The translations under genes and the position numbers were made by a program. The notes under the pieces are model-generated. The model saw nothing but the letters and a program-made list of their open reading frames with translations. It was not told the origin of the DNA and ran no database searches. Source: Pseudohongiella sp. (GTDB taxonomy: Bacteria; Pseudomonadota; Gammaproteobacteria; Pseudomonadales; Pseudohongiellaceae). Taken from it: a stretch of 64,000 bases of DNA. Positions 1-64,000 of this stretch are shown here, piece after piece (position 1 is the stretch's first letter; each line of letters starts with the position of its first letter). Location: positions 62,001 to 126,000 of the forward strand of contig JAUYSM010000021.1 in NCBI GenBank assembly GCA_030696315.1. Direction: 5' to 3'.

Positions 1-548
1 ACACACCTAATGCCGCTGAGCGCGCCATGGCGAATGTCCATGTGTTGGTAGAGTCACTCGCTCGCAGTTTGCAAAGAAATGAAGAAAACGAAGACGGCGC
101 TGATCCGGCGATTAACCCTGTGGAAGCCGCCATCAACAAACTCATTCTGCGCGACATGCTTGAACGTCAGGAAGAGGACGCCATCGACAATCAGGTACAG
201 CTGATGACATTGCATGCTGCCAAAGGCCTGGAGTTTCCCTGGGTATTTATCATGGGCATGGAAGAAGACCTGCTGCCACACCGTAACAGCATTGATACCG
301 ATAATATCGAAGAGGAACGCCGCCTTGCCTATGTGGGCATCACCCGGGCACGGCGCGGATTGATTTTTACGCTGGCTAAAAAACGAAAACAATACGGCGA
401 AGTCAGTAGCAGTATACCCAGCCGTTTTCTGGATGAGATTCCAGCGGATTACCTTGAGTGGGAGGGCAGAGGCGACAGTACACCTGAGCAGAAACAGAAA
501 AAAGGTGAGGAGGCGTTGGCCAGTTTGCGGGCATTGCTGGGGGGGTGA
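1..548 (+). CDS. rep: ATP-dependent DNA helicase Rep, C-terminal part
   Basis: Partial gene running in from the left edge; the frame is open from base 3 and stops at 546-548. The visible ~181 residues are the end of a superfamily 1A (UvrD/Rep) 3'-5' helicase. LHAAKGLEF is motif V and EERRLAYVGITRA is motif VI, which couple ATP hydrolysis to DNA movement. The tail ending in SLRALLGG is Rep-like rather than UvrD-like. Rep clears proteins ahead of replication forks and restarts them. The downstream toxin-antitoxin pair is convergent. The N-terminal Walker motifs are outside the window. Confidence 0.9.
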   Translation, partial: TPNAAERAMANVHVLVESLARSLQRNEENEDGADPAINPVEAAINKLILRDMLERQEEDAIDNQVQLMTLHAAKGLEFPWVFIMGMEEDLLPHRNSIDTDNIEEERRLAYVGITRARRGLIFTLAKKRKQYGEVSSSIPSRFLDEIPADYLEWEGRGDSTPEQKQKKGEEALASLRALLGG

Positions 549-554
549 CAGAGG

Positions 555-1034
555 TCAGCTTTGCGGTAGTATGCGGCGCGCTTCTGAGATCAGTTGTTGC
601 CAATTATCTGGCGGCCTCCCGGAATCCAACATTTTTCTGAATACCCTGTAAGCATCACTATCACCTTCGTATGCCCGAAGGCTACTGTCATCGTTTACCC
701 AAGCGTAAACAATAATTTTGCTCTGGGCATGAAAACGAAAAAACAGGCGGTATTGCTGATAAAACTTTGCTCGAAACCAATGTCTGTGGTCGACACCCAG
801 CGAGTTACCTTGCCTGAAATCTGACCTAGCAGGATCCATAGGAATAATTTCAAATGCCAGCTTCTTAATAGCAAAAAGCCGCTTGGTGGCATTTTTATTT
901 TGGTAAGTAAGAGGATCTTTTTGTTTAAGTGCTTCAACTTGTTGCACCAGAACACGGAGCTGCTCAAGAAACAATGGATGAGCGAACAGAGCCCAGCCAT
1001 TAACAAAAAAGGGTGCTTGACCAATTTGTGTCAC
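555..1034 (-). CDS. yhaV: YhaV-type toxin ribonuclease of a type II toxin-antitoxin system
   Basis: A 159-residue protein matching E. coli YhaV along its length: VNGWALFAHPLFLEQ near the start, RFRA-like basic strand YRLFFRFHAQSKIIVYAWVN in the middle, and a TDAY-like SDAYRVFRKMLDSGRPPDNW end. YhaV is a RelE-superfamily ribosome-dependent mRNA endonuclease held inactive by PrlF. Its start overlaps the end of the prlF gene by 4 bp (ATGA), so the two are translationally coupled with antitoxin first. The pair sits between rep and the cytochrome c5 genes and points towards rep. Confidence 0.88.
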   Translation of the reverse strand: MTQIGQAPFFVNGWALFAHPLFLEQLRVLVQQVEALKQKDPLTYQNKNATKRLFAIKKLAFEIIPMDPARSDFRQGNSLGVDHRHWFRAKFYQQYRLFFRFHAQSKIIVYAWVNDDSSLRAYEGDSDAYRVFRKMLDSGRPPDNWQQLISEARRILPQS

Positions 1035-1360
1035 TCATCACCGTCCGGCAGCCTTTCATTCAAATTAACCTGCATACCCTCTGTCAGCGATGTAATACGG
1101 TTAAGCAAATCAGTATCGATGGCTCGCAGCTGATCAGGGTGTGCTGTCATATCTGCAGCAAGAAAACCCAGGAAGCTTTGGATAACAGGATCTTCAGTAT
1201 TGTTTTCGCCCGCACGCGTTAGTATCACTTCACCATTATTTTGTATGGTGTAATGAATTCTATCTCGTTTATTTAGTTTGAGTGCACGACGCACTGTTTC
1301 AGGCACTGTCGTCTGATAACGATCAGTCAGGGTGGATTCAACTTCGAACGCGGCTGACAT
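1031..1360 (-). CDS. prlF: PrlF antitoxin, AbrB/SpoVT-type DNA-binding protein
   Basis: A 109-residue protein with an N-terminal swapped-hairpin AbrB fold (TLTDRYQTTVPETVRRALKL, about residues 10-29), then the PrlF-specific FLGFLAADMTAHPDQLRAID stretch and an acidic C-terminus (LPDGDE). PrlF binds YhaV and represses its own operon. The start is supported by GGAG seven bases upstream of the ATG. A short palindrome at 1398-1411 lies in the promoter region and may be its operator. Confidence 0.88.
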   Translation of the reverse strand: MSAAFEVESTLTDRYQTTVPETVRRALKLNKRDRIHYTIQNNGEVILTRAGENNTEDPVIQSFLGFLAADMTAHPDQLRAIDTDLLNRITSLTEGMQVNLNERLPDGDE

Positions 1361-1397
1361 GCAAAATCTCCGAAATAATTACTTGGAACCCCATAGC

Positions 1398-1411
1398 AAT
1401 GCATTTGCATT
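1398..1411. promoter_or_regulatory. Possible PrlF operator (palindrome AATGCA-TT-TGCATT)
   Basis: A 14-bp sequence with perfect 6-bp inverted arms and a 2-bp spacer, 38-51 bp upstream of the prlF start. On the minus strand it lies between a weak TTGGTA-like -35 and a TATGGG-like -10. That position would suit autorepression by the AbrB-fold antitoxin. Assignment to PrlF is inference from location. Confidence 0.35.
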
Positions 1412-1438
1412 ACCAAAGTCTAGCATGCCATAACCCAT

Positions 1439-1466
1439 AAAAAAACCCGGCTCGCACCGGGTTTTT
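1439..1466 (-). terminator. Intrinsic terminator of the first cytochrome c5 gene
   Basis: Perfect 10-bp stem (1441-1450 with 1457-1466, AAAAACCCGG / CCGGGTTTTT) around a 6-base loop. On the minus strand it is followed by a run of seven T residues (1445-1439). It lies 30 bp after the stop codon of the gene at 1496-1867 and could also stop prlF antisense reads. Confidence 0.85.
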
Positions 1467-1495
1467 AGCAGACATTGAGCTTTGTTGCCCGCAAT

Positions 1496-1867
1496 TTATT
1501 CCTTGATAGATTCATCCAGAATGTACTGAACCATCGCCTTCAGATCATCATCTGAACAGGTGAAGCACATACCTTTTGGTGGCATAACATTGTTAAAGCC
1601 ACTGATGGTGTGCTCAACCAATACGTCAAAACCTTTTTCAAGACGGGCTGACCAGTCTTCGGCATTGCCCATACGTGGTGCACCGGCAGCGCCACTGTTG
1701 TGGCAAGCGCCACAGCTTTGTGTATATGTACGTGCAGGGTCAAAGCCTTCGGTCAACTGCGCCAGAGTCAGTGTCTGGCCAGCTGAAGCTGAACCACTTG
1801 CCAATACGGATGCCAGGACCAGGCCAGACAATGCAATACCGGTTTTTACGACGTTCTTCAATTTCAC
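1496..1867 (-). CDS. Periplasmic cytochrome c5 family protein
   Basis: A 123-residue exported monoheme cytochrome. Residues 1-29 form a signal peptide ending ASGSASA. The heme motif is CGACH at about residue 52, the distal Met lies in NNVMPPKGM, and the CFTC cysteine pair typical of c5 follows. Cytochrome c5 carries electrons in the periplasm, often to cytochrome oxidases. It has its own terminator. A paralogue follows at 2000-2464, and cytochrome c5 genes beside rep are also seen in pseudomonads. Confidence 0.88.
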   Translation of the reverse strand: MKLKNVVKTGIALSGLVLASVLASGSASAGQTLTLAQLTEGFDPARTYTQSCGACHNSGAAGAPRMGNAEDWSARLEKGFDVLVEHTISGFNNVMPPKGMCFTCSDDDLKAMVQYILDESIKE

Positions 1868-1958
1868 GTTAATACCCCTTTCTCTTGGCTAATATGGGCG
1901 CCCAGGGTTTTGATACACGAAGGGCAGCTCGTTAAAACAACTCATTCCAGGCGGTATT

Positions 1959-1985
1959 ATCTGCGGCCCAACATTAACCGCAGAT
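1959..1985 (-). terminator. Hairpin after the second cytochrome c5 gene
   Basis: 8-bp perfect stem ATCTGCGG / CCGCAGAT with an 11-base loop, 15 bp after the stop of the gene at 2000-2464. It lacks a clear T tract on the minus strand, so it could be an attenuator rather than a full terminator. Confidence 0.35.
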
Positions 1986-1999
1986 GAATACCCAACAAT

Positions 2000-2464
2000 T
2001 TACTGGGCGCTGGCACCAGACAGGTACTGCACTACTTCACCAACTTGTTCGTCGGTGCAGGTTGCGCACATACCGCGTGGCGGCATGGCATTGATACCAG
2101 TAATAGCATTATTGATAATGGTCGCAAGACCTACTTCCGCCACGCGTGCAGTCCAATGCGCAGCATCGTCACGACGTGGAGCGTTCGCCATGCCAGTGTT
2201 GTGACACATCGCGCAGTATTGCTCATAAGTGCCTTGTGCACTGAACGCCGCAGTTGCAGCCTGAGCCATCGCAGGAGCGGCTGCTCCACCACCACTTGCG
2301 CAGGATTCACCCGCCAGACAAACACTGCCGACTGGCATCAGACGCTCAGCAATCTGCTGATCACGAACGGATTGTGCCAGTGCGGCACCGGCAACACTTA
2401 AACCTACAATCATCAGGCCAATCTTGATCACGCGGGACTGCATACCCTTACTTAACATTTTCAC
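2000..2464 (-). CDS. Periplasmic cytochrome c5 family protein (second copy)
   Basis: A 154-residue exported cytochrome with signal peptide (cleavage after GAALA, about residue 30), an Ala/Gly-rich linker containing a cysteine pair (CLAGESC), heme motif CAMCH, distal Met in INAMPPRGM and the c5-type pair CATC. It is related to the 1496-1867 protein, and the two probably arose by duplication. The extra N-terminal linker with two cysteines is absent from the first copy. The role is inferred to be periplasmic electron transfer. Confidence 0.87.
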   Translation of the reverse strand: MKMLSKGMQSRVIKIGLMIVGLSVAGAALAQSVRDQQIAERLMPVGSVCLAGESCASGGGAAAPAMAQAATAAFSAQGTYEQYCAMCHNTGMANAPRRDDAAHWTARVAEVGLATIINNAITGINAMPPRGMCATCTDEQVGEVVQYLSGASAQ

Positions 2465-2625
2465 GGTTAACTCCTAAGCTGACGGGACTAAATAAAGACT
2501 GGAATACTCTACTCTGGCCTGAGAGGGTCAGACAGTGTTAATAGACCACTGTTCAAGTGGCTTTGTTACAGCGCCGCATTATAAACAAATAAGCTGGCGT
2601 AAGGTAAGGGGCAAAGGCCGGGCTT

Positions 2626-2680
2626 CCGGGGACGGAGGCATGCCTGGATAGTTTGGGGACGGAGGCATGCCTCCGTCCCC
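2626..2680. repeat. REP-like 55-bp repeat, copy 1
   Basis: Identical to 3399-3453. It consists of a half-palindrome GGGGACGGAGGCATGCC, a spacer TGGATAGTTT, and a perfect 26-bp palindrome at 2655-2680 (arm GGGGACGGAGGCA). It starts 13 bp after the stop of the antitoxin gene, so the transcript would end in a strong hairpin. The architecture resembles REP elements moved by RAYT transposases; no such transposase is in the window. Confidence 0.85.
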
Positions 2681-2693
2681 AATCAGGTCATTC

Positions 2694-3017
2694 TCACCGC
2701 AATGCGCATAATGCCACGTCTGGCGCTTTATCCAATATTTTTAGCAGGGCTTTGGCGGCACCCGTTGGCGAACGTTTACCTTGCTCCCAATTACGTATCG
2801 TCTCCACTGATACATCAATGGTTTTTGAGAATTCCGACTGACTCAAGCCCAGACGTCGTCTAATTCTCAATACATGTTTACCTGCATCCTTTGCTGCATC
2901 CTCATCATCAGCCTTTACTTGAAACTCAATATCCTGCTCGCTGGTACTGTCCAGTTTTGCGAGATCTGCTTGGCCTTTGAGCACTGAGGAATTAATGACT
3001 ACTCGTTGAGTTTTCAT
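2694..3017 (-). CDS. Xre-type helix-turn-helix antitoxin partnering BrnT
   Basis: A 107-residue protein starting at MKTQRVVINS. This start has GGGAG ten bases upstream; the longer reading frame to 3218 lies antisense to codons of the toxin gene frame and is unlikely. The C-terminal half is a Cro/C1-type HTH (LRIRRRLGLSQSEFSKTIDV, then VETIRNWEQGKRSPTG). The toxin gene precedes it and overlaps by 26 bp. HTH antitoxins of this kind bind the operon promoter and neutralise the toxin. Classical BrnA is a ribbon-helix-helix protein, so the pairing with an HTH protein is a variant. Confidence 0.8.
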   Translation of the reverse strand: MKTQRVVINSSVLKGQADLAKLDSTSEQDIEFQVKADDEDAAKDAGKHVLRIRRRLGLSQSEFSKTIDVSVETIRNWEQGKRSPTGAAKALLKILDKAPDVALCALR

Positions 3018-3291
3018 AAACAACACACTCCCGTTGACTCGCTCTTCTAGCTGAAATAATTCTGATAACCCTTCCCCTATGGGTGTACACAACCAGAAAG
3101 ACATGTTTTTGAATCCTTCCCACTGTGATGTATCTTTCTTCTCCGTATTCAAATCGTAAGTCAGGGGATACACACCTGAATGGATCAAAGAAAACTTGAG
3201 CCGCATACATGAAATCAAAGCCCCGCTCTTCTAAACAGCGTTTGCTTTTTGCAATATCCCATTCAAACAAGTGATTCGGATTGTAGTTCAT
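2992..3291 (-). CDS. brnT: BrnT family ribonuclease toxin
   Basis: A 99-residue protein with the BrnT signature: FEWDIAKSKRCLEERGFDFMYAA-VFFDP near the start and VVYTHRGRVIRIISARRAS near the end. BrnT is a RelE-fold RNase that inhibits translation. The start at 3291 is chosen because GGAG lies seven bases upstream; the frame extends to 3327 without a better site. It is first in a two-gene operon with the HTH antitoxin and is enclosed by two identical 55-bp repeats. Confidence 0.85.
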   Translation of the reverse strand: MNYNPNHLFEWDIAKSKRCLEERGFDFMYAAQVFFDPFRCVSPDLRFEYGEERYITVGRIQKHVFLVVYTHRGRVIRIISARRASQRECVVYENSTSSH

Positions 3292-3398
3292 TGGCCTACT
3301 CCATGGCAATAACTGAACTGACTCCAAGGTTCATAGCATGGTTTTGGTGTGGATGCTTTTGTAATTATTAATAACAGGTGTGTGTGGCTAAGGGGCAT

Positions 3399-3453
3399 CC
3401 GGGGACGGAGGCATGCCTGGATAGTTTGGGGACGGAGGCATGCCTCCGTCCCC
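3399..3453. repeat. REP-like 55-bp repeat, copy 2
   Basis: Base-for-base the same 55 bp as 2626-2680, with the perfect 26-bp palindrome at 3428-3453. It begins seven bases after the stop codon of the gene ending at 3461. A short AAGGGGCA stretch precedes both copies at slightly different spacing. Together the copies bracket the BrnT operon. Confidence 0.85.
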
Positions 3454-3460
3454 TAGTACA

Positions 3461-4168
3461 TCAATGCGTACGAAAACTACCATCCGCCGGCGCAGACACC
3501 GGTTTAGGGCTTTCAAGCCAGGGCAGATCAACGGGTAAGTGCCAGTTGGCTTCACGTGCCTTGGTAATAAACAATTCAATTAACTGATGTACGTTGTCCA
3601 ATGACAATGGGATTGCCAGCACCGGCACATGTTGTGAGGCCTTTGTCATCGCATCAGGCATTTGCAGACCGCGGAAAGCCAAGGTCAAACGGTCGCCTTT
3701 AACTTGCACCGTCAGTTCTGTCGCCAGATAGATACCAAGTGGGGCTGGCGGCTCAGCTGGTTCAGCAACAGTATCCGGAGCATTCTGTGTCGCCTTTTCA
3801 GCGACCGCCTCAGCAGATTTTTGCTCAACCTCAGCTTTGTCTGCGCGCGTTTTAGCCTCCATCGCCCCCTGATGCGACATCTGCAACACTTCCTGCCAAT
3901 ACGCCGCCGGCGTCTTATCAAGTCCGGATAATTCAGGCAGTCGCGACAACACCTGCTGCAGCACCAGCATGGTCATGCGCCGGGTCATTAACAGAGTGAC
4001 ATCATCAATACCTGCTCGCTCAGCTTTAACCAGCAGGCGGTCTTCATAGGCGCTGAAATTGATATTGAGTTTTTTGCTCAGTGGGTAGGTGACATCCAAA
4101 GGCTTTTTGGCGGGACTATTTTGCGGTTGAGCGGTTGGATCTGTCTCAACGGCTTGGTTATTGCTCAT
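3461..4168 (-). CDS. Hypothetical protein, 235 residues
   Basis: Not recognised. The start MSNNQAVETD has AGGA six bases upstream of the ATG; longer starts at 4189 or 4258 are less supported. The N-terminal ~30 residues are polar and disordered-looking. Residues ~35-85 are predicted helical (YEDRLLVKAERAGIDDVTLL, with a basic TRRMTMLVLQQVL). Residues ~100-140 are charged, Ala/Glu-rich and possibly coiled coil. The last ~90 residues look like a compact alpha/beta domain. There is no signal peptide or membrane segment. It follows the DUF4143 ATPase on the same strand after a 53-bp gap, so they may share a transcript. Confidence 0.65.
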   Translation of the reverse strand: MSNNQAVETDPTAQPQNSPAKKPLDVTYPLSKKLNINFSAYEDRLLVKAERAGIDDVTLLMTRRMTMLVLQQVLSRLPELSGLDKTPAAYWQEVLQMSHQGAMEAKTRADKAEVEQKSAEAVAEKATQNAPDTVAEPAEPPAPLGIYLATELTVQVKGDRLTLAFRGLQMPDAMTKASQHVPVLAIPLSLDNVHQLIELFITKAREANWHLPVDLPWLESPKPVSAPADGSFRTH

Positions 4169-4221
4169 GTGTGATCCTGTGTTTTTCATCCAAATAAATT
4201 GGGAAATTGCTACAGCGTTAA

Positions 4222-5463
4222 CTATACACCCCACAACGTCGACAGTGGCGCTGCCCATAATCTGTCGCCCAGTGGCAATGTCTCTGTCCCGTCGTAGAGC
4301 AGCACGCCCATCTTGAACTGCTTTTCTGCCTGGTTTGCCAACTTCTTCAGACCACGCAAATCGATTTGCTTGACGGTCGCAGTTGCCTTTACCTCTACTG
4401 CCACCAACTGCCCAAGTGCATCTTCGATCACCAGATCAACCTCGAATTTGTCTGCGTCCCGGTAATACATCAGTCGATAGTCGCCGTCTGCTGTACTGAT
4501 ATGCTTAAGCAGCTCGGCATAAACGAACGTTTCCAGCAAGTTGCCAAAGCGCGTGCGCTCGGTATGAGCCTCATCTGCACTGATATCCAGCAATGACGCT
4601 AGCAATCCCGAATCGATGAACTGCAGTTTTGCTGTCTTTACAAGTCGCTTCAGTCGGTTGTGAGCCCAAACATCAACACGCTTAAGCAGATACATCTGCT
4701 CAAACACGCTAACATAACGTGAGGCCGTTTTGCCATCCAATCCGACCTGAGCGCCCAGCTGGCTATAGTTGCACATTTGCCCTGTTGTTTGGGCTAAAGC
4801 GCTCAGGAATCGTGGTAACTGATCCAGTTTCTCAATACCAGCCACATCGCGAACATCGCGTTGAATGAGTGCATCTATGTACTGCCGTGCCCAGATCTTA
4901 CGACGCCTCGATGCCGTCCTTGATATTGCTTCGGGATAACCACCCCGCAGCACGCGGTCCACTAACTGGCTGCCTACGGCAATCGTGCTTGTATCAAGAA
5001 TCTGTCCTGTGAATGCGCGGTCTACCCAGTTTGCTGAATTGGACTCAATCTCGCTTTGTGACAATGGCAACAACATCAAGGTTTCCATACGACCGGCTAA
5101 CGAGTCGGCGACCGTAGGCAACGTCATAAGATTCGCGGATCCTGTCAAAAGGAAACGTCCGGGGCGGCGATCTTCGTCCACACTTTTTTTGATAGCCAAC
5201 AACAATTGTGGTGCGCGTTGAATCTCGTCAATCACGGCTCTGTCCAGATTGCGAATTATTCCAGCTGGATCTTCACGCGCCGCTAACAAGCTCAGCTCAT
5301 CATCCATGGTGATATAACGCAGGCCTTGCTGTTCTGCAATCTGCTTCACGAGTGTTGTCTTTCCTGATTGCCGCGGCCCGGCAAGGAGTACGACTGGCGT
5401 ATCTGACAAAGCCTCTGCAATTCGGGGCTGGATAACGCGCGGATAAAATGATGTCATGTCCAT
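4222..5463 (-). CDS. AAA family ATPase with DUF4143 C-terminal domain
   Basis: A 413-residue protein of the AAA_14/DUF4143 family. Walker A is AGPRQSGKTTLVKQ at about residues 28-41, Walker B includes RAVIDEIQRAP, and the sensor-like LLTGSANLM follows. The C-terminal DUF4143 part includes YYRDADKFEVDLVI and VAVEVKA, which resembles a PD-(D/E)XK nuclease core (D...ExK). These proteins are common in accessory regions and their cellular role is poorly known. Four 22-bp repeats lie directly upstream. A second start two codons in (MTSFYP) is possible. Confidence 0.85.
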   Translation of the reverse strand: MDMTSFYPRVIQPRIAEALSDTPVVLLAGPRQSGKTTLVKQIAEQQGLRYITMDDELSLLAAREDPAGIIRNLDRAVIDEIQRAPQLLLAIKKSVDEDRRPGRFLLTGSANLMTLPTVADSLAGRMETLMLLPLSQSEIESNSANWVDRAFTGQILDTSTIAVGSQLVDRVLRGGYPEAISRTASRRRKIWARQYIDALIQRDVRDVAGIEKLDQLPRFLSALAQTTGQMCNYSQLGAQVGLDGKTASRYVSVFEQMYLLKRVDVWAHNRLKRLVKTAKLQFIDSGLLASLLDISADEAHTERTRFGNLLETFVYAELLKHISTADGDYRLMYYRDADKFEVDLVIEDALGQLVAVEVKATATVKQIDLRGLKKLANQAEKQFKMGVLLYDGTETLPLGDRLWAAPLSTLWGV

Positions 5464-5498
5464 GTGCTCACGATACTGTGAAACGCAAGCTCGATCAA

Positions 5499-5586
5499 CG
5501 TAAATTTCGGAATCAAAGACCGTAAATTTCGGAATCTAAGGCCGTAAATTTCGGAAAGACGGCCTGTAATTTTCGGAATTCTTTAA
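5499..5586. repeat. Four tandem 22-bp repeats upstream of the DUF4143 ATPase
   Basis: Units begin at 5499, 5521, 5543 and 5565 with an exact 22-bp period. The core is CGTAAATTTCGGAA in the first three; the fourth reads TGTAATTTTCGGAA. The tails diverge (TCAAAGAC, TCTAAGGC, AGACGGCC). The array ends the gene-free stretch 5464-5593 and lies 36 bp upstream of the ATPase start. A two-helical-turn period places each copy on the same DNA face, as expected for cooperative protein binding. Confidence 0.85.
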
Positions 5587-5593
5587 GGAATTA

Positions 5594-6097
5594 TTACTTC
5601 AATCGGGAGATTGTTCTCAGATTCAGCAGCACCGCAACGGATTCAGCCAGTAGTGCTGGCCATGCCTGCCAGATGATGTCATTGATTATCCAGGCGATAC
5701 TGGACGCAATCATGAGTATCCGCATGGAACGGTTTTCGAGATAAAACAATGCCAGCGTTGTGTTGATCACCGCAAAAGCTGGGAGCAAAGACACTGGCCC
5801 CTGCCAACTAAAGACGGTCATGGCGATAAAGGCTGCGACAAAAGAAGCGGCAATCACATGCTTGCGAGTTGGGCTGGTTAACAATCCAGACACCAAGGTT
5901 CTGGCGGCCGTGCAACTCATGGTAAGTGCAGCAGTCCAGGCGCCGAGCAGCAGGTACATAAAACCCCACAACACGGCGCCAGCGGCTGACCAGCGCCGGA
6001 ACGCGCTGGCGTCATAAAGCACATAAGAGCGCCATTCAACTGCGATGCCAACAGCACCTATGCCATAGGCCAGCCAGAATACAAGCTGATCAGGCAA
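5594..6097 (-). CDS. YgjV family inner-membrane protein
   Basis: A 167-residue integral membrane protein with about five to six hydrophobic segments (for example LVFWLAYGIGAVGIAVEW at the start and MILMIASSIAWIINDIIW-like near the end). The pattern and length fit the YgjV family, whose function is unknown. Its start overlaps the end of the methyltransferase gene by 8 bp, so it is the last gene of the sapC-methyltransferase-ygjV unit. Confidence 0.7.
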   Translation of the reverse strand: MPDQLVFWLAYGIGAVGIAVEWRSYVLYDASAFRRWSAAGAVLWGFMYLLLGAWTAALTMSCTAARTLVSGLLTSPTRKHVIAASFVAAFIAMTVFSWQGPVSLLPAFAVINTTLALFYLENRSMRILMIASSIAWIINDIIWQAWPALLAESVAVLLNLRTISRLK

Positions 6098-7625
6098 TCT
6101 GAAGAGCCTTCAGCACCGGGAGTTGTATCTCTCCAAACACTTTCGCCTGACTGGTCAGTTCGCTGATGTTTTCTTCAGCGCTTTCTATGGCTTTGTTGTC
6201 GCGGATCAGCTTCTGGCCCTGGATCAACAAAATTTCCCAAACAAATTTTGCCCAGTCCTCTGGTTGCTTTCGGCCAGCGCCGATGGCCAATAGAAAGAGT
6301 TGATTAAATCGGGTAGCAAAAACTCCGCCACCGGTAACTGGGCTGGCAAGGTAGGAGATATCCCCACTTGATCTCGCTTTGTTCATGAGTGTCTGATTGA
6401 TCAGATCTGAATGTTTTTTCGCTTTGTGAATAACGGTGTCCTCTTGAACCGGGCTCAGATGATTGGCGCCAATCAAGATCATCACTGCCTGTATGACCTG
6501 TCCAAAACTGATCTGGTGCTTTGCAGCATGCGCCTCAATTTGTGCAAGTGTCCGTATTTTGTGATCTGCCAGATAGTCAAGAATCGGGTCATAGATGGCT
6601 TCACTCATTTTTGCTTCGCCAACTGCACCATTAACTTTCAGACTGACATCCGTACGCAAGGTGGTAAGAATAACGCGCTGGGCTCTTAGCGCTTCAGAGC
6701 GGTCAAGCGCAGACATTTTCCTTGGTCCCTTTACCCAGTAATCTTTGCGAAATTGTTGGTTGACCACAAAGTCGCGCACAGACTCCCTGAACATGGCATC
6801 CGGGATTTCCTGTAAAAACGTTTGTTGTTCTGGTGTCATATTGATAGCGTCAATGTGGTCCAGATAGTTGGCGGAACAGGCATAACTTACTTTGGCTGGC
6901 GCCAGCCAGTCAGCCATCTTAGAAAAATGCATCGGATGCCAATCGCGATTGAAGTATTCGTGAGCCAGATAATGGCGGTTCTGGTCTTTCAGTTTTTTGA
7001 TACGATCGCCTACCAATGGGTTGGCGCGCGAGAATGCTGGATTGGTTTGAAGCAGCTTATCCGCAAACTCTACGGCATCATTGACTCTAGACACGATACC
7101 TCGGCCTTCTGATCCGATGATTTGTGCGTGCTCGGACATCAAATGGCGAATAGGTGCAAACGCGGACCATCCTGGCAAGGTGTTGTAACTGATGTATAAC
7201 ACACCACCCACTTTCAGCTTTTTCCGAATAAAGTCGACGATAATTTGCCGGTTTTCATCGGATATCCAGCTCCAGATGCCATGTAAACCAATAAAATCAA
7301 AGTCAGGCAAATCTGAACGTTGTGCGAATTCTTCAAAAGATTCATCAAACAACTGTGCATTGTTGCCAGAGAGGTTGGCGATTTCCTGAGCGCATCCCGC
7401 CTGAGCAGGATCAAAGTCGGTGCCATACCACTTGCTGACTGAGGCAGCTGCCTGAAGGTTTGTGCTCATACCCTGACCAAAACCCAGCTCACATGCCGCC
7501 CCAACTTCCGGGAACACCAGGCCTTGGTTCAGGAAAGCCAGTTTCAGACGAATGGGGTTTAGCTCCGTGTAATATCCAAAGGTATAACCGATATCCGCTA
7601 CGTAGCCTGATCTCCAATCGCTCAT
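6090..7625 (-). CDS. SAM-dependent methyltransferase with methyltransferase regulatory domain
   Basis: A 511-residue cytoplasmic protein. Residues ~30-180 form a class I SAM methyltransferase. AACELGFGQGMS is motif I, WYGTDFDP is the acidic loop, and FDFIGLHGIWSWI is motif II/III. A regulatory domain (about 210-330, with HEYFNRDWHPMHF and DFVVNQQFRKDYWVKG) follows, then a C-terminal winged-helix-like part. The family is annotated only as methyltransferase with regulatory domain and recurs beside surface or secreted repeat proteins. The substrate is unknown; modification of the surface-layer protein or its glycan is possible. It lies 87 bp after sapC on the same strand. Confidence 0.8.
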   Translation of the reverse strand: MSDWRSGYVADIGYTFGYYTELNPIRLKLAFLNQGLVFPEVGAACELGFGQGMSTNLQAAASVSKWYGTDFDPAQAGCAQEIANLSGNNAQLFDESFEEFAQRSDLPDFDFIGLHGIWSWISDENRQIIVDFIRKKLKVGGVLYISYNTLPGWSAFAPIRHLMSEHAQIIGSEGRGIVSRVNDAVEFADKLLQTNPAFSRANPLVGDRIKKLKDQNRHYLAHEYFNRDWHPMHFSKMADWLAPAKVSYACSANYLDHIDAINMTPEQQTFLQEIPDAMFRESVRDFVVNQQFRKDYWVKGPRKMSALDRSEALRAQRVILTTLRTDVSLKVNGAVGEAKMSEAIYDPILDYLADHKIRTLAQIEAHAAKHQISFGQVIQAVMILIGANHLSPVQEDTVIHKAKKHSDLINQTLMNKARSSGDISYLASPVTGGGVFATRFNQLFLLAIGAGRKQPEDWAKFVWEILLIQGQKLIRDNKAIESAEENISELTSQAKVFGEIQLPVLKALQIA

Positions 7626-7712
7626 ATTATTGTCCTGTTCTCAAATTCTTTATTTAAAATGTTAGTGCCCGATGGCAGGCGAAAGTATCACCTAATCTCG
7701 TGTGTTTTTCTA

Positions 7713-8495
7713 TCAGAGCATGTCGAAGTTTAAGGTTCCTGTGTCGGCAAATACGGGCAGATCTCCTTGGGCCGCACTGAGCAGTTTGTCTGCGTGATAT
7801 TTTTTGGCTGCAAAATCAACCAGACTGGCAATGTGCTGCATAGACAACAGCTGACAGTAGGCTATTGCCAAAGCTCCCGCATTTCTGAGTGCAAGCAAGT
7901 CATTAGCATCAAGGGCATTGAGTTTAGCTTCGTTTATACAGAACAGACCCTCAACATTCTGGGCCACACCTTCGTCAGAATTGATTGTAATTTCCCAAGG
8001 TTTGATCAACTCAAGCTCTTTAAAAACCTTACACACACGATCGGCCTGAATACGACCGGCATACACTTGTTGTAAAAATTGCGTCAGTTCTTTTACGGCG
8101 TCGCTTGGCACACCCATTTCATCAAAAAAACGTTCACCACTACCGTCTGTGCTCAATAAATTGCTGTCAACGTCAAAACACACAACCAATTGCTGGTCTG
8201 CCGTGGTGGCGAGTTGAAATGGGTAGGTTCGATAACACGCCGGCACATGCGGTACTTTCCAGCGGCCATTGCTATCTACCAGCAAATTAGATTGTTGGTT
8301 CAAGCCCTGCACTGCAACCAATACATACCCGTGGTCGTTGGCAACAAATCCAATAGGAAGGCTAAGTATGACTCGTGACAACTCAATCAGTGATAAAGGC
8401 GCAATTGCGTCTTTACTGGCAAAGTGATAGCCAGTTGCCCGTTTCCAGTATTTATCGCCATGTGTCTGTGGGCTGAGGATTTCCAGCGTCGGCAT
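7713..8495 (-). CDS. SapC family protein, S-layer related
   Basis: A 260-residue protein of the SapC family, named from the Campylobacter S-layer locus but of unknown biochemical function. Typical features are YHFASKDAIAPLSLIEL, LPIGFV near residues 40-60, the ACYRTYPFQLA stretch and FCINEAKLNALDAND. The start MPTLEILSPQ is chosen for GGAG six bases upstream. The longer frame to 8534 would run into the terminator of the preceding gene. It follows the RTX surface protein gene on the same strand, separated by that terminator. Confidence 0.82.
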   Translation of the reverse strand: MPTLEILSPQTHGDKYWKRATGYHFASKDAIAPLSLIELSRVILSLPIGFVANDHGYVLVAVQGLNQQSNLLVDSNGRWKVPHVPACYRTYPFQLATTADQQLVVCFDVDSNLLSTDGSGERFFDEMGVPSDAVKELTQFLQQVYAGRIQADRVCKVFKELELIKPWEITINSDEGVAQNVEGLFCINEAKLNALDANDLLALRNAGALAIAYCQLLSMQHIASLVDFAAKKYHADKLLSAAQGDLPVFADTGTLNFDML

Positions 8496-8530
8496 AGTGG
8501 TCTCCGTTGTGAAATTTGGACTTCTATAAA

Positions 8531-8563
8531 ACAAAAACCCCCGGCACTTTCGAGCCAGGGGTT
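8531..8563 (-). terminator. Intrinsic terminator of the RTX surface-protein gene
   Basis: Stem AACCCCCGGC (8536-8545) with GCCAGGGGTT (8554-8563), one mismatch and an 8-base loop. On the minus strand it is followed by TTTTTGTTTT. It lies 65 bp after the stop of the 1485-residue protein gene and would separate that abundant transcript from sapC. Confidence 0.8.
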
Positions 8564-8627
8564 CTTAGTTTGGCAACTGGCCCGGAATAACTCCGGACCA
8601 GTATACAGACTTCAGCTGTGGTCGTTA

Positions 8628-11600
8628 TTAACCCAGTTGAATGATTGGCGCTGCAGCATTGCTGAAAGAAGCAGCGCTCAGATCTACCAGACCAGTCAGT
8701 TTCACAATCAGGTCAGTACCGTTGTTGAATGATGCACCAGCACTTCGGTCCATTACAACGTAGGTATTGCCATCTGTGAACTGGAACCAGCTGATTGCGC
8801 CGTTCACGCTGCCGTCACCAGCAGCTGCCAAGTTAGCGTAATCCTGGAACACTGCAGTGCTGCCAAGTGTCAGCTTGGTGCGTGCAAATGTTTCTGCGCC
8901 TAGGTTAGCAAACTCGATCTTGTCGCCAGTTGATGCGTCAGTGATCGTGCTGTACACGTTAACGTTAGCGCCTGCAGTACCAATTACAAAGGTATCTGAA
9001 CCAGCACCACCAGTCAGTTGTGTCAGCTGGTCATTGGTAACCAAACGGTCATTACCAGCGCCACCATTCAACACATCAGCTTTTGCAACAACAGTAGAAG
9101 CTTCCAGTGTATCGTTGCCAGAACCACCAGTGATGGTTGAAACAACAGTACCTGCCGCTTTAACAGTCAACGCACCGGTCATTGCAGAACCGTTGATTGT
9201 TGCCAGAGCCACGTTACCAGTGTTAGTCAGTGTCAAACCACCGTTACCTGACAAAGTTACTGATGTTGCTTTAGTAGCAACCAGAGTAGCTGTGTGCACT
9301 GCATCAAATGCAGTGGCAGAGTCAGTTGAAGTGATGTTGATTGTCTCAACGTTTGCAGCAGTGATAGTACCGAATGCTGTTGTTGCCGCATTGGTCAGCA
9401 CTACGTTCAACACATCAGCTGTACCAGTTGCAGCATCTTTGATCTGAACAGTCTGTGCAACCGCAGCAGCGTTCAAAGTCAGGGTGCCACCAGAAGCCAG
9501 CTTGTCGATAGTCAGTGTGCCGCTACCAATTACCTTGGAGTATCCACCCAAGGCTTCAACGTCAACTGTTGCACCAGCGCCGCCTGTCAGTGATACCACT
9601 TCAAAGCCGGTCACTTTGCCAGCAAATGCAGCAGAGTCATCGGCTGTTGCAGCATCAGCAGCAACCATGGTCAGTGTGTCGTCGCCGTCACCACCAGAGA
9701 TCGCGCCAGTGACTGCAGTAGTACCTGCAGCCAGTGTCAGCACGTCGTTGCCAGCACCCAAGGAAATTGCCTTGCTTGGAGCAACAGTGGTCAGTGTCAC
9801 AGTATCAACGCCGCTGCTACCGGTGTAGGTTGCTTTGGTGCCGTCAATAGATGCAGTGATTGCGCCAGACGTGCCGCTTGCATTCACACTGGTCAGTGTT
9901 GTTGCTTCGCCAGCAGCCAGTTTCAGGCCAGCTGTACCAGTAACAGTCACAGTCTTCAGTGCACCCAGTGCGCCGCCAGATATGTCCAGCACCTTGTCAC
10001 CAGCAACTGACAATGTTTCAACACCGCCTGCTGTCAAAGTGAAGGTTGAGTTGTTTGCAGTCGCGTTCACATTCAGAGTCTTGTACGTACCACCGAGGTT
10101 CACGTTGCCGTCAACCTTGTTCAGGTTCAGGGCCAGGGTGGTTGCCTTGGTGTTGGTGACAGTGAATGAACCTTTGCCAGCATTGGTCAGAGACAACGAT
10201 GTCAACGCATCTGATGTTACTGCGCCGTTAGCTGAATAACCGCTTACAGTTACAGTTGCAACGGTATCAGTTGCGCCGCCGTCAGTGATTGTGACGTTGC
10301 CGTTAACAACACCCGCGTTACCTGCGACAGCAGCAGATGCTGTTGCACCCGTAGTAGTCACAGTCTGTGACGCAGCGCCACCAGCAATAACCAGAGCTGC
10401 TGGGCCAGTCACGGCAGTGTTATGAGTGAATGACACTTTGTCTGCTGCAGCTGCGCCAGAAGCGTAAGTTGCAGTGTAAGAACCAGTATACGTACCCAGT
10501 GTTGAACTACCCTGTGTTGCGCCAGTAGTCAGGTTTGCAAACGCAGCAGCAACTTGAGCAGCAGTCATGGCAGCAGTTGCTGTGAAGGTCAAACCACCTA
10601 CAGTAGCAGTCGCAGCAGCAGCCAGTGCAGTGAAGGTAACCTGGGTTACTTCAGTAGCAGCAACAACAGCAGCCTTAGTTGCAGCAGCAGTTGCAGCAGC
10701 AGTCTGTGTTACTGACACAGTTGTTGCTTTGTTGCCGTCTACAGTGATTGCACCAACTGTGTTGGTTACGTTGATACCGTTAGTGCTGTTTACGGTTACA
10801 TCAATTGATGAGCCGCCAGTCACTTTTACAGCACCACCAGCGATCGCTGCAGTACCAGCCAAGTTCTGAACAACTGTAACTGCACCCGTTGCCGCAGTAG
10901 TCTGACCTACGTTCACAGCACCAGTGCCATCAGAAGTTGTTGTCAGGCTGACAGAAGAACCACCATCGATCGTGGTTGTTGCAGCACCCTGGTCTGTATC
11001 AACAACAACGATTGCGCCTTTTGAACCAGACAGCGTTACGCCGTTATCAACTACACCAGCGCCTTTTGAGGCTGTTACAGTTTGTGATGCACCGCCAGTC
11101 ACTTTTACCAGACCGCCGCTGCTAGCAGTAACAACTGCCTGAGCATCGCTTGCTGTCAAGGTGACTGTGCCTGTTGCATTGGTCACGTTCACTGCAGTCA
11201 GGCCAGTGATGTTTGAACCAGTGGTATCCAGAGTTACTGTACCAACAGATGCCAGATTCAGTGTTTCAACGTTCTTGATTGTCAGACCACCTGGCAGAGC
11301 TGAACCACCGCCCGCAGCCACGTCGTTGATGTTCAGAGTGTCTTTACCTGCACCACCGTCGATGTTGTCCAGACCAGTCAGGGTTGCAGTGCCGCCCAGT
11401 TGACCGTTGATCACGTCATCACCAGCACCACCAACAACAGTATCAACTGCTGCAGTCAGGGCCAGAGTTTTTGGATCGTAGAACGCAGGCAGCGGAGCAG
11501 CAGCAGCGACATCTGCATCAGCCTGAGTGCTCAGACCGTTTACAGTAGTGACGCGTGCATTCGCAGCAGTGCTGGAAGCAGCAGCGCTGGTGTTGTCTGA

Positions 11601-13085
11601 AGTAGATGCAGTTGCAGCAGCAGCAGCAACCAGTGCAGCAGCAGAAGTTACGGCGGCAGCAGCATCAGCAGCAGCTGTTGTAGCAGCAGCTTTAGCAGCG
11701 GCAGCAGCAGTCACGTAGGCTTCAGCAGTTACTTTGGATGTGACAGCAGCCTTGGCAGTTGCAGCAGCAGTTGCAGCAGTCTGAGCAGCAGTCAATGAAG
11801 CAGCGGCTTTTGCATCAGCTGCATCAAATGCAGTTTTAGCAGTGTTGAATGCAGAAACAGCAGCAGCTTCAGCGACAGCAGCAGCGGCAGCAGTGCCAGT
11901 GCCAGCGGCAGCAGTTACAGCAGCAGTGGCAGCAGCAACAGAAGCAGCGGCAGTAACATCGTCAGTTGCCAGCTTGCTAGCAGCAGCGGCAGCAGAAGCA
12001 GCGTTAGCAGCAGTTACAGCAGTTGCAGCGGCAGCTTTAGCAGCATTGGATGCGGCAAATGATGCAGTGATTGCAGCAGACAGTGTTGTGGCAGCAGTCG
12101 CAGCAGCAGCATCATCAGCAGCGGCAGCAGAAGCGGCAGCAGCAGCGGTTGCAGCAGCAGCAGCAGTTGTTGTTACATTGGTTGCAGCAGTTGCAGCGTT
12201 AAATTCAGCAATGGTCTTCTGTGCGCTGGCAGTGTTCACATCAGCAGTGATACCAGAAGCGATTGCAGTTGCCAGATTGGCAGTTGCAGTCACAACAGCC
12301 GCATCAGCAGTAGCTTTTGCAGTCACAGCGGCAGCTGCAGCGGCAGCAGCAGTAGTTGAAGCAGTTGCCAGAGCAGCAGCGTCAGTCAGTGCAGCTTTGG
12401 TTTCGGCAGCAGTTTGTGCAGCTTGAGCAGCAGTTACAGCAGCATCAGCTGTTGTAGCAGCAGTCAGTGCAGCTTGTGCATCGGCAACTGCAGTTGCAGC
12501 AGCAGCGTTCGCAGTTACAGCAGCAGCGATCGCAGCATTTTCTGCAGCTTGCTCAGCTGATGGGCCACCTTGAACTTGTTTAGCAGCTTCAACAGAAGCC
12601 GCAGTCTGATCAACGTTTTCAATAACCGCTTGACGCTCAGCCAATGTGCCGTCTTTCTGCAGAGTTACTGTGTGATAGGTAGCAACGTCAATCTGGTTTA
12701 CGAATGCACCTTTTGCATTAGCCCACGCAGGATTGTTGGTTGCTTGCAATTCTTTAACAGCTGACAGGATCAGCTCGGCGCGACCAGCACCACCATTCAG
12801 GTCAGCTACCAGTGTGTCGATTGCCCACTGACGGTCTGTAGCTGTTACACGGCCTTCCAGAATGTTGTCAACAACACGAGTTGCAAACTCAACATTGGTC
12901 AGGAAAGAGGGGTACGCAGCCATGAATGGCGCTGAACTCTGGATTGAAAGTGCAACAGCTGCCAGATTTGGGTTTGAGTTATATGTGTTTGCAAGAGTAG
13001 AGAGCAGAGTTGTACCGGGGGCGGCTTGGTATATACCTACCACCAGTGCAATCAGATCCTTACGTACTTCAGAGGTTATCGCCAT
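8628..13085 (-). CDS. Ala/Thr-rich RTX surface-layer-like protein, type I secretion substrate
   Basis: 1485 residues with no Sec signal peptide. Residues ~1-150 resemble a DUF4214-type N-terminus, as in Caulobacter RsaA. Residues ~170-540 are an extreme Ala-rich, largely helical segment. From ~550 come beta-strand repeats rich in V, T, G and N. Calcium-binding RTX nonapeptides occur at ~552 (GGAGDDVIN), ~575 (GGAGKDTLN), ~1110 (GAGNDVLTL, GGDGDDTLT) and ~1322-1365 (GGSGNDTLE, GGAGNDRLV, GGAGSDTFV). The last ~100 residues, ending SAAPIIQLG-like, fit a C-terminal type I export signal. AAGGAG precedes the start. A matching exporter lies at 19.9-24.5 kb. S-layer function is inference. Confidence 0.85.
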   Translation of the reverse strand: MAITSEVRKDLIALVVGIYQAAPGTTLLSTLANTYNSNPNLAAVALSIQSSAPFMAAYPSFLTNVEFATRVVDNILEGRVTATDRQWAIDTLVADLNGGAGRAELILSAVKELQATNNPAWANAKGAFVNQIDVATYHTVTLQKDGTLAERQAVIENVDQTAASVEAAKQVQGGPSAEQAAENAAIAAAVTANAAAATAVADAQAALTAATTADAAVTAAQAAQTAAETKAALTDAAALATASTTAAAAAAAAVTAKATADAAVVTATANLATAIASGITADVNTASAQKTIAEFNAATAATNVTTTAAAAATAAAAASAAAADDAAAATAATTLSAAITASFAASNAAKAAAATAVTAANAASAAAAASKLATDDVTAAASVAAATAAVTAAAGTGTAAAAAVAEAAAVSAFNTAKTAFDAADAKAAASLTAAQTAATAAATAKAAVTSKVTAEAYVTAAAAAKAAATTAAADAAAAVTSAAALVAAAAATASTSDNTSAAASSTAANARVTTVNGLSTQADADVAAAAPLPAFYDPKTLALTAAVDTVVGGAGDDVINGQLGGTATLTGLDNIDGGAGKDTLNINDVAAGGGSALPGGLTIKNVETLNLASVGTVTLDTTGSNITGLTAVNVTNATGTVTLTASDAQAVVTASSGGLVKVTGGASQTVTASKGAGVVDNGVTLSGSKGAIVVVDTDQGAATTTIDGGSSVSLTTTSDGTGAVNVGQTTAATGAVTVVQNLAGTAAIAGGAVKVTGGSSIDVTVNSTNGINVTNTVGAITVDGNKATTVSVTQTAAATAAATKAAVVAATEVTQVTFTALAAAATATVGGLTFTATAAMTAAQVAAAFANLTTGATQGSSTLGTYTGSYTATYASGAAAADKVSFTHNTAVTGPAALVIAGGAASQTVTTTGATASAAVAGNAGVVNGNVTITDGGATDTVATVTVSGYSANGAVTSDALTSLSLTNAGKGSFTVTNTKATTLALNLNKVDGNVNLGGTYKTLNVNATANNSTFTLTAGGVETLSVAGDKVLDISGGALGALKTVTVTGTAGLKLAAGEATTLTSVNASGTSGAITASIDGTKATYTGSSGVDTVTLTTVAPSKAISLGAGNDVLTLAAGTTAVTGAISGGDGDDTLTMVAADAATADDSAAFAGKVTGFEVVSLTGGAGATVDVEALGGYSKVIGSGTLTIDKLASGGTLTLNAAAVAQTVQIKDAATGTADVLNVVLTNAATTAFGTITAANVETINITSTDSATAFDAVHTATLVATKATSVTLSGNGGLTLTNTGNVALATINGSAMTGALTVKAAGTVVSTITGGSGNDTLEASTVVAKADVLNGGAGNDRLVTNDQLTQLTGGAGSDTFVIGTAGANVNVYSTITDASTGDKIEFANLGAETFARTKLTLGSTAVFQDYANLAAAGDGSVNGAISWFQFTDGNTYVVMDRSAGASFNNGTDLIVKLTGLVDLSAASFSNAAAPIIQLG
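11465..12580. repeat. Low-complexity Ala-coding stretch (GCA/GCT-rich) in the RTX gene
   Basis: On the plus strand this reads as an almost continuous series of CAG/AGC/TGC triplets. On the coding strand GCA and GCT alanine codons alternate with ACT, GTT, GAT and AAA. There is no single fixed period. The protein segment has Ala at more than half of positions, interrupted by T, V, K, D and S. Confidence 0.75.
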
Positions 13086-13200
13086 TTATGTAGCTCCTTG
13101 GTTTTATAAAACTTTCTTATCCGACTGTGAAATGCCATTAAAACAGCAATGGTCCGCAAATCGGCTGTGCCTAGAATACGCCAGTCACCGTCAGGACCCC

Positions 13201-13216
13201 TGTGATCAGAATCACA
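13201..13216. promoter_or_regulatory. CRP-type binding site upstream of the RTX surface-protein gene
   Basis: TGTGATCAGAATCACA, a perfect match to the CRP consensus TGTGA-N6-TCACA. Its centre is about 123 bp upstream of the start codon of the RTX gene, inside the gene-free stretch 13086-13374. No convincing -35/-10 pair could be fixed downstream. Two similar sites lie upstream of other genes of the island. Confidence 0.65.
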
Positions 13217-13374
13217 TGATTTGGTATTACCGGGTAATCCAGACTTAGCCCACTTGAGACACTCGTAAACGAGACACAAGCGGACAGGCATCGCGATCTT
13301 AAACCTGTCGCTTGCATTTGACAATATGTTTATTAAGATTGATTTGTAACTGCTTATTTTATTTAACTATATGC

Positions 13375-14832
13375 TTATCGGAAATGGTGGCTGATCCCGA
13401 TTTCAAGACTCGAGTCGCGACTGCGAAACAGCTCAAGGTTGCTGCGCTGTCGCTGGTGGTAGGCATTTAACAAAATGGCTGTACGCTCGCCTATAGATTG
13501 CCGGTACTGAACCAAGCCATAACTTCGCTTTAACCAGCGCTCGGCGTTGCCCGCCAACAGTGGGCTATAGCCGTCACTGTCCTGCATCTGCGTATGGTTC
13601 AACTGCGCCATGACAGTGCCTCTACCCAGATTCAGCTGCCAATCCACATTAAACTGCCAGCCATGCCGGCTCGCACCAGGACGACCGTCTTTGATAGGAT
13701 CATTGTTAAGCACGCTGAATTCGGGGACCAATTGCTGACGATCGCCACCGACAATCAGCTGGCAGTTCAGACCAACACTGAGTTTTGACTCGATGGCATT
13801 CAGGCGACTTTGGTTATGAAATAACTGATGTTGTGCGGCTGCACTTGAAAATGGCCTGCAGTTGCCGTTTGATGTCATATTAAAACTGGCAGGAAAAATA
13901 TATCGGCCACCTGCTTCTGTGGCGGTATAAAGAGGACTGCCACCAAAAAACAGATGACTCATACCCGTGTTTAACTGCCAGCTTCGATTTTGCTCGGGTT
14001 TGATAAATGCGTAACGCGTATCCAGTTGAATCAGATCGGAATCCTGGTCCTGACTGACTCGGCCCCGTATATCAAAGCTCACGTTATGTTGATGCGCGGG
14101 GGCAAGCTGCCGATACCTCGCCCCAAACCGCAGATTGGCATATGGCCCTTCAATCGGTTGATATTGCTCACTTAGCGGAAGAACCACCGAGTCACCTGAC
14201 AGGGTCAGCGTAATCTGATCGGGAGAGGGCGCACCGTTGAGGTTGCTGTCGTAACCCGCCATCAGATCCGCATTCATACTCAGCTGTCGTGTCATGCTTC
14301 GCCAGGCATCCTGACGTTGTTGCAGCATAGGATTCAGATATGCTGGCACATCGTTACGCGCCAGTATCTGTTTGTTCATTTCAAGCGCTGAGAACAACTG
14401 CCCCTGACGAAACAGCGCCTCTGCATAGTCAATTTGTGCGCCGCCATTGCCCGGCTCTAACAATAATGAGCGCTCAAGCGCTTCCAGCGCATCAGCCAGG
14501 CTACCGATGTTTAGCAAGGCAGCGCCTAACAATGCAAAATATTCTGAGCTTTGCAGGCATTGCTGCATCAGAGGGACAAGTAGTTGGTGCATCGACTGCC
14601 AGTCTGTAGTTGGTCCGGGATACAGTGATGACAAATCTGGACAAGCCAACGCAGTGGGCGCAGAGGAGGTGACAGGCAAAGTTTCTGGCGTTTGTGCTTT
14701 TAAGTTCTGGCTTGGAAGCAGTACCAGCAAACCAAGGCTCGCTATCACTGCTGGCGCCTGCGATTTTATAGCCAAGCGTCGCACCAATGTTGGCGTGCCT
14801 GACTTATTATGTTTGCGGGTGCGTTTTACCAT
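13375..14832 (-). CDS. TPR protein with C-terminal outer-membrane beta-barrel (Slam-like architecture)
   Basis: A 485-residue exported protein with a long basic N-terminus then a hydrophobic segment ending LKA (~residue 46). Residues ~85-185 carry TPR-like repeats (ALLNIGSLADALEALERSLLLEPGNGGAQIDYAEALFRQGQLFSALEMNKQIL). From ~190 to the end are amphipathic beta-strands with alternating aromatic residues (MNADLMAGYDSNLNG, YANLRFGARYRQL, FNVDWQLNLG), ending LEIGISHHFR. TPR plus barrel is the layout of Slam/DUF560 surface-lipoprotein translocators, but I cannot confirm family membership. It lies between the RTX gene and the cyclase/FecR genes. Confidence 0.65.
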   Translation of the reverse strand: MVKRTRKHNKSGTPTLVRRLAIKSQAPAVIASLGLLVLLPSQNLKAQTPETLPVTSSAPTALACPDLSSLYPGPTTDWQSMHQLLVPLMQQCLQSSEYFALLGAALLNIGSLADALEALERSLLLEPGNGGAQIDYAEALFRQGQLFSALEMNKQILARNDVPAYLNPMLQQRQDAWRSMTRQLSMNADLMAGYDSNLNGAPSPDQITLTLSGDSVVLPLSEQYQPIEGPYANLRFGARYRQLAPAHQHNVSFDIRGRVSQDQDSDLIQLDTRYAFIKPEQNRSWQLNTGMSHLFFGGSPLYTATEAGGRYIFPASFNMTSNGNCRPFSSAAAQHQLFHNQSRLNAIESKLSVGLNCQLIVGGDRQQLVPEFSVLNNDPIKDGRPGASRHGWQFNVDWQLNLGRGTVMAQLNHTQMQDSDGYSPLLAGNAERWLKRSYGLVQYRQSIGERTAILLNAYHQRQRSNLELFRSRDSSLEIGISHHFR

Positions 14833-14999
14833 GGCCCAATTATCTTGAATCGGGCGTCGCTAAGCAATCACGATCTTTATGCATACGCTCAATCCTTTAG
14901 CACCATAACCTTGTGCACTAAAAGTAGTACCGCCGTCTGTACAAAGACCTTTTATCCGGTCTAATGTCTGGTCTCGATCTTTAGTATTCAGGTAACCCA

Positions 15000-15248
15000 A
15001 TGACTCATCTTATTCTTACCGATGTGGCTGCCAGCATTTCTGAGTTGAAAGCCAATCCCATGAAAGTTGTGGCTAGTGGCGAAGGCATGCCGATAGCCGT
15101 TCTAAGTAGAAATAAACCGGCATTTTATTGTGTCCCCGCCAAAGCCTATGAGGCAATGATTGACCTTATCGAAGATAAGGAACTTTTGGCCATCGCGAGG
15201 AGCCGCTCGGATGAAGAGGATATAAAGGTGAATCTGGATGATCTATGA
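15000..15248 (+). CDS. Orphan Phd/YefM (StbD/RelB-type) antitoxin
   Basis: An 82-residue protein with a YefM-like N-terminus (VAASISELKANPMKVVASGEGMPIAVLSRNKPAFYCVP) that forms the dimeric DNA-binding domain, followed by the toxin-wrapping helix AYEAMIDLIEDKELLAIARSR. Such antitoxins normally precede a RelE/StbE toxin with a short overlap. Here the following reading frame keeps only the first dozen toxin residues (see 15238-15283). It is the only plus-strand gene between 13.4 and 19 kb. Confidence 0.8.
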   Translation: MTHLILTDVAASISELKANPMKVVASGEGMPIAVLSRNKPAFYCVPAKAYEAMIDLIEDKELLAIARSRSDEEDIKVNLDDL

Positions 15249-15283
15249 GTTAGCGCTCGAGAAAAGCGCTCTAAATCTGATAT
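15238..15283 (+). pseudogene. Truncated RelE/StbE-type toxin remnant
   Basis: Starting at an ATG that overlaps the antitoxin's end by 11 bp, the frame reads MIYELALEKSALN. This matches the N-terminus of StbE/RelE toxins (for example YKLEFLPSALKEW). After that it loses similarity and continues antisense into the 3' end of the cyclase gene. The toxin body is therefore missing, probably by deletion. Confidence 0.6.
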
Positions 15284-17296
15284 TTAACTACGGCCGCCTG
15301 AAATTACTCTCAGATTCAGCTGCTCCTGACGCGCACGACGCTGGGCTGACTCATCATTTGCAGGTGCAAACAACGTATGAGGGATACGCAAGCCATTCAG
15401 CAGGAAGCTGCCTTGGGACTCGGGCTTAAGATCACTGAGTTGACGGGCCACACATTCACCCAGCAGGATGGGCTGTGATAACTCAGCGGTCATTTCCTGA
15501 ATGCGCAAGGTGATGGTCACCGTATCACCCAGTAAGGTGTGTGTACGACGTTGTGCCGGACCAATAGACCCCATCAGCGCCGGCCCTTGTTCGATGCCAA
15601 TGCCCAGCGCCAAAGGCTCCAGGCCTGCAGGCGGTTGTTGTGGCATATCACGATGAATGGCATCCAGTATTTCCTGGGCCGTTTTAAGTGCCGCACGGGC
15701 GCTGAATGCGTTCTGACCATCCCACACTGCGAGCAGGCCATCACCTTTAAATTCCTGAATACGGCCACCATGGCGCTCAACAATTTCTGTTGCGCGCACA
15801 AAAAAGAAGTGCAACAAAGCAGCCGACTCTTCCGGTGGGCGCGCTTCACCAAATGCTGAGAAGTTACGTAAATCTGCGCTTAACAGGGTCACGTCGCAGC
15901 GTTTGGCATTAATGCTGGAACTGGGCAGTGCGTACGCGATTTCACGTGCTACATCACTGGGCAGATAGCTGTTCAGATTACCAAAGATACGGCTACGTTC
16001 TGCGCGTATGCGGCTTTGCTCAAGCAACAACAACAAACTGGCGGCAACAAGTGTATATAAGGAAGGCATTAACCAGCCAAGCCAGACTTGCTGACTGACC
16101 AACAGCTGCCAGTGCACTGCAAGCGCCAGCAGCGGAAGCACCAAGCCGGCAACAGGCAGTCCATAGGCTGAGAACCGCTCGCGTGCACCTGCTATGCCAT
16201 ACAAACAGGCAGCAAACAAACCGGCGATCAGCAGCAATAAGGTTTCACTGCCACGCGGCTCGTAAGGCATGGTGGTATCCAGCAGACTACCCAGCAAGCG
16301 TGCCTGTAGTTCAACACCAGGTGCTGAGCCATTATAAGGTGTAGGTACGATATCGCCGATGCCAAACGCCGTCGCAGCGACCAGAACCCAGGCGTTTTCC
16401 AGCAGACCAGGCTCAATGCGTCCCATGATCACGTCGGCTGCAGACACTGCCATAAAGTTCTCGGGCAGATCCTGATAAGAAACTCTGATATTGCCCTCGG
16501 CATCGAGGGGAATATCAAGGCCCGGGTAGGCCTGCAGACGCAGCACCTGATCAGGGCCAAACCAGCCACGTCCCTCGCTGACGGACGCCTGCCAGCTGGT
16601 AGCCTGAGTGGCCTGCAACAATGCGCTGATCACCAGCGTTGGATAGGCTTGACCATTCACGCACACAAAGGCGGGAATCTTGCGGATGGAGCCATCGGAA
16701 TCAACCAAAGGCGCAATATGTCCTTTCGCGATACCCGAAAAACCGGCATGTGAGGCAATAAAACTTGTAGCTTGGCTGCTTGCATCACAACTTACGCCGC
16801 TCAGAGCATGCGTCATCAAACCCGTTTGCACTTGCTGATTAGACTGTATAACGGGCTGTTGTGAGATAACTGCTCCACGACTAGCCTGAAGCGCGGCTAT
16901 AAAAGCCTCATCACCCTCGCGCTGTTCCGGGTACACAATGTCGTGTATCTGCAACTGCACGCCGGCCTCGTTGAGCGCACGGGTCAAACGCGCCATATCG
17001 GTACGCGACCACGGCCAAGGGCCAATTTCTGCCAGGCTCTGCTCGTCGATGGCAACAATGGTGACTCGCTCTTCCGGCTGGTCTTGCGGGGACAACAACC
17101 AGCCCTGCGCGCCCAGCCGCTCTTCCAGTATGCGCAAGCTGTCATTAAACAGCGCAAACACGGACAGGCTTATCAACCCGGCTAGCGCCAGCATTAACAA
17201 ACGGCCACGTCCAGGCACCAGTCGCAACGCCAGCGAGAGCGGGTTAAACACCTGTAGCAGTCCGCGCAGCTTAGTCATGATCAGCGCTTGTCCCAC
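15284..17296 (-). CDS. CHASE2-domain class III adenylate/guanylate cyclase
   Basis: 670 residues. An N-terminal membrane anchor (~30-50) leads to a periplasmic CHASE2 sensor (~70-330; VAIDEQSLAEIGPWPWSR is typical). Three membrane helices follow (~355-440), then a cytoplasmic class III cyclase (~470-640). Both metal aspartates are visible (LSADLRNFS and EFKGDGLLAVW). In the motif usually GDxVNxAxRL, the sequence is GDTVTITLRI, so the transition-state Asn is Thr while the Arg is kept. GTG at 17296 (AAGG upstream) and ATG at 17278 are both possible starts; fecR ends at 17281. CHASE2 cyclases often neighbour FecR proteins. Confidence 0.85.
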   Translation of the reverse strand: MGQALIMTKLRGLLQVFNPLSLALRLVPGRGRLLMLALAGLISLSVFALFNDSLRILEERLGAQGWLLSPQDQPEERVTIVAIDEQSLAEIGPWPWSRTDMARLTRALNEAGVQLQIHDIVYPEQREGDEAFIAALQASRGAVISQQPVIQSNQQVQTGLMTHALSGVSCDASSQATSFIASHAGFSGIAKGHIAPLVDSDGSIRKIPAFVCVNGQAYPTLVISALLQATQATSWQASVSEGRGWFGPDQVLRLQAYPGLDIPLDAEGNIRVSYQDLPENFMAVSAADVIMGRIEPGLLENAWVLVAATAFGIGDIVPTPYNGSAPGVELQARLLGSLLDTTMPYEPRGSETLLLLIAGLFAACLYGIAGARERFSAYGLPVAGLVLPLLALAVHWQLLVSQQVWLGWLMPSLYTLVAASLLLLLEQSRIRAERSRIFGNLNSYLPSDVAREIAYALPSSSINAKRCDVTLLSADLRNFSAFGEARPPEESAALLHFFFVRATEIVERHGGRIQEFKGDGLLAVWDGQNAFSARAALKTAQEILDAIHRDMPQQPPAGLEPLALGIGIEQGPALMGSIGPAQRRTHTLLGDTVTITLRIQEMTAELSQPILLGECVARQLSDLKPESQGSFLLNGLRIPHTLFAPANDESAQRRARQEQLNLRVISGGRS

Positions 17297-18885
17297 AATG
17301 TCAGACCTTGAATACCACCGGCCTCAAGTTGCTTCTCAAAATAGTAGCCGGCTTCCGTTCCATCCAGGCTGACTGCACCCGCCATGCGCTCGGTATCAGA
17401 ACGCGTGTAAAAATAGCCGCCATCGTAAATAAACCCATTGGCGATAAAGTCGACATCGCCTGTCAGACTGTGGTTCATGTTCAACTCAGTGGCAAATTGG
17501 CTGGTGTTAAAATTGATATCCAGCTTACCGCCGTTAACCGTCATCGCAACCACGCCGGAATCGGAATGGTAAAACGCCTGCGCACTATGCAGCGCGAAGC
17601 TCACAGGACCCAGACCCGCTTGCACACGGGTTTTACCGTCGCCATCACGGAATAACACATATTCTTTGTTGCCAACAGTGACGTCACGGCCTTCACGCAC
17701 ATCTGCATAGGCCAGTGTCAGTTTTTCCATCTCACCCTGACCGGCGCCCCAACGGCCCCATACCAGATTGCGATCCGTCAAGGCTGGCACCGGCACAGGA
17801 ACTTCTGGCGTAAAGTCTGGGGGTGTAATCGGCGGCTCTGGCGTCACCGGCGGCTGCACTACGACCGGAGGTGTGACTGGCGGCTCGGTAACAACCGGCG
17901 GGGTGACGACCGGCGGTGTGACAACGGGTGGAGTGACCACAGGCGGTGTGACAACAGGAGGTGTTACAACGGCGGGTGGCGTTACAACGGGCGGCGTCAC
18001 CACGGGCGCAGCACTGGCAACTTCCAGTTGAACGCGTTTCGATGTCACATTCTCAAGATAGACTTCGGTCGCTGCCGTCTTTTCATCAGCCGGTGGCACC
18101 TGCTCCTGCATGGCAAGTACAGTAGCTACTTCAGCGCGCATCATGTCTGGATCACGCTCCAGAGTCGCCGGCAACAATTCGGGAACACCCGTCGCCCCTT
18201 GAATCTCCAGAATTTGAAGAGAGCTATCCGTAAGTTCAATCGCGTTTGCAAGACAGGGCCCAAAAGTAGCCGCACTACATTCACTGGAAAAGGGCGCCAT
18301 CACAATCACGCCTTCGTTAACCGAGGCGCGCACTGACTGTTGAGAGGCGCTGACCACAAAGTCTGTTCCGCGCACGCCAATGGCTGCAATAGGCGTATTC
18401 AGACGGAAGCGATCCCGCGCCGAGCTTGCGCCCCGGCCAGAGATAGAACGCGTGACACCTTCTTCCAGGTTAAGCTTGATTGAGGTGTTGCTGGGCTGAT
18501 CGGGACGGAAATCGTATTGCACAATTTCCAGCCGACTGTCAGGGCGAACACTGACTAAAGCCTGATCGATAAACCGAATGTGGACGTGCCCATTCGATTC
18601 AGTATGAATACGGTCGCTTGGGCGAACCATCGTGCCCGGTGCGATCAACTGGCGAGCCTGGCCAACTGGTTCCAGCCAAGCCCGGCCAAGCACCAGACTG
18701 ACCTCGCCAACAGGCAGGGAAGTCAAACCAGACGAGGCAATTGTCAAATCACTGACGTTTGTGGCTACCGACTGTGCAAGCGCAGCACCACTGGCAGAAA
18801 CCGACATTAACAGCGCCACACAAGACGCCAGCACATGGCGCTTGCGCCCTGCTGTCAATAAAGTGTTGTTTGTTTGTGGTTTCAT
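17281..18885 (-). CDS. FecR-domain exported protein with Pro-rich linker and C-terminal beta domain
   Basis: 534 residues starting MKPQTNNTLL, which gives a normal signal peptide ending SGAALAQ (~residue 38) and has GAGG nine bases upstream. Residues ~60-200 are a FecR domain (VRPSDRIHTESNGHVHIRF, SVRPDSRLEIVQYDF, IAAIGVRGTDF). A linker of VVTPP repeats follows. The last ~150 residues look like a small beta-barrel (LDINFNTSQF, GDVDFIANGFIYDGGYFYTRSD, MAGAVSLDGTEAGYYFEKQL) reminiscent of TbpB-type lobes. It is cotranscribed with the cyclase gene. Role unknown; a periplasmic or surface sensor is plausible. Confidence 0.8.
   Translation of the reverse strand: MKPQTNNTLLTAGRKRHVLASCVALLMSVSASGAALAQSVATNVSDLTIASSGLTSLPVGEVSLVLGRAWLEPVGQARQLIAPGTMVRPSDRIHTESNGHVHIRFIDQALVSVRPDSRLEIVQYDFRPDQPSNTSIKLNLEEGVTRSISGRGASSARDRFRLNTPIAAIGVRGTDFVVSASQQSVRASVNEGVIVMAPFSSECSAATFGPCLANAIELTDSSLQILEIQGATGVPELLPATLERDPDMMRAEVATVLAMQEQVPPADEKTAATEVYLENVTSKRVQLEVASAAPVVTPPVVTPPAVVTPPVVTPPVVTPPVVTPPVVTPPVVTEPPVTPPVVVQPPVTPEPPITPPDFTPEVPVPVPALTDRNLVWGRWGAGQGEMEKLTLAYADVREGRDVTVGNKEYVLFRDGDGKTRVQAGLGPVSFALHSAQAFYHSDSGVVAMTVNGGKLDINFNTSQFATELNMNHSLTGDVDFIANGFIYDGGYFYTRSDTERMAGAVSLDGTEAGYYFEKQLEAGGIQGLTLWDKR
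17860..18006. repeat. 15-bp tandem repeats coding a (VVTPP)n linker
   Basis: Degenerate 15-bp units (for example GGTGTGACAACGGGT on the plus strand) encode VVTPP on the minus strand about eight to nine times, with one AVVTPP and one VVTEPP variant. The Pro-rich linker separates the FecR domain from the C-terminal beta domain. Copy number may vary between strains. Confidence 0.8.
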
Positions 18886-18943
18886 AAGCACGAACCTCGT
18901 CTTAGCATAGGTTGTCATCCTACCCGGCATAGCCATCTGGCTA

Positions 18944-18959
18944 AGTGACCACAATCACA
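18944..18959. promoter_or_regulatory. CRP-type site between divergent fecR and crp-like genes
   Basis: AGTGACCACAATCACA matches TGTGA-N6-TCACA except for the first base. The centre lies about 66 bp upstream of the fecR start and 118 bp upstream of the start of the regulator gene. It could serve both divergent promoters, including autoregulation of the regulator. Confidence 0.5.
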
Positions 18960-18994
18960 TAATAGCCATCTTGACCCTGCAATACAGCCTGAAT

Positions 18995-19022
18995 TTGCTA
19001 TTCCGGACGCGATTACTATAAT
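18995..19022 (+). promoter_or_regulatory. Predicted sigma-70 promoter of the crp-like gene
   Basis: TTGCTA (18995-19000), 16-bp spacer, TATAAT (19017-19022). The predicted start is near 19029, 41 bp before the ATG. Confidence 0.55.
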
Positions 19023-19069
19023 GACCCGGCTTAGTATTTTATGAAGCCAACCCTCGGGATATCAAATTC

Positions 19070-19771
19070 ATGCAGGTAACCCCTGAGCTTCTCAGCGCAT
19101 TTCCCAGCCTGAAGCCCCTGCCAGCAGCTACTCTGGCGCGTCTTGCTCAAGAATCTTTGGTGCGCAAGTTTGCGCGCCGAGGGGTGGTATTGACTGCGGG
19201 TGTGCGCGAAGAGTTTGTTTGTTTTCTATTCGAGGGGCGACTACAAGGTGTTGATTTCACTATCGATGGCCGCGAAGTAGGGCTGTATTTTGTAGAACCG
19301 GGCGATTTTTGTGGGGAGCTTGGCATGTTTGACCACGGCCCTCAGCCAGAGTTTGTCATCGCCCTGACGGCTGTTGTGACTGTTTTTGTACCCATGGAAA
19401 GCTTGCGACAAGTGACCTTTGAGCACCCCATGCTGCTGAAACTTTTGGGTGAAAGGCTGGCCGCTCGCGTCAGACAACTGACCAGACAGCGATCTTTGCT
19501 GGGACTGCCCAATATCAGCCAGCGTGTTTGCTGCCAACTGTGGATGTTGGTGCCCGAAGATGCCCGCCAGAATCTTAACGCCAGCGTGATCAACAACCCG
19601 CCCACGCACATGGAAATTGCCATTATGCTGAACCTGAGCAGGGAGACTGTCAGCCGGGTTTTCCAGATACTTCAGACCCGCCAGATTGTGCGGCGCGACG
19701 GCACGAGCCTGCTCCATGTCAGCGACACTCCCACACTAAAGCGTTTGGCCGAAGGCAGCGAGGAGCTGTGA
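19070..19771 (+). CDS. Crp/Fnr family transcription regulator
   Basis: 233 residues. The N-terminal cNMP-binding-type beta-roll (~15-125) has GDFCGELGMFDHG in the phosphate cassette. Where E. coli CRP has Arg82-Ser83 this protein has Pro-Glu, so canonical cAMP binding is doubtful. The dimer helix is about 110-140. The C-terminal HTH reads HMEIAIMLNLSRETVSRVF; its recognition helix has the Arg-Glu...Arg pattern CRP uses to read TGTGA. There are no N-terminal Fnr cysteines. Three CRP-type sites lie in the island, one overlapping this gene's stop codon. It is probably the island's regulator, though a genomic CRP elsewhere could also bind. Confidence 0.85.
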   Translation: MQVTPELLSAFPSLKPLPAATLARLAQESLVRKFARRGVVLTAGVREEFVCFLFEGRLQGVDFTIDGREVGLYFVEPGDFCGELGMFDHGPQPEFVIALTAVVTVFVPMESLRQVTFEHPMLLKLLGERLAARVRQLTRQRSLLGLPNISQRVCCQLWMLVPEDARQNLNASVINNPPTHMEIAIMLNLSRETVSRVFQILQTRQIVRRDGTSLLHVSDTPTLKRLAEGSEEL

Positions 19772-19782
19772 TTGAGGTCACA
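19767..19782. promoter_or_regulatory. CRP-type binding site upstream of the type I exporter operon
   Basis: TGTGATTGAGGTCACA, a perfect TGTGA-N6-TCACA site overlapping the stop codon of the regulator gene. Its centre (19774.5) is 71.5 bp upstream of the start predicted from the TATAAT at 19834-19839, a standard class I activation distance. Confidence 0.65.
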
Positions 19783-19833
19783 CAGAATGCCGTAAGCAAT
19801 TCTGCTGATTAGTATTTTTTTTGTATGCAGGTA

Positions 19834-19839
19834 TATAAT
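19834..19839 (+). promoter_or_regulatory. Predicted -10 box of the type I exporter operon
   Basis: A perfect TATAAT; the best positions for a -35 (around 19811-19816, AGTATT) are poor, as expected of an activator-dependent promoter. The predicted start is near 19846, leaving a leader of about 98 bases. Confidence 0.6.
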
Positions 19840-19943
19840 CCGGCCAGTTTAAACATAGGCCTTGAATCCGACGCCAGCGAACCCAACTATTAAAATCCGT
19901 TTCCCAGTGCCCTGACAAAAGTACTCCTGATGAAGAATATCTG

Positions 19944-21653
19944 ATGAACAATACCAAAAAGACTGTGCGTTTTGCTGAACTGGCCGATGCGCTCAAATCA
20001 ATTCGAAGTTATTTTATGTACGCTGGCCTGTTCAGTGCGGCCGTCAATATTCTGATGCTGGTGCCGATCTTTTATATGTTGCACGTATATGATCGGGTGA
20101 TGTCCAGTGGCAGCATTCCTACCTTGACCATGCTCACTCTGCTGATGGTTTTCCTGACATTAGCACTGGGTGGTTTTGAGTGGGTACGCTCAATGATTCT
20201 GATCAGCGCCAGCAATCGGATTGAACAAAAGCTACGCACGCGAGTTTTTGATGCGGCATTTAAAAACGCTCTGTTCACCGGTAATGCCGGCAGCAGCAAT
20301 CAGGCACTTTCTGATTTGTCGAACCTGCGACAGTTTTTGACGGGTAATGGTTTGTTCGCGTTTTTTGACGCGCCATGGTTCCCCATTTATGTCGGCATCA
20401 TGTTTTTGTTTCACCCCTGGTTTGGTGTTGTAGCTATCATCTCCGGCATAGTCATGGTGGCGTTTGCGTTTGCAACGGAATTTGTAACAACTAAAAAACT
20501 CAAAGATGCCAACACCAAGGCCAATCGTGTAAACGCTCAGGTCGGGGGCAGTCTGCGTAACGCAGAAGTGATTGCTGCAATGGGCATGGGCGATAATATT
20601 CGCCGCCAACAAGAACAACAATCTGACGAAATTTTGGTGCTGCAAACAGAAGCAAGCCAATCGGCCGCTGGTTTGACCAGCCTTTCCAAAACGTTTCGCA
20701 TGGTCGTGCAATCACTGATTCTCGGCTTGGGTGCCTTGTTGGCACTACAACAACAAATTTCCCCCGGCATGATGATCGCGGGCTCCTTGCTGCTCGGTCG
20801 CGCGCTGGCGCCGATTGACATGCTGGTTGGCACATGGAAAGGCTTTTCCGTAGCCAGAGCGCAATATGATCGCCTTGGCCAGTTGCTGGACAATATTCAG
20901 GCTGAAAAAGATACGATGAGCTTGCCTGCCCCCAAAGGCAATTTGAGTCTTTCTCAGGTCGCCATCGTGCCGCCAGGCTCGCGCGCGCCCGTTGTTCAAG
21001 GCGTGAGTTTTGAACTCAGCGCCGGTGAAGCGCTGGGTATTGTTGGCCCAAGCGCATCGGGTAAATCTTCGCTGGCGCGCGCCATTCTGGGCATCTGGCC
21101 CGCAGCAAATGGCAAGGTACGCTTGGATGGTGCGGATATAAGCAGCTGGAAGCGCACCGAACTTGGACCTTACGTAGGGTACTTGCCGCAAGATATCGAA
21201 TTGTTCGACGGCACTATCTCTGCAAACATCTGCCGGTTTGGGGATGTCGACTCGCAGAAGATAGTGGAAGCTGCACAACTGGCAGGCGTTCATGAACTGA
21301 TTCTACGCTTGCCTCAAGGTTACGACACCGTCATAGGTGGAACTTCCGGCGCGTTGTCTGGCGGACAACGCCAACGTATCGGTCTTGCGCGCGCCGTCTA
21401 TGGCATGCCCAAACTCATGGTACTGGATGAACCAAACTCCAATCTGGATGATCAGGGTGAACGCGAACTTGTACAGGCCCTGCTACGCATTAAGGCTCAG
21501 GGTTGCACGGTTATTGTGATCTCACATCGTACGATGGTGTTGCATAGTATGGATAAGTTGTTGGTGATGAAAGACGGTGCACCGGTCAGCTTTGGGCCGC
21601 GCGACCAGGTGCTCGCCAACCTGCTTGGACAGGGCGAAGCTCGCCGCGCGTAG
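19944..21653 (+). CDS. Type I secretion ABC transporter (PrtD/RsaD-like)
   Basis: 569 residues, the usual length for the PrtD group without a C39 peptidase domain. Residues ~20-300 hold about six membrane helices. The ATPase has Walker A GPSASGKSSLARAI (~370), signature LSGGQRQRIGLARAV (~470) and Walker B LMVLDEPNSNLD. It forms the inner-membrane motor that exports RTX proteins in one step. It is first in a three-gene operon with the adaptor and outer-membrane channel, and its likely cargo is the 8628-13085 protein. Confidence 0.93.
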   Translation: MNNTKKTVRFAELADALKSIRSYFMYAGLFSAAVNILMLVPIFYMLHVYDRVMSSGSIPTLTMLTLLMVFLTLALGGFEWVRSMILISASNRIEQKLRTRVFDAAFKNALFTGNAGSSNQALSDLSNLRQFLTGNGLFAFFDAPWFPIYVGIMFLFHPWFGVVAIISGIVMVAFAFATEFVTTKKLKDANTKANRVNAQVGGSLRNAEVIAAMGMGDNIRRQQEQQSDEILVLQTEASQSAAGLTSLSKTFRMVVQSLILGLGALLALQQQISPGMMIAGSLLLGRALAPIDMLVGTWKGFSVARAQYDRLGQLLDNIQAEKDTMSLPAPKGNLSLSQVAIVPPGSRAPVVQGVSFELSAGEALGIVGPSASGKSSLARAILGIWPAANGKVRLDGADISSWKRTELGPYVGYLPQDIELFDGTISANICRFGDVDSQKIVEAAQLAGVHELILRLPQGYDTVIGGTSGALSGGQRQRIGLARAVYGMPKLMVLDEPNSNLDDQGERELVQALLRIKAQGCTVIVISHRTMVLHSMDKLLVMKDGAPVSFGPRDQVLANLLGQGEARRA

Positions 21654-21717
21654 ATCAAATTTCTCTCGCGGCAAACCTGCCGGAGATACAGCAATTTTTG
21701 TAAGGTGGAAAGCGATC

Positions 21718-23079
21718 GTGGCAGAAGCAACTCAAAATTCGAATCAACTTGCCCGCATGCTGGCAAACGCAAATGGCAATGCCCATCAGCGGCCCAGCAC
21801 GGTGATAACGTCCATGGAAAAACCCAAGCGTATCGGGCTGGTTATTTTTTTCCTGGTGTTTGGTGTATTTGGGGTCTGGGCGTCTGTAGCCCCCCTTGAT
21901 GGTGCTGCACATGCACCTGGCTCGGTGACAGTGCGCTCTAACAGGCAACTGGTTCAGCATCTGGAAGGTGGCATTGTCAGTGAGATCCGGGCACGCAACG
22001 GGGACGTTGTGCGCGCTGGTGATCCTTTATTGATTCTGGATAACACTCAGTCACTGGCTCAGCTCGAAATAGCCACCTCGCAGTATCTTGCCATGCGCGC
22101 CATGGAAGCTCGCTTGATTGCCGAGCGTGATGGCCTGGACCAAATCAACTTTCCAGCGGATTTAACCGCCAGCGTGCAGAATGCTCAACAAGAAATAGCC
22201 TCTCAGTCTCAAATATTTCTGACACGCAAAGCAGCGCTGGAAGGCAGCGTTGAGGTGCTTGAACAGCGTATTGGGCAGCTGCAATCGCGACTGGGCGGCT
22301 TGCGGGCTTTGCAAGAAAGTAAACAAGATCTTGCCAACTCGTTTGCAGAAGAGTTACGCGATGTTCAGGCTTTGCTTGTTGAAGGTTTTGCAGACAAAAA
22401 TCGCGTACGTGAATTGGAGCGCAACGCGGCCATGCTGCGCGGCGAAGCTGCAGAATTGACGGCCAGCATTTCGTCAACCGAGATCGAAATTGGCGAAGCG
22501 CGCTTGCAAATTCTGCAACAGGAACTGCAATTCCAGAATGAGGTTGCCAATCAACTGGCCGAAACTCAGACCTCATTGAAAGATGCATCAGAACGTATGA
22601 CCGCCATCCGCTCGATTGTTACGCGAACAACAATCACTGCACCTGTGGCTGGAGTCGTCAACGGTATGCAGGTACATACCATTGGTGGTGTGGTCCCCCC
22701 CGGACAGCCACTGGCCGATATAGTCCCTCAAAACGAAGAGCTGATTATTGAAGCCCGTATATCACCTATTGATATCGATCGTATTGCAGTTGGCCAGGAA
22801 GCAACAATCAGGTTTTCGAGTTTCAGCAGTTCAGTCCCTAATATTTATGGCAAGGTTATACACATTTCTGCAGATGCCTACACCGATCCAAACACTGGCA
22901 TGAGCTATTATGGCGCCCGCGTTGAGGTCACCCCAGAGGGCCTGGAAGACTTAGGCAATCTGATCCTGATACCGGGCATGCCCGCAGAGGTGTTCATTAC
23001 AACTGGATCGCGCACGTTGATGCAGTATTTTATGAAACCATTTTCCAATGCGCTAGCGCGAAGTTTTATAGAAGACTGA
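21718..23079 (+). CDS. HlyD/PrtE-family membrane fusion adaptor of type I secretion
   Basis: 453 residues from a GTG start (VAEATQNSNQ) with GGTGG about nine bases upstream; the frame is open further up but overlaps the ABC gene. There is one membrane anchor (~residues 40-60, IGLVIFFLVFGVFGVWA), a lipoyl half with PGSVTVRSNRQLVQHLEGGIV, a long coiled-coil hairpin (~150-290) and the second half ITAPVAGVVNGMQVHTIGGV. The C-terminal beta domain is typical. It bridges the ABC transporter and the TolC-like channel. Its stop overlaps the next start. Confidence 0.9.
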   Translation: MAEATQNSNQLARMLANANGNAHQRPSTVITSMEKPKRIGLVIFFLVFGVFGVWASVAPLDGAAHAPGSVTVRSNRQLVQHLEGGIVSEIRARNGDVVRAGDPLLILDNTQSLAQLEIATSQYLAMRAMEARLIAERDGLDQINFPADLTASVQNAQQEIASQSQIFLTRKAALEGSVEVLEQRIGQLQSRLGGLRALQESKQDLANSFAEELRDVQALLVEGFADKNRVRELERNAAMLRGEAAELTASISSTEIEIGEARLQILQQELQFQNEVANQLAETQTSLKDASERMTAIRSIVTRTTITAPVAGVVNGMQVHTIGGVVPPGQPLADIVPQNEELIIEARISPIDIDRIAVGQEATIRFSSFSSSVPNIYGKVIHISADAYTDPNTGMSYYGARVEVTPEGLEDLGNLILIPGMPAEVFITTGSRTLMQYFMKPFSNALARSFIED

Positions 23080-24524
23080 TGCCCATGAAACGTGTTCCCG
23101 AGTATTTCTGTAAGGCGTCAAATGCTGGCATGGCTTGCTTGACACTTGCCAGCGCAGGTCTGCTATTGATTGCGACTCTTGGCGCGATGGCACCCGCTTA
23201 CGCACAAACCCCAGCCCAAGCTCAGCAAACTGCCGCAGATATTCAGGTCAGCAACACTGCGCTTGAAACGGGTATTGGCCAAACACTGGAGGATTTTTTT
23301 ACGGCAGCATTGGAATACAGCCCCAGACTCCAGGTTGCTGAAGCAAAGCGTGACATTGGTGCTGCCCGTCGACGCAGCGCCAACGGACAACTTCTTCCAC
23401 AAATCAGTGCAAGCGCGAGTATTTCTGACAATAGGCAAGATGCCTTGAATCGCATCAGTGAGTACCGCGGTGAACGACTGGCGCTGGTGTTGCGTCAAGT
23501 GTTGTTTGACTGGCGTGTTTTTTCTCAGCGCGGTCAAGCATATGCCTTGGAAAATCAACTGGAAGCCGAGTACTTTGCAGAGCTGTCTGTAGTACTGACC
23601 AGCGTAGCGGAACGTTATTTTGATGTGCTGCAAGCTGAAGACGCACTGAGATCCATACAGTCTGAAAGGGAATCTGTTCGCAATCAGGTCAATCAGGTTG
23701 AACGATTGTATGGGCTACAAATGGCACAGATTACCGACTTGTATGATGCGCAGGCACGCTTGTCGGCAGTCGAGGCTGAAGAACTCTTGTTGTCCAGCGA
23801 TGTGACACTGACACGCGATGCGCTGCGGTCAGCCACCGGTCTCGGTGTCGGTAGTTTGTACGTGCTTGGCGAGGGCTCAGCGCTACCAGAAGTCGATGGC
23901 AATCTGGAAGACTGGGTACAACGGGCACGACAGGGCAACCATCAGATCCGGGCGCGTGAATACTCTGTCGAAATTGCTGACCGTCGAGTGTCTGAGCAAC
24001 GCGGAGCTTACCTGCCGCGCGTCAATCTGATACTTCAGCAGCAACGCTCAGACCTGGGCTTCGATAACGTTCCCATCAGTCGAACGGACAGCGGCTATGT
24101 AGGTCTTGATATTTCAGTGCCGCTGTTTGCCGGCGGTTCCATTAGAGCCGGCGTCAGCGAGGCTGTCAGTCAACAGTCAATTGCGCGAAGTGAACTGCGG
24201 CAGCTGAATCTTGATGTCAGCGAACAAACGCGCTTGTCGTTTTTGCGCCTGAAAGCTGCTGAACGTCAGATTGAAGCGGCAGAAAAACTGTTGGAATCGC
24301 GCACGCTCGCAACCACCGCAAGACGACGAGGTTTTGAATTAGGGACCGTTACCAGTGTGAGTGTACTGGACGCAGTACGTGAACAGTTTATGGCTGAGCG
24401 CGATCTGCAGCGAATTCGTTACGACTATATTCGCCTGAGTCTGTACCTGCGACGCGATGCCGGAGTGCTCACTTCTGATGATTTGATCGATATTGGCAAT
24501 CGACTCGATCAACCCGCGCAGTAG
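23079..24524 (+). CDS. TolC-family outer-membrane channel of type I secretion
   Basis: 481 residues with signal peptide (cleavage after PAYA, ~residue 42). Two structurally repeated halves rich in coiled-coil helices follow: LEYSPRLQVAEAKRDIGAARRRSANGQLLPQIS in the first and NHQIRAREYSVEIADRRVSEQRGAYLPRVN in the second. VPLFAGGSIRAGV-like strand sequence and SVLDAVREQFMAERDLQRIRYDYI near the end are typical of TolC/PrtF. The ATG overlaps the adaptor's stop (TGATG), so the three exporter genes form one operon. Confidence 0.9.
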   Translation: MPMKRVPEYFCKASNAGMACLTLASAGLLLIATLGAMAPAYAQTPAQAQQTAADIQVSNTALETGIGQTLEDFFTAALEYSPRLQVAEAKRDIGAARRRSANGQLLPQISASASISDNRQDALNRISEYRGERLALVLRQVLFDWRVFSQRGQAYALENQLEAEYFAELSVVLTSVAERYFDVLQAEDALRSIQSERESVRNQVNQVERLYGLQMAQITDLYDAQARLSAVEAEELLLSSDVTLTRDALRSATGLGVGSLYVLGEGSALPEVDGNLEDWVQRARQGNHQIRAREYSVEIADRRVSEQRGAYLPRVNLILQQQRSDLGFDNVPISRTDSGYVGLDISVPLFAGGSIRAGVSEAVSQQSIARSELRQLNLDVSEQTRLSFLRLKAAERQIEAAEKLLESRTLATTARRRGFELGTVTSVSVLDAVREQFMAERDLQRIRYDYIRLSLYLRRDAGVLTSDDLIDIGNRLDQPAQ

Positions 24525-24536
24525 AATATTCCGCGG

Positions 24537-26018
24537 TCACTCCACCAGCAGATTAATCGCTTGCTGGTGGAAATACAGTTCGTTCGGATTGCTATCAAGG
24601 CCATAACCAATCAAAAAATCGACGCTGATGCTGCTGATGTTAATGTCTGCTGCGGCGAAGTTTTTAAGTACCTCCAGCCGCTCGATTGCGCCAAACACAC
24701 GTCGTTCTGCAACCGGCACCGCCTCAATGTCTGGTCGATAGGTCACAAAGTCGCCCGTTGCATTTTTTACCAGCGTTTCTCCATCGCTGGTGATAGCAGC
24801 CATGACCAGAAATCCCGCTTGCCCTTGATGTTGCGGATCAATCTCGATCTGTCCGACCACGTCAAAACGCTGGGTCGGAGTCACCCGATTAGTAAAGGTT
24901 TTGCCGCCATCACGGGTCACGCCACCCGAAAAACGGGCGTTGGATACCCCGCCCTGAAAGCTCTGTTTTCCTGCGAGCTGCAATAGCCCCGGGGTGCTGT
25001 AGCTAACTGACAGGCGATAAGTACCGGTATTAGTAAGGCCCGCGCAAACATCTCCAAGGCTGCTGTAGGTATTAACCATCACGATATAGCGCCCGGGTGC
25101 CACATCCGCCTGCAAGGCGGGGGTACAGTTGCCACTGCGGCTCTCGGCAATGCTCAGAATTTTGAGTTTTTCATCGGCCAGCAACAAGACGCCGTGTAGC
25201 GCGCCATCTCTGCGCATATCAATGTTAAGGCGCTTGTTTTCGGTGACATCCAGGGTATAAACATCCACAAAACTGGTGTCCGAACCACCCACAATGAGCT
25301 GTTGTACTCTGCAGTCACCCGCTGCTAGCTGTCCGTTTCTCCAACCAAAATTAAGTGGGGTATTGGGGCAGTTGTTAAAGCCTCCATACAGTGTATTTAC
25401 GCCGTCGATATCATCCTGTTGCAACTCATACAGGCTGCCTATGCGGGCGTTCATTATTGCCGGGCGCGTATTGTCGTGACCCAGACCGAGCACGTGACCT
25501 AGTTCATGAAGCGCTACGCGCTTGAAGTCGAATTCGGTTCTGCCATTGGAGCCATTACGCAGCGGCCCGTCATAGACGTCAAAGCTGAGATTGGCATTAA
25601 ACACAATATCCGCTTCAACGATATCCGCAGAACCCAAAGTATTTGGTTCCTGGAAATACAAGGTCACGGCCAAAGTGGTATCGGGCAGTGTGTTGCCGCA
25701 TTGTGTGGTTCGAAAGTCTGAACCATTCAGATAATCAGGACGTTGACCACTTGAATAGCCAAAACATGGATCCCGGTATTCATTCACAATGTTGAACGTG
25801 AAGTCGGTTTTTTCGTTCCATTGCCGAGCTGCATCGGCCATGGCATCAGCCCAACTGATACCACTGCGAGACACACCTGAAATGTTTGTGTAGACCGTGG
25901 TAACACCACCCGGCCATTTGGCACCGCTGGATCCAATGTTATAGGCTTGAGCAACGCTGATCAGGGCGCCTGAAAAACTGCCGGCCAGCAAGAACATCCA
26001 CCAAGAGCGCTTCATCAT
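24537..26018 (-). CDS. Secreted matrixin-type zinc metalloprotease
   Basis: 493 residues with signal peptide (ends ISVAQA, ~25). The catalytic zinc motif is HELGHVLGLGH (~residue 172) in a matrixin-like domain: a preceding SWADAMADAARQWNEKTDFTF, then RIGSLYELQQDDIDGVNTLYGG, which fits matrixins. Residues ~225-350 resemble a pre-peptidase C-terminal beta domain; the last ~140 residues are of unknown type. It overlaps the upstream 237-residue gene by 4 bp. It could be exported by the type II system at 34.7-44.6 kb, which is inference. Confidence 0.85.
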   Translation of the reverse strand: MMKRSWWMFLLAGSFSGALISVAQAYNIGSSGAKWPGGVTTVYTNISGVSRSGISWADAMADAARQWNEKTDFTFNIVNEYRDPCFGYSSGQRPDYLNGSDFRTTQCGNTLPDTTLAVTLYFQEPNTLGSADIVEADIVFNANLSFDVYDGPLRNGSNGRTEFDFKRVALHELGHVLGLGHDNTRPAIMNARIGSLYELQQDDIDGVNTLYGGFNNCPNTPLNFGWRNGQLAAGDCRVQQLIVGGSDTSFVDVYTLDVTENKRLNIDMRRDGALHGVLLLADEKLKILSIAESRSGNCTPALQADVAPGRYIVMVNTYSSLGDVCAGLTNTGTYRLSVSYSTPGLLQLAGKQSFQGGVSNARFSGGVTRDGGKTFTNRVTPTQRFDVVGQIEIDPQHQGQAGFLVMAAITSDGETLVKNATGDFVTYRPDIEAVPVAERRVFGAIERLEVLKNFAAADINISSISVDFLIGYGLDSNPNELYFHQQAINLLVE

Positions 26019-26728
26019 GGCACCTGCTGTTGTAGCTCAAGCATCAATTGAACCTGTGCACGAAAATCACTGGCACTCATGCCAGACTCGGCAGGCAGCG
26101 CCTGATCAATGATGACTCCGCGGGCCGCGCCGTCGTCACCCAGAATACGAATTGAATCCTCCAGAGCTTCTGATGCGGCTTCTGATGAGGTCTCGGATGT
26201 TGGCTCAGCCAATGGCGTTAACGCCAAACCTGTCACCGGCACATGCCCGGCGGACAGCACCCGGCTTTCGCCTTGTGTATCGAGTTCCAGCAAAAAGTGT
26301 CCCTGTGACCAACCCACCAGCGGGTGGATCAATGCTTCCTGCAGGGATTCAACAAAAAATATGCCGGTTTCGCCAGTTTCTGGCACCTGCATCCCCTGCA
26401 CAACCAAACGACGACCATCAACTTCGCCGCCCAGAAACTGCAGACTTATCTCCGGCTCCAGATAGCTACCCTTGATGACGTTGATCACGTCAAAGGTGAC
26501 GCGGGTGTGAATACTTCTTGGCCCAGTCTGTATGGTTTCAACCTTGCTGACATGGCCCTCAAAAATCAATTCGGCATGATCAACCACTTCTGAAAATGAC
26601 AACTGCAAGACGGTGGTCGCCAGGGCAGGGGCTGTTACCAGACACACCAATATGAAGGACAATAGTGGAGTCATACGTGGCGTCCACCGCTGTCGTCTTA
26701 TTGCCAGCCTGGTAAAGGTCTGCCCCAT
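26015..26728 (-). CDS. Hypothetical exported protein coupled to the metalloprotease
   Basis: 237 residues, not recognised. A basic N-terminus and hydrophobic stretch (LLSFILVCLVTAPALA) form a signal peptide. Residues ~40-150 look all-beta (LIFEGHVSKVETIQ, HTRVTFDVINVIKGSY, ISLQFLGGEVDGRRLVVQGM, ETGIFFVES). A Ser/Glu-rich segment follows and the tail is helical. The ATG at 26728 has GAGGGG upstream; a second ATG at 26674 is possible. The ATGA overlap with the protease gene suggests a joint function such as inhibitor, chaperone or co-secreted partner. Confidence 0.7.
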   Translation of the reverse strand: MGQTFTRLAIRRQRWTPRMTPLLSFILVCLVTAPALATTVLQLSFSEVVDHAELIFEGHVSKVETIQTGPRSIHTRVTFDVINVIKGSYLEPEISLQFLGGEVDGRRLVVQGMQVPETGETGIFFVESLQEALIHPLVGWSQGHFLLELDTQGESRVLSAGHVPVTGLALTPLAEPTSETSSEAASEALEDSIRILGDDGAARGVIIDQALPAESGMSASDFRAQVQLMLELQQQVP

Positions 26729-26745
26729 TGCTGTTACCCCTCACA

Positions 26746-27615
26746 TTAACTGCTGCGCATCACGTTGATGACATTAATCAATTCATGTCGCCAGTGTGCC
26801 GGCTCACAGTGCAGTTGGGCAATGGTGTCGCGTTTATCCAGCACACTGAAAGAAGGTCTCTTTGCGGGTGTTGGGTAGGCGGTGCCCGGAATCGGTTTAA
26901 TTGGTACTGCTTTTTGTAGCAGACCGGCGCGTACGGCTTCATCTTGTATCGCAACTGCAAAATCGTACCAGCTGGCCACGCCGGCATCGCTCCAGTGCAG
27001 AATGCCCGTGGGTTTTTGCTGCAAGGCAGCGTCAATACACCGTGCCAGCCCCCAAGTGGATGTCGGTGTACCAATCTGATCGTCCACCACATTCAGGCTG
27101 TCTTTCTCAGCCATCAGACGCAGCATGGTTTTGAGAAAATTTCGACCAAACTGGGAATAGACCCACGAGGTGCGCAGTACCAGACTGTGGGCAGGCGCCA
27201 GATAACGCACGTGCAGTTCGCCTTCTAGCTTGGTACGGCCATAGATGCTGAGGGGATCGGTCTGGTCAGTAGGGGTATACGGTCGGTACATACGCCCGCT
27301 GAATACAAAATCCGTCGAAATATGCAGCAACCAAACTTTGTTCTCCGCCGCCCAGCTGGCCAGCAGTTTTGGACCTGCCGCATTGGCGGCGCGCGCTGTC
27401 AGGTCATCGGTCTCGGCTGCATCAACAGCGGTATAGGCTGCCGCGTTGATAATGGCGTCGGGCATCAGATCAGACAAGGTGGCGCGCAGTTTCTGCTCGT
27501 CACTGATATCCAGTTGTGCGCGCGACAGCGCAATCAGCTGGTAACCAGCAGCGGGCAGTGTGTTCTGCAAGGTCAAACCCAACTGCCCTTGCGCGCCTAA
27601 CAATACAATCTTCAT
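26746..27615 (-). CDS. rmlD: dTDP-4-dehydrorhamnose reductase
   Basis: 289 residues. Extended SDR with N-terminal Rossmann motif GAQGQLG, INAAAYTAVDAAE, STDFVFSG and the catalytic YGRTKLEGE (Tyr-x3-Lys). It performs the last step of dTDP-L-rhamnose synthesis using NAD(P)H. Its start overlaps the rmlC stop by 4 bp. Operon order is rmlA-rmlC-rmlD on the minus strand. Confidence 0.93.
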   Translation of the reverse strand: MKIVLLGAQGQLGLTLQNTLPAAGYQLIALSRAQLDISDEQKLRATLSDLMPDAIINAAAYTAVDAAETDDLTARAANAAGPKLLASWAAENKVWLLHISTDFVFSGRMYRPYTPTDQTDPLSIYGRTKLEGELHVRYLAPAHSLVLRTSWVYSQFGRNFLKTMLRLMAEKDSLNVVDDQIGTPTSTWGLARCIDAALQQKPTGILHWSDAGVASWYDFAVAIQDEAVRAGLLQKAVPIKPIPGTAYPTPAKRPSFSVLDKRDTIAQLHCEPAHWRHELINVINVMRSS

Positions 27616-28199
27616 GCCTTTTCCTCGGCACGGGCTGAATGCCCTGCAGTTTTTACATAGACCGGCGCATCCACAAATTTCAATCCGCCACGATCTTTTG
27701 CTGACAGCACGGGTTCAGCACCCGCGTTTAATGGCCAATTTATGTTGAGCGCAGGGTCATTCCACAGCAGGCTGTATTCGTCGTCCGGCGCATAATAATC
27801 AGAACACTTATAGACCATTTCTGCGGTTTCGCTCATCACATAAAACCCATGCGCAAACCCCGGCGGCACCCACAACTGTAACTTGTTCTCTGCTGATAAC
27901 ACCATGCCCACACTTTGACCAAACGTGGGCGAGTCGGAACGCATATCCACAGCGACATCATAGATCTCACCCTGAACAACCCGCACAAGTTTGCCTTGGG
28001 GGTTTTTCAGCTGGTAGTGCAGCCCGCGCAGAATGCCTTGGCCTGAGCGGCTGTGATTATCTTGCACAAATCGCGTGCCGGGCAGCGCATCATCAAAAAA
28101 TGATTGACGAAACACTTCCATAAAAAAGCCGCGGTGATCCCCAAAAACGGTGGGCTCAAATAACAACACATCGGGAATGGCGGTGGGCGTGATTTTCAT
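27612..28199 (-). CDS. rmlC: dTDP-4-dehydrorhamnose 3,5-epimerase
   Basis: 195 residues, a cupin-fold epimerase. It has FLEVFRQ-like FMEVFRQSFF, FVQDNHSRSGQGILRGLHYQ (catalytic His in RGLHYQ), VAVDMRSDSPTFG and the WVPPGFAHGFYVMSE signature. It supplies the substrate of RmlD. A 103-bp gap separates it from rmlA. Confidence 0.94.
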   Translation of the reverse strand: MKITPTAIPDVLLFEPTVFGDHRGFFMEVFRQSFFDDALPGTRFVQDNHSRSGQGILRGLHYQLKNPQGKLVRVVQGEIYDVAVDMRSDSPTFGQSVGMVLSAENKLQLWVPPGFAHGFYVMSETAEMVYKCSDYYAPDDEYSLLWNDPALNINWPLNAGAEPVLSAKDRGGLKFVDAPVYVKTAGHSARAEEKA

Positions 28200-28302
28200 A
28201 TTCAGACAAGTACTCCAACAATGAGCTATAACAAAGGTGATCTTGCACCAGAGGCCTTATATGCTGAACTTCACACGTCAGCGCAGCAAACATAAGCTGC
28301 TA

Positions 28303-29235
28303 TTACTTACGGATCAGTTTTAATAAATACTGACCGTAACCACTTTTCGCCAAAGGTGCGGCCAGCGCGCGCAGCTGCTGCTCATCAATGAAGCCATTGT
28401 GGTAGGCAATCTCTTCAGGGCAGGCAATTTTCAAGCCCTGCCGCTCCTCAAGCACACGAATAAAGTTGGCAGCATCCAGCAGAGATTGCACGGTACCCGT
28501 GTCCAGCCAGGCGGTTCCACGATTAAACAGCTCCACTTTTAAATCACCGCGCTCCAGATAGACTTTGTTCACATCTGTGATTTCAAGTTCGCCACGCGCC
28601 GAAGGTTTGATGGTTTTGGCAACATTCACCACGTCGTTGTCATACAGATACAGGCCGGTCACCGCATAGTTGGACTTGGGTTTAAGCGGCTTTTCTTCCA
28701 GATCAACGGCAATATTATTTTCGTCCAGCGCGACCACGCCGTAACGCTCAGGATCATTCACGTAGTATGCAAAGACCGTGGCGCCTTTTTCCTGACGGAC
28801 GGCATTTTGCAATTTGTCTTCCAACGCATTGCCGTAAAAAATATTGTCGCCCAGAATCAGACAGACGCTGTCAGAGCCAATAAACGATTCGCCAATCAGA
28901 AATGCCTGCGCCAGCCCATCCGGACTGGGCTGTTCGGCATACTGCAGACTGATGCCCCATTTACTACCATCACCCAACAGGTGTCGGTACAAGGGCAGAT
29001 CGGCGGGCGTGGTGATAATCAGAATTTCGCGAATACCGGCCTGCAGCAAGGTGCACAGCGGGTAATAAATCATGGGTTTGTCGTACACCGGCATCAGTTG
29101 TTTGCTGACTGAAATTGTCATCGGATGCAGTCGTGTGCCGGTGCCGCCGGCGAGAATGATGCCTTTTGTGGTTCGGGTACCGGATGTGTCTGCCTGACGG
29201 GCGTTGGCGGGTGATGAGGGCGACGCGTTGTGCAT
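28303..29235 (-). CDS. rmlA: Glucose-1-phosphate thymidylyltransferase
   Basis: 310 residues from [10 protein letters not shown]; the frame extends to 29346 but that part overlaps the upstream gene. The nucleotidyltransferase motif [29 protein letters not shown] and [10 protein letters not shown] are diagnostic. It makes dTDP-glucose, the first step towards dTDP-rhamnose. It has a ~22-residue polar N-terminal extension before KGIILAGG. RmlB, the second enzyme, is not in the window. Confidence 0.92.
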
Positions 29236-29257
29236 AAAATTGCAATCCTGTGAACGG

Positions 29258-30175
29258 CTACTGATCCATGGCTGCCACAATCTGCGGCAAGGTGTTGTAA
29301 AACGTCGAGCGGGGATTATAGCCAAGTTGCGCAAGGCTTGCCGCACTGTCCGCAGTGTAATTGCGTGCCAAGGCCCGATACGAGCGTAATCCCGGAGCGT
29401 TATTCAGCGGCAACAGGCGTCCCGCGATTTCCAGCAGCAGGGACGCAGCAAAAAACACTTGCCGGGGGCTCGCCCATGCCGGCTGGGTTTTTCCAAATGC
29501 TTCGCGCATGGCTCGCTCGAGCTCCTTGATGCGGTAAGACTGGCCGTCCGTTAACACATACACTGGCGTCGTGGCGGGGGAAGTTGCGCGTGCAATACAG
29601 AGCAACGCTGCACACAAATCCTCCACACCAATCAGTGAAAAAGCATGATCAAATCTGGGCAGGGGTGGCAACACGCCCCGGCGAATAAGACGCAGCAAGG
29701 TCATCAGGTTGCCTTTCATGCCAGGGCCATAGACATTGACTGGCCGCGCAATGCTGACAGCAATCTCTCCCCGTTTATGCGCCGCCAGTAACAACTGTTC
29801 TGCCTGCCATTTGGAATCGCCATAGGCCGTGCGCGGCTGATCGTAAGCCGGATCTGCCAGAATGCTGCTGACATAAACAAAATGGCGCACGCCGGCCCTG
29901 ATGGCTGCTTTCAGCAGATGTTGTGTCCCTGCCACATTCACAGCGTAGACGTGACGGATTTGGGCATGATTGACATGGGCGCAGGCTGCCAGATGAAAAA
30001 CAGTATCGATACCCTCGCATACCGTGGACAAACTTGTTGGCAACAACAGATCGTGTTGTGGTCGACCCAGGACGCGTACAGGGATATCAGCCTCATGCAG
30101 CTGCCTTAACAAGGTTTTCCCTACAAAGCCGCTCGCGCCGCTGACCAACACTGGCTGAGACTTTGTAATACTCAT
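29258..30175 (-). CDS. NAD-dependent epimerase/dehydratase (extended SDR)
   Basis: 305 residues with [14 protein letters not shown] at the N-terminus, [12 protein letters not shown] and the catalytic YGDSKWQAE (Tyr-x3-Lys). The family includes UDP-glucose 4-epimerases and WbpV/FnlB-like sugar-modifying enzymes of O-antigen clusters. It is not RmlB: the length and motifs differ. It overlaps the glycosyltransferase gene by 4 bp and lies just upstream of rmlA. Confidence 0.85.
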
Positions 30176-31029
30176 ATCCAGCGCCAGCCATGGGTATTAA
30201 AAAAGCGCCATGCGGAACGACCAAACATCAGGATGTGACGCAAGCCTTTGCGGGCACTGTGCCCACCCAAGTGGGTGATATTCATACTTGGCAGATAGGT
30301 CAAAGTACCTGATTGGTGTGCCCGGATGGCCAGATCAAAGTCTTCAAAATACAAGAAGTACCCGGGATCAAAACCCTTTAATGCCTGCAGGGGCTGGTGG
30401 CGGAACAACATAAAACAGCCACTGATCACGGGAATGTCGTCGCTGGCCTGATCCTGGGGAAGATCAGTCATTTCATATCTATCAAGACGTTTGCGAAACA
30501 GCGCCTTGACGCGTGCAGGGGCAAACCCCCGCAGTAAAAAGTCCAGCACGCTCGGAAATCGTTTGCAGGCGGACACCTTGTTGCCATCACCATTCTGTAT
30601 CGCCGGCGCTACTGCGACGGATGGTGGATGGGAAGCCAGCCAGCTTAAACCCTCAACGAGGCTGTCGGGTGCCAGAAAAACATCGGGGTTTAACACCAGA
30701 TAATAATCATGTGCATCAGCACTGGAAGAGGTAATCACCAGATTATGGGCGCGACCAAAACCAATAGTGCCGTGCCCGCTTTTGAATGATCTTGTATGAG
30801 GAATCAAAGGTGGCGGCAGTTCTTGTAACAGATCCGCCAACACCTGGCGGTTTTCAGGTGACTCGGCATTGTCGATCACATGGATGTGCAACGAACCAAT
30901 CAGTCCACGCTCGCTCGCCTGATCTGCAGCTGTTTGCAATGAATTCAGCGCCCTGCTGACAACCGGCACGTCAAGATGGTAAACCACGACCGATACAGTC
31001 AGGCAGGGAAGCGGGGCAGTGGAGGTCAT
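30172..31029 (-). CDS. Family 2 glycosyltransferase (rhamnosyltransferase-like)
   Basis: 285 residues, GT-A fold. It has VSVVVYHLDVPVVSRALNSL, VIDNAESPENR, the metal-binding NPDVFLAP, SGCFMLFRHQPL and the acceptor-side FDPGYFLYFEDFDLAIR. The layout matches rhamnosyltransferases of the WbbL type. It lies between the epimerase gene and the 246-residue gene ending at 31030 with no spacing, so it belongs to the same transcription unit. Confidence 0.85.
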   Translation of the reverse strand: MTSTAPLPCLTVSVVVYHLDVPVVSRALNSLQTAADQASERGLIGSLHIHVIDNAESPENRQVLADLLQELPPPLIPHTRSFKSGHGTIGFGRAHNLVITSSSADAHDYYLVLNPDVFLAPDSLVEGLSWLASHPPSVAVAPAIQNGDGNKVSACKRFPSVLDFLLRGFAPARVKALFRKRLDRYEMTDLPQDQASDDIPVISGCFMLFRHQPLQALKGFDPGYFLYFEDFDLAIRAHQSGTLTYLPSMNITHLGGHSARKGLRHILMFGRSAWRFFNTHGWRWI

Positions 31030-31770
31030 TTATTGAGTAATGATCCTGTCGCCAAACGGTGTGCGGATCAACCGACTGCCTTCGGGGACTTCCGACGGAT
31101 CAATACGTCGTGGACGGAACCGCTCACCTTCCATCACCTGCATGGGCACGCCCTCTGCTTCTGCTCGTTCACGCGCTGCGCGCAACGCTGCCGCAAAAGG
31201 GTTGTCAGGAGACACTTCGGTGACCACGGTCTCGGCTCCGGTTGTACCCTGTCCCGGCGCCTGCGCGGGCGGTGGTGACGCGGCTGCGATTGGGGACGCG
31301 GTAGCGATGCTCAGACGAGCTTCGGTGCCACTGGCACAATTGACGCCCTGGTCTGCTCTGGGCACACAGGGCGATGACGCAGGATGCTGAACGACCAGCT
31401 CTCGCGTATTTGCCGCCGCAATCGTATAGCCGGGATAGCCGGGAATGGTCACCGGTACCTTGGGGTCCAGATCCACGGTAACAACCTGACCAGAGGGACT
31501 GCGCACACGAGCACGCCAGCGATCCCCGAGGCGACTGGTACCTATCATGATGAACGGTTCAGTGCTGTTGACGGCCACCGGTGCGGATGGCGATTGTTCC
31601 ATTTGCTCGGTTACGGGAGCGGATTGACGCTCCACGGGTTCAAACAGGTTTAATGAATCCACATTTTGTGCAACTGCCTGATGCGCCAGCATCGAAAGCA
31701 GACCTGTCGCCAATATCAGCACCAGCGCTGGCTTTTTCCACGTATCGCTGTTTTTGACTGACATGTTCAA
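31030..31770 (-). CDS. Hypothetical exported protein, possible GspC/PilP-like
   Basis: 246 residues. An N-terminal hydrophobic segment (ALVLILATGLLSMLAHQAVA) acts as signal peptide or anchor. A small beta-rich segment follows (~70-130: MIGTSRLGDRWRARVRSPSG, VPVTIPGYPGYTIAAANTRELVVQ), then a Pro/Ala-rich stretch and a charged C-terminus (RRIDPSEVPEGSRLIRTPFGDRI). The beta segment resembles the small HR domain of GspC/PilP, and gspC is missing from the nearby type II operon. The match is weak. It starts the minus-strand sugar gene cluster. Confidence 0.6.
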   Translation of the reverse strand: MNMSVKNSDTWKKPALVLILATGLLSMLAHQAVAQNVDSLNLFEPVERQSAPVTEQMEQSPSAPVAVNSTEPFIMIGTSRLGDRWRARVRSPSGQVVTVDLDPKVPVTIPGYPGYTIAAANTRELVVQHPASSPCVPRADQGVNCASGTEARLSIATASPIAAASPPPAQAPGQGTTGAETVVTEVSPDNPFAAALRAARERAEAEGVPMQVMEGERFRPRRIDPSEVPEGSRLIRTPFGDRIITQ

Positions 31771-31834
31771 CTCCGATCATTCTTAAGAATGTAACTACTA
31801 TGACGCTGGATGTTAGCGCCAAGTTTGGTTTGTT

Positions 31835-32605
31835 TCAAAATTGTGTGTCGACAAAATAAGGTGTAAACGCCTTTTGCGCAGCCTGCGCCAGGTCAAGACT
31901 GATGTCTACCGCCGGATAAGCATAAAACGCTTCGGCATGGCTGCAATCTGCAGGCATCGAGAACGTGCGGGCTTTATTCAGAGCCAGAATCATTTCAGGG
32001 TAGTTGTTCTGGCTGTTCTGGCTGACATAAACCTGCATGGCCTGTTCTTTCGCCGCGCGCACTGCAGTGATGTCCATCAACCGGTTAACCGGACTCTGCA
32101 CACTGATTTCATACGACCAGGCATTGGGTCGTTGCCCGCGCCATGGACGCTGATAGAGTCGTTGCAAGGCCTGCCAGACCACCTGCGCCGTGCCACGATG
32201 GTCAGGATGCAACTCCAGCACGCCGGGAAAAAACACGGTGGCCGCAGACAATTTAGTGATTGCCGACAGCACTCTCTCAATCAGATTATCCTGCGGAAGC
32301 AAGCCACGATCGGGTTGATCCCAGGTTTGCAAAGAATTTACCCCCAGAATCTGGCAAGCCTGCTCCACTTCCTGTTGTCGTCGCAACACCAGTGCGGCCG
32401 CTTCTGGCGTGCCCGCCGCATAGGGGCCGCCGAGCGCGCCATCGGTCAGCACAATCACATGGGTTTTGACGCCGGCATTGGCCGCAAGGCGCAATGCACC
32501 GCCCATGCCAAAGGTTTCATCATCGGCATGAGGCGCAAAAACCAGCCAGGGACCCTCAGGCAATTGGCAGGATTGGTAAGGAACAAGTATGTGCTCTGGT
32601 GTCAT
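31835..32605 (-). CDS. PIG-L family deacetylase (LmbE-like)
   Basis: 256 residues. The zinc-binding motif appears as APHADDETFGMGG near residue 24 (family: AHPDDE) and ELHPDHRGTA near 135. These enzymes remove N-acetyl groups from sugars or sugar conjugates. Placement beside glycosyltransferase and polysaccharide export genes suggests modification of the surface glycan. Confidence 0.85.
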   Translation of the reverse strand: MTPEHILVPYQSCQLPEGPWLVFAPHADDETFGMGGALRLAANAGVKTHVIVLTDGALGGPYAAGTPEAAALVLRRQQEVEQACQILGVNSLQTWDQPDRGLLPQDNLIERVLSAITKLSAATVFFPGVLELHPDHRGTAQVVWQALQRLYQRPWRGQRPNAWSYEISVQSPVNRLMDITAVRAAKEQAMQVYVSQNSQNNYPEMILALNKARTFSMPADCSHAEAFYAYPAVDISLDLAQAAQKAFTPYFVDTQF

Positions 32606-32723
32606 AGGCCGGATTGTAGGGCCTTTTGACGGTTTTTTTTAGCGTTTTCTGGCGACACTGCTGCCTTTCATGGTTAAATCTGCGGCCTTTCAGGCAACAA
32701 ATGACTAACCGCGCAACCAGATT

Positions 32724-33527
32724 ATGTCGTTAACCCTCCTACGTGATTGGATACAGTCCCCATTTCGCCATTTCAGGCTGTTTCATCAATTTGTGCGCCA
32801 GGAATTCAGCGGCCAGTTTGCTGGGTCGCTGGGCGGTTTTTTATGGCTGTTTGTCACACCTGTTTTTAATATCGCTATCTATTCATTTGTTTTTAGCGTG
32901 GTGTTCAGAGCACCCGTGCCTGACAACTTTGGTGACGTGCCGTTTGTCATATTTCTGATGATCGGATATCTCCCTTGGTTTGCATTTGCAGATGCCATGG
33001 GACGCGCCAGCAGTCTGTTACTGGACAAAGCGCCACTGATCACCAAAGTCATGTTCCCGGTACAATTGATACCCTTGGTTGGCACTGTTATTCCGTTTAT
33101 GGTGCACGGTATTGCCTTTGTTGTATTTCTTCTTTACCTGAGTACTCAGGGGTTAGTAAACGTAGCCTGGTTATGGCTGCCGCTGGCATTTGTGCTGCAG
33201 TGCCTGTTTACCCTTGGCCTGGTATCCGTGTTATCCGCGTTTTGTGTGTTCCTGCGAGATATCCAGCAAATGGTTGCACTGATGTTGACTGCGTGGTTTT
33301 TCCTGACTCCGATCATCTATCCACTGTCCATGCTGCCAGAACAACTGCAACCGCTGATGATGCTGAACCCGATGCATAGTTTTGTGCAGTTTTACCGGGA
33401 AATTATTGTGTTGGGCGAGTTTTCTTTGCCGCATTTTCACGTGATGGTGCTGTCAGCAGCCATCAGTTATCTGTTTGGCGGCTGGTTGTTCATGCGTATC
33501 AAACATGCCTTCGGGGACGTTTTGTAA
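32724..33527 (+). CDS. wzm: Polysaccharide ABC exporter, permease Wzm
   Basis: 267 residues with six membrane helices and the ABC-2 exporter signature region (VRQEFSGQFAGSLGGFLWLFVTPVFNIAIYSFVFSVVF at the start, FLTPIIYPLSMLPEQLQPLMMLNPMHSFVQFYREII near the end). With Wzt it exports undecaprenyl-linked O-antigen or capsule across the inner membrane. Only one base separates its stop from the wzt start. Confidence 0.9.
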   Translation: MSLTLLRDWIQSPFRHFRLFHQFVRQEFSGQFAGSLGGFLWLFVTPVFNIAIYSFVFSVVFRAPVPDNFGDVPFVIFLMIGYLPWFAFADAMGRASSLLLDKAPLITKVMFPVQLIPLVGTVIPFMVHGIAFVVFLLYLSTQGLVNVAWLWLPLAFVLQCLFTLGLVSVLSAFCVFLRDIQQMVALMLTAWFFLTPIIYPLSMLPEQLQPLMMLNPMHSFVQFYREIIVLGEFSLPHFHVMVLSAAISYLFGGWLFMRIKHAFGDVL

Positions 33528-33528
33528 T

Positions 33529-34734
33529 ATGTTCAGCATCACCGTCGAAAATCTGCAGAAAGACTTCCGTATCTACGCGCGTCCTCAGGATCGCTTGCTT
33601 GAACTGTTGATGAGAAAACCGCGGCACCGCGTCTTTGAAGCGCTGCATGATGTGTCATTTAATGTGCTGGAAGGTAAAAGCCTGGGTATCGTTGGGGACA
33701 ATGGTGCCGGGAAGTCGACCCTGATGAAACTGCTGGTTGGCACGCTTCAGCCCAGCGCCGGCAGCATCAGCATAAAAGGTCAGGTGGCTGCCTTATTGGA
33801 ACTGGGCGCGGGTTTCCACCCGGAGTTCAGCGGCCGCCGCAACATTTATCTGAACGCTTCCTTGCTGGGCGTGCCAGATGACGACATTGTTGCATTGGAA
33901 AACGACATCATCGAATTCTCGGAGTTGCGCGACTTTATAGATCAGCCGGTGAAGACCTATTCCTCCGGCATGTACGTGCGCCTGGCATTTTCAATTGCCA
34001 CCATGGTACGCCCGGATGTGCTGGTGATTGATGAGGCCTTATCGGTCGGGGACATCGCGTTCCAGAAAAAGTGTGTACAACGCATGAATGATTTCCGCCA
34101 GCAACAAAAAACCATGGTGTTCTGCAGTCACTCCATGTATCACGTGCAGGAGTTGTGTGATACCGCCATCTGGTTGGAACGTGGTCGCATTCGCGAGATT
34201 GGCAAAAGTGAAGATGTGGTGGCGCACTATGAGGATTACTGCAACAGCCAGCGGGTTTACACCAAAGGGCAAGAGCAGGTTCAGGTGCATGATAACGAAG
34301 CGACCGCTGCTGCAAAAGATTGCCGCATCTTGTATACCCGGGTGTTGAATGAAGACGGTGAACCGGTTGATTCCGTCGCGCCACTGCAGAATATTGTGCT
34401 GGAAATGCAGGTCGAAATGCTCAACGACAATGTGCGTTGTTATTTTGGATTTGCCATGATGAAGGATCTCGATGCCGTGATGTCGTCTTACCTGGCAACC
34501 GAGCGACCCGAGGTGGAAAACGGCCCGTTCAGACAAGGGGAAATCATCACGGTACAGGTTAGGCTACAAGCCATGGCCATGCGCATGGGCGCCTTCCATT
34601 TGCTGGGCGGCGTCGCTGATGAAAGTGGTCTGTTGTGGTACGAAACAAAACTCAGCAAGGAAGTCAAAATCACTGCCAACAAAGGTCTGGGATCGTTTGT
34701 GATGGCGTCGTCCTGGACTGTAAAACACGGTTAA
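33529..34734 (+). CDS. wzt: Polysaccharide ABC exporter, ATPase Wzt with C-terminal glycan-binding domain
   Basis: 401 residues starting MFSITVENLQ. Walker A is GDNGAGKSTLMK (~60), signature YSSGMYVRLAFS, Walker B VLVIDEALSVGD. Residues ~265-400 form a Wzt C-terminal beta-sandwich (ILYTRVLNEDGEPVDSV to FVMASSWTVKHG). In Wzm/Wzt systems of this type, that domain recognises the modified end of the finished polysaccharide. Chain-capping enzymes would therefore be expected; none is evident here. Confidence 0.9.
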   Translation: MFSITVENLQKDFRIYARPQDRLLELLMRKPRHRVFEALHDVSFNVLEGKSLGIVGDNGAGKSTLMKLLVGTLQPSAGSISIKGQVAALLELGAGFHPEFSGRRNIYLNASLLGVPDDDIVALENDIIEFSELRDFIDQPVKTYSSGMYVRLAFSIATMVRPDVLVIDEALSVGDIAFQKKCVQRMNDFRQQQKTMVFCSHSMYHVQELCDTAIWLERGRIREIGKSEDVVAHYEDYCNSQRVYTKGQEQVQVHDNEATAAAKDCRILYTRVLNEDGEPVDSVAPLQNIVLEMQVEMLNDNVRCYFGFAMMKDLDAVMSSYLATERPEVENGPFRQGEIITVQVRLQAMAMRMGAFHLLGGVADESGLLWYETKLSKEVKITANKGLGSFVMASSWTVKHG

Positions 34735-34744
34735 GACAACTTTC

Positions 34745-35776
34745 TCAATTCAGTGGCGGTAGCTCACCAATATCAATTCTGGCTGGGGCATAGTCCGGCA
34801 GCTGCGCGTAAGGATGTACTTTGTAGACCCGCGGCAGGGCTGAAAACGATCTAACTTCAACCACTTGCAGATAGGCCTGTCTCGCCTCATTGTTATCTGC
34901 TTGCTCTGTATAAGCATAAATCGAATAGAAACTTGACTCGTTAAACCCCAGCCAGGGAGTCACTTCCGCCGTGACCTCAATTGGAATCAACGCCCCCAAT
35001 TCAGTAATTGTGCGGATGTCGCGTTGCTCGCGATAGGCAATAATGGTTTCGGTTGCTTCTTCAGTCATGCCCGGCAAGAGCATCATCGCTTCACGTGTGG
35101 CGAGATTGAGATTCACCGCTGAGGAGTTGCCGTAGATCGTAAACGCGGCGTCCAGGTCAACATCCTTGAACAATTCGTCAAACCCGCGGATCAGACGTAG
35201 TTCCTCAACCGTATCCAGTTCCTGGTTATTGCGTGCAGTATAGGGCGGGTCAAGTTCAGCATAGTATTCGTCCTCTGCGCCCGAAGGCAGTGGCGCGTCG
35301 TTCAGATCTGTCCAGTCAGACCACGCTGCTAACAATTCCTGCACCTGCCGCGGATCAGCATCCGGGCCACCAAGACGTTTTTCGATGATCAGTTGCAGTC
35401 TATCCCTCTGGATACGATTCAGGTTTATCTTGCCGGCATGATTGTAGATACGGATACGCACATGTTCATCAGCGGGGTAATGCAGACTCAGCGCCTGCCC
35501 ATTAAATCGGTAGGCCGGGATACGCTGCAGCTCGTCGTCATCCACATTCTCCATCACCCCCAGCGGAACCGGCATGCTCTCCATCATCAATTCCATTTCG
35601 GCTTTACGCACTGCACCCATCAATTGCGCGTGCGCTAAGGTGCCGGTGCGATGATGCAGGGCAGTATTGGCTGACAAACGAATGTTGGATGCCAATACTG
35701 TCACCAGTACCGTCAGCACCACTGCAGTCCACAACACCATAATCAGTACCACACCGCGCTGTGACCCCCGAGTCAT
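34745..35776 (-). CDS. gspK: Type II secretion minor pseudopilin GspK
   Basis: 343 residues, with the prepilin-type N-terminus GVVLIMVLWTAVVLTVLVTVLA after a short basic leader. The large periplasmic domain has SDWTDLNDAPLPSGAEDEYY and helix-hairpin-helix-like VNLNLATREAMMLLPGMTEEAT. GspK caps the pseudopilus tip with GspI and GspJ. It is last in the operon and overlaps gspJ by 4 bp (ATGA). Confidence 0.92.
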   Translation of the reverse strand: MTRGSQRGVVLIMVLWTAVVLTVLVTVLASNIRLSANTALHHRTGTLAHAQLMGAVRKAEMELMMESMPVPLGVMENVDDDELQRIPAYRFNGQALSLHYPADEHVRIRIYNHAGKINLNRIQRDRLQLIIEKRLGGPDADPRQVQELLAAWSDWTDLNDAPLPSGAEDEYYAELDPPYTARNNQELDTVEELRLIRGFDELFKDVDLDAAFTIYGNSSAVNLNLATREAMMLLPGMTEEATETIIAYREQRDIRTITELGALIPIEVTAEVTPWLGFNESSFYSIYAYTEQADNNEARQAYLQVVEVRSFSALPRVYKVHPYAQLPDYAPARIDIGELPPLN

Positions 35777-36429
35777 TGCAGCATCTCCTGCGTCGGTTGG
35801 ATGGTGCGGTGCTGGGTGCTGAGAATAGGCGCAATCACGTCAATGCCGCTGTCCCTGTCTCCGTCATCTATCCGACTCAATCGCATGTGCACTGCCATCG
35901 GCAATGATTGCAAGGAGGCGCCATCCCATTCCTCTCGCCAACGCCGTTCAAACTGCAGATCTTCAAACAGATAAGTAAACTCAGCGCGATATCCACTGAT
36001 CAACAAAATTGGTTCAGCGTCCACAAGACGCGCGCCTGGGTAATCACTGAGCGCTGGCGCCAGTTGCAGATATACGCCCTCGCCACTGACGGAGTAGAGA
36101 CGCCATGCCGTCAGACCGGGGTTGCGTTGCGGAGACACACTTGACACCCAAGCCAGCTCATCATCCTGCCCGTCGAAAAAGACTTCCCGACCCAAGGTTT
36201 CAATATTGCGGTAACTATGAGGGAAAGCGCCTTGCAGCGCTCTCTCCAGCTGCAGCACCGCTGTACTTTGATCCAGGGTACGCTCCAGACCTTCAGCATT
36301 GTTGTCCCAGTCGCGCACAACACCGTAGACACCAGCCGTCAGCATACTGAGCAGCATGGCGGTCAATAACAGGGCAATCAGGATTTCAAGCAGGGTAAAT
36401 CCCCGGTGAGCGTGATGGGTGCGTGTCAT
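35773..36429 (-). CDS. gspJ: Type II secretion minor pseudopilin GspJ
   Basis: 218 residues from MTRTHHAHRGFTLLEI; this ATG overlaps the gspI stop (ATGA). The prepilin peptidase site precedes FTLLEILIALLLTAMLLSML, and the family tract QLERALQGAFPHSYRN-type follows. It forms the tip complex with GspI and GspK. Confidence 0.9.
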   Translation of the reverse strand: MTRTHHAHRGFTLLEILIALLLTAMLLSMLTAGVYGVVRDWDNNAEGLERTLDQSTAVLQLERALQGAFPHSYRNIETLGREVFFDGQDDELAWVSSVSPQRNPGLTAWRLYSVSGEGVYLQLAPALSDYPGARLVDAEPILLISGYRAEFTYLFEDLQFERRWREEWDGASLQSLPMAVHMRLSRIDDGDRDSGIDVIAPILSTQHRTIQPTQEMLQ

Positions 36430-36818
36430 TGTGGCAGGTCGGAACGTGTCCAACGCACCGCCTCTATGATCTCGCCCGTCAAAGAATCGCGAATTTCATA
36501 CCGTTGCAGCAGGTCATTCATCGGGGCAGTTCGACGCTCGGCGTCGGGCAGTATGTCCATGCCCTCAATGGTATAACGATCATCTTGTATGGCTGATTCA
36601 AAGTCGCGGAATTCATTGTCGAGCAGCGCTTGATTGACTGCTGCGCGCGCGGCCGTGCTGCCCTGCAAACTTTGTTGCGCCCGGACCGCCAACTGCTTGC
36701 TTCCCGCTGACAAGGTAAACAAGCCGCCCATCACCATGGCAGTGATGGTCAACGCAATCATCACTTCCAACAAAGTGAAACCACGCGCGGCTGTCAAATT
36801 TGCTGGCCTGTTACTCAT
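36426..36818 (-). CDS. gspI: Type II secretion minor pseudopilin GspI
   Basis: 130 residues from MSNRPANLTAARGFTLLEVM; the longer frame to 36989 lies inside gspH. FTLLEVMIALTITAMVMGGLF is the pilin-like helix, and it has the short globular domain expected of GspI. It overlaps gspH by 8 bp and gspJ by 4 bp. Confidence 0.9.
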   Translation of the reverse strand: MSNRPANLTAARGFTLLEVMIALTITAMVMGGLFTLSAGSKQLAVRAQQSLQGSTAARAAVNQALLDNEFRDFESAIQDDRYTIEGMDILPDAERRTAPMNDLLQRYEIRDSLTGEIIEAVRWTRSDLPQ

Positions 36819-37305
36819 CGCGAAAATTGACCCTGCCTGAGAAAGGATCGATGGCGACAATCCGTATGCGCTGATTCTGTCTGAACGACAATTCCCCGCC
36901 CGTACTGCCACCTTCTGGAAAAAAGCTGATAAGCAATGGCTCACGAACAAGTTGGCTGGACTGTGTACTGTTGGCATACCACAGTTCAAGATCGTCAGAG
37001 TGCCAGCGACGGGTCACGTTTGTTTGCGAAGCAGTGCCGTCAGTCTCTTCAGCCACCTGAGCATTGCCATCCGATATCACAAACTCCACCTGGGTGGTTT
37101 GCCCCTGCACAACCGCCATACGCCTGGCATTGTTTAGCAGGCCGGTGGCTTGTCTGACTTGCGCGTTAAAGCTGGGAGCATCCAATGAGCGCAGCGCTGG
37201 TACCGCCAGAGTCGCCAACATGCCCAGTATGCCGAGTACCAGCAGCAGCTCCAACAAGGTGAAGCCGCGCTGCAGCCATGCATCAGCCGCCGATATCCGC
37301 GTCAT
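36811..37305 (-). CDS. gspH: Type II secretion minor pseudopilin GspH
   Basis: 164 residues from MTRISAADAWLQRGFTLLEL, with GGAG and GAGG upstream. The helix is FTLLELLLVLGILGMLATLAVPAL; the globular part includes LNNARRMAVVQGQTTQVEF, typical of GspH/FimT. It overlaps gspG by 23 bp. Confidence 0.9.
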   Translation of the reverse strand: MTRISAADAWLQRGFTLLELLLVLGILGMLATLAVPALRSLDAPSFNAQVRQATGLLNNARRMAVVQGQTTQVEFVISDGNAQVAEETDGTASQTNVTRRWHSDDLELWYANSTQSSQLVREPLLISFFPEGGSTGGELSFRQNQRIRIVAIDPFSGRVNFRDE

Positions 37306-37690
37306 TGCCCTCTCCGCCTTCACGGCCATCGGCGCCGTAAGACATCAATGTGAAACTGCGTCCATCGCTTTCATAAACATAGGCATTACCCCATGGATCA
37401 AGCGGTACGTCTCCACGCAGGTAGGGGCCATTCCAGGAAGCGCGACCGCCACTGCTGCGCACCAGCTGTTCGAGATCGTCAGGGTATTGCCCCATGTCGA
37501 GACGATAAGCATCCAACGCACTGCCCAAGGAAGAAATTTGTGATAACACGGCGTCACGACGCGCGCTGTCTGCCTGGTTAAACAAATTTGGTGCGACCAT
37601 CACCGCCAGCATGGCGAGGATAGCCATCACAATCAGCAGCTCGATAATGGTGAAACCTTTAGCTGAGTGATGTTGCGTTCTCTGGTTCAT
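37283..37690 (-). CDS. gspG: Type II secretion major pseudopilin GspG
   Basis: 135 residues from MNQRTQHHSAKGFTIIELLI, with AGAGG eight bases upstream. The N-terminal helix is IELLIVMAILAMLAVMVAPNL, and ALDAYRLDMGQYPDDLEQLV plus DPWGNAYVYESDG are diagnostic. The C-terminus is Gly/Glu/Asp-rich (GADGREGGEGNDADIGG), compatible with calcium binding. It polymerises into the pseudopilus. Confidence 0.93.
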   Translation of the reverse strand: MNQRTQHHSAKGFTIIELLIVMAILAMLAVMVAPNLFNQADSARRDAVLSQISSLGSALDAYRLDMGQYPDDLEQLVRSSGGRASWNGPYLRGDVPLDPWGNAYVYESDGRSFTLMSYGADGREGGEGNDADIGG

Positions 37691-37733
37691 GGGTTTTTCC
37701 TCTTGATATCCTGTCACTGTCGCGGTTTATGTT

Positions 37734-39866
37734 CTATTGGCCATCGATCAATTCTGCAGCCATCTGAAAGCGACTCAGTATTGCCCTGAAATTGGCGTCA
37801 TTTTGTGAGTTGAGATTAACAATTTCCGGGCGCAGCACAATAAACAGTTCTCGTCGCTCGTTGTTGTCGCGTTGATAACTGAATAAACGGCCAAGGCCAG
37901 GTACACGATTCAACCCAGGCACACCGGTGTTAAACGAATTATTGGAGCTTTGAATCAGACCGCCCAGCACAACGTTTTCGCCATCACGCACCACCACCGT
38001 CGTCTCAATTTCCTGATTTTCGAAAATCGGGTTATTGCCGACGCCTGATGACTCGGACACCGATGAAAGCTCCTGGCGAATAGTCAGATTGACGACGCCA
38101 TCATCATTGATACGCGGGGTAATGTTTAACTCAATACCTGTCGGGCGGTATTGGATATTGGTGGTTGACGAGCCGCCTACACCAATGGTTTCGCCCAGCT
38201 GAACGGGCACTTCAGCACCAATACGTATCAGGCCTTCCATGTTGTTGATTACGGTTAACGAAGGCCGGGCAAGCAATCGAACGTCATTGTTTACGGCAAT
38301 CGCTTCCAGTGTCGCATCAACGCGCGCGGCACCATCGATAAATGCCCGGTTAAATAGCAGGCCGCCCAGGCCTGACGTTTCTCCCGTTCTTGGCGTTGGC
38401 AGAAATCCGGTGCTGACATTGTTGACGCTGCCTGTCGCTGCATTTTCCAACACTCGTGACCAATCAACACCAAAGGATGTGTCATCACTCAATACGATCT
38501 GGGCAATGACTGCATTAATCATGACTTGTAATGGCGCGACATCCAGCTGACTGATCGTTGCCAGCAATTGGCGATAATCCCGGGGATTGGCGCGAATCAA
38601 CAAACTATTGGTTGGCTCATCCGCCACAATGGTTACTTGAATGTTGGCTGAAATCGCCAAACTGACCGCGCCTGCGACGGGTGCTTGCATGGTCGTGGTA
38701 AAAGCGCCGTCGGTAATCGCTAACAAGGGATTGACTGGAGTCGTCGTTGGAGCTGATTCAGACAGCAGTCCACTTGGTTCTGCACTGTCTTCACGCTTAA
38801 AGACTTCGGTTAATGTGGTGGCCAGATCAACAGCATTAAGATTTTTTACTCGGTATTGGAACAGTTGCTCCGCCTGTTCCTGTCGATCGGCGTCCAGAAT
38901 CCGGATCCAGCGCGTGATTTCATCAAACCCGCGCGCTGCTGGTGCGGTAACCAGTAGCGCATTGATGCGATCCAGACCTTGGACCTGATAGGCCGGCGAC
39001 GCACCTTCAATCAAGGTCAACAAATCTTTAAGCTCTTGCGCCACATCGGTGGCGCTGGCGTTACTGAGTGGGTACAGCTGAATACCTTGACTCTGAAACG
39101 GGTCATCATCAATCAGATCCAGCAACTCGTTTATCCGGCTCAACTGCGCCGGTGTTGCAGTGACGGCCACCGTATTGCTGTTTGCGATACGTGTTATGGT
39201 GCCATCCGGCTGCAGCAAAGGCGCCAGCAGCTCGATGGCAGAGGCCGAAGACACATGCGTCAGCGGCGTAATCTGCATGACACGTGAAGCAATGCCTGTA
39301 ACATCCGGCGTGGTGATTTCCAGCGGTACATTGGTAACCGCTTTACGGGCATACCAGACGTTGCCTACCTGTTCCAGCAATATTCCGTTTTCGCGAACCA
39401 ACAATCGCAGCAAGGGCCAGATGTCCTGAAAATTCAGCGGCCGATTCTGCGCGGTCCGTAAACTGACCTTATCGGCTATTGTTGGATCAATGACCATGGA
39501 AATATCCAAGGCATCTGCCAGCTCTGCGAGAATGTCACGCAAGTCTGCCTGCTCATAGTTGAGAGCGACTACATCTTCAGAGGGGCGTTGCACCGGCGTG
39601 GGTGCGGTTTCTCTGTAGGGCTGTATGCCCGAGCGCCGGCCGTCCCGGTTGATTTCGTCAATCAACGCGACACGCTCATTATCAACGGGTTCATCGTTTA
39701 CCGATAATAGTTCGATACCTGAGACGCCGCTGCTGGCATTGACCGCAGGTGACTGTCGGGGCTGCAACTCGGGGATCATGCTGCTGTTTTGCGCGTCAAA
39801 TGCCGCGCAAGACGTCAGGCCGATTGCCAACCCCATCAGGCTCATGTTCTTGAGCGTTCCTTTCAC
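37734..39866 (-). CDS. gspD: Type II secretion secretin GspD, probable lipoprotein
   Basis: 710 residues from a GTG start (VKGTLKNMSL) with AGAGGAG eight bases upstream, better than the ATGs at 39899 and 39929. The N-terminus then reads SLMGLAIGLTSC, a lipobox, so the mature secretin may be acylated. N0-N3 domains follow (VALNYEQADLRDILAELADAL; VMQITPLTHVSSASAIELLAPLL), then the secretin core (VPVQLGETIGVGG, ITPRINDDGVVNLTIRQELS, VVLGGLIQSS, VPGLGRLFSYQ). It forms the outer-membrane pore. No pilotin gene is visible. Confidence 0.92.
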   Translation of the reverse strand: MKGTLKNMSLMGLAIGLTSCAAFDAQNSSMIPELQPRQSPAVNASSGVSGIELLSVNDEPVDNERVALIDEINRDGRRSGIQPYRETAPTPVQRPSEDVVALNYEQADLRDILAELADALDISMVIDPTIADKVSLRTAQNRPLNFQDIWPLLRLLVRENGILLEQVGNVWYARKAVTNVPLEITTPDVTGIASRVMQITPLTHVSSASAIELLAPLLQPDGTITRIANSNTVAVTATPAQLSRINELLDLIDDDPFQSQGIQLYPLSNASATDVAQELKDLLTLIEGASPAYQVQGLDRINALLVTAPAARGFDEITRWIRILDADRQEQAEQLFQYRVKNLNAVDLATTLTEVFKREDSAEPSGLLSESAPTTTPVNPLLAITDGAFTTTMQAPVAGAVSLAISANIQVTIVADEPTNSLLIRANPRDYRQLLATISQLDVAPLQVMINAVIAQIVLSDDTSFGVDWSRVLENAATGSVNNVSTGFLPTPRTGETSGLGGLLFNRAFIDGAARVDATLEAIAVNNDVRLLARPSLTVINNMEGLIRIGAEVPVQLGETIGVGGSSTTNIQYRPTGIELNITPRINDDGVVNLTIRQELSSVSESSGVGNNPIFENQEIETTVVVRDGENVVLGGLIQSSNNSFNTGVPGLNRVPGLGRLFSYQRDNNERRELFIVLRPEIVNLNSQNDANFRAILSRFQMAAELIDGQ

Positions 39867-39912
39867 CTTTTTTACTCCTCTTAGAGCACTGTCTGTCATT
39901 TGGTTTGCACAA

Positions 39913-41124
39913 TTAAAACTGCACAGCATTCATGCTGAAAACTGCTGACAGCATGGTGATGGTGATACCACCCACAGCAATCCCCAGCAGCAGAATCAAG
40001 CCGGGTTGCAAGGCTGCCACCAGTCGGTTCATCTGGTTTTTTACAGATTGGTCAAATGTTGCAGCGGTTTTTAACAGAATGCTGGCTGTGCGCCCTGACT
40101 CCTCACCCACACTGACCAACTGATGAAGCAGGGTAGGGAATGCACCCGTTTTTTCAAGTGCCGCGCCTAATCCTGAACCGCCACGGACATCTTCTTCAAC
40201 TTGACCCAACAAACGCACGAGCTCGGCATTCACTAATACCTCCCGGGACACGCGCAAGGCACGAATTAACGGTATACCTGCTGCCATCAAGGCGCCCAGT
40301 GTGCGTGCAAAAACCGCGCAGTCACGAAACAATAGTAACTGACCCAAAAAGGGTGTTTTCAGCAGGCTGGCGTGTTTGGCAAGTCGACGAGCAGGGTCGG
40401 CATCCAGCCAGCGCCACCAGGCGACTGCGCCAACAACTGACAACACCATTAACCACCCCCAGTTACTGACAAAGGCACTCAGTGACAACAAAAAGGCGGC
40501 TGAGGCTGGCACGTCTGTTCCTGCATCTTCAAACATGACCGCAAACTGGGGAATCACAAAAATCAGCAACATGGCAACAGACACCACACCGGTCACCAAT
40601 AACACAATCGGGTAGACCATCGCGGAAACAATCGCCTGGCGGTTACGGGCGCTGGTTTCCAGAAAATCTGCCAGATCCGGCAACAGTTGATGCAGGATGC
40701 CGCCTTCTTCTCCGGCACGCACAATATTGACGTACATTCTGGAGAATACATCCGGGCGTGTTTCCATGGCATCCGCCAGACTTTTACCTTCCTTCACCTC
40801 GCGGCGTAAACCGGCAACCAGCGTCTGCATTGCCAGTGATTCGGTTATGCCTTCAAGCATGCGCAAGGCTTTATCCAACGGCACCCTTGCATCTACCAAG
40901 GTTCTCAGGCCTGTGGTGAAGTCCATCAAATCAGCATTCTTGACTTTGCCGTGTCGTGTGCGTGACTGTCGGGCAGCCAGTTTGGTTTGAGTCAATTTGA
41001 CCGGTGTCAGTTTTCGCGCCTGTAACAAGCGAATGGCGTCTCGCTCGGACTCAGCAGAAATCTCACCTTGTTGCGAGTGTCCCTGGGTATCAAAGGCCTG
41101 ATAGGAAAAGTGTGTCAGACTCAT
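39913..41124 (-). CDS. gspF: Type II secretion inner-membrane platform GspF
   Basis: 403 residues with two GspF domains and three membrane helices (~170-190, ~220-240, ~375-395). Typical motifs are FTTGLRTLVDARVPLDKALRML and VGEESGRTASILLKTA. It couples the ATPase GspE to pseudopilus assembly. It overlaps gspE by 4 bp and is followed by the gspD leader. Confidence 0.93.
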   Translation of the reverse strand: MSLTHFSYQAFDTQGHSQQGEISAESERDAIRLLQARKLTPVKLTQTKLAARQSRTRHGKVKNADLMDFTTGLRTLVDARVPLDKALRMLEGITESLAMQTLVAGLRREVKEGKSLADAMETRPDVFSRMYVNIVRAGEEGGILHQLLPDLADFLETSARNRQAIVSAMVYPIVLLVTGVVSVAMLLIFVIPQFAVMFEDAGTDVPASAAFLLSLSAFVSNWGWLMVLSVVGAVAWWRWLDADPARRLAKHASLLKTPFLGQLLLFRDCAVFARTLGALMAAGIPLIRALRVSREVLVNAELVRLLGQVEEDVRGGSGLGAALEKTGAFPTLLHQLVSVGEESGRTASILLKTAATFDQSVKNQMNRLVAALQPGLILLLGIAVGGITITMLSAVFSMNAVQF

Positions 41125-42593
41125 ATGGCGGCACCGGCACGGGTTACGCGCACAACTTCTTCCGGTGTAGTCATCCCTGCGGCCAGTTTTTCCAAGGCAT
41201 CTTCACGTAAGGTTTTCATGCCCTCGCGGATAGCTTGAGCTCTGATGACATTAGCGTCTGCGCCGACCGCGATTTCATGGCGGATAGCATCACTCATCAC
41301 CAACAGCTCATAGAGCCCGATACGACCCCGATACCCGGTCTCACCGCAGCGTTCGCAGCCTGTACCTTTGCGTGCCATAGGAAAATCACTGGCGTTGACG
41401 TGCAACACTTGCGCTTCATCCGGCGTTAGCGTGTGTGGTTTGGCGCAGTGATTACAGATGCGGCGCACCAGACGCTGTGCCTGAATACATAACAGGCTGG
41501 AGCTGATCAGATAGGATTCCACACCCATATCCTGCAGGCGTGTAATCGCTGCGGCAGCATCATTGGTATGCAAGGTTGAAAACACCAAGTGTCCGGTTAA
41601 CGCAGACTCAATGGCGATATCTGCAGTTTCGTGGTCCCGAATCTCACCCACCATAATAACGTCCGGGTCCTGACGCACAATCGACCGCAGCCCTGCAGCA
41701 AAATTTAAACCAATGGCCGCATTTGCCTGAATTTGAGTGACACCTTCCAGTTGATATTCAACCGGATCTTCAACGGTGATGATCTTGCTGCGCTGGTTAT
41801 TAATTTTTTCAAGCGTCGCGTACAAGGTGGTCGTTTTACCGCTGCCGGTAGGTCCGGTGATGAGAATCATGCCGTGCGGCTGGTTGATCAGGTTCTGGTA
41901 CGTCGAGAGTATGTTTTCCGGCATGCCCAGTTGCTGCAGGCTGACGGCGGTGTCGCTGCGGTCAAGAATACGCAACACAATTGATTCGCCATGAACGCCG
42001 GGCAAGGTGGAAACACGCATATCCAGATTTCGGGAACCCAGTCGGTAGTCAATCCGGCCATCTTGTGGCAAGCGCTTTTCGCCGATATCAAGACGCGCCA
42101 TCAATTTTAAGCGGGAGGCCACAGCGGTGCTGATACGCGCTGGCAAACGGTCCAGGCGTTGCATGATGCCATCCACCCGGCATCGAACATCCAGGAACTC
42201 TTCGCCAGGCTCAAAATGTATATCACTGGCATTCAGATCAAGCGCGCGCGCAAACATGTGGTTAACAAGGCGAATGATCGGCGCTTCGGATGCCAGGTCT
42301 TTGAGGGCTTCGTCATCTTCAAAACCAGAAACCATCAAATCATCGGTGCCGGCATCGATGGTGGGCGAGAGCTCCGCGCGCCAATGCCTGAGCAGGCGTT
42401 TGACCTCGTCCGCTTGCGATGGCCGAAAGCGTACGCCAACATCCACTACAAAACGGATACGGCTGCGCAATTGACTGTCGGGCACATTTTCGTAGACCAA
42501 CTCTTTTGAAACTGCAAAGTCCAATGCAGGTGCAATGCCGGCAGGCTCCAGCAACTGAGTGAACACCGACAAGGTAACGGGAGGCTGTGTCAT
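41121..42593 (-). CDS. gspE: Type II secretion ATPase GspE
   Basis: 490 residues. Walker A GPTGSGKTTTLYATL (~255), Asp box TVEDPVEYQLEGVTQIQ, Walker B IRQDPDVIMVGEIRDHETADIA and His box LVFSTLHTNDAAAAITRL. The tetracysteine zinc site is CNHC...CERC. It powers pseudopilus assembly at the inner membrane. The start follows the gspM stop by three bases. Confidence 0.95.
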   Translation of the reverse strand: MTQPPVTLSVFTQLLEPAGIAPALDFAVSKELVYENVPDSQLRSRIRFVVDVGVRFRPSQADEVKRLLRHWRAELSPTIDAGTDDLMVSGFEDDEALKDLASEAPIIRLVNHMFARALDLNASDIHFEPGEEFLDVRCRVDGIMQRLDRLPARISTAVASRLKLMARLDIGEKRLPQDGRIDYRLGSRNLDMRVSTLPGVHGESIVLRILDRSDTAVSLQQLGMPENILSTYQNLINQPHGMILITGPTGSGKTTTLYATLEKINNQRSKIITVEDPVEYQLEGVTQIQANAAIGLNFAAGLRSIVRQDPDVIMVGEIRDHETADIAIESALTGHLVFSTLHTNDAAAAITRLQDMGVESYLISSSLLCIQAQRLVRRICNHCAKPHTLTPDEAQVLHVNASDFPMARKGTGCERCGETGYRGRIGLYELLVMSDAIRHEIAVGADANVIRAQAIREGMKTLREDALEKLAAGMTTPEEVVRVTRAGAAI

Positions 42594-42596
42594 GCT

Positions 42597-43196
42597 TCAC
42601 TCCTCCGATTGGGTGCTTGTGGTGAGACGACTAAAACCCACAACGGTTATTTCACCGATGTACTGATTGCGGTTCCTTCGTAGATCAAGACTGCTGACAC
42701 CCAGGAAAGGCTCGGACTGCTTGAGCGCATTAAGAAAGCGCAGCATGCTGTTTTGATCACCAAGTGCAAACGACATCGTCTGCTCTACCATCAACCAGTC
42801 CGCTGAAATATTGGAATCGGCCAGGCTAACGGAGGTAATGATCAGCCCATTTTCGGAGCCAATTTCCCGAGCCTGTCTTTGGATAGCCGCTGCCAAAAGC
42901 GCTGCAGAACCCGCAGTGAACAAACTGGATTCAATGTCTGACAAACGCTGTTCAGCGTCTGCTCTGCGTTGCGCCCAGTCATCAGCACCATCAATCAAAC
43001 GTTGTTCTCGGTCTATATCTGCGCGCAGGTTCTCGATCTGCAGATTGCGTGAACGAAAAACGTCAAGCAGCGCAGGTACACCATTGGTAAGCAGGAATAC
43101 CACGGCAACAAAAGCCGCCAGACCCAGTATGCGCTTTTCTCTTTGTAACAATGGCCGTCGCACGGCGACCTCGGGCAATTTTCGCAACAAGGACAT
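42597..43196 (-). CDS. gspM: Type II secretion protein GspM
   Basis: 199 residues from MSLLRKLPEV; the ATG overlaps the gspL stop (TGATG). One membrane helix (ILGLAAFVAVVFLLTNGVPAL, ~30-50), a coiled coil (~60-95) and a small ferredoxin-like periplasmic domain. It pairs with GspL. The family is poorly conserved, so identity rests on layout and order. Confidence 0.82.
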   Translation of the reverse strand: MSLLRKLPEVAVRRPLLQREKRILGLAAFVAVVFLLTNGVPALLDVFRSRNLQIENLRADIDREQRLIDGADDWAQRRADAEQRLSDIESSLFTAGSAALLAAAIQRQAREIGSENGLIITSVSLADSNISADWLMVEQTMSFALGDQNSMLRFLNALKQSEPFLGVSSLDLRRNRNQYIGEITVVGFSRLTTSTQSEE

Positions 43197-44611
43197 CAGC
43201 GACGCTCCGGGAAGTGCCATTCGCGATAGGCTGAGAAATTGACGGTGCTTAATCTGAGTTCGATAAAGTAACGGTTGTTATTGGTGGCCCGCGCAAAGTC
43301 GACTTCGGTAAACATCGGGTTCTGTTCCAGTTGCTCAAGGATATTCTGCGGATCCGGGCTTTCTCCCTCTAAACCCAACAAACCTTCATCAAGCTCAAAA
43401 GCACTCAATAGGCCTGGGTTGATCACAGGCTGCAAGGTTAACAACACTTCCGCAATATCTTGATCTGGGAACTCAGTAAACGCACCCCAGTTATTTTCAA
43501 AATCGCGTACAACCGCCTGATCAGCACGGGCAACTGCTGAGAGTGCCTGTGTCTGTGACAAGGCCGCATCAAGGCGAAACAGCTGAAATGATTGCCACAC
43601 AAACGGCAAACTCACCACCAGCACTGCCGCTAATGCTACCTTCAGGATGTCCTTGCGCAAGCGGCCTTGTGCAAGCTGGTGCCTTGCTGCCAGGGCCGCC
43701 TCTGGGAAAACCCCTTTTACCGCCAGCCTGGCCAAACTGTTTAAGTGCGTTGTATGTTGAGATGCATGCAATGGGTCACTCTGTAGCGCGTTTGCACCCA
43801 GATAATCCTGCGCCGATGCCAGAAACAGCTTGTGCGGTGCTAACAGACTCTCACCGCGCTCCTGCATGAATTTTTCCCGCAGTTCGGGTACCGCCATATC
43901 CATGGCCGTGCACTGCAGGCAAGTCAGAACACCCTGTTGGTTATCTTGCAACGCAGTCGTCAGTTGTTGGTCGCAGTCCTCAACCGATGTCAGCAAATTA
44001 TCTGCTGCACTCATTTCTGACTCAGCGGCACCCAGTCGATCAGAAAACAAGGCAATGCGAGGCATAATAGATGCCAGAAAAATTTTGTGATCGGAAAACG
44101 CCTTGAACAAACTCTCTGCCCGCTCAACTGGTAGCCACGTCGCAAGCCCGGTCTGAACCGAGGGCAGCGGCCCTTGTTTTAAGCTTGGGATAAATCCGAC
44201 ATTTAAGGCCTGTTCAAACTCAGGCAATACTGTCATAGCCTGAAGTAACAACGCTGAGCGCTGCAAATCCAGTCCGGCAGCAGGCAAGTTTGCTTCGCTG
44301 ATGTAAAATTCTGATGGCGGAAGCAGTAGCACACAGATTTTTTCAGGATGGTTATTATCCGATAACAATTGTGCGGCCGCGTCCGCCAGTGTTTTTTCGT
44401 CGTATCGGTTTAAACCCAAGGGGCTCTGCCCGGCAAGGTCAGGTGATATAGTGATGCGCACGGAGCGTCTGGTGTGCAAGTCAATCAATTGATCATCAAA
44501 CACCATGAGCGCAATGTTCACCCGACTGGCGATCGATACACAAACATTGGCATTTTGGGCGAGTCTGGCACGCAGCGCCTGCAGATATTCGCTCACTGTG
44601 CTCAGATTCAT
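43196..44611 (-). CDS. gspL: Type II secretion protein GspL
   Basis: 471 residues. A cytoplasmic actin-like part (~1-300; IALMVFDDQLIDLHT, LLLPPSEFYISEANLPAAG), one membrane helix (ILKVALAAVLVVSLPFVWQSF, ~320) and a periplasmic domain. GspL recruits GspE and binds GspM. AGGGA precedes the ATG by seven bases; this is the first gene of the operon gspL-M-E-F-D-G-H-I-J-K. Confidence 0.82.
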   Translation of the reverse strand: MNLSTVSEYLQALRARLAQNANVCVSIASRVNIALMVFDDQLIDLHTRRSVRITISPDLAGQSPLGLNRYDEKTLADAAAQLLSDNNHPEKICVLLLPPSEFYISEANLPAAGLDLQRSALLLQAMTVLPEFEQALNVGFIPSLKQGPLPSVQTGLATWLPVERAESLFKAFSDHKIFLASIMPRIALFSDRLGAAESEMSAADNLLTSVEDCDQQLTTALQDNQQGVLTCLQCTAMDMAVPELREKFMQERGESLLAPHKLFLASAQDYLGANALQSDPLHASQHTTHLNSLARLAVKGVFPEAALAARHQLAQGRLRKDILKVALAAVLVVSLPFVWQSFQLFRLDAALSQTQALSAVARADQAVVRDFENNWGAFTEFPDQDIAEVLLTLQPVINPGLLSAFELDEGLLGLEGESPDPQNILEQLEQNPMFTEVDFARATNNNRYFIELRLSTVNFSAYREWHFPERR

Positions 44612-44749
44612 TAAGGGTTCCCTGTTGTTTTAGTTGCGTGCTGCCGGATTATACGCAAAAAATCCAAGGATTCCTTTGCCAGTTATGCGTCAAGGCACAC
44701 GATACACAGCAGTAAGACGCTGTGCTTGCGTGAAAAGTTTGTTCTGCGC

Positions 44750-46822
44750 TTAACGTTCTCTGTGTACGCGGTTTCGCCCGTTTTCCTTGGCTTTGTAGAG
44801 GGCCTTGTCTGCTCTTTCAAACAGTGAGTCAGTGCTGTCTTCACGCACCGCTTCGACCACACCAAAGGACACTGTGATCTGAATTTGCCGCTCTTTAAAA
44901 TGAAATGGGATGGCCGCAATGGCCAGTCGCAATTTGTTCAACACATGCTCCGCGTCGGCGGGGCGGGTATCTGGCATGATAACGACAAACTCTTCGCCAC
45001 CGTAGCGGCCGATAAAGTCTTTGTCTCGCAGGCGAGATGCCAGTTCGCGAGCAATAATTTTGAGAACTTTGTCGCCTGCCAGATGCCCGTAGCTGTCGTT
45101 GATGTTTTTGAAAAAGTCGACATCCGCGACTGCCAGGCAAAGCGAGCGATCTTCATCCCTGCGCTCATGACTTGCGCCTTGCTGCCATTTTTCCAGTAAC
45201 TGACGAACGCGCTGATTGTAGGCTTCGCGATTAGGCAATTCTGTTAAGGTGTCTTTGGTGGCACTTTCCTGCTGGCGAGCCAAATTCAATCGCAGTTCCT
45301 GCGACTCATTTTCAAGCGAAGCTATTCGCTCAGTTAAGGCTCTCATCTCCGCCGACAGCACTGTGTCTTGCTGCGATCTTTGAGATTTAAAACCATCCAG
45401 TGAATTAATGATGGATCCAATCTGACTTTGAACAGAACTTTTTAAGGTTTCCAGATCGGTATCAGAGCGCTCAACCGCTGTTTTAATACCCTGGATTTGA
45501 GCGCGGACACTGGCGTCCATTTCCGCGTCAGCCGCCGTGCTTTCGTCCGAGTAGCGCTTGGAGCTGTCTACAAATGCCTGCACTTGTGCAAGGCTTTCGG
45601 TCACCTCACTGAGAAAACCCTGAAATTCTGCACGTTGTTCATCCGCCGCATTTCTAAGGACTTGCAGTATCTGCTCAAGAATTGCGACAAAATCGTACCA
45701 ATTCAGGCCCTTGATTACACTGCGTCTGATCGATTCAACCAGGCTTACCGACTCTCCGGTGATGTGGATAGACTCAAGAATGCGTAACAACAGTGGTTCA
45801 ACATGCCCGGCGATATACGAAAAGGCTGGCTCGGCCAGTCCTGAGCGATCTCTGATCAGCTCGCCTTCAATGCCCTCTGGCTCCTCTTGTTCTGCCGTGA
45901 CTTCATGAGTTCTCTCTGCCTGCAGGTCCAGATCCTGCTCATGGTCTTGCTCAAGAGCATCATCTTCCGGCCTCGGGCTATCCGCTGACTTTACTGCGTC
46001 ACGAGAGAGGGACGCATTGACCACATTAATTGCCGGTGCGGGACTTTTTGCGCCTGATTCGGCGATAGCTTGACTCGAGTCCGCAGATTTATCGGATACA
46101 ACAGAGGATCTCACGTCTGCTTGGTCTTCCGCAGGCCTATCGCTGGCATGCTCTCGTGTATTCGCTGGTGGCGGTACAACCTCAGGGCTGACATTTACAG
46201 CAGCACTGTTGCTTTGTAATGGGATGTCGTTTTTGCTTAAAACCTGTGGATCTGAAATGTCTTGATCTGGGTTGGTTGAAAACAAGCGTTGCCAGAAGCC
46301 TTTGCCCGCAGCGCCAGCACCTTGTTGCTCCTGACTGGCAAGCAGAACTTGAACAGACTCTCTCAACAGATCAATAAACTGCTTGATCAGGCCGGCGTGT
46401 TGTTGTGGATCTTCAAGTCGGGTTTGCAGTCCGCTGGAAAACTTTTTTAGTTGACGACGGGTAGCGCCAGAGAGGGGAAGTTTTGAGAGTTCACTGATGG
46501 CGCTTTCAAACGCCTGTTTTAGTGCCCAGTTGCTGGTGTCTTTTTCATTATCGAGGCGAATAACTGATTGTTCGATTTGTTCCAGCAATCGTTCAAGGCC
46601 GGCCTCTCTGTCATCGTGGCGCAGGCTTGATCGAAGGTCTGCCAGTTGCTTGTCAAGACGAGGGTCGTGGCCATCGCCGGCGAGACTTACGCCAAGCAGG
46701 CCACGTCTGAGTAATTTGATACGAGAAGATAACGCTTTTTCGCGGTTTTCATGCTCTTCAAGAGCATCAAGAAACTTGCGCTTCCAGCGCTGAGCTTCTT
46801 CATCCTGCATCCGTTGAACCAT
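44750..46822 (-). CDS. dgcH: Diguanylate cyclase (GGDEF), DgcH-like
   Basis: 690 residues, apparently cytoplasmic. An N-terminal helical region (~1-170) is followed by a disordered acidic linker (~200-310), a helical/coiled-coil region (~330-530) and a C-terminal GGDEF domain (~535-690). The active site is GGEEF (RYGGEEFVVIMP) and the RxxD inhibitory site (RDKD) lies directly before FIGR, so product inhibition is likely. It makes cyclic di-GMP. The place beside dsbA and cytochrome c4 matches DgcH (PA5487) of Pseudomonas aeruginosa as I recall it. Confidence 0.88.
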   Translation of the reverse strand: MVQRMQDEEAQRWKRKFLDALEEHENREKALSSRIKLLRRGLLGVSLAGDGHDPRLDKQLADLRSSLRHDDREAGLERLLEQIEQSVIRLDNEKDTSNWALKQAFESAISELSKLPLSGATRRQLKKFSSGLQTRLEDPQQHAGLIKQFIDLLRESVQVLLASQEQQGAGAAGKGFWQRLFSTNPDQDISDPQVLSKNDIPLQSNSAAVNVSPEVVPPPANTREHASDRPAEDQADVRSSVVSDKSADSSQAIAESGAKSPAPAINVVNASLSRDAVKSADSPRPEDDALEQDHEQDLDLQAERTHEVTAEQEEPEGIEGELIRDRSGLAEPAFSYIAGHVEPLLLRILESIHITGESVSLVESIRRSVIKGLNWYDFVAILEQILQVLRNAADEQRAEFQGFLSEVTESLAQVQAFVDSSKRYSDESTAADAEMDASVRAQIQGIKTAVERSDTDLETLKSSVQSQIGSIINSLDGFKSQRSQQDTVLSAEMRALTERIASLENESQELRLNLARQQESATKDTLTELPNREAYNQRVRQLLEKWQQGASHERRDEDRSLCLAVADVDFFKNINDSYGHLAGDKVLKIIARELASRLRDKDFIGRYGGEEFVVIMPDTRPADAEHVLNKLRLAIAAIPFHFKERQIQITVSFGVVEAVREDSTDSLFERADKALYKAKENGRNRVHRER

Positions 46823-46887
46823 GAGCTACTAACCCTGATGAATAATTACGCCGGCTGACAGGAAACAATCTGCCGGCGCCTGTCACA

Positions 46888-47532
46888 TCAGCGCGCGGCC
46901 CGCTCCCGTGCCACCAAAAAGTCAACAATTGTGAGCATATCTTGTTGTGTTCGAACGGCATCGTTGGTTGTTACCAGATATTTCCCGTTCACAATCACAT
47001 TTGGAGTGCTGCGAATCTGGTACTCACTCATCCTTTGTTCGGCTTGGTTGACCTTGGTGCGAACCGGGAATGAGTTAAAAGCGCGTGAGAAATCTTCTTC
47101 ACCTACTCCGTGCCGTGCAAACATATCCGCCAACTGACGCTCGTTTTGCAAACGATTATTCTGAAGATTAATGGCTTCGAAAATCGGTGCATGAACTTTA
47201 TCGACCACATTCAGACTTTCTGCAGTGTAGTAAGCTTGTGCATGAATCTTCATCAGCTCATTCCAGATAGCAGGAAATCGCAGGTAGTCAATATCATCGG
47301 GAGCATTGTGTGCCCAGTCATCTACCAATGGCTGGAAGCGGAAGCAATGTCCACATCCGTACCAGAATACTTCGAGAATTTCGATTTTGTCAGGATTATT
47401 AGTCCTGACCGGTGCGGGCAACTCTTCATAGTGTGTTCCAGCCACATAAAGAGATGGCTGGGCATTTACTGCTGAGCCCATAAAGGCCAACAAAACTGCT
47501 GCACCCGCGTACCTGATAATTGATTTGATCAT
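46888..47532 (-). CDS. dsbA: Thiol:disulfide interchange protein DsbA
   Basis: 214 residues with signal peptide (ends SAVNA, ~24). The thioredoxin-fold active site is CGHC in EVFWYGCGHCFRFQP; the cis-Pro loop is RSTPNVIVNGKY. It introduces disulfides into exported proteins in the periplasm, likely including the type II substrates and the cysteine-paired c5 cytochromes. Confidence 0.93.
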   Translation of the reverse strand: MIKSIIRYAGAAVLLAFMGSAVNAQPSLYVAGTHYEELPAPVRTNNPDKIEILEVFWYGCGHCFRFQPLVDDWAHNAPDDIDYLRFPAIWNELMKIHAQAYYTAESLNVVDKVHAPIFEAINLQNNRLQNERQLADMFARHGVGEEDFSRAFNSFPVRTKVNQAEQRMSEYQIRSTPNVIVNGKYLVTTNDAVRTQQDMLTIVDFLVARERAAR

Positions 47533-47608
47533 AGTAGCTACTCCGATTCGATTACTGTCCCGCTAGTAGACCGCGTTCAGACTGAATAATTGCTGAACGC
47601 GAAAATAA

Positions 47609-48220
47609 TCAATGCAAGCCGGAAACGTAGTTTGCCAGCGCTTCGATTTCTGCGTCAGTCAGACGCTCAGCTATGATGCGCATCGGGGCAGGGTCACCAT
47701 CGTTATTTCGGGTACCCGCTCGGAATGCTTTCATCTGTGTAGAAATATACTCAGCATGCTGCCCGCCCAACGCCGGGAAACCTGCCTGAGCAACACCACT
47801 TCCAGTTGGAGCATGACACGCAGAACAAGCCGCAATGCCTAGCTCTTCAACACCCGCGCGGTAGATACGTTCGCCGGTTTCGATCAGGTCAGGGTTAGCG
47901 CCGTTTACAGTCACTTCTTTTGATGCATAAAACGCAGCAATATCTGCAAGATCTTGTTCACTCAAATTATCGAGCAATCCAGTCATCATTGCGATTGGAC
48001 GCGCACCAGACTTCACATCATGCATTTGCTTCAGCAGGTAGCGCTCATTCTGGCCAGCCAGCTTGGGGTTACTGCCGATTGCGCTGTTACCATCAGCACC
48101 ATGACAGGCTGCACAAACTGCGGCTTTACGTTCGCCGGCAGCGGCATCACCAGCGGCCTGAGCAGTTAAGCTGGTAACAGCAATGAGAATTGACGCCAGG
48201 GAAAACACTAATCTTTTCAT
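47609..48220 (-). CDS. Diheme cytochrome c4
   Basis: 203 residues with signal peptide (ends TAQAA, ~23). Two class I heme domains: CAACHGADG (~35) and CSACHAPTG (~130), each with a distal Met (ARPIAMMTGLL and DPAPMRIIAERL). Cytochrome c4 shuttles electrons between the bc1 complex and terminal oxidases in the periplasm. It is divergent from engB across a 191-bp promoter region (48221-48411). Confidence 0.92.
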   Translation of the reverse strand: MKRLVFSLASILIAVTSLTAQAAGDAAAGERKAAVCAACHGADGNSAIGSNPKLAGQNERYLLKQMHDVKSGARPIAMMTGLLDNLSEQDLADIAAFYASKEVTVNGANPDLIETGERIYRAGVEELGIAACSACHAPTGSGVAQAGFPALGGQHAEYISTQMKAFRAGTRNNDGDPAPMRIIAERLTDAEIEALANYVSGLH

Positions 48221-48411
48221 GGAGAATCGAAGTTCCTGAACAGTGTATAAACAGTATGTGGGTTACTCGGCAATCCCTTTAGCCATGCTGTCGCAGAGGC
48301 CAAACGGGTCGCAGCGGCCGCAGAGTATAGCACAGCTACCCAACTTGTGTAGGCGCCCTCTTAGAGGAATCACTGGCTTAGGTCGCTGGCGCTCCGGTAG
48401 AATGCTGCACT

Positions 48412-49005
48412 ATGAATTATCAGAATGCAAAATTTGTTATCAGCGCCGCAAAGCTCAGTGGCTGCCCGCTGGACAGTCAACGTGAAGTCGCCTTTGCCGG
48501 CCGCTCCAATGCTGGCAAGTCCAGCTCAATCAATTCGTTGACTCGCCAGGGTCAATTGGCCCGCGCCAGCAAGACGCCCGGTCGCACTCAGCTCATAAAC
48601 TTTTTTATGGTGGCGGAGGGCAAGTATCTGGTGGATCTGCCCGGCTATGGTTACGCAAAAGTACCACTGGCCGTCAAAGATAACTGGCAGATACACCTGG
48701 AACACTACCTGAATAAGCGCGAAGCGTTGGCTGGCTTGGTACTGGTAACAGACATCCGACACGTATTCAAAGATTTCGACCTGATGATGATTGACTGGGC
48801 CCGAAATAATCAGATTCCGCTTCATATCATTCTGACAAAGTCGGACAAGTTAAAAAGAGGCGCGATTCAGGATGCCCTGCGAACTGCCCGGGAAATCATA
48901 AAAGATATTCCACAGGCGAGTGTGCAGGAGTTTTCGTCTCTTAAAAACATAGGTATCGATGTGCTCGCTGGCAAACTGGATACCTGGCTAGAGAGCAATC
49001 AGTGA
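48412..49005 (+). CDS. engB: Ribosome biogenesis GTPase EngB/YihA
   Basis: 197 residues. G1 GRSNAGKSS (~34), G2 region TPGRTQLINFF, G3 DLPGYG, G4 TKSDK and G5 SSLKNIG. It assists assembly of the 50S subunit. Its 3' end overlaps the convergent polA gene by 7 bp. Confidence 0.94.
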   Translation: MNYQNAKFVISAAKLSGCPLDSQREVAFAGRSNAGKSSSINSLTRQGQLARASKTPGRTQLINFFMVAEGKYLVDLPGYGYAKVPLAVKDNWQIHLEHYLNKREALAGLVLVTDIRHVFKDFDLMMIDWARNNQIPLHIILTKSDKLKRGAIQDALRTAREIIKDIPQASVQEFSSLKNIGIDVLAGKLDTWLESNQ

Positions 49006-51782
49006 GCTTCATCCCAATTTGAGCCAACGCCTACGTCGACCACCAGCGGCACATCCAGGGCAGCGGCGCTGACCATTCTGAATCGAACACCCTCTGTCAA
49101 AAGACCTACATCTTGTTCACTGACTTCAAACACCAGTTCATCGTGGACCTGAAGCACCAGCCTTGCGTCCAACACGCCTGTCTGCAACCAATGATCAATA
49201 TCGACCATAGCCTGCTTGATGATATCGGCAGCAGTTCCTTGCATGGGTGCGTTAATTGCTGTGCGCTGTGCGGCTTTACGCAACATGCCATTTCCGGCCC
49301 GGATGTCGGGTAAATATAGTCGACGTCCAAACAGTGTTTCTACATACCCCTGAGACTCTGCCTGTTCACGTGTTTTTTCCATATAGTCATGTACGCCAGG
49401 GTAGCGTTCGAAGTACTTGTCAACGTACAACTGCGCATCGTGGCGATCTATACCTAATTGTTTGGCAAGTCCAAACGCTGACATGCCATAGATAAGTCCA
49501 AAATTGATGGCTTTTGCGCGGCGGCGTTGTTCGGAGGTTACGTCCTGAACTGACACACCAAACACCTCTGAGGCGGTTGCCCGATGAACATCCTGTGCAT
49601 TTGCAAACGCTGCAAGCAGCCCGGCATCCTGGGAAAGATGCGCCATAATCCGAAGCTCGACCTGGGAATAATCCGCGGCCAACAATTTGTATCCCGGTGC
49701 AGCTACAAATGCCTGACGAATTTTTCGTCCTTCTGCACTGCGGATAGGAATATTCTGCAGATTCGGCTCAGTAGATGACAGTCTGCCGGTTGCTGCCACC
49801 GCCTGTTGAAAACAAGAGTGTATCCGACCCGTTGTGCGATTGATTTCAAGCGGCAGTTTGTCCGTGTAAGTAGACTTGAGTTTGCTCAAGCCACGATGCT
49901 CCATAATCAGGTTAGGCAGCTCAAAGTCCAGTGCCAGTTCTTGCAGAATGGGTTCGGCCGTTGAGGGTTGCCCTGTAGGTGTCTTTTTCAACACTGGCAG
50001 TTTTAGCTTGTCGTACAAAATTGCCTGCAGCTGTTTAGGTGATCCCAGATTAAACGACTCCCCAGCCAGTAAGAACACCTGTTGCTCAAGTTCAGACAGT
50101 CGGGAAGCCAAGGTGATAGATTGTTGATGGAGCATTTCTGGGTCAATCGCGATGCCTTGTCGCTCCATTCTTTGCAACACAGGGCTTAGCGCTAGCTCAT
50201 AGTATTTGTACAAGCCTGCCAGCTGACCTGTTTTACCTAACTCATCTGAGAGTTTTAAGTGCAGTCTACCAACGACATCGGCTTGTGGCGCAAGGTAGGT
50301 CATTGCAGCCTCGGGAGCAGACTGTGTCAACGCCAGTTTTTGCCTGCCAGCACCAATTAAACTCTCGATAGGAGGGAGCCGCATTGAAAGGTAGTATTCA
50401 CTTACATCTGAAATATTGTGGTTGATTGCAACCGAATTCATAACGTAAGAGGCCAAATGCGTGTCAAATCGCCAGCCTTTTACCAAAATTCCATGGTTCT
50501 GAAGTACATGCGTCACATGTTTATTGTCGTGCGCAGCCTTTCGAATATTTCCATCTTCAAGTACTGGTTTCAACAAGGTCAGACATACCCTGCGATCCAG
50601 CACGGACGGGGAGTCAAGACTGTCATGATCGAGCGCAAGATAGACCGCCTCGCCAGGCTTCCAACTCAATGCCAGACCAATCACTTTTGCCAGCATAAAG
50701 TGTTCTCCGGTATCCAGAATTGCAACGGATACCAGACCCCGGTTTCTTATCTGTCTGATACATTCAAGCAGATCCTGTTCGGAGTTTACCAGTCTGTAGT
50801 TCTGAGCTGGGGTACTCCAGTCCTCTGTCGGGGATACGCTGATTTGCTGGCCCGCGCCTGTTGCTGCTTCGGGAATGGACGAGGCGCCTGATGAATCAAT
50901 CCCGGGAGGCACAATGGCCTCGACACCTTGTTTCTCAAGATCCTTAACCCACCCACGAAACTCAAATTCTGAAAACAGCGCCAGCAATTGCGGCTGATCT
51001 TCATCGCCTGGAATCAGCTCTTGTAATGATACGTCCAGCGCCACATCCAGCTTTATCGTTGCAAGCTCGAACGACAACCTCAGTGAATCAAGATTGTCGC
51101 GTAATTTTTCACCTATTTTGCCCCCGATCAGATGGGCGTTTGCGATCACCCCGTCCATGGAGCCGTATTCCTGCAGCCACTTAACTGCTGTCTTTGGGCC
51201 AACGCCCGGCACACCGGGAATGTTGTCTACTTTGTCGCCCGTCAGCGCCAGAAAATCCACGATACGCGACGGAGGCAATCCAAATTTGACTTCTACGGCG
51301 TCAGGATCAAGCCTCTCACCGGTCATAGTGTTGATCAACGTTACGTGCTGGTTGACCAGTTGAGCCAGGTCTTTGTCACCCGTCGAAATCAATGTGTCAC
51401 GTTGCTGTTGCAGCGCCTGTGCTGCCAAAGTCCCGATCACATCATCAGCTTCGACACCCGGCACCACTAAAAGAGGCAAGCCCATCGCCCGGATAATTTG
51501 GTGTATCGGCTCAATCTGACTGCGCAAATCATCCGGCATGGCTGGCCTGTGCGCCTTGTATTCTTTGTATATCTCATTGCGAAACGTATCACCCTTGGCA
51601 TCAAAGACAACTGCCACAGGGCTTTGCGGATATTCTTTTTTGAGGCTGCGGATCATGCTGATCACGCCTTTTATTGCGCCCGTCGCCTGTCCTTTGCTGC
51701 TCAGCAAAGGTGGCAATGCGTGATAGGCGCGAAACAGGTAAGAAGATCCATCAATCAGGATCAATGGGCTTGCCGATGCCAT
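48999..51782 (-). CDS. polA: DNA polymerase I with degenerate proofreading domain
   Basis: 927 residues from MASASPLILI. The 5'-3' exonuclease domain (~1-290) is intact (LIDGSSYLFRAYHALPPL, GVEADDVIGTLA, STGDKDLAQL, GDKVDNIPGVPGVGPKTA). The polymerase domain has AADYSQVELRIMAHLS, RRAKAINFGLIYGMSAFGLA and VHDELVFEV. The middle 3'-5' exonuclease domain lacks the catalytic acids. DTET becomes ILDTGEH, the KYDRGIL Asp becomes Val (NKHVTHVL), and the YAAED Asp becomes Gln (YLAPQ). It fills gaps in replication and repair. Confidence 0.95.
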   Translation of the reverse strand: MASASPLILIDGSSYLFRAYHALPPLLSSKGQATGAIKGVISMIRSLKKEYPQSPVAVVFDAKGDTFRNEIYKEYKAHRPAMPDDLRSQIEPIHQIIRAMGLPLLVVPGVEADDVIGTLAAQALQQQRDTLISTGDKDLAQLVNQHVTLINTMTGERLDPDAVEVKFGLPPSRIVDFLALTGDKVDNIPGVPGVGPKTAVKWLQEYGSMDGVIANAHLIGGKIGEKLRDNLDSLRLSFELATIKLDVALDVSLQELIPGDEDQPQLLALFSEFEFRGWVKDLEKQGVEAIVPPGIDSSGASSIPEAATGAGQQISVSPTEDWSTPAQNYRLVNSEQDLLECIRQIRNRGLVSVAILDTGEHFMLAKVIGLALSWKPGEAVYLALDHDSLDSPSVLDRRVCLTLLKPVLEDGNIRKAAHDNKHVTHVLQNHGILVKGWRFDTHLASYVMNSVAINHNISDVSEYYLSMRLPPIESLIGAGRQKLALTQSAPEAAMTYLAPQADVVGRLHLKLSDELGKTGQLAGLYKYYELALSPVLQRMERQGIAIDPEMLHQQSITLASRLSELEQQVFLLAGESFNLGSPKQLQAILYDKLKLPVLKKTPTGQPSTAEPILQELALDFELPNLIMEHRGLSKLKSTYTDKLPLEINRTTGRIHSCFQQAVAATGRLSSTEPNLQNIPIRSAEGRKIRQAFVAAPGYKLLAADYSQVELRIMAHLSQDAGLLAAFANAQDVHRATASEVFGVSVQDVTSEQRRRAKAINFGLIYGMSAFGLAKQLGIDRHDAQLYVDKYFERYPGVHDYMEKTREQAESQGYVETLFGRRLYLPDIRAGNGMLRKAAQRTAINAPMQGTAADIIKQAMVDIDHWLQTGVLDARLVLQVHDELVFEVSEQDVGLLTEGVRFRMVSAAALDVPLVVDVGVGSNWDEAH

Positions 51783-51849
51783 AAGGGACGTCCATGCTGA
51801 GCTATGTTTGGCAGACTGAGTCGACCGCAATGTTCAGTCAAAGATCGTA

Positions 51850-52794
51850 TTATTGATCAAAACATTGTCGGAAGGCGTTTGCGAGGTTTTCAATTAACTG
51901 TATATAAGCGGTAGGCCCGGAGGTCAAGCTTTGACCAGTGGTATCTGCTTTGATCCTGGTAATTTTTTTGTTGCCGACAATAGTATTGATTGTCGCAGTC
52001 TGCGAGGTTACATCTTCCATCAGGCAGCCAATTGATCTTTCGTTGACCGCGTCACGCAGCGCAAGCATATGCCTTATGCCAGGCTGAATATCTTCACTAC
52101 CCACAAAAACGACATCATGGCGCAAACCAAACTGCCTTTCAAAATAGCGGAAGGCATCGTGGTACACCGCATACTGCGGGGAATTCGGATGCTCAAGTGA
52201 AGCCACCAATTCGAGCTCCAGATCGTCGAGTTTCTGCTCAAAACTAGCTAGATTTTTCTGATAAATCTCACTTGAGCCCGGATCAAGTTCAATAAGCTGC
52301 TCCAGTATCGCTCGGGCGATGATTCGCCCATTTCTGGTGTCCAGCCAAATGTGCGGATCAATATCGCTTCCTGATAGATGTTGATGCCCGGCATGTGACC
52401 CTTCCATTGGCACAACCAGTTCAACATTGTCTTCGGCATCATAACCGGAATGGTGCACAACCAATCCTGGAATAGCGAGCACTTGCAGAACTGATGTGCC
52501 CGGCCGTTGTTGTTCAATGACGTCAACCAAATATGTTTCGAGCTCAGGGCCAACCCAAATCAGTAATTCTGACTGATCTATAGCCCTGACGCTCGAAGGG
52601 CGCAGGACAAAGTGATGGTAAGATTGAGCAGAAGGGATTAACACTGCCGGTTCATTGATACCATCGGTGATCGCACTGGCTATCATCTGCAAGGGTTTTA
52701 TAGTCGCAACAATACTCACCTGCGCTTGCAGCGTAGTGTTAATGAATAGCGATACAATGCTTAAAAGCAGAGCAAAACTGAAGCGACGAATCAT
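51850..52794 (-). CDS. znuA: High-affinity zinc transporter, periplasmic binding protein ZnuA
   Basis: 314 residues with signal peptide (ends LQA, ~24). Cluster A-I metal-binding fold: SYHHFVLRPSSVRAI (His ligand), a short His-rich acidic loop (EGSHAGHQHLSGSDIDPHIWLD), and YAVYHDAFRYFERQFG. It delivers Zn(II) to ZnuBC. It is divergent from znuC, with a Zur box between them. Confidence 0.92.
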   Translation of the reverse strand: MIRRFSFALLLSIVSLFINTTLQAQVSIVATIKPLQMIASAITDGINEPAVLIPSAQSYHHFVLRPSSVRAIDQSELLIWVGPELETYLVDVIEQQRPGTSVLQVLAIPGLVVHHSGYDAEDNVELVVPMEGSHAGHQHLSGSDIDPHIWLDTRNGRIIARAILEQLIELDPGSSEIYQKNLASFEQKLDDLELELVASLEHPNSPQYAVYHDAFRYFERQFGLRHDVVFVGSEDIQPGIRHMLALRDAVNERSIGCLMEDVTSQTATINTIVGNKKITRIKADTTGQSLTSGPTAYIQLIENLANAFRQCFDQ

Positions 52795-52815
52795 TATAAA
52801 GTTTGTCTCTTGAAT

Positions 52816-52838
52816 GAAATGCTATGATATACCATTTT
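52816..52838. promoter_or_regulatory. Zur box between znuA and znuCB
   Basis: GAAATGCTATGATATACCATTTTT closely follows the gammaproteobacterial Zur palindrome (GAAATGTTATAnTATAACATTTC). It lies 22 bp before the znuA start and 33 bp before the znuC start, so zinc-loaded Zur can repress both directions. No zur gene lies between them, unlike in Pseudomonas. Confidence 0.82.
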
Positions 52839-52870
52839 TTGGGCCATGCCTAACACAGGATTCATTGCAG

Positions 52871-53656
52871 ATGGACAGGGATTTATTAATCAAAGCCCGT
52901 GGAATCGGCGTTAATTTTGAAGGGCGCCAGATTCTCAGTCATATTGATCTAGAGATCTTCCAAGGCCAGCTTGTCACTTTGATTGGCCCAAACGGTGCTG
53001 GTAAAACCACATTGGTGAGAGTTGTACTCGGCCTGCTTACGCCTGACGAAGGGCAAATGGAGCGTGCTCAGGGCCTGAAAATCGGATATATGCCTCAAAA
53101 GCTCTTTGTTGAGCCGACGCTTCCTCTGACGGTTGAGCGCTTTTTAAAACTTGCAGGCCCATCTGCTCTCGACGTTGGCACCCTGTTAGAAGAAGTCAGA
53201 ATTTCGCATTTGCTGAAACAACAGGTCAGCCGGCTGTCCGGCGGGGAAATGCAAAGGGTCTTGCTCGCTCGGGCGTTGAGTCGCAAACCGCACCTTCTTG
53301 TTCTTGACGAACCCGCCCAAGGCGTTGATGTCAACGGCCAAATTGAACTTTACGAGCTCATCAATATCATCAGGGCTGACCACAACTGTGGCGTGTTAAT
53401 GGTCTCTCATGATCTCCATCTGGTCATGGCTGGTACCGACGAAGTCATTTGTCTGAATCAACATATTTGCTGCCATGGCAAACCAGAGCATGTAAGTACC
53501 GATCCCGCGTATCTGGCGCTATTTGGAAGACGCGAAGCCGAGACGCTGGCCGTTTACACACATCATCACAACCATAGCCACGATATCAAAGGAGCGATTA
53601 TTGGTGAGGCTTGTTGCGATCACCATGCAGACAAAGGAACTCATAACCATGGCTGA
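52871..53656 (+). CDS. znuC: Zinc ABC transporter ATPase ZnuC
   Basis: 261 residues from [10 protein letters not shown]; an ATG at 52814 is in frame but would begin at the Zur box. Walker [13 protein letters not shown] (~43), signature [15 protein letters not shown], Walker [13 protein letters not shown]. The C-terminus is His-rich ([24 protein letters not shown]), as in other ZnuC proteins. It overlaps znuB by 8 bp. Confidence 0.93.
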
Positions 53657-54440
53657 TTTTGTGTTGTATGCCTTACTGGCTGGAATAAGTATTGCTGTTG
53701 TTGCCGGGCCCCTTGGATGCTTCGTGGTTTGGCGCAGAATGTCTTACTTTGGCGACACCCTTGCCCACTCCTCGCTGCTTGGGGTTGCCATTGCCATTTT
53801 GTTAAACCTGCAAATGCAGGTGGCAATTATCGGCAGTTGCCTCGCTTTTGCCGCGTTGCTATTGCTGCTGGAAAAAAAGCAGGCGCTGGCAACCGATACC
53901 TTACTTGGCATCATCGCGCATAGCACGCTTGCATTTGGACTCATAGTCCTGTCAATTTCAGACCGGGTACAGGTCAATCTGAATGCTTTTCTGTTTGGGG
54001 ATTTACTGACCGTTACTCGCTCAGATTTGTTTTGGATTGTCAGCTGCTGCCTGATCTGTGGTGTTGTGTTGATACTTTTCTGGAAGCGATTTCTGGCCAT
54101 TACCGTTCATCGTGAGCTGGCGATGATAGAAGGGCTGGCAGCAGACCGGCTTTATGCATTGCTGGTCTTTCTGATCGCAATTCTGATCGCGGTTGCCATG
54201 AAAATAGTTGGTGTACTGCTGATTACATCGTTGCTGATCATTCCAGCCGCAGCTGCAAGACGCGTCTCTAACACACCCGAACAAATGGCGTTAGGATCCG
54301 CTATCGCTGGCTGTCTTGCTGTAATGGGGGGTTTGGGGCTGTCCTACTTTTGGGATACGCCAGCAGGTCCATCCATTGTTGCGACCGCGTTTGTATTGTT
54401 TATCGTGGTCTATTTAAAACCAACAGCTGGCAAACGCTGA
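53649..54440 (+). CDS. znuB: Zinc ABC transporter permease ZnuB
   Basis: 263 residues from [10 protein letters not shown], with about seven to eight membrane helices. [28 protein letters not shown] and [24 protein letters not shown] are typical of the ABC-3 family. It forms the membrane channel for zinc with ZnuC. It ends one base before the convergent SCO gene. Confidence 0.93.
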
Positions 54441-54441
54441 A

Positions 54442-55104
54442 CTAAAGGGCCTGGCGGATTAATTCATAGGCCTGTTTGATGTTATCGCGCTTGATATTGG
54501 GTTCCATAAAGCCGCGATACTGGCCGGAAGGATCAACAATTAGAATGTTACCGCTGTGATCAATGAGGAAATTGCGGGGTACGCCACCATCAGGCGCAGG
54601 CACTGGCATGATGCCGGTAGCAACAAAAAGACTGCTGGCCAAGCGAGATACCGTGGAAAATTCACCCGTCACTCCCAGAAAGCTCGGATCAAACGCAGAC
54701 ATATATCTGGCAACCGTCGGCGTGTCGTCTCGGAAGGGATCAACACTGATCATCACAACCTGTGTATCGCTTTGCAATTGCGATCCCTCAAGCGAACGGT
54801 AAAACGACGTCAGCTCTTGCATGGTGAGAGGACAAATGTCCGGACAATTGGTAAATCCAAAAAATATGAGGCTCCACTTACCTTGTAAACTGCCTTCTGT
54901 AAACGCCTGCCCGTGATGGTCTACCAGTTCAAATGGCTCAAGTGCTACCGGTGCCTCGTAAATCAATGCACCAATTTCACGGAGCTCTTCGGCATCCAGA
55001 ACATTTGTCTGATTGTTTGAGGCATAACGGTTGTACGTGACAAACATCACGAGAAATACCCAGACAAGACACGCAATCAGCGTAATCTTCACGTTTCGCT
55101 TCAT
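54442..55104 (-). CDS. SCO1/SenC family copper chaperone
   Basis: 220 residues with one N-terminal membrane anchor (~8-27) and a periplasmic thioredoxin-like domain. Copper ligands are CPDIC in FFGFTNCPDICPLTMQEL and the later His in NFLIDHSGN. SCO proteins insert copper into the CuA site of oxidase subunit II. It follows ctaB on the same strand. Confidence 0.92.
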   Translation of the reverse strand: MKRNVKITLIACLVWVFLVMFVTYNRYASNNQTNVLDAEELREIGALIYEAPVALEPFELVDHHGQAFTEGSLQGKWSLIFFGFTNCPDICPLTMQELTSFYRSLEGSQLQSDTQVVMISVDPFRDDTPTVARYMSAFDPSFLGVTGEFSTVSRLASSLFVATGIMPVPAPDGGVPRNFLIDHSGNILIVDPSGQYRGFMEPNIKRDNIKQAYELIRQAL

Positions 55105-55127
55105 ATCAACAAGTCCGTAACAAAATT

Positions 55128-56015
55128 TCAGGGGAATAAATAGTGGTCAACCAACAGAACCGGGAATAGCACCATGAGGTACACAATCGAATACCGGAAT
55201 GTATCCATCGCCGTGGATTGTTTGGGTTTGAACATCAACAGAAGCGCCCAGAATAAAAATCCAAACCCCAGAACCAGCGCAGCCAATAAATACAGTGGCC
55301 CACTCATTCCGATCAGGTAGGGCAACACACTGACCAAAATCATAATGATTGTGTAAAGAATAATGTGGACTTTTGTCAGATGCTCACCATGGGTGACCGG
55401 CAACATCGGAATACCCGTTTTAGCGTACTCATCCTTACGATAGATTGCCAACGCCCAAAAGTGTGGGGGGGTCCAGGCGAAAATGATCAAAACCAGAATG
55501 AGTGCGCCTGGCTCAATGGTTCCTGATACTGCGGCCCACCCTAATAACGGTGGCATGGCACCAGATAAACCGCCAATGACAATGTTCTGTGGCGTCGCTC
55601 GCTTGAGGTATCCGGTATAGATGAAGGCATAACCGATAAACGAGGCAAGCGTGAGCCAAGCACTGAGCGCATTCACCCAGATCAACATGATCAACAGCCC
55701 TGCAACGCCGATTGCTGCAGCAAACCAGGCTGCCTGTGCCGGATCTACCCGTCCTTGTGGCATGGGTCGATTGATTGTCCTGCGCATGACCGCGTCAACT
55801 TTCCGGTCGATCAAATGATTAACAACCGCTCCAGACGAGGCAACCAGCGCAATACCAAGATTCCCAAGAATCAGAATATCCAATGGCACCATGCCTGGCA
55901 CCGCCAGAAACATACCGACCATGGATGTCAGAATCATTAACATCACTACGCGAGGCTTACACATCTCGTAGTAATCGCGCCAGCTTGCGGCCTGTTTATG
56001 TGTCAGTTCAGTCAC
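55128..56015 (-). CDS. ctaB: Protoheme IX farnesyltransferase (heme o synthase)
   Basis: 295 residues with about nine membrane helices, UbiA superfamily. The prenyl-binding Asp-rich motif is NHLIDRKVDAVMRRTINRPMP, and AWTPPHFWALAIYRKDEYAKTGIPMLPVTHG is the CyoE/CtaB signature. It makes heme o, the precursor of heme a. In the usual order ctaA precedes it; here the neighbouring space holds the oxidase operon instead. Confidence 0.94.
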   Translation of the reverse strand: MTELTHKQAASWRDYYEMCKPRVVMLMILTSMVGMFLAVPGMVPLDILILGNLGIALVASSGAVVNHLIDRKVDAVMRRTINRPMPQGRVDPAQAAWFAAAIGVAGLLIMLIWVNALSAWLTLASFIGYAFIYTGYLKRATPQNIVIGGLSGAMPPLLGWAAVSGTIEPGALILVLIIFAWTPPHFWALAIYRKDEYAKTGIPMLPVTHGEHLTKVHIILYTIIMILVSVLPYLIGMSGPLYLLAALVLGFGFLFWALLLMFKPKQSTAMDTFRYSIVYLMVLFPVLLVDHYLFP

Positions 56016-56237
56016 CGGTTTCTCTCTTGCACACTAAGTTGTCCTGCTTTTTCTGCAGTTTGTAAGTGTGCGCTCTTGGTTTTGGAGTGGTGGAATTGTA
56101 CCGCAATTCAAGTTTGTATGAAAAAAATGAGGACATTTATTTTTTTCCGGAGTAAATTCGAGCCCTAGTAGTTGAAAACCCCGATAGACGTTCGAAGGCG
56201 ATTCCAAATAAAGAAACAAAAGAAAAGGAGCAACGCT

Positions 56238-56777
56238 ATGAAATGTATCTATTATTTATCACCCACCCTCAAAAGCACTCAGCATATTTCCGATGATTTG
56301 CACGGCATTGGCATAGACGACTGGTTTTTGCATATTCATAGCAAAGACGAAAGTGGGCTGGTCAAAGAGCACCTGCACTCCAGCAATTATCTCGAGACAC
56401 TGGATTTTATCCGGGAAGGTTTCATTGGAGCTGGTTTGGGGTTTATCGCAGGACTCTGTCTTGCTGGACTAGCCTCTATTACTGATCCTTTTGGCACTCC
56501 TATTCCGTTAATTGGATATGCTGCCATTGTGTTTCTGGTTACTTGCTTTGGCGCATGGGTTGGCGGACTGGCAGGTGTCGCCAATGAAAACAAAAAAATT
56601 GCGCACTTCCATGGGGATATTGTAAGCGGCAAATACCTTGTGCTGATTTACGCTAAAGAAAATCAGATCAGTAACATACAGCAAATGATGAAAAATAAGC
56701 ATCCTGAAGCAATTCTGTCCGCCGTGGATGCACACTTCCTCAATCCTTTCGCAAATCTGCAACTGGTTAGATCCTGA
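56238..56777 (+). CDS. Hypothetical membrane protein, 179 residues
   Basis: Not recognised. AAAAGGAG lies seven bases before the ATG. The soluble N-terminus (~1-65) has a ferredoxin-like pattern (CIYYLSPTLKSTQHISDDLHGIGIDDWFLHIHSKD). Two glycine-rich membrane helices follow (GAGLGFIAGLCLAGLASI; IPLIGYAAIVFLVTCFGAWVGGLAGVA), then a soluble tail with VLIYAKENQISNIQQMM. The two soluble parts may pair as one domain facing the cytoplasm. It lies between ctaB and the oxidase operon, transcribed with the latter. Confidence 0.75.
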   Translation: MKCIYYLSPTLKSTQHISDDLHGIGIDDWFLHIHSKDESGLVKEHLHSSNYLETLDFIREGFIGAGLGFIAGLCLAGLASITDPFGTPIPLIGYAAIVFLVTCFGAWVGGLAGVANENKKIAHFHGDIVSGKYLVLIYAKENQISNIQQMMKNKHPEAILSAVDAHFLNPFANLQLVRS

Positions 56778-56930
56778 AGGTTGCAGCTTGTGATGTATTG
56801 CACAGATTGAAACAAACATTTAGTATCGAAACATGAGATGGGTCGCCTGACCCTTCTCATGCGCCTCACTGTTAGATGCAACACGTTGAAACCCGTCCGA
56901 AAGATAACAATAAAAGGAGGGAGCGACGTT

Positions 56931-57078
56931 GTGAACGAGTCTATCTTTAGCGTTCGTAGTCAACTGCGTGACTGGCAATCTAGTATTTTCTTCCCGGGTA
57001 TTATCTGCCCGCGGCCTTTTATTATCTTTCGCCTTACTGATGCTGTATCCCCCATTGTCCGGGTTCGAACAATTATAA
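56931..57078 (+). other. Possible small membrane-protein gene, split between two frames
   Basis: In the 314-bp stretch before coxM, AAAAGGAGGGAG is followed by GTG at 56931 (VNESIFSVRSQLRDWQS...). In the +1 frame, the sequence ending in TAA at 57076-57078 reads RVLSARGLLLSFALLMLYPP, then LSGFEQL, a convincing single membrane helix. The latter frame has no good start of its own (GTG at 56968 lacks a ribosome site). Its stop overlaps the ribosome site of coxM. It may be a frameshifted or broken small gene; chance is not excluded. Confidence 0.3.
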
Positions 57079-57091
57079 GGATATCTCGCGT

Positions 57092-58459
57092 ATGGCTATT
57101 GCAGTTGTTTTATTCTTGCTTGTGGTTGGAACCGTTATCTTTCACTTTGCCAGTCCCTGGTGGTTTACAGAGATTGCCTCGCACTGGTCCAACATAGATT
57201 TCACCATTAACCTGACTTTTTGGGTTACTGGATTTGTGTTCATCGCGGTGAACCTCTTTTTGGCGTATAGCGTTTATCGCTATCGGCAGCGAAAAGGGTC
57301 AGATCACACCGCAGTTTACGAACCCGAAAACGCAAAACTGGAGTCAGGCCTGACTATTTTGACCACCATAGGTGTGGTTGCAATGTTGGCGCCGGGCCTG
57401 TTCGTTTGGGCTCAGTTTGTGTCTGTACCCGACGATGCCATGGAATTTGAAGCGTTTGCATCTCAGTGGCAATGGTCATTCCGCTACCCCGGTGCGGATG
57501 GCGTACTGGGTACCGCAGACATCCAGCATATTACTGAGCGTAATCCATGGGGCATCAACCCTAACGACCCCAATGGTCAGGATGATGTGGTGGTGAAAAG
57601 ACCCAACATGGTGCTGCCTCTCAATCAACCCGTCAAAGCCTTGCTGCGCTCGCGCGATGTCTTGCACAACTACACCGTGCCTCAGTTCAGAGTGAAGATG
57701 GATATGGTTCCCGGGATGGTGTCATATCTGTGGTTGACCCCGACTCGCACCGGCTCCTTCGAAATTCTATGTGAACAATATTGCGGCCTGGGCCATCACA
57801 TCATGCGGGCTACTGTTGAGGTCATGGAGCCTGCGGATTTCCAGAACTGGTTGAATGCTCAGGCTACATTTGCTGATACACAGCAGCTTGTTGCGGCAGA
57901 TACAAACGCGGGCCAGCAACAATATGCAGTCTGTGCCAGTTGCCATGGAGCAAACGGGGAAGGCAACCGGGCAATGAATGCGCCAAAACTGGCTGGACTT
58001 CAACCATGGTATATAGAAAGACAACTGCGTTATTACCAAGAAGGCGTGCGCGGCAGAAACCCTGAAGATAGCTTTGGCCAGATGATGGCCCCCATGGCCA
58101 ACATGGTCAATTCCGATCAAGCGCGCCGAAACGTCTCTGCTTACATTTCAAACCTTCCGCAAACCAATGCAGCCGTAACTTTGCCTGAAGGAGATGCGGC
58201 CAGAGGCATGCGGATCTATGAAGCTAACTGTGCGGCATGTCACGGCAGCGACGGAAAAGGAAGCTGGGCGACGGATGCGCCTGCACTGGCCGGGATGGAT
58301 GACTGGTATCTGGCGCATCAACTGAGCAACTACCGAACCGGGATTCGTGGTGATCACGATGGAGATGACTACGGTTATCAGATGGTTTCCATGGTCAAGG
58401 CCATGCGTACACAACAACAACAAGATGACGTAATCACCTATATCAACTCGCTTCGTTAG
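57092..58459 (+). CDS. coxM: Cytochrome c oxidase subunit II fused to two cytochrome c domains (CoxM-like)
   Basis: 455 residues. Two N-terminal membrane helices (~3-25 and ~43-65 plus ~90-110), then the CuA domain with ligands in LHNYTVPQFRVKMDMVPG and CEQYCGLGHHIM. Two c-type heme domains follow: CASCHGANGEG (~289) and CAACHGSDGKG (~383). The fusion allows direct electron entry from soluble donors. AAGGA precedes the ATG. It is first in a coxM-N-O-P-subunit IV operon like the alternative oxidase of Bradyrhizobium. Confidence 0.9.
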   Translation: MAIAVVLFLLVVGTVIFHFASPWWFTEIASHWSNIDFTINLTFWVTGFVFIAVNLFLAYSVYRYRQRKGSDHTAVYEPENAKLESGLTILTTIGVVAMLAPGLFVWAQFVSVPDDAMEFEAFASQWQWSFRYPGADGVLGTADIQHITERNPWGINPNDPNGQDDVVVKRPNMVLPLNQPVKALLRSRDVLHNYTVPQFRVKMDMVPGMVSYLWLTPTRTGSFEILCEQYCGLGHHIMRATVEVMEPADFQNWLNAQATFADTQQLVAADTNAGQQQYAVCASCHGANGEGNRAMNAPKLAGLQPWYIERQLRYYQEGVRGRNPEDSFGQMMAPMANMVNSDQARRNVSAYISNLPQTNAAVTLPEGDAARGMRIYEANCAACHGSDGKGSWATDAPALAGMDDWYLAHQLSNYRTGIRGDHDGDDYGYQMVSMVKAMRTQQQQDDVITYINSLR

Positions 58460-58479
58460 AAGGCCCGGAGGAACAACAA

Positions 58480-60246
58480 ATGGCTTATGTACCTTTAGCC
58501 GACCAGGATGATGCTCACGCATTGCATGATCCGCAGACTTTTGTAACAAAATACATATGGAGCCAGGATCACAAGGTTATTGCGATCCAATACGGAGGAG
58601 TTGCAATTTTTGTAGGCCTGATTGCCTTGGGCCTGTCGATTATTATGCGCCTCCAGCTCGGCTTCCCTGATACCTTCAGTTTTATCGATCCTGCCTTTTA
58701 TTATCAGGCCGTTACCATGCACGGCATGATTATGGTGATTTATCTGCTGACCGCGCTATTCCTAGGTGGCTTCGGCAATTACCTGATACCGCTGATGTGT
58801 GGAACAAGAGACATGGTGTTCCCGTTCCTCAACATGTTGAGTTTCTGGTTTTACCTGCTCTCGGTACTGGTTCTGTTGGCCAGCTTCTTTATTCCGGGAG
58901 GACCTACCGGTGCCGGCTGGACCTTGTATGCGCCGCAATCGATTTCGATGGGCACGCCTGGCTATGAGGGCGGCATACTTTTTATGCTGATCTCGCTGGG
59001 CATTTTTATAGTGGCATTCACCATGGGTGGTCTTAATTATGTCACTACTATTTTGCAGGCACGCACGCGCGGCTTGACGCTGATGCGACTTCCGCTCTCG
59101 ATATGGGGAATATTTACAGCGACAGTCCTGGGTTTGTTCGCATTTCCGGCACTGCTGGTCAGCGCTATCATGCTTGGGTTTGACCTAATATTGGGCACGA
59201 GTTTCTTTATGCCTGCCATGATGGAACTGGGAGAGCAATCCAGTTATGACGGCGGCAGTCCGATATTGTTCCAGCACTTGTTCTGGTTTTTTGGTCACCC
59301 AGAAGTTTACATCGTCGCATTGCCAGCATTCGGACTTGTCTCGGATGTTATTTCTACACATGCGCGAAAGAACATTTTTGGTTATCGCATGATGGTGTGG
59401 GCAATTATTGCAATCGGTGGTCTGAGCTTTATGGTTTGGGCTCACCACATGTATGTCAGTGGCATGAATCCATACTTTGGGTTTTTCTTTGCCACCACGA
59501 CCCTGATTATCGCTGTCCCTACTGCCTTAAAAGTCTACAACTGGGTGTTAACTCTCTGGCAAGGGAATATCAGACTAAATACACCGATGCTGTTCGCCAT
59601 TGGCTTTATATTTACCTTCGTACATGGCGGGTTAACTGGTTTATTCCTTGGCAATGTGATCATTGATATCCCACTCGCGGATACTTACTTTGTTGTAGCG
59701 CACTTTCACATGGTCATGGGTGTATCTCCCGTATTGGTGCTGTTTGCTGCTCTGTATCACTGGTACCCCAAAGTCACCGGTCGAATGTTCAACGAGACTC
59801 TCGGCAAAGTGCATTTCTGGTGCACATTCCTTGGCACCTACGCTATTTATCTACCAATGCACTACCTTGGATTCCTCGGCATGCCCCGTCGCTACTTCGA
59901 GATGGGGAGTACAGATTTTGTGCCGGCCTCTGCTCAAGCACTCAATGCCAATATAACGCTTGCCGCTATTTTTGTAGCGATTGCCCAGATCCTGTTTTTT
60001 GTAAATGTTTTCTGGAGCCTTCGTAACGGCGAAAGAGCATCAGGCAACCCGTGGGGCGCAACAACACTTGAGTGGCAGACGCCTGACACCCCGCCAAAAC
60101 ATGGAAACTGGGGTGAGGAACTTCCTTCCGTCTACCGCTGGGCTTACGACTACAGTGTGCCCGGGCACAAACAAGACTTCATTCCACAAAATGAACCCGG
60201 TGAAGAGTACGAAAAAACTCATCATACGGCAGGAGGGCACTCATGA
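58480..60246 (+). CDS. coxN: Heme-copper oxidase subunit I (CoxN-like)
   Basis: 588 residues with 12 membrane helices. Heme ligands are in MHGMIMV and HFHMVMG; CuB ligands in FFGHPEVYIV and WAHHMYVSG. The HPEVY Glu and Tyr place it in the A1 type. D-channel (GTRDMVFPFLN) and K-channel (TALKVYNW) residues are present, so proton pumping is expected. GGAGG lies nine bases before the ATG. The stop overlaps the next start. Confidence 0.94.
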   Translation: MAYVPLADQDDAHALHDPQTFVTKYIWSQDHKVIAIQYGGVAIFVGLIALGLSIIMRLQLGFPDTFSFIDPAFYYQAVTMHGMIMVIYLLTALFLGGFGNYLIPLMCGTRDMVFPFLNMLSFWFYLLSVLVLLASFFIPGGPTGAGWTLYAPQSISMGTPGYEGGILFMLISLGIFIVAFTMGGLNYVTTILQARTRGLTLMRLPLSIWGIFTATVLGLFAFPALLVSAIMLGFDLILGTSFFMPAMMELGEQSSYDGGSPILFQHLFWFFGHPEVYIVALPAFGLVSDVISTHARKNIFGYRMMVWAIIAIGGLSFMVWAHHMYVSGMNPYFGFFFATTTLIIAVPTALKVYNWVLTLWQGNIRLNTPMLFAIGFIFTFVHGGLTGLFLGNVIIDIPLADTYFVVAHFHMVMGVSPVLVLFAALYHWYPKVTGRMFNETLGKVHFWCTFLGTYAIYLPMHYLGFLGMPRRYFEMGSTDFVPASAQALNANITLAAIFVAIAQILFFVNVFWSLRNGERASGNPWGATTLEWQTPDTPPKHGNWGEELPSVYRWAYDYSVPGHKQDFIPQNEPGEEYEKTHHTAGGHS

Positions 60247-60869
60247 GCCTTTATCGTGATGTCACCAATAAACCGTGGGATCAAGTTGGATTGCCTGACG
60301 GAATAGAAAATAAACCAGTATTTGCAGTGAGCAATGAACGCCTCGCATTAACGGTGTTCATGATTATTGCCAGCGTCATTTTTTCGCTGCTGTTGGTTTC
60401 TTATTACATCCGAATGGGCATAGGTGACTGGGTGCCCATGAGCATACCCACACAAGTCTGGGCCAATACGACGCTTCTTATTTTAAGCAGTGTATGTTTG
60501 CAATCAGCGGTGGTTTTTTCCAGAAAACAATCAACGATTAGCGTTGTAAGCAGGGCTGGATTGTCTTTTGGTATTGGCGGTTTGCTGGCTGTAGCGTTTG
60601 TTTTTGGGCAGTATCAAGTCTGGGGATTACTAGCAGAAACGGGGCAGGGTGTTCGTAGTAATCCGGCGAATTCATTTTTTTATCTGTTAACCAGTGTGCA
60701 TGTCGCGCACCTGTTGGGTGGTTTATGGGTTTGGAGCAAATCCGCAATCAGCCTGATTCAAGGGTCCACGTCAGAACACTTTCGGCAGACTATCAATCTT
60801 TGCGCGATTTATTGGCACTTCCTTTTGGTGGTCTGGATTGGTCTGTTTTTTGTTTTAGCCAACACTTAA
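60243..60869 (+). CDS. coxO: Oxidase subunit III homologue, first copy (CoxO-like)
   Basis: 208 residues with about five membrane helices. The subunit III pattern is present (FFYLLTSVHVAHLLGGLWVW and LCAIYWHFLLVVWIGLFFVL). ATGA overlap with coxN and a strong AGGAGG site show tight coupling. It is shorter and more divergent than classical subunit III. Confidence 0.88.
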   Translation: MSLYRDVTNKPWDQVGLPDGIENKPVFAVSNERLALTVFMIIASVIFSLLLVSYYIRMGIGDWVPMSIPTQVWANTTLLILSSVCLQSAVVFSRKQSTISVVSRAGLSFGIGGLLAVAFVFGQYQVWGLLAETGQGVRSNPANSFFYLLTSVHVAHLLGGLWVWSKSAISLIQGSTSEHFRQTINLCAIYWHFLLVVWIGLFFVLANT

Positions 60870-60909
60870 ATGCTTACAAATTTTGATGCTTGTTAATTGG
60901 GAATAGATT

Positions 60910-61596
60910 ATGAGCCATTCAAGTACGATGGATGAAGCAGAACACAGTCAAGAGGGTCTAAACGGACTCGTCAAAGACTGGTCGACAGATAAGCAGACTT
61001 ATCATGTGCCTTGGGGAAAGGCCATGATGTGGATTTTCCTGGTAAGCGATACGTTTATTTTTTCGTGCTTCCTGGTGGGCTATATGACTGTGCGTGTTTC
61101 CACGACAGATCCTTGGCCGCTTGCAACAGAAGTATTTGCATTGTCTTTTTTTGGCAGTGATCCCATCCCACTCATTTTGATAGCCTTGATGACATTTGTT
61201 TTGATTACCAGTAGCGGAACAATGGCGCTTGCAGTCAATTATGGTTATCGCCGGGATCGTAAAAAAACAGTTCTGTTGATGATAGCAACTGCCGCTTTAG
61301 GTGCGACTTTTGTGGGCATGCAGGCTTTCGAATGGTCAAAACTCATTGGTTATGGCGTCAGACCGTGGGGAAACCCTTGGGGTGCCCCGCAGTTTGGATC
61401 TGTGTTTTATATGGTTACCGGTTTTCACGGCCTCCATGTATCTGCAGGTGTTATTTACCTGTTGGTGGTTGCGCGGAAGGTATGGCGAGGGGACTATGAA
61501 AAGAAAGGTTATGAAATAGTCGAGATTACTGGCCTTTATTGGCACTTTGTCGATCTCGTCTGGGTATTTATCTTTGCATTTTTCTACTTATTGTAG
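60910..61596 (+). CDS. coxP: Oxidase subunit III homologue, second copy (CoxP-like)
   Basis: 228 residues with about five to six membrane helices. FSCFLVGYMTVR, FGSVFYMVTGFHGLHVSAGVIYL and ITGLYWHFVDLVWVFIFAFFYLL are subunit III hallmarks. With the preceding gene it forms the tandem subunit III pair characteristic of coxMNOP-type operons. Confidence 0.9.
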   Translation: MSHSSTMDEAEHSQEGLNGLVKDWSTDKQTYHVPWGKAMMWIFLVSDTFIFSCFLVGYMTVRVSTTDPWPLATEVFALSFFGSDPIPLILIALMTFVLITSSGTMALAVNYGYRRDRKKTVLLMIATAALGATFVGMQAFEWSKLIGYGVRPWGNPWGAPQFGSVFYMVTGFHGLHVSAGVIYLLVVARKVWRGDYEKKGYEIVEITGLYWHFVDLVWVFIFAFFYLL

Positions 61597-61631
61597 ATAC
61601 CTGAATGCGATTCTAATTTGGAGGCAAATGT

Positions 61632-61982
61632 ATGTCGTCAGCAAGCGGTCAGCAACATCCCTTAGGCATTTATTTAAAAGTCTGGATTCTGCTTTTTGTA
61701 CTTAGTTTGTTCAGCTACATGGTCGATTATCTGCATGTCCAAGGTCCCTTACGCTGGACCTTGGTGCTGCTGTTTATGGCGCTGAAAGCCGGTTTTATCA
61801 TGGCGATTTTTATGCACGTGGTGTGGGAAAGAATGGCGCTAGCACTCACCATTTTAGGACCGCCTTCGATATTGCTTTTGCTCATTCTCTTGATGGCTAT
61901 CGAAGGTAACTACACTGAGTCCGCACGAGTACAGTATCTGGGCCATGATCCTTTTGCAGCCCCTGGGCACGTCAGCCACTAG
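61632..61982 (+). CDS. Cytochrome c oxidase subunit IV family protein
   Basis: 116 residues with three membrane helices (VWILLFVLSLFSYMVDYL; LVLLFMALKAGFIMAIFMHV; ALTILGPPSILLLLILLMAI). The KAGFIMAIFMHV motif is typical of bacterial subunit IV. GGAGG lies upstream of the ATG. It is the last gene of the alternative oxidase operon. Confidence 0.85.
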   Translation: MSSASGQQHPLGIYLKVWILLFVLSLFSYMVDYLHVQGPLRWTLVLLFMALKAGFIMAIFMHVVWERMALALTILGPPSILLLLILLMAIEGNYTESARVQYLGHDPFAAPGHVSH

Positions 61983-61993
61983 CGCTTGTTTGT

Positions 61994-62023
61994 GATACGC
62001 ACGTAAATCTTGACGTGCGTATC
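61994..62023. terminator. Hairpin between convergent oxidase operon and assembly gene
   Basis: Perfect 11-bp stem GATACGCACGT / ACGTGCGTATC with an 8-base loop, 12 bp after the subunit IV stop and 11 bp after the stop of the opposing gene. T tracts are weak on both sides. Confidence 0.6.
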
Positions 62024-62033
62024 TCTATCAAAG

Positions 62034-62684
62034 CTAACCGAGGCTCGAAAGACCCAACAGTTTTTCAAGATCCGATTTGATATCCTGAATGGGATGATGG
62101 GGTTCGTAGTACATCATCACATTGCCAACTGGATCGACAAAAAATACGTAGTTATTGTTTTCCATATCAAGAATCACATTTGCCTTGGCAAAATTCTCGA
62201 TAATTTTTTCTTTAGTGCCTTGAGCTATACCCATACTTGGAAATTCTTGTCTAAAAAAATCTGCCGTTTCCTGGGGTAGCGCCACTCCCGTTGCATTGAG
62301 ATAGTAGCGACGTACACGTGGCATATCTTCATTCAAAGTGATATGCATTTGACGCAGTAAATGTATTCTCTCCTGACAAACCGCGTCGCACGCTTTTGCT
62401 GTGACAAAAACCATCAACCACGGTTGAGGCACATAATCATCATCGTTCTCAATTTCTGCAATAACTTCCTCAAAGCTCTTGAATAGAGGAGAGCCTGAGG
62501 CGTCTGTCATCGTGAGATCAGTAATGTCAGCTGGCGGAAGAATTAAATTGCCTTTATTTACTGTGCTGCCAAAACCACCATTTTCTACTGCATTGCGATA
62601 CGTGATTGTAGCCAGTGTGATCGGTACAAAGGCGATAAAAAGCAAAAACGCCAACTTAAGCTTGTTTCGAGTCGTGTCTTGCAT
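62034..62684 (-). CDS. Thioredoxin-like membrane-anchored protein of the cox cluster
   Basis: 216 residues. One N-terminal membrane anchor (LAFLLFIAFVPITLATITY) is followed by a periplasmic SCO-like thioredoxin fold with CDAVC in AKACDAVCQER, at the place of the SCO copper motif, and VFFVDPVGNVMMYYE. In Pseudomonas an equivalent conserved gene lies between SURF1 and ctaA. A role in copper delivery or disulfide reduction of the oxidase is inferred. It starts two bases after the SURF1 stop. Confidence 0.8.
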   Translation of the reverse strand: MQDTTRNKLKLAFLLFIAFVPITLATITYRNAVENGGFGSTVNKGNLILPPADITDLTMTDASGSPLFKSFEEVIAEIENDDDYVPQPWLMVFVTAKACDAVCQERIHLLRQMHITLNEDMPRVRRYYLNATGVALPQETADFFRQEFPSMGIAQGTKEKIIENFAKANVILDMENNNYVFFVDPVGNVMMYYEPHHPIQDIKSDLEKLLGLSSLG

Positions 62685-62685
62685 T

Positions 62686-63420
62686 CTATCTCTCCGATTT
62701 TCTAATACTAAAAAATAAATAAAGAATGAGTAAAACCAGCGCCATGATAAACCACTGCACTGCGTATGCCTTGTGCACTTCTGGTCTCATATTGATTGCT
62801 GACCAGTTTGTTTGAAGCACTCCTGGTGAGTTTTCATCAAGCCTGATGACATGAGGGAGCAGACTTTCATCCAAAACTCCGCTTATGTATTGGAAATCTA
62901 TTTTCTGAATAACCTTTGGCCAATTCTCAGTAGAGGATTCCTCTGATCCAAGCATCATCAATGAACCATCCGGGACATAGATGTGACCACTGATTGTTGT
63001 GATATTGTCGCTGGCCTCTACAGCGGGCAGGGACTGTCGGGATGGACCTTGTGCAATCCAACCTCTGTTAATCAAAAGCACATTGTCACCCGAGAAAAAT
63101 GGGGTTATGACTTCGTAGCCAACGACCGAATTGTGTATTCGATTATCCAGCAACAGATGACGTTCTTTGTCAAAAAAGCCGGTTGCGCTGACAGAGACCC
63201 AGTTTAGATCACTTTTGTTCCAATCTATGCTGGCAACATCTACAGCTTCCGTGAGTAGTCGCTGCTCATACAGACCTTCTGCAGCAATTTTTTGTTGCTC
63301 TCTGTTCAGTTGCCAGAAGCCCAGACTTATTAATAACGGAAGGAAAAAAAGCGTAAATAATGTCATTCGCCAATCAAACTTGAATTGGTATCGGAAGCCC
63401 TGTTTTCCTGTGTCTCGCAA
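62686..63420 (-). CDS. SURF1 family oxidase assembly protein
   Basis: 244 residues with two membrane helices (~19-38, and ~217-237) flanking a periplasmic domain. LISLGFWQLNREQQK, LLDNRIHNSVVGYEVITPF and LLINRGWI are typical SURF1 motifs. It assists heme a insertion into subunit I. The best start is TTG at 63420 with AAGGA nine bases upstream; ATG at 63366 would remove the charged leader. Confidence 0.9.
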   Translation of the reverse strand: MRDTGKQGFRYQFKFDWRMTLFTLFFLPLLISLGFWQLNREQQKIAAEGLYEQRLLTEAVDVASIDWNKSDLNWVSVSATGFFDKERHLLLDNRIHNSVVGYEVITPFFSGDNVLLINRGWIAQGPSRQSLPAVEASDNITTISGHIYVPDGSLMMLGSEESSTENWPKVIQKIDFQYISGVLDESLLPHVIRLDENSPGVLQTNWSAINMRPEVHKAYAVQWFIMALVLLILYLFFSIRKSER

Positions 63421-63480
63421 AGTGCAGTGTCCTTCTGGGTTCTGCTATCATGCTGTTTTGGATAATTGGCAGGGCCAATC

Positions 63481-63687
63481 ATGTTAAGAACGCTGATCGT
63501 GTTTTTACTAGCCGCTATCGTAGTTTCTCTTATTACGGGTTTTGTATTTTTCTACAAAGACAAGGGCCGCTCCAAGCGAGTGATGTACGCATTAGGCGTT
63601 AGAGTAACTTTAGCTGTTATTTTAATGATTTGTGTATTCTACGGTTTTTCAACCGGAGAATTAACTATGCAGACCCCTTGGAATTGA
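63481..63687 (+). CDS. DUF2909 twin-transmembrane protein
   Basis: 68 residues with two membrane helices (LIVFLLAAIVVSLITGFVFFY; TLAVILMICVFYGFSTG). Small proteins of this family sit opposite SURF1 in pseudomonad cox clusters. AGGG lies six bases before the ATG. Function unknown. Confidence 0.82.
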   Translation: MLRTLIVFLLAAIVVSLITGFVFFYKDKGRSKRVMYALGVRVTLAVILMICVFYGFSTGELTMQTPWN

Positions 63688-63736
63688 AACGCAGAATCTT
63701 AGGGGCATCATTCTGATTTTCTTATAATAGAACTCT

Positions 63737-63775
63737 AAAAAGTAACGGCCCGCGCACTGCGAGCCGTTACTTTTT
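63737..63775. terminator. Bidirectional intrinsic terminator between DUF2909 and coxC
   Basis: Perfect 13-bp stem (AAAAAGTAACGGC / GCCGTTACTTTTT) with a 13-base loop; the arms supply T runs in both directions. It separates the convergent genes ending at 63687 and 63786. Confidence 0.88.
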
Positions 63776-63785
63776 ACGCAATCAG

Positions 63786-64000
63786 TTACAGGCAGTAAAC
63801 AAATATAAACAGACCTACCCATACCACGTCAACAAAGTGCCAGTACCAGGCAGCAGCCTCAAAACCAAAGTGGTCATCGGGTTTGAAGTGACCTTTCATG
63901 CAACGCAGCAACATGACGATCAGCATGAAGGTTCCCAGTGTAACGTGGAAGCCGTGGAAACCCGTCAGCAGGAAGAAAGTTGACCCGTAGATACCTGAAT
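63786..64000 (-). CDS. coxC: Cytochrome c oxidase subunit III, C-terminal part (aa3 oxidase)
   Basis: Partial gene cut by the right edge; ~71 residues end at the TAA at 63786-63788. [49 protein letters not shown] is a classical subunit III C-terminus. It belongs to a conventional aa3 oxidase whose subunits I and II must lie to the right. This makes a third subunit III gene in the window. Confidence 0.93.

Follow-up and report, generated by a model that had tools for sequence, protein, structure and literature searches.

Plasmid iterons are tandem direct repeats of about 22 bp beside the gene of their binder, the Rep initiator; they are read by two domains of this protein and are associated with its autoregulation. 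In a defence promoter, three direct repeats are bound by the adjacently encoded protein RptR, with repression as the outcome (PMC12255303). The defence candidate PDC-S01 is described as joining an ATPase to a domain of the PD-(D/E)-X-K superfamily, and among the defences of prokaryotes it was ranked fourth by frequency (PMC12988326); most candidates of this kind, PDC-S01 included, await validation (PMC12988326). An upstream array, self-recognition and regulation of PDC-S01 are absent from the bearing sections of that paper (PMC12988326). No mechanism for DUF4143, COG1373 or PDC-S01 was given in the bearing open-access literature that we searched. Nor was a report of arrays such as those described here found in the open-access literature searched, which left out preprints and most subscription journals and is no proof of absence.

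The locus analyzed here, an array of 22-bp repeats upstream of a gene whose ATPase product matches the PDC-S01 profile PDLC04790 of the "guilt-by-embedding" set, resembles the plasmid systems in that the repeats lie by the gene of their (here proposed) binder, and in a proposed two-part reading and autoregulation. It differs from them in the fold of the protein, which is built of AAA+, winged helix-turn-helix (wHTH) and PD-(D/E)XK parts. RptR is a small separate regulator of 9-bp repeats with a 6-bp palindrome, whereas the reader proposed here is the effector itself. Antiphage activity of this ATPase is inferred from the profile match only.

The 22-bp array and its position

The locus lies in a 64,000-nucleotide stretch of Pseudohongiella sp. 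DNA, the whole of which was analyzed and is called here the window. Tandem Repeats Finder located an array of period 22 and 3.7 copies at 5499-5578. The core GTAAATTTCGGAA is exact at 5500, 5522 and 5544 and has one mismatch at 5566, and no further site with up to two mismatches was found in the window beyond these four array cores. The array is placed 36-115 bp upstream of the minus-strand ATPase gene, beginning 36 bp from the ATG at 5463, and occupies most of the 130-bp gap between this start and the Imp-YgjV gene (5594-6097). In the gene-ward reading of the minus strand the array is TTCCGAAATTTACG, and a single unit corresponds to ATTCCGAAATTTACG plus a spacer of about 7 bp. Three cores are exact and the most upstream one is degenerate, with a spacing of exactly 22 bp. 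The repeats, hereafter iterons, are as follows:

5564..5579, minus strand: iteron 1, the most upstream and degenerate, ATTCCGAAAATTACAG
5542..5557, minus strand: iteron 2, TTTCCGAAATTTACGG
5520..5535, minus strand: iteron 3, ATTCCGAAATTTACGG
5498..5513, minus strand: iteron 4, nearest the gene, ATTCCGAAATTTACGT

Four core matches were reached by 3 of 100 shuffles, so the core count alone is a weak test. The tandem arrangement is a strong one: the self-match score was 38 at lag 22, whereas none of 30 shuffles of that upstream region scored above 10. Across the genome (3.96 Mb in 117 contigs) there are six occurrences of the 13-mer of the array with at most one mismatch, namely the four array copies and two scattered single sites, and the reversed control pattern occurs three times. 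The array is private to the ATPase locus within its genome, and a dispersed repeat was ruled out on the basis of this genome-wide count. A known RNA element was also ruled out, since no Rfam family reached its gathering score anywhere in the window.

The original prediction, made from the sequence alone, was that of an exact 22-bp tandem array at 5499-5586, upstream of a DUF4143 ATPase gene. The array and its place held, with an exact period and cores at 5499-5578; "exact" held only in part, as it applies to the period and not to the fourth copy, and the proposed end failed, since the array stops at 5578. A 235-residue neighbour, named as a possible binder, was not found, the neighbouring ORFs being of 167 and 265 aa. 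A spread of the repeats over the genome would have refuted the prediction and was not met, the repeat being private to the locus in its genome. The statement that DUF4143 proteins lack an established function needs an update, because the protein matches the phage-defence candidate PDC-S01.

The ATPase and its predicted domains

Both Pfam domains of the 413-aa product, DUF4143 (E-value 1.1e-44) and AAA_14 (1.4e-26), exceed their cut-offs (152.4 and 93.5 bits versus 28.1 and 27, respectively), and the PADLOC profile PDLC04790 (PDC-S01) covers residues 2-412 of 413 with an E-value of 1.4e-169. An AlphaFold2 model based on 55 sequences (mean pLDDT 90.8) has three parts, namely an ATPase domain, a winged helix and an alpha/beta domain at the C-terminus; the label wHTH for residues 213-263 is our own reading of this model and remains a prediction. 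The features of the gene and its product are:

4222..5463, minus strand: AAA_14-DUF4143 ATPase, 413 aa, PADLOC PDC-S01 (Pfam and PADLOC)
5047..5400, minus strand: AAA_14 ATPase domain, residues 22-139 (Pfam)
4675..4827, minus strand: putative wHTH, residues 213-263 (predicted helices 213-225, 233-238 and 244-256, strand 260-263)
4729..4737, minus strand: D243-G244-K245 at the start of the recognition helix, predicted reader of iteron positions 3, 5 and 4, respectively (covariation, held-out test)
4240..4566, minus strand: predicted PD-(D/E)XK-fold domain, residues 300-408, with E311, D343, E357 and K359 (fold of residues 290-413, conservation)
4450..4467, minus strand: hairpin residues 333-338 with 337 at the turn, predicted reader of iteron positions 11-12 (strands 330-336 and 341-347, covariation)

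Residues K35, D79 and E80 are present in 126 of 128 loci, and the remaining two are gapped. In structural comparisons, residues 2-304 resembled the archaeal proteins 2QEN (VIA Z 15.7, rmsd 3.7, 255 aligned) and 2FNA (VIA Z 14.8, rmsd 4.7, 256 aligned), the latter being the best Foldseek hit (8.1e-07), as well as the NLR RPP1 (VIA Z 14.3, rmsd 5.5, 249 aligned) and Avs5 (9jap_A; VIA Z 11.4, rmsd 4.6, 243 aligned). The ATPase and winged helix part is thus similar to STAND ATPases, CED-4 among them, in fold only: their sensor repeats and effector arrangement are absent, and the winged helix here seems to read specific DNA.

The C-terminal residues 290-413, modelled alone, gave a pLDDT of 90.6 and a list of similar folds filled by nucleases and restriction enzymes from Z 9.8 downwards. 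McrBC (6hz4_M; Z 9.8, rmsd 3.2, 114 aligned) and Can2 (Z 9.5, rmsd 3.5, 123 aligned) were the closest, and Card1 and restriction enzymes were also similar. With Foldseek this domain had no match at 0.001 or less (best E-value 1.7e-3), and Pfam PDDEXK_10 remained below its cut-off in the ATPase (E-value 0.011). The would-be active-site residues are kept in nearly all of the 128 loci (E311 in 126, D343 in 127, E357 in 125 and K359 in 127). The C-terminal domain is therefore predicted by the model to have a PD-(D/E)XK fold with intact catalytic residues; nuclease activity is inferred only. It would differ from McrBC, Can2 and Card1 in the proposed hairpin that reads promoter DNA.

A PDB sequence search with the ATPase gave short P-loop matches only, and no curated NCBIfam family was above its cut-off. 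Among ten neighbouring ORFs, PADLOC found nothing but weak HTH and methyltransferase-type matches, so the ATPase gene is not in an evident defence island.

Arrays across the DUF4143 subfamily

The genome has five DUF4143 genes. In the same place, several of these and the majority of full-length congeneric relatives carry 22/23-bp arrays of their own, which differ in sequence. Relatives were then collected from named genomes spanning several phyla (80) and from viral contigs (14); all samples come from best-hit lists and are not random draws. Self-match scores of 14 or more were obtained for 49 of 93 upstream regions, for none of the 93 gene bodies and for 3 of 93 best-of-ten shuffles, and the lag was 22, 23, 44, 45 or 46 in 47 of those 49 upstream regions. 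In a same-contig control, such scores were found before 47 of 85 DUF4143 genes but before only 21 of the 528 ORFs that neighbour them, and the best lag was 22/23 or a multiple in 78 of the 85 versus 47 of the 528.

An iteron model, made by iteration and scored leave-one-out with a chain threshold of 15, was applied to 110 subfamily loci that comprised the window and relatives 41-75% identical from several phyla; locus L135 (too short) and eight distant viral loci (L178-L185) were dropped. Chains at or above the threshold, with 22/23-bp spacing and in the orientation of the gene, were present in 104 of the 110 loci, against 1 of 110 among shuffled sequences (best of five each). This bears out a check proposed with the original prediction, that similar arrays should be looked for at other DUF4143 genes. 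The opposite strand had such chains in only 5 of 110 loci, and therefore the arrays have one orientation. Gaps between iterons were of 22 bp (199) or 23 bp (76) in 275 of 280 cases, the good iterons numbered 2-10 per locus, mostly 3-4, and the end of the last one was at a median of -6 from the projected start. A good chain was not found in six of the 110 loci (L075, L093, L158, L162, L167 and L177).

A reverse search for array-like pairs in 279 genomes, made with one pattern variant and covering only arrays of that sequence, returned seven places (11 overlapping matches) and one for the reversed control. Five of the seven are at DUF4143 genes, one resembles a broken DUF4143 start (genome G064), and one is cut off, as its stretch (G280:C222) stops 60 bp past the pair. 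In G064 (L313, 1400-1560) a three-copy array precedes the seemingly broken start, which is fused into another ORF; judged by eye, the beginning of this ORF resembles the N-terminal residues of such a protein, and the similarity is lost before the Walker motif. On this by-eye reading, an array that has outlived its gene is a possibility.

Among 64 non-redundant distant DUF4143 genes, a tandem signal was seen in 18, with none in shuffles, and 46 were under the threshold. The periods of the 18 were 22-23 (8 loci), 32 (4), 59-63 (4), 25 and 29. Self-linked repeats might thus reach beyond this subfamily, which is not shown.

Some individual arrays deserve mention. Three members of another DUF4143 subfamily (L005, L025, L032) have 23-bp upstream arrays with the unrelated core ATTGCAAAGTACCGG. 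In further DUF4143 subfamilies, repeats with a lag of 32 (L028, L058, L061, L088) or of 59-63 (L047, L210, L211, L256) lie just upstream of the gene, and some of these are partly palindromic. The longest array, a chain of ten units of which eight are almost identical, belongs to an Oceanicaulis MAG (L152). Contigs classed as viral (L172-L177) encode relatives 41-73% identical to the window protein; the array is present in L172-L176 and was not found in L177.

Covariation of protein residues with iteron bases

An ATPase that binds its own iterons is expected to have contact residues that co-change with the iteron bases. From the 110 loci, the 105 with at least two good iterons were retained (five had fewer), and removal of 11 redundant ones at a limit of 90% identity left 94. 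The top pairs by corrected mutual information were residue 245 with position 4, 337 with 11, 244 with 5, 243 with 3 and 245 with 3. When only locus pairs less than 55% identical were considered (3731 of 4371; 379 protein columns), position 4 was best matched by column 245, position 5 by 244, position 3 by 243 and position 10 by 337, which ranked second for position 11. A caveat of this distant-pair test is that a few nearly invariant columns (317, 311, 123) outrank residue 245 overall.

Tree-aware co-change was scored in 128 loci on a tree made without columns 243, 244, 245 and 337 (4788 tests). The first five pairs were 243 with position 3 (p 1.7e-6), 334 with 12 (1.3e-5), 244 with 5 (4.0e-5), 245 with 4 (5.6e-5) and 337 with 11 (1.1e-4). 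Only the first of these survives Bonferroni correction for the 4788 tests, and columns 282, 297, 391 and 295 trail closely. All five fall in two predicted contact loops: in the model, residues 243-245 open the recognition helix of the winged helix, and 337 is at the turn that connects two strands of the nuclease-fold domain (330-336 and 341-347).

The association between residues and bases is close to a code. At position 4, K245 occurs with C in 56/56 cases, Q245 with A in 12/13 and V, P or I245 with T in 32/42. At position 5, H244 and R244 occur with C (37/37 and 42/44), and at position 3 D243 occurs with C (39/43). At position 11, K337 and R337 occur with G (74/75 and 19/20) and A337 with T (10/11). 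Known amino acid-base preferences (K, R or H with G on either strand, D with C, Q with A, and V, P, I or A with T) fit these pairings. Three subfamily paralogues of the genome carry three different arrays.

Held-out test of the residue-base rules

The rules were fixed in writing before new loci were examined. The first held-out set had 49 loci, of which 48 were scanned (L253 was too short) and 13 were evaluable, six of these being at least 43% identical to training; most of the set was too distant. In the 13 loci, with no identity floor, the results were mixed: K245-C4 2/2, V/I/P245-T4 4/6, H/R244-C5 5/7, not H/R244-not C5 2/6, K/R337-G11 4/6, not K/R337-not G11 5/7 and not D243-not C3 13/13. 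The rules did not carry over to relatives less than 43% identical, which lie outside the range of the frozen iteron model. It must be noted that the 43% floor was introduced after the results of this set were known.

In the second set, 28 of 41 loci were evaluable; two were excluded for being at least 90% identical to training (L294, L297) and 11 for having fewer than two good iterons, and the floor removed no locus with two good iterons. The rules held in 27/28 cases for residue 244 (H/R-C5 20/21, other-not C5 7/7; Fisher p 6.8e-6), in 26/27 for 337 (K/R-G11 23/23, other-not G11 3/4; p 3.1e-3), in 18/21 for 245 (K-C4 6/6, Q-A4 3/4, V/I/P-T4 9/11; p 2.2e-4 for K245) and in 24/28 for 243 (p 3.0e-3), where D-C3 reached only 5/8 and other-not C3 19/20. 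Among the 16 loci less than 75% identical to training, the rule for 244 held in 15, and the Fisher p values were 1.4e-3 (244), 2.5e-2 (337) and 3.6e-2 (K245).

Based on the covariation and the held-out prediction, we infer that both the winged helix and the nuclease-fold domain of the ATPase very probably bind the iterons of its own gene, although there are no binding data. The original prediction had considered the ATPase as a binder and the repeats, in their link with the DUF4143 gene, as an operator or a nucleoprotein assembly site. The latter is supported, and for the former the covariation points to the ATPase itself as the reader. The lead is in this way sharpened from a linked repeat to iterons that are, with high probability but again without binding data, read by the neighbouring ATPase.

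A probably portable gene-plus-array unit

The genomic segment that contains both elements is:

4209..5596, no strand assigned: gene-plus-array unit that five congeneric genomes lack here (comparison with L307-L311)

Those five genomes have the same neighbours without the ATPase gene. The closest relative, L307, aligns to the window through 4208 and from 5597 onwards, and between these matches it has 80 bp of different sequence. The segment (1388 bp) consists of the gene and the array and nothing else, and 18 bp separate the array from the segment's edge. The iteron is almost unchanged in relatives 57-75% identical from other phyla (Turneriella, Desulfovibrionaceae, Chlorobiaceae, Betaproteobacteria), and 172 plasmid records contain a relative less than 60% identical. 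Gene and array would travel as one small unit. Paralogues of the same genome retain different iteron sequences.

Two other regions of the window were noted. A BrnT toxin/HTH-antitoxin pair at 2646-3427 (BrnT E-value 2.8e-25) lies in a segment absent from L307, whose matches stop at 2645 and restart at 3428; a 26-bp palindrome, GGGGACGGAGGCATGCCTCCGTCCCC, is at or near both edges of this segment and occurs once in L307. At 8628-13085, an ORF of 1485 aa has a very high Ala and Thr content and contains numerous short DNA repeats.

Promoter context and proposed mechanism

Among the relatives, promoter-like hexamer pairs scoring at least 6 were found in 75 of 94 real upstream regions versus 28 of 94 shuffled ones. 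Both hexamers touch iterons in 70 of 92 cases, typically with the -35 and the -10 in successive spacers, and therefore the 22/23-bp period is about two helical turns and also the distance from -35 to -10. In plasmid p42f of Rhizobium etli CFN 42 (L312) the order, as judged by eye, is TTGACT, iteron, CATAAT, iteron. In the array of the window, a strict consensus scan gave no sigma-70 promoter and only weak pairs were obtained by our own scoring. The candidate is:

5470..5498, minus strand: weak candidate promoter TTGATC-17-TATCGT directly after iteron 4 (score 5.5)

One other pair reaches the same score as TTGATC/TATCGT.

What the computation shows is the linkage of array and gene, the spacing and orientation of the iterons, the covariation, the success of the held-out prediction and the absence of the unit in relatives. 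The explanation that we consider best overall, and likely, is that the array is a private operator of the ATPase gene, read by the ATPase. Each 22-bp unit would contain one iteron of about 14 bp, taken by one protomer of the adjacently encoded ATPase, with the start of the recognition helix (243-245) reading the 5' half and the hairpin of the PD-(D/E)XK-fold domain (residue 337 and probably 334) reading the 3' half. Protomers would be stacked every two helical turns or so in a single orientation, covering the promoter and the DNA immediately upstream of it, and would hold down the expression of their own gene. It counts against this explanation that DNA binding is not a necessary property of the wHTH in STAND-like ATPases.

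RNA polymerase should be unable to bind when the iterons are occupied, and autorepression is therefore the likeliest outcome. We favour it by a modest margin, since it is inferred from the interleaved promoter elements without expression data and the window's own promoter is weak. That phage infection releases the ATPase-nuclease to act is also an inference, and one that we consider less likely than not. Binding to the array may in addition restrain the active site, a possibility raised by the adjacency of the reading hairpin to D343.

Alternative explanations

The strongest rival is a nucleoprotein assembly site, where the array would nucleate an ATP-dependent oligomer for DNA processing by the nuclease-fold domain and transcription control would be secondary. 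In its favour are the AAA+, winged helix and nuclease-fold parts in one protein, the 2-10 good iterons per locus at 22/23 bp, the invariance of E311, D343, E357 and K359 with the reading hairpin beside the catalytic-type D343 and, by analogy, the iterons of plasmid Rep proteins and the origin boxes of AAA+ initiators. However, the array is always at the promoter of the gene, where its iterons alternate with promoter-like hexamers; that of the window occurs once in its genome, and the gene mostly stands alone on a chromosome or plasmid and is not an obvious origin. We regard this rival as less likely than not.

It is unlikely that the array is a recombination or insertion end of a mobile unit, or a homing target, recognised by the nuclease-fold domain. 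The array is indeed 18 bp from one edge of the unit missing in relatives, and the nuclease active site looks intact. Yet there are no iterons at the other edge and no evident duplication at the edges, and the promoter phasing and the retention of the array in 104 of 110 loci, at a fixed place by the start codon, also speak against it.

Control of the ATPase gene by a separate host regulator that binds the array has a precedent, as operator arrays for small separate defence-island repressors are known (RptR, PMC12255303). We consider it very improbable, because the iteron letters track the residues of the neighbouring ATPase across phyla, three paralogues in one genome have three different arrays, and there is no small regulator gene inside the 1.39-kb unit. 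Covariation by shared descent alone, with the repeats as functionless slippage products, would suit a co-inherited gene and array but is practically excluded by the tree-aware co-change, the test with pairs less than 55% identical, the held-out prediction (loci less than 75% identical to training included) and the mapping of the top columns to two predicted contact loops.

Implications of the operator model

The ATPase gene is a common but unstudied bacterial gene suspected of phage defence. Going beyond the private operator read by the ATPase, a bolder reading, no more than a possibility, is that these genes are portable self-recognising cassettes in which the nuclease-fold domain and the winged helix are sequence readers, each with a diverged lock-and-key array. 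The array would store the enzyme inactive, with its active site beside the DNA that is read; infection, by titration, nucleotide state or takeover of transcription, would derepress the gene and free an ATP-driven nuclease, and divergence of the code would stop paralogues from silencing or attacking each other.

On the operator model itself, the array would supply every gene with a built-in, sequence-predictable DNA substrate, and the residue-to-base rules make the DNA target of PDC-S01 directly testable. If the model is true, a PD-(D/E)XK-fold domain would serve specific promoter reading, and gene and operator would diversify together as a transferable unit.
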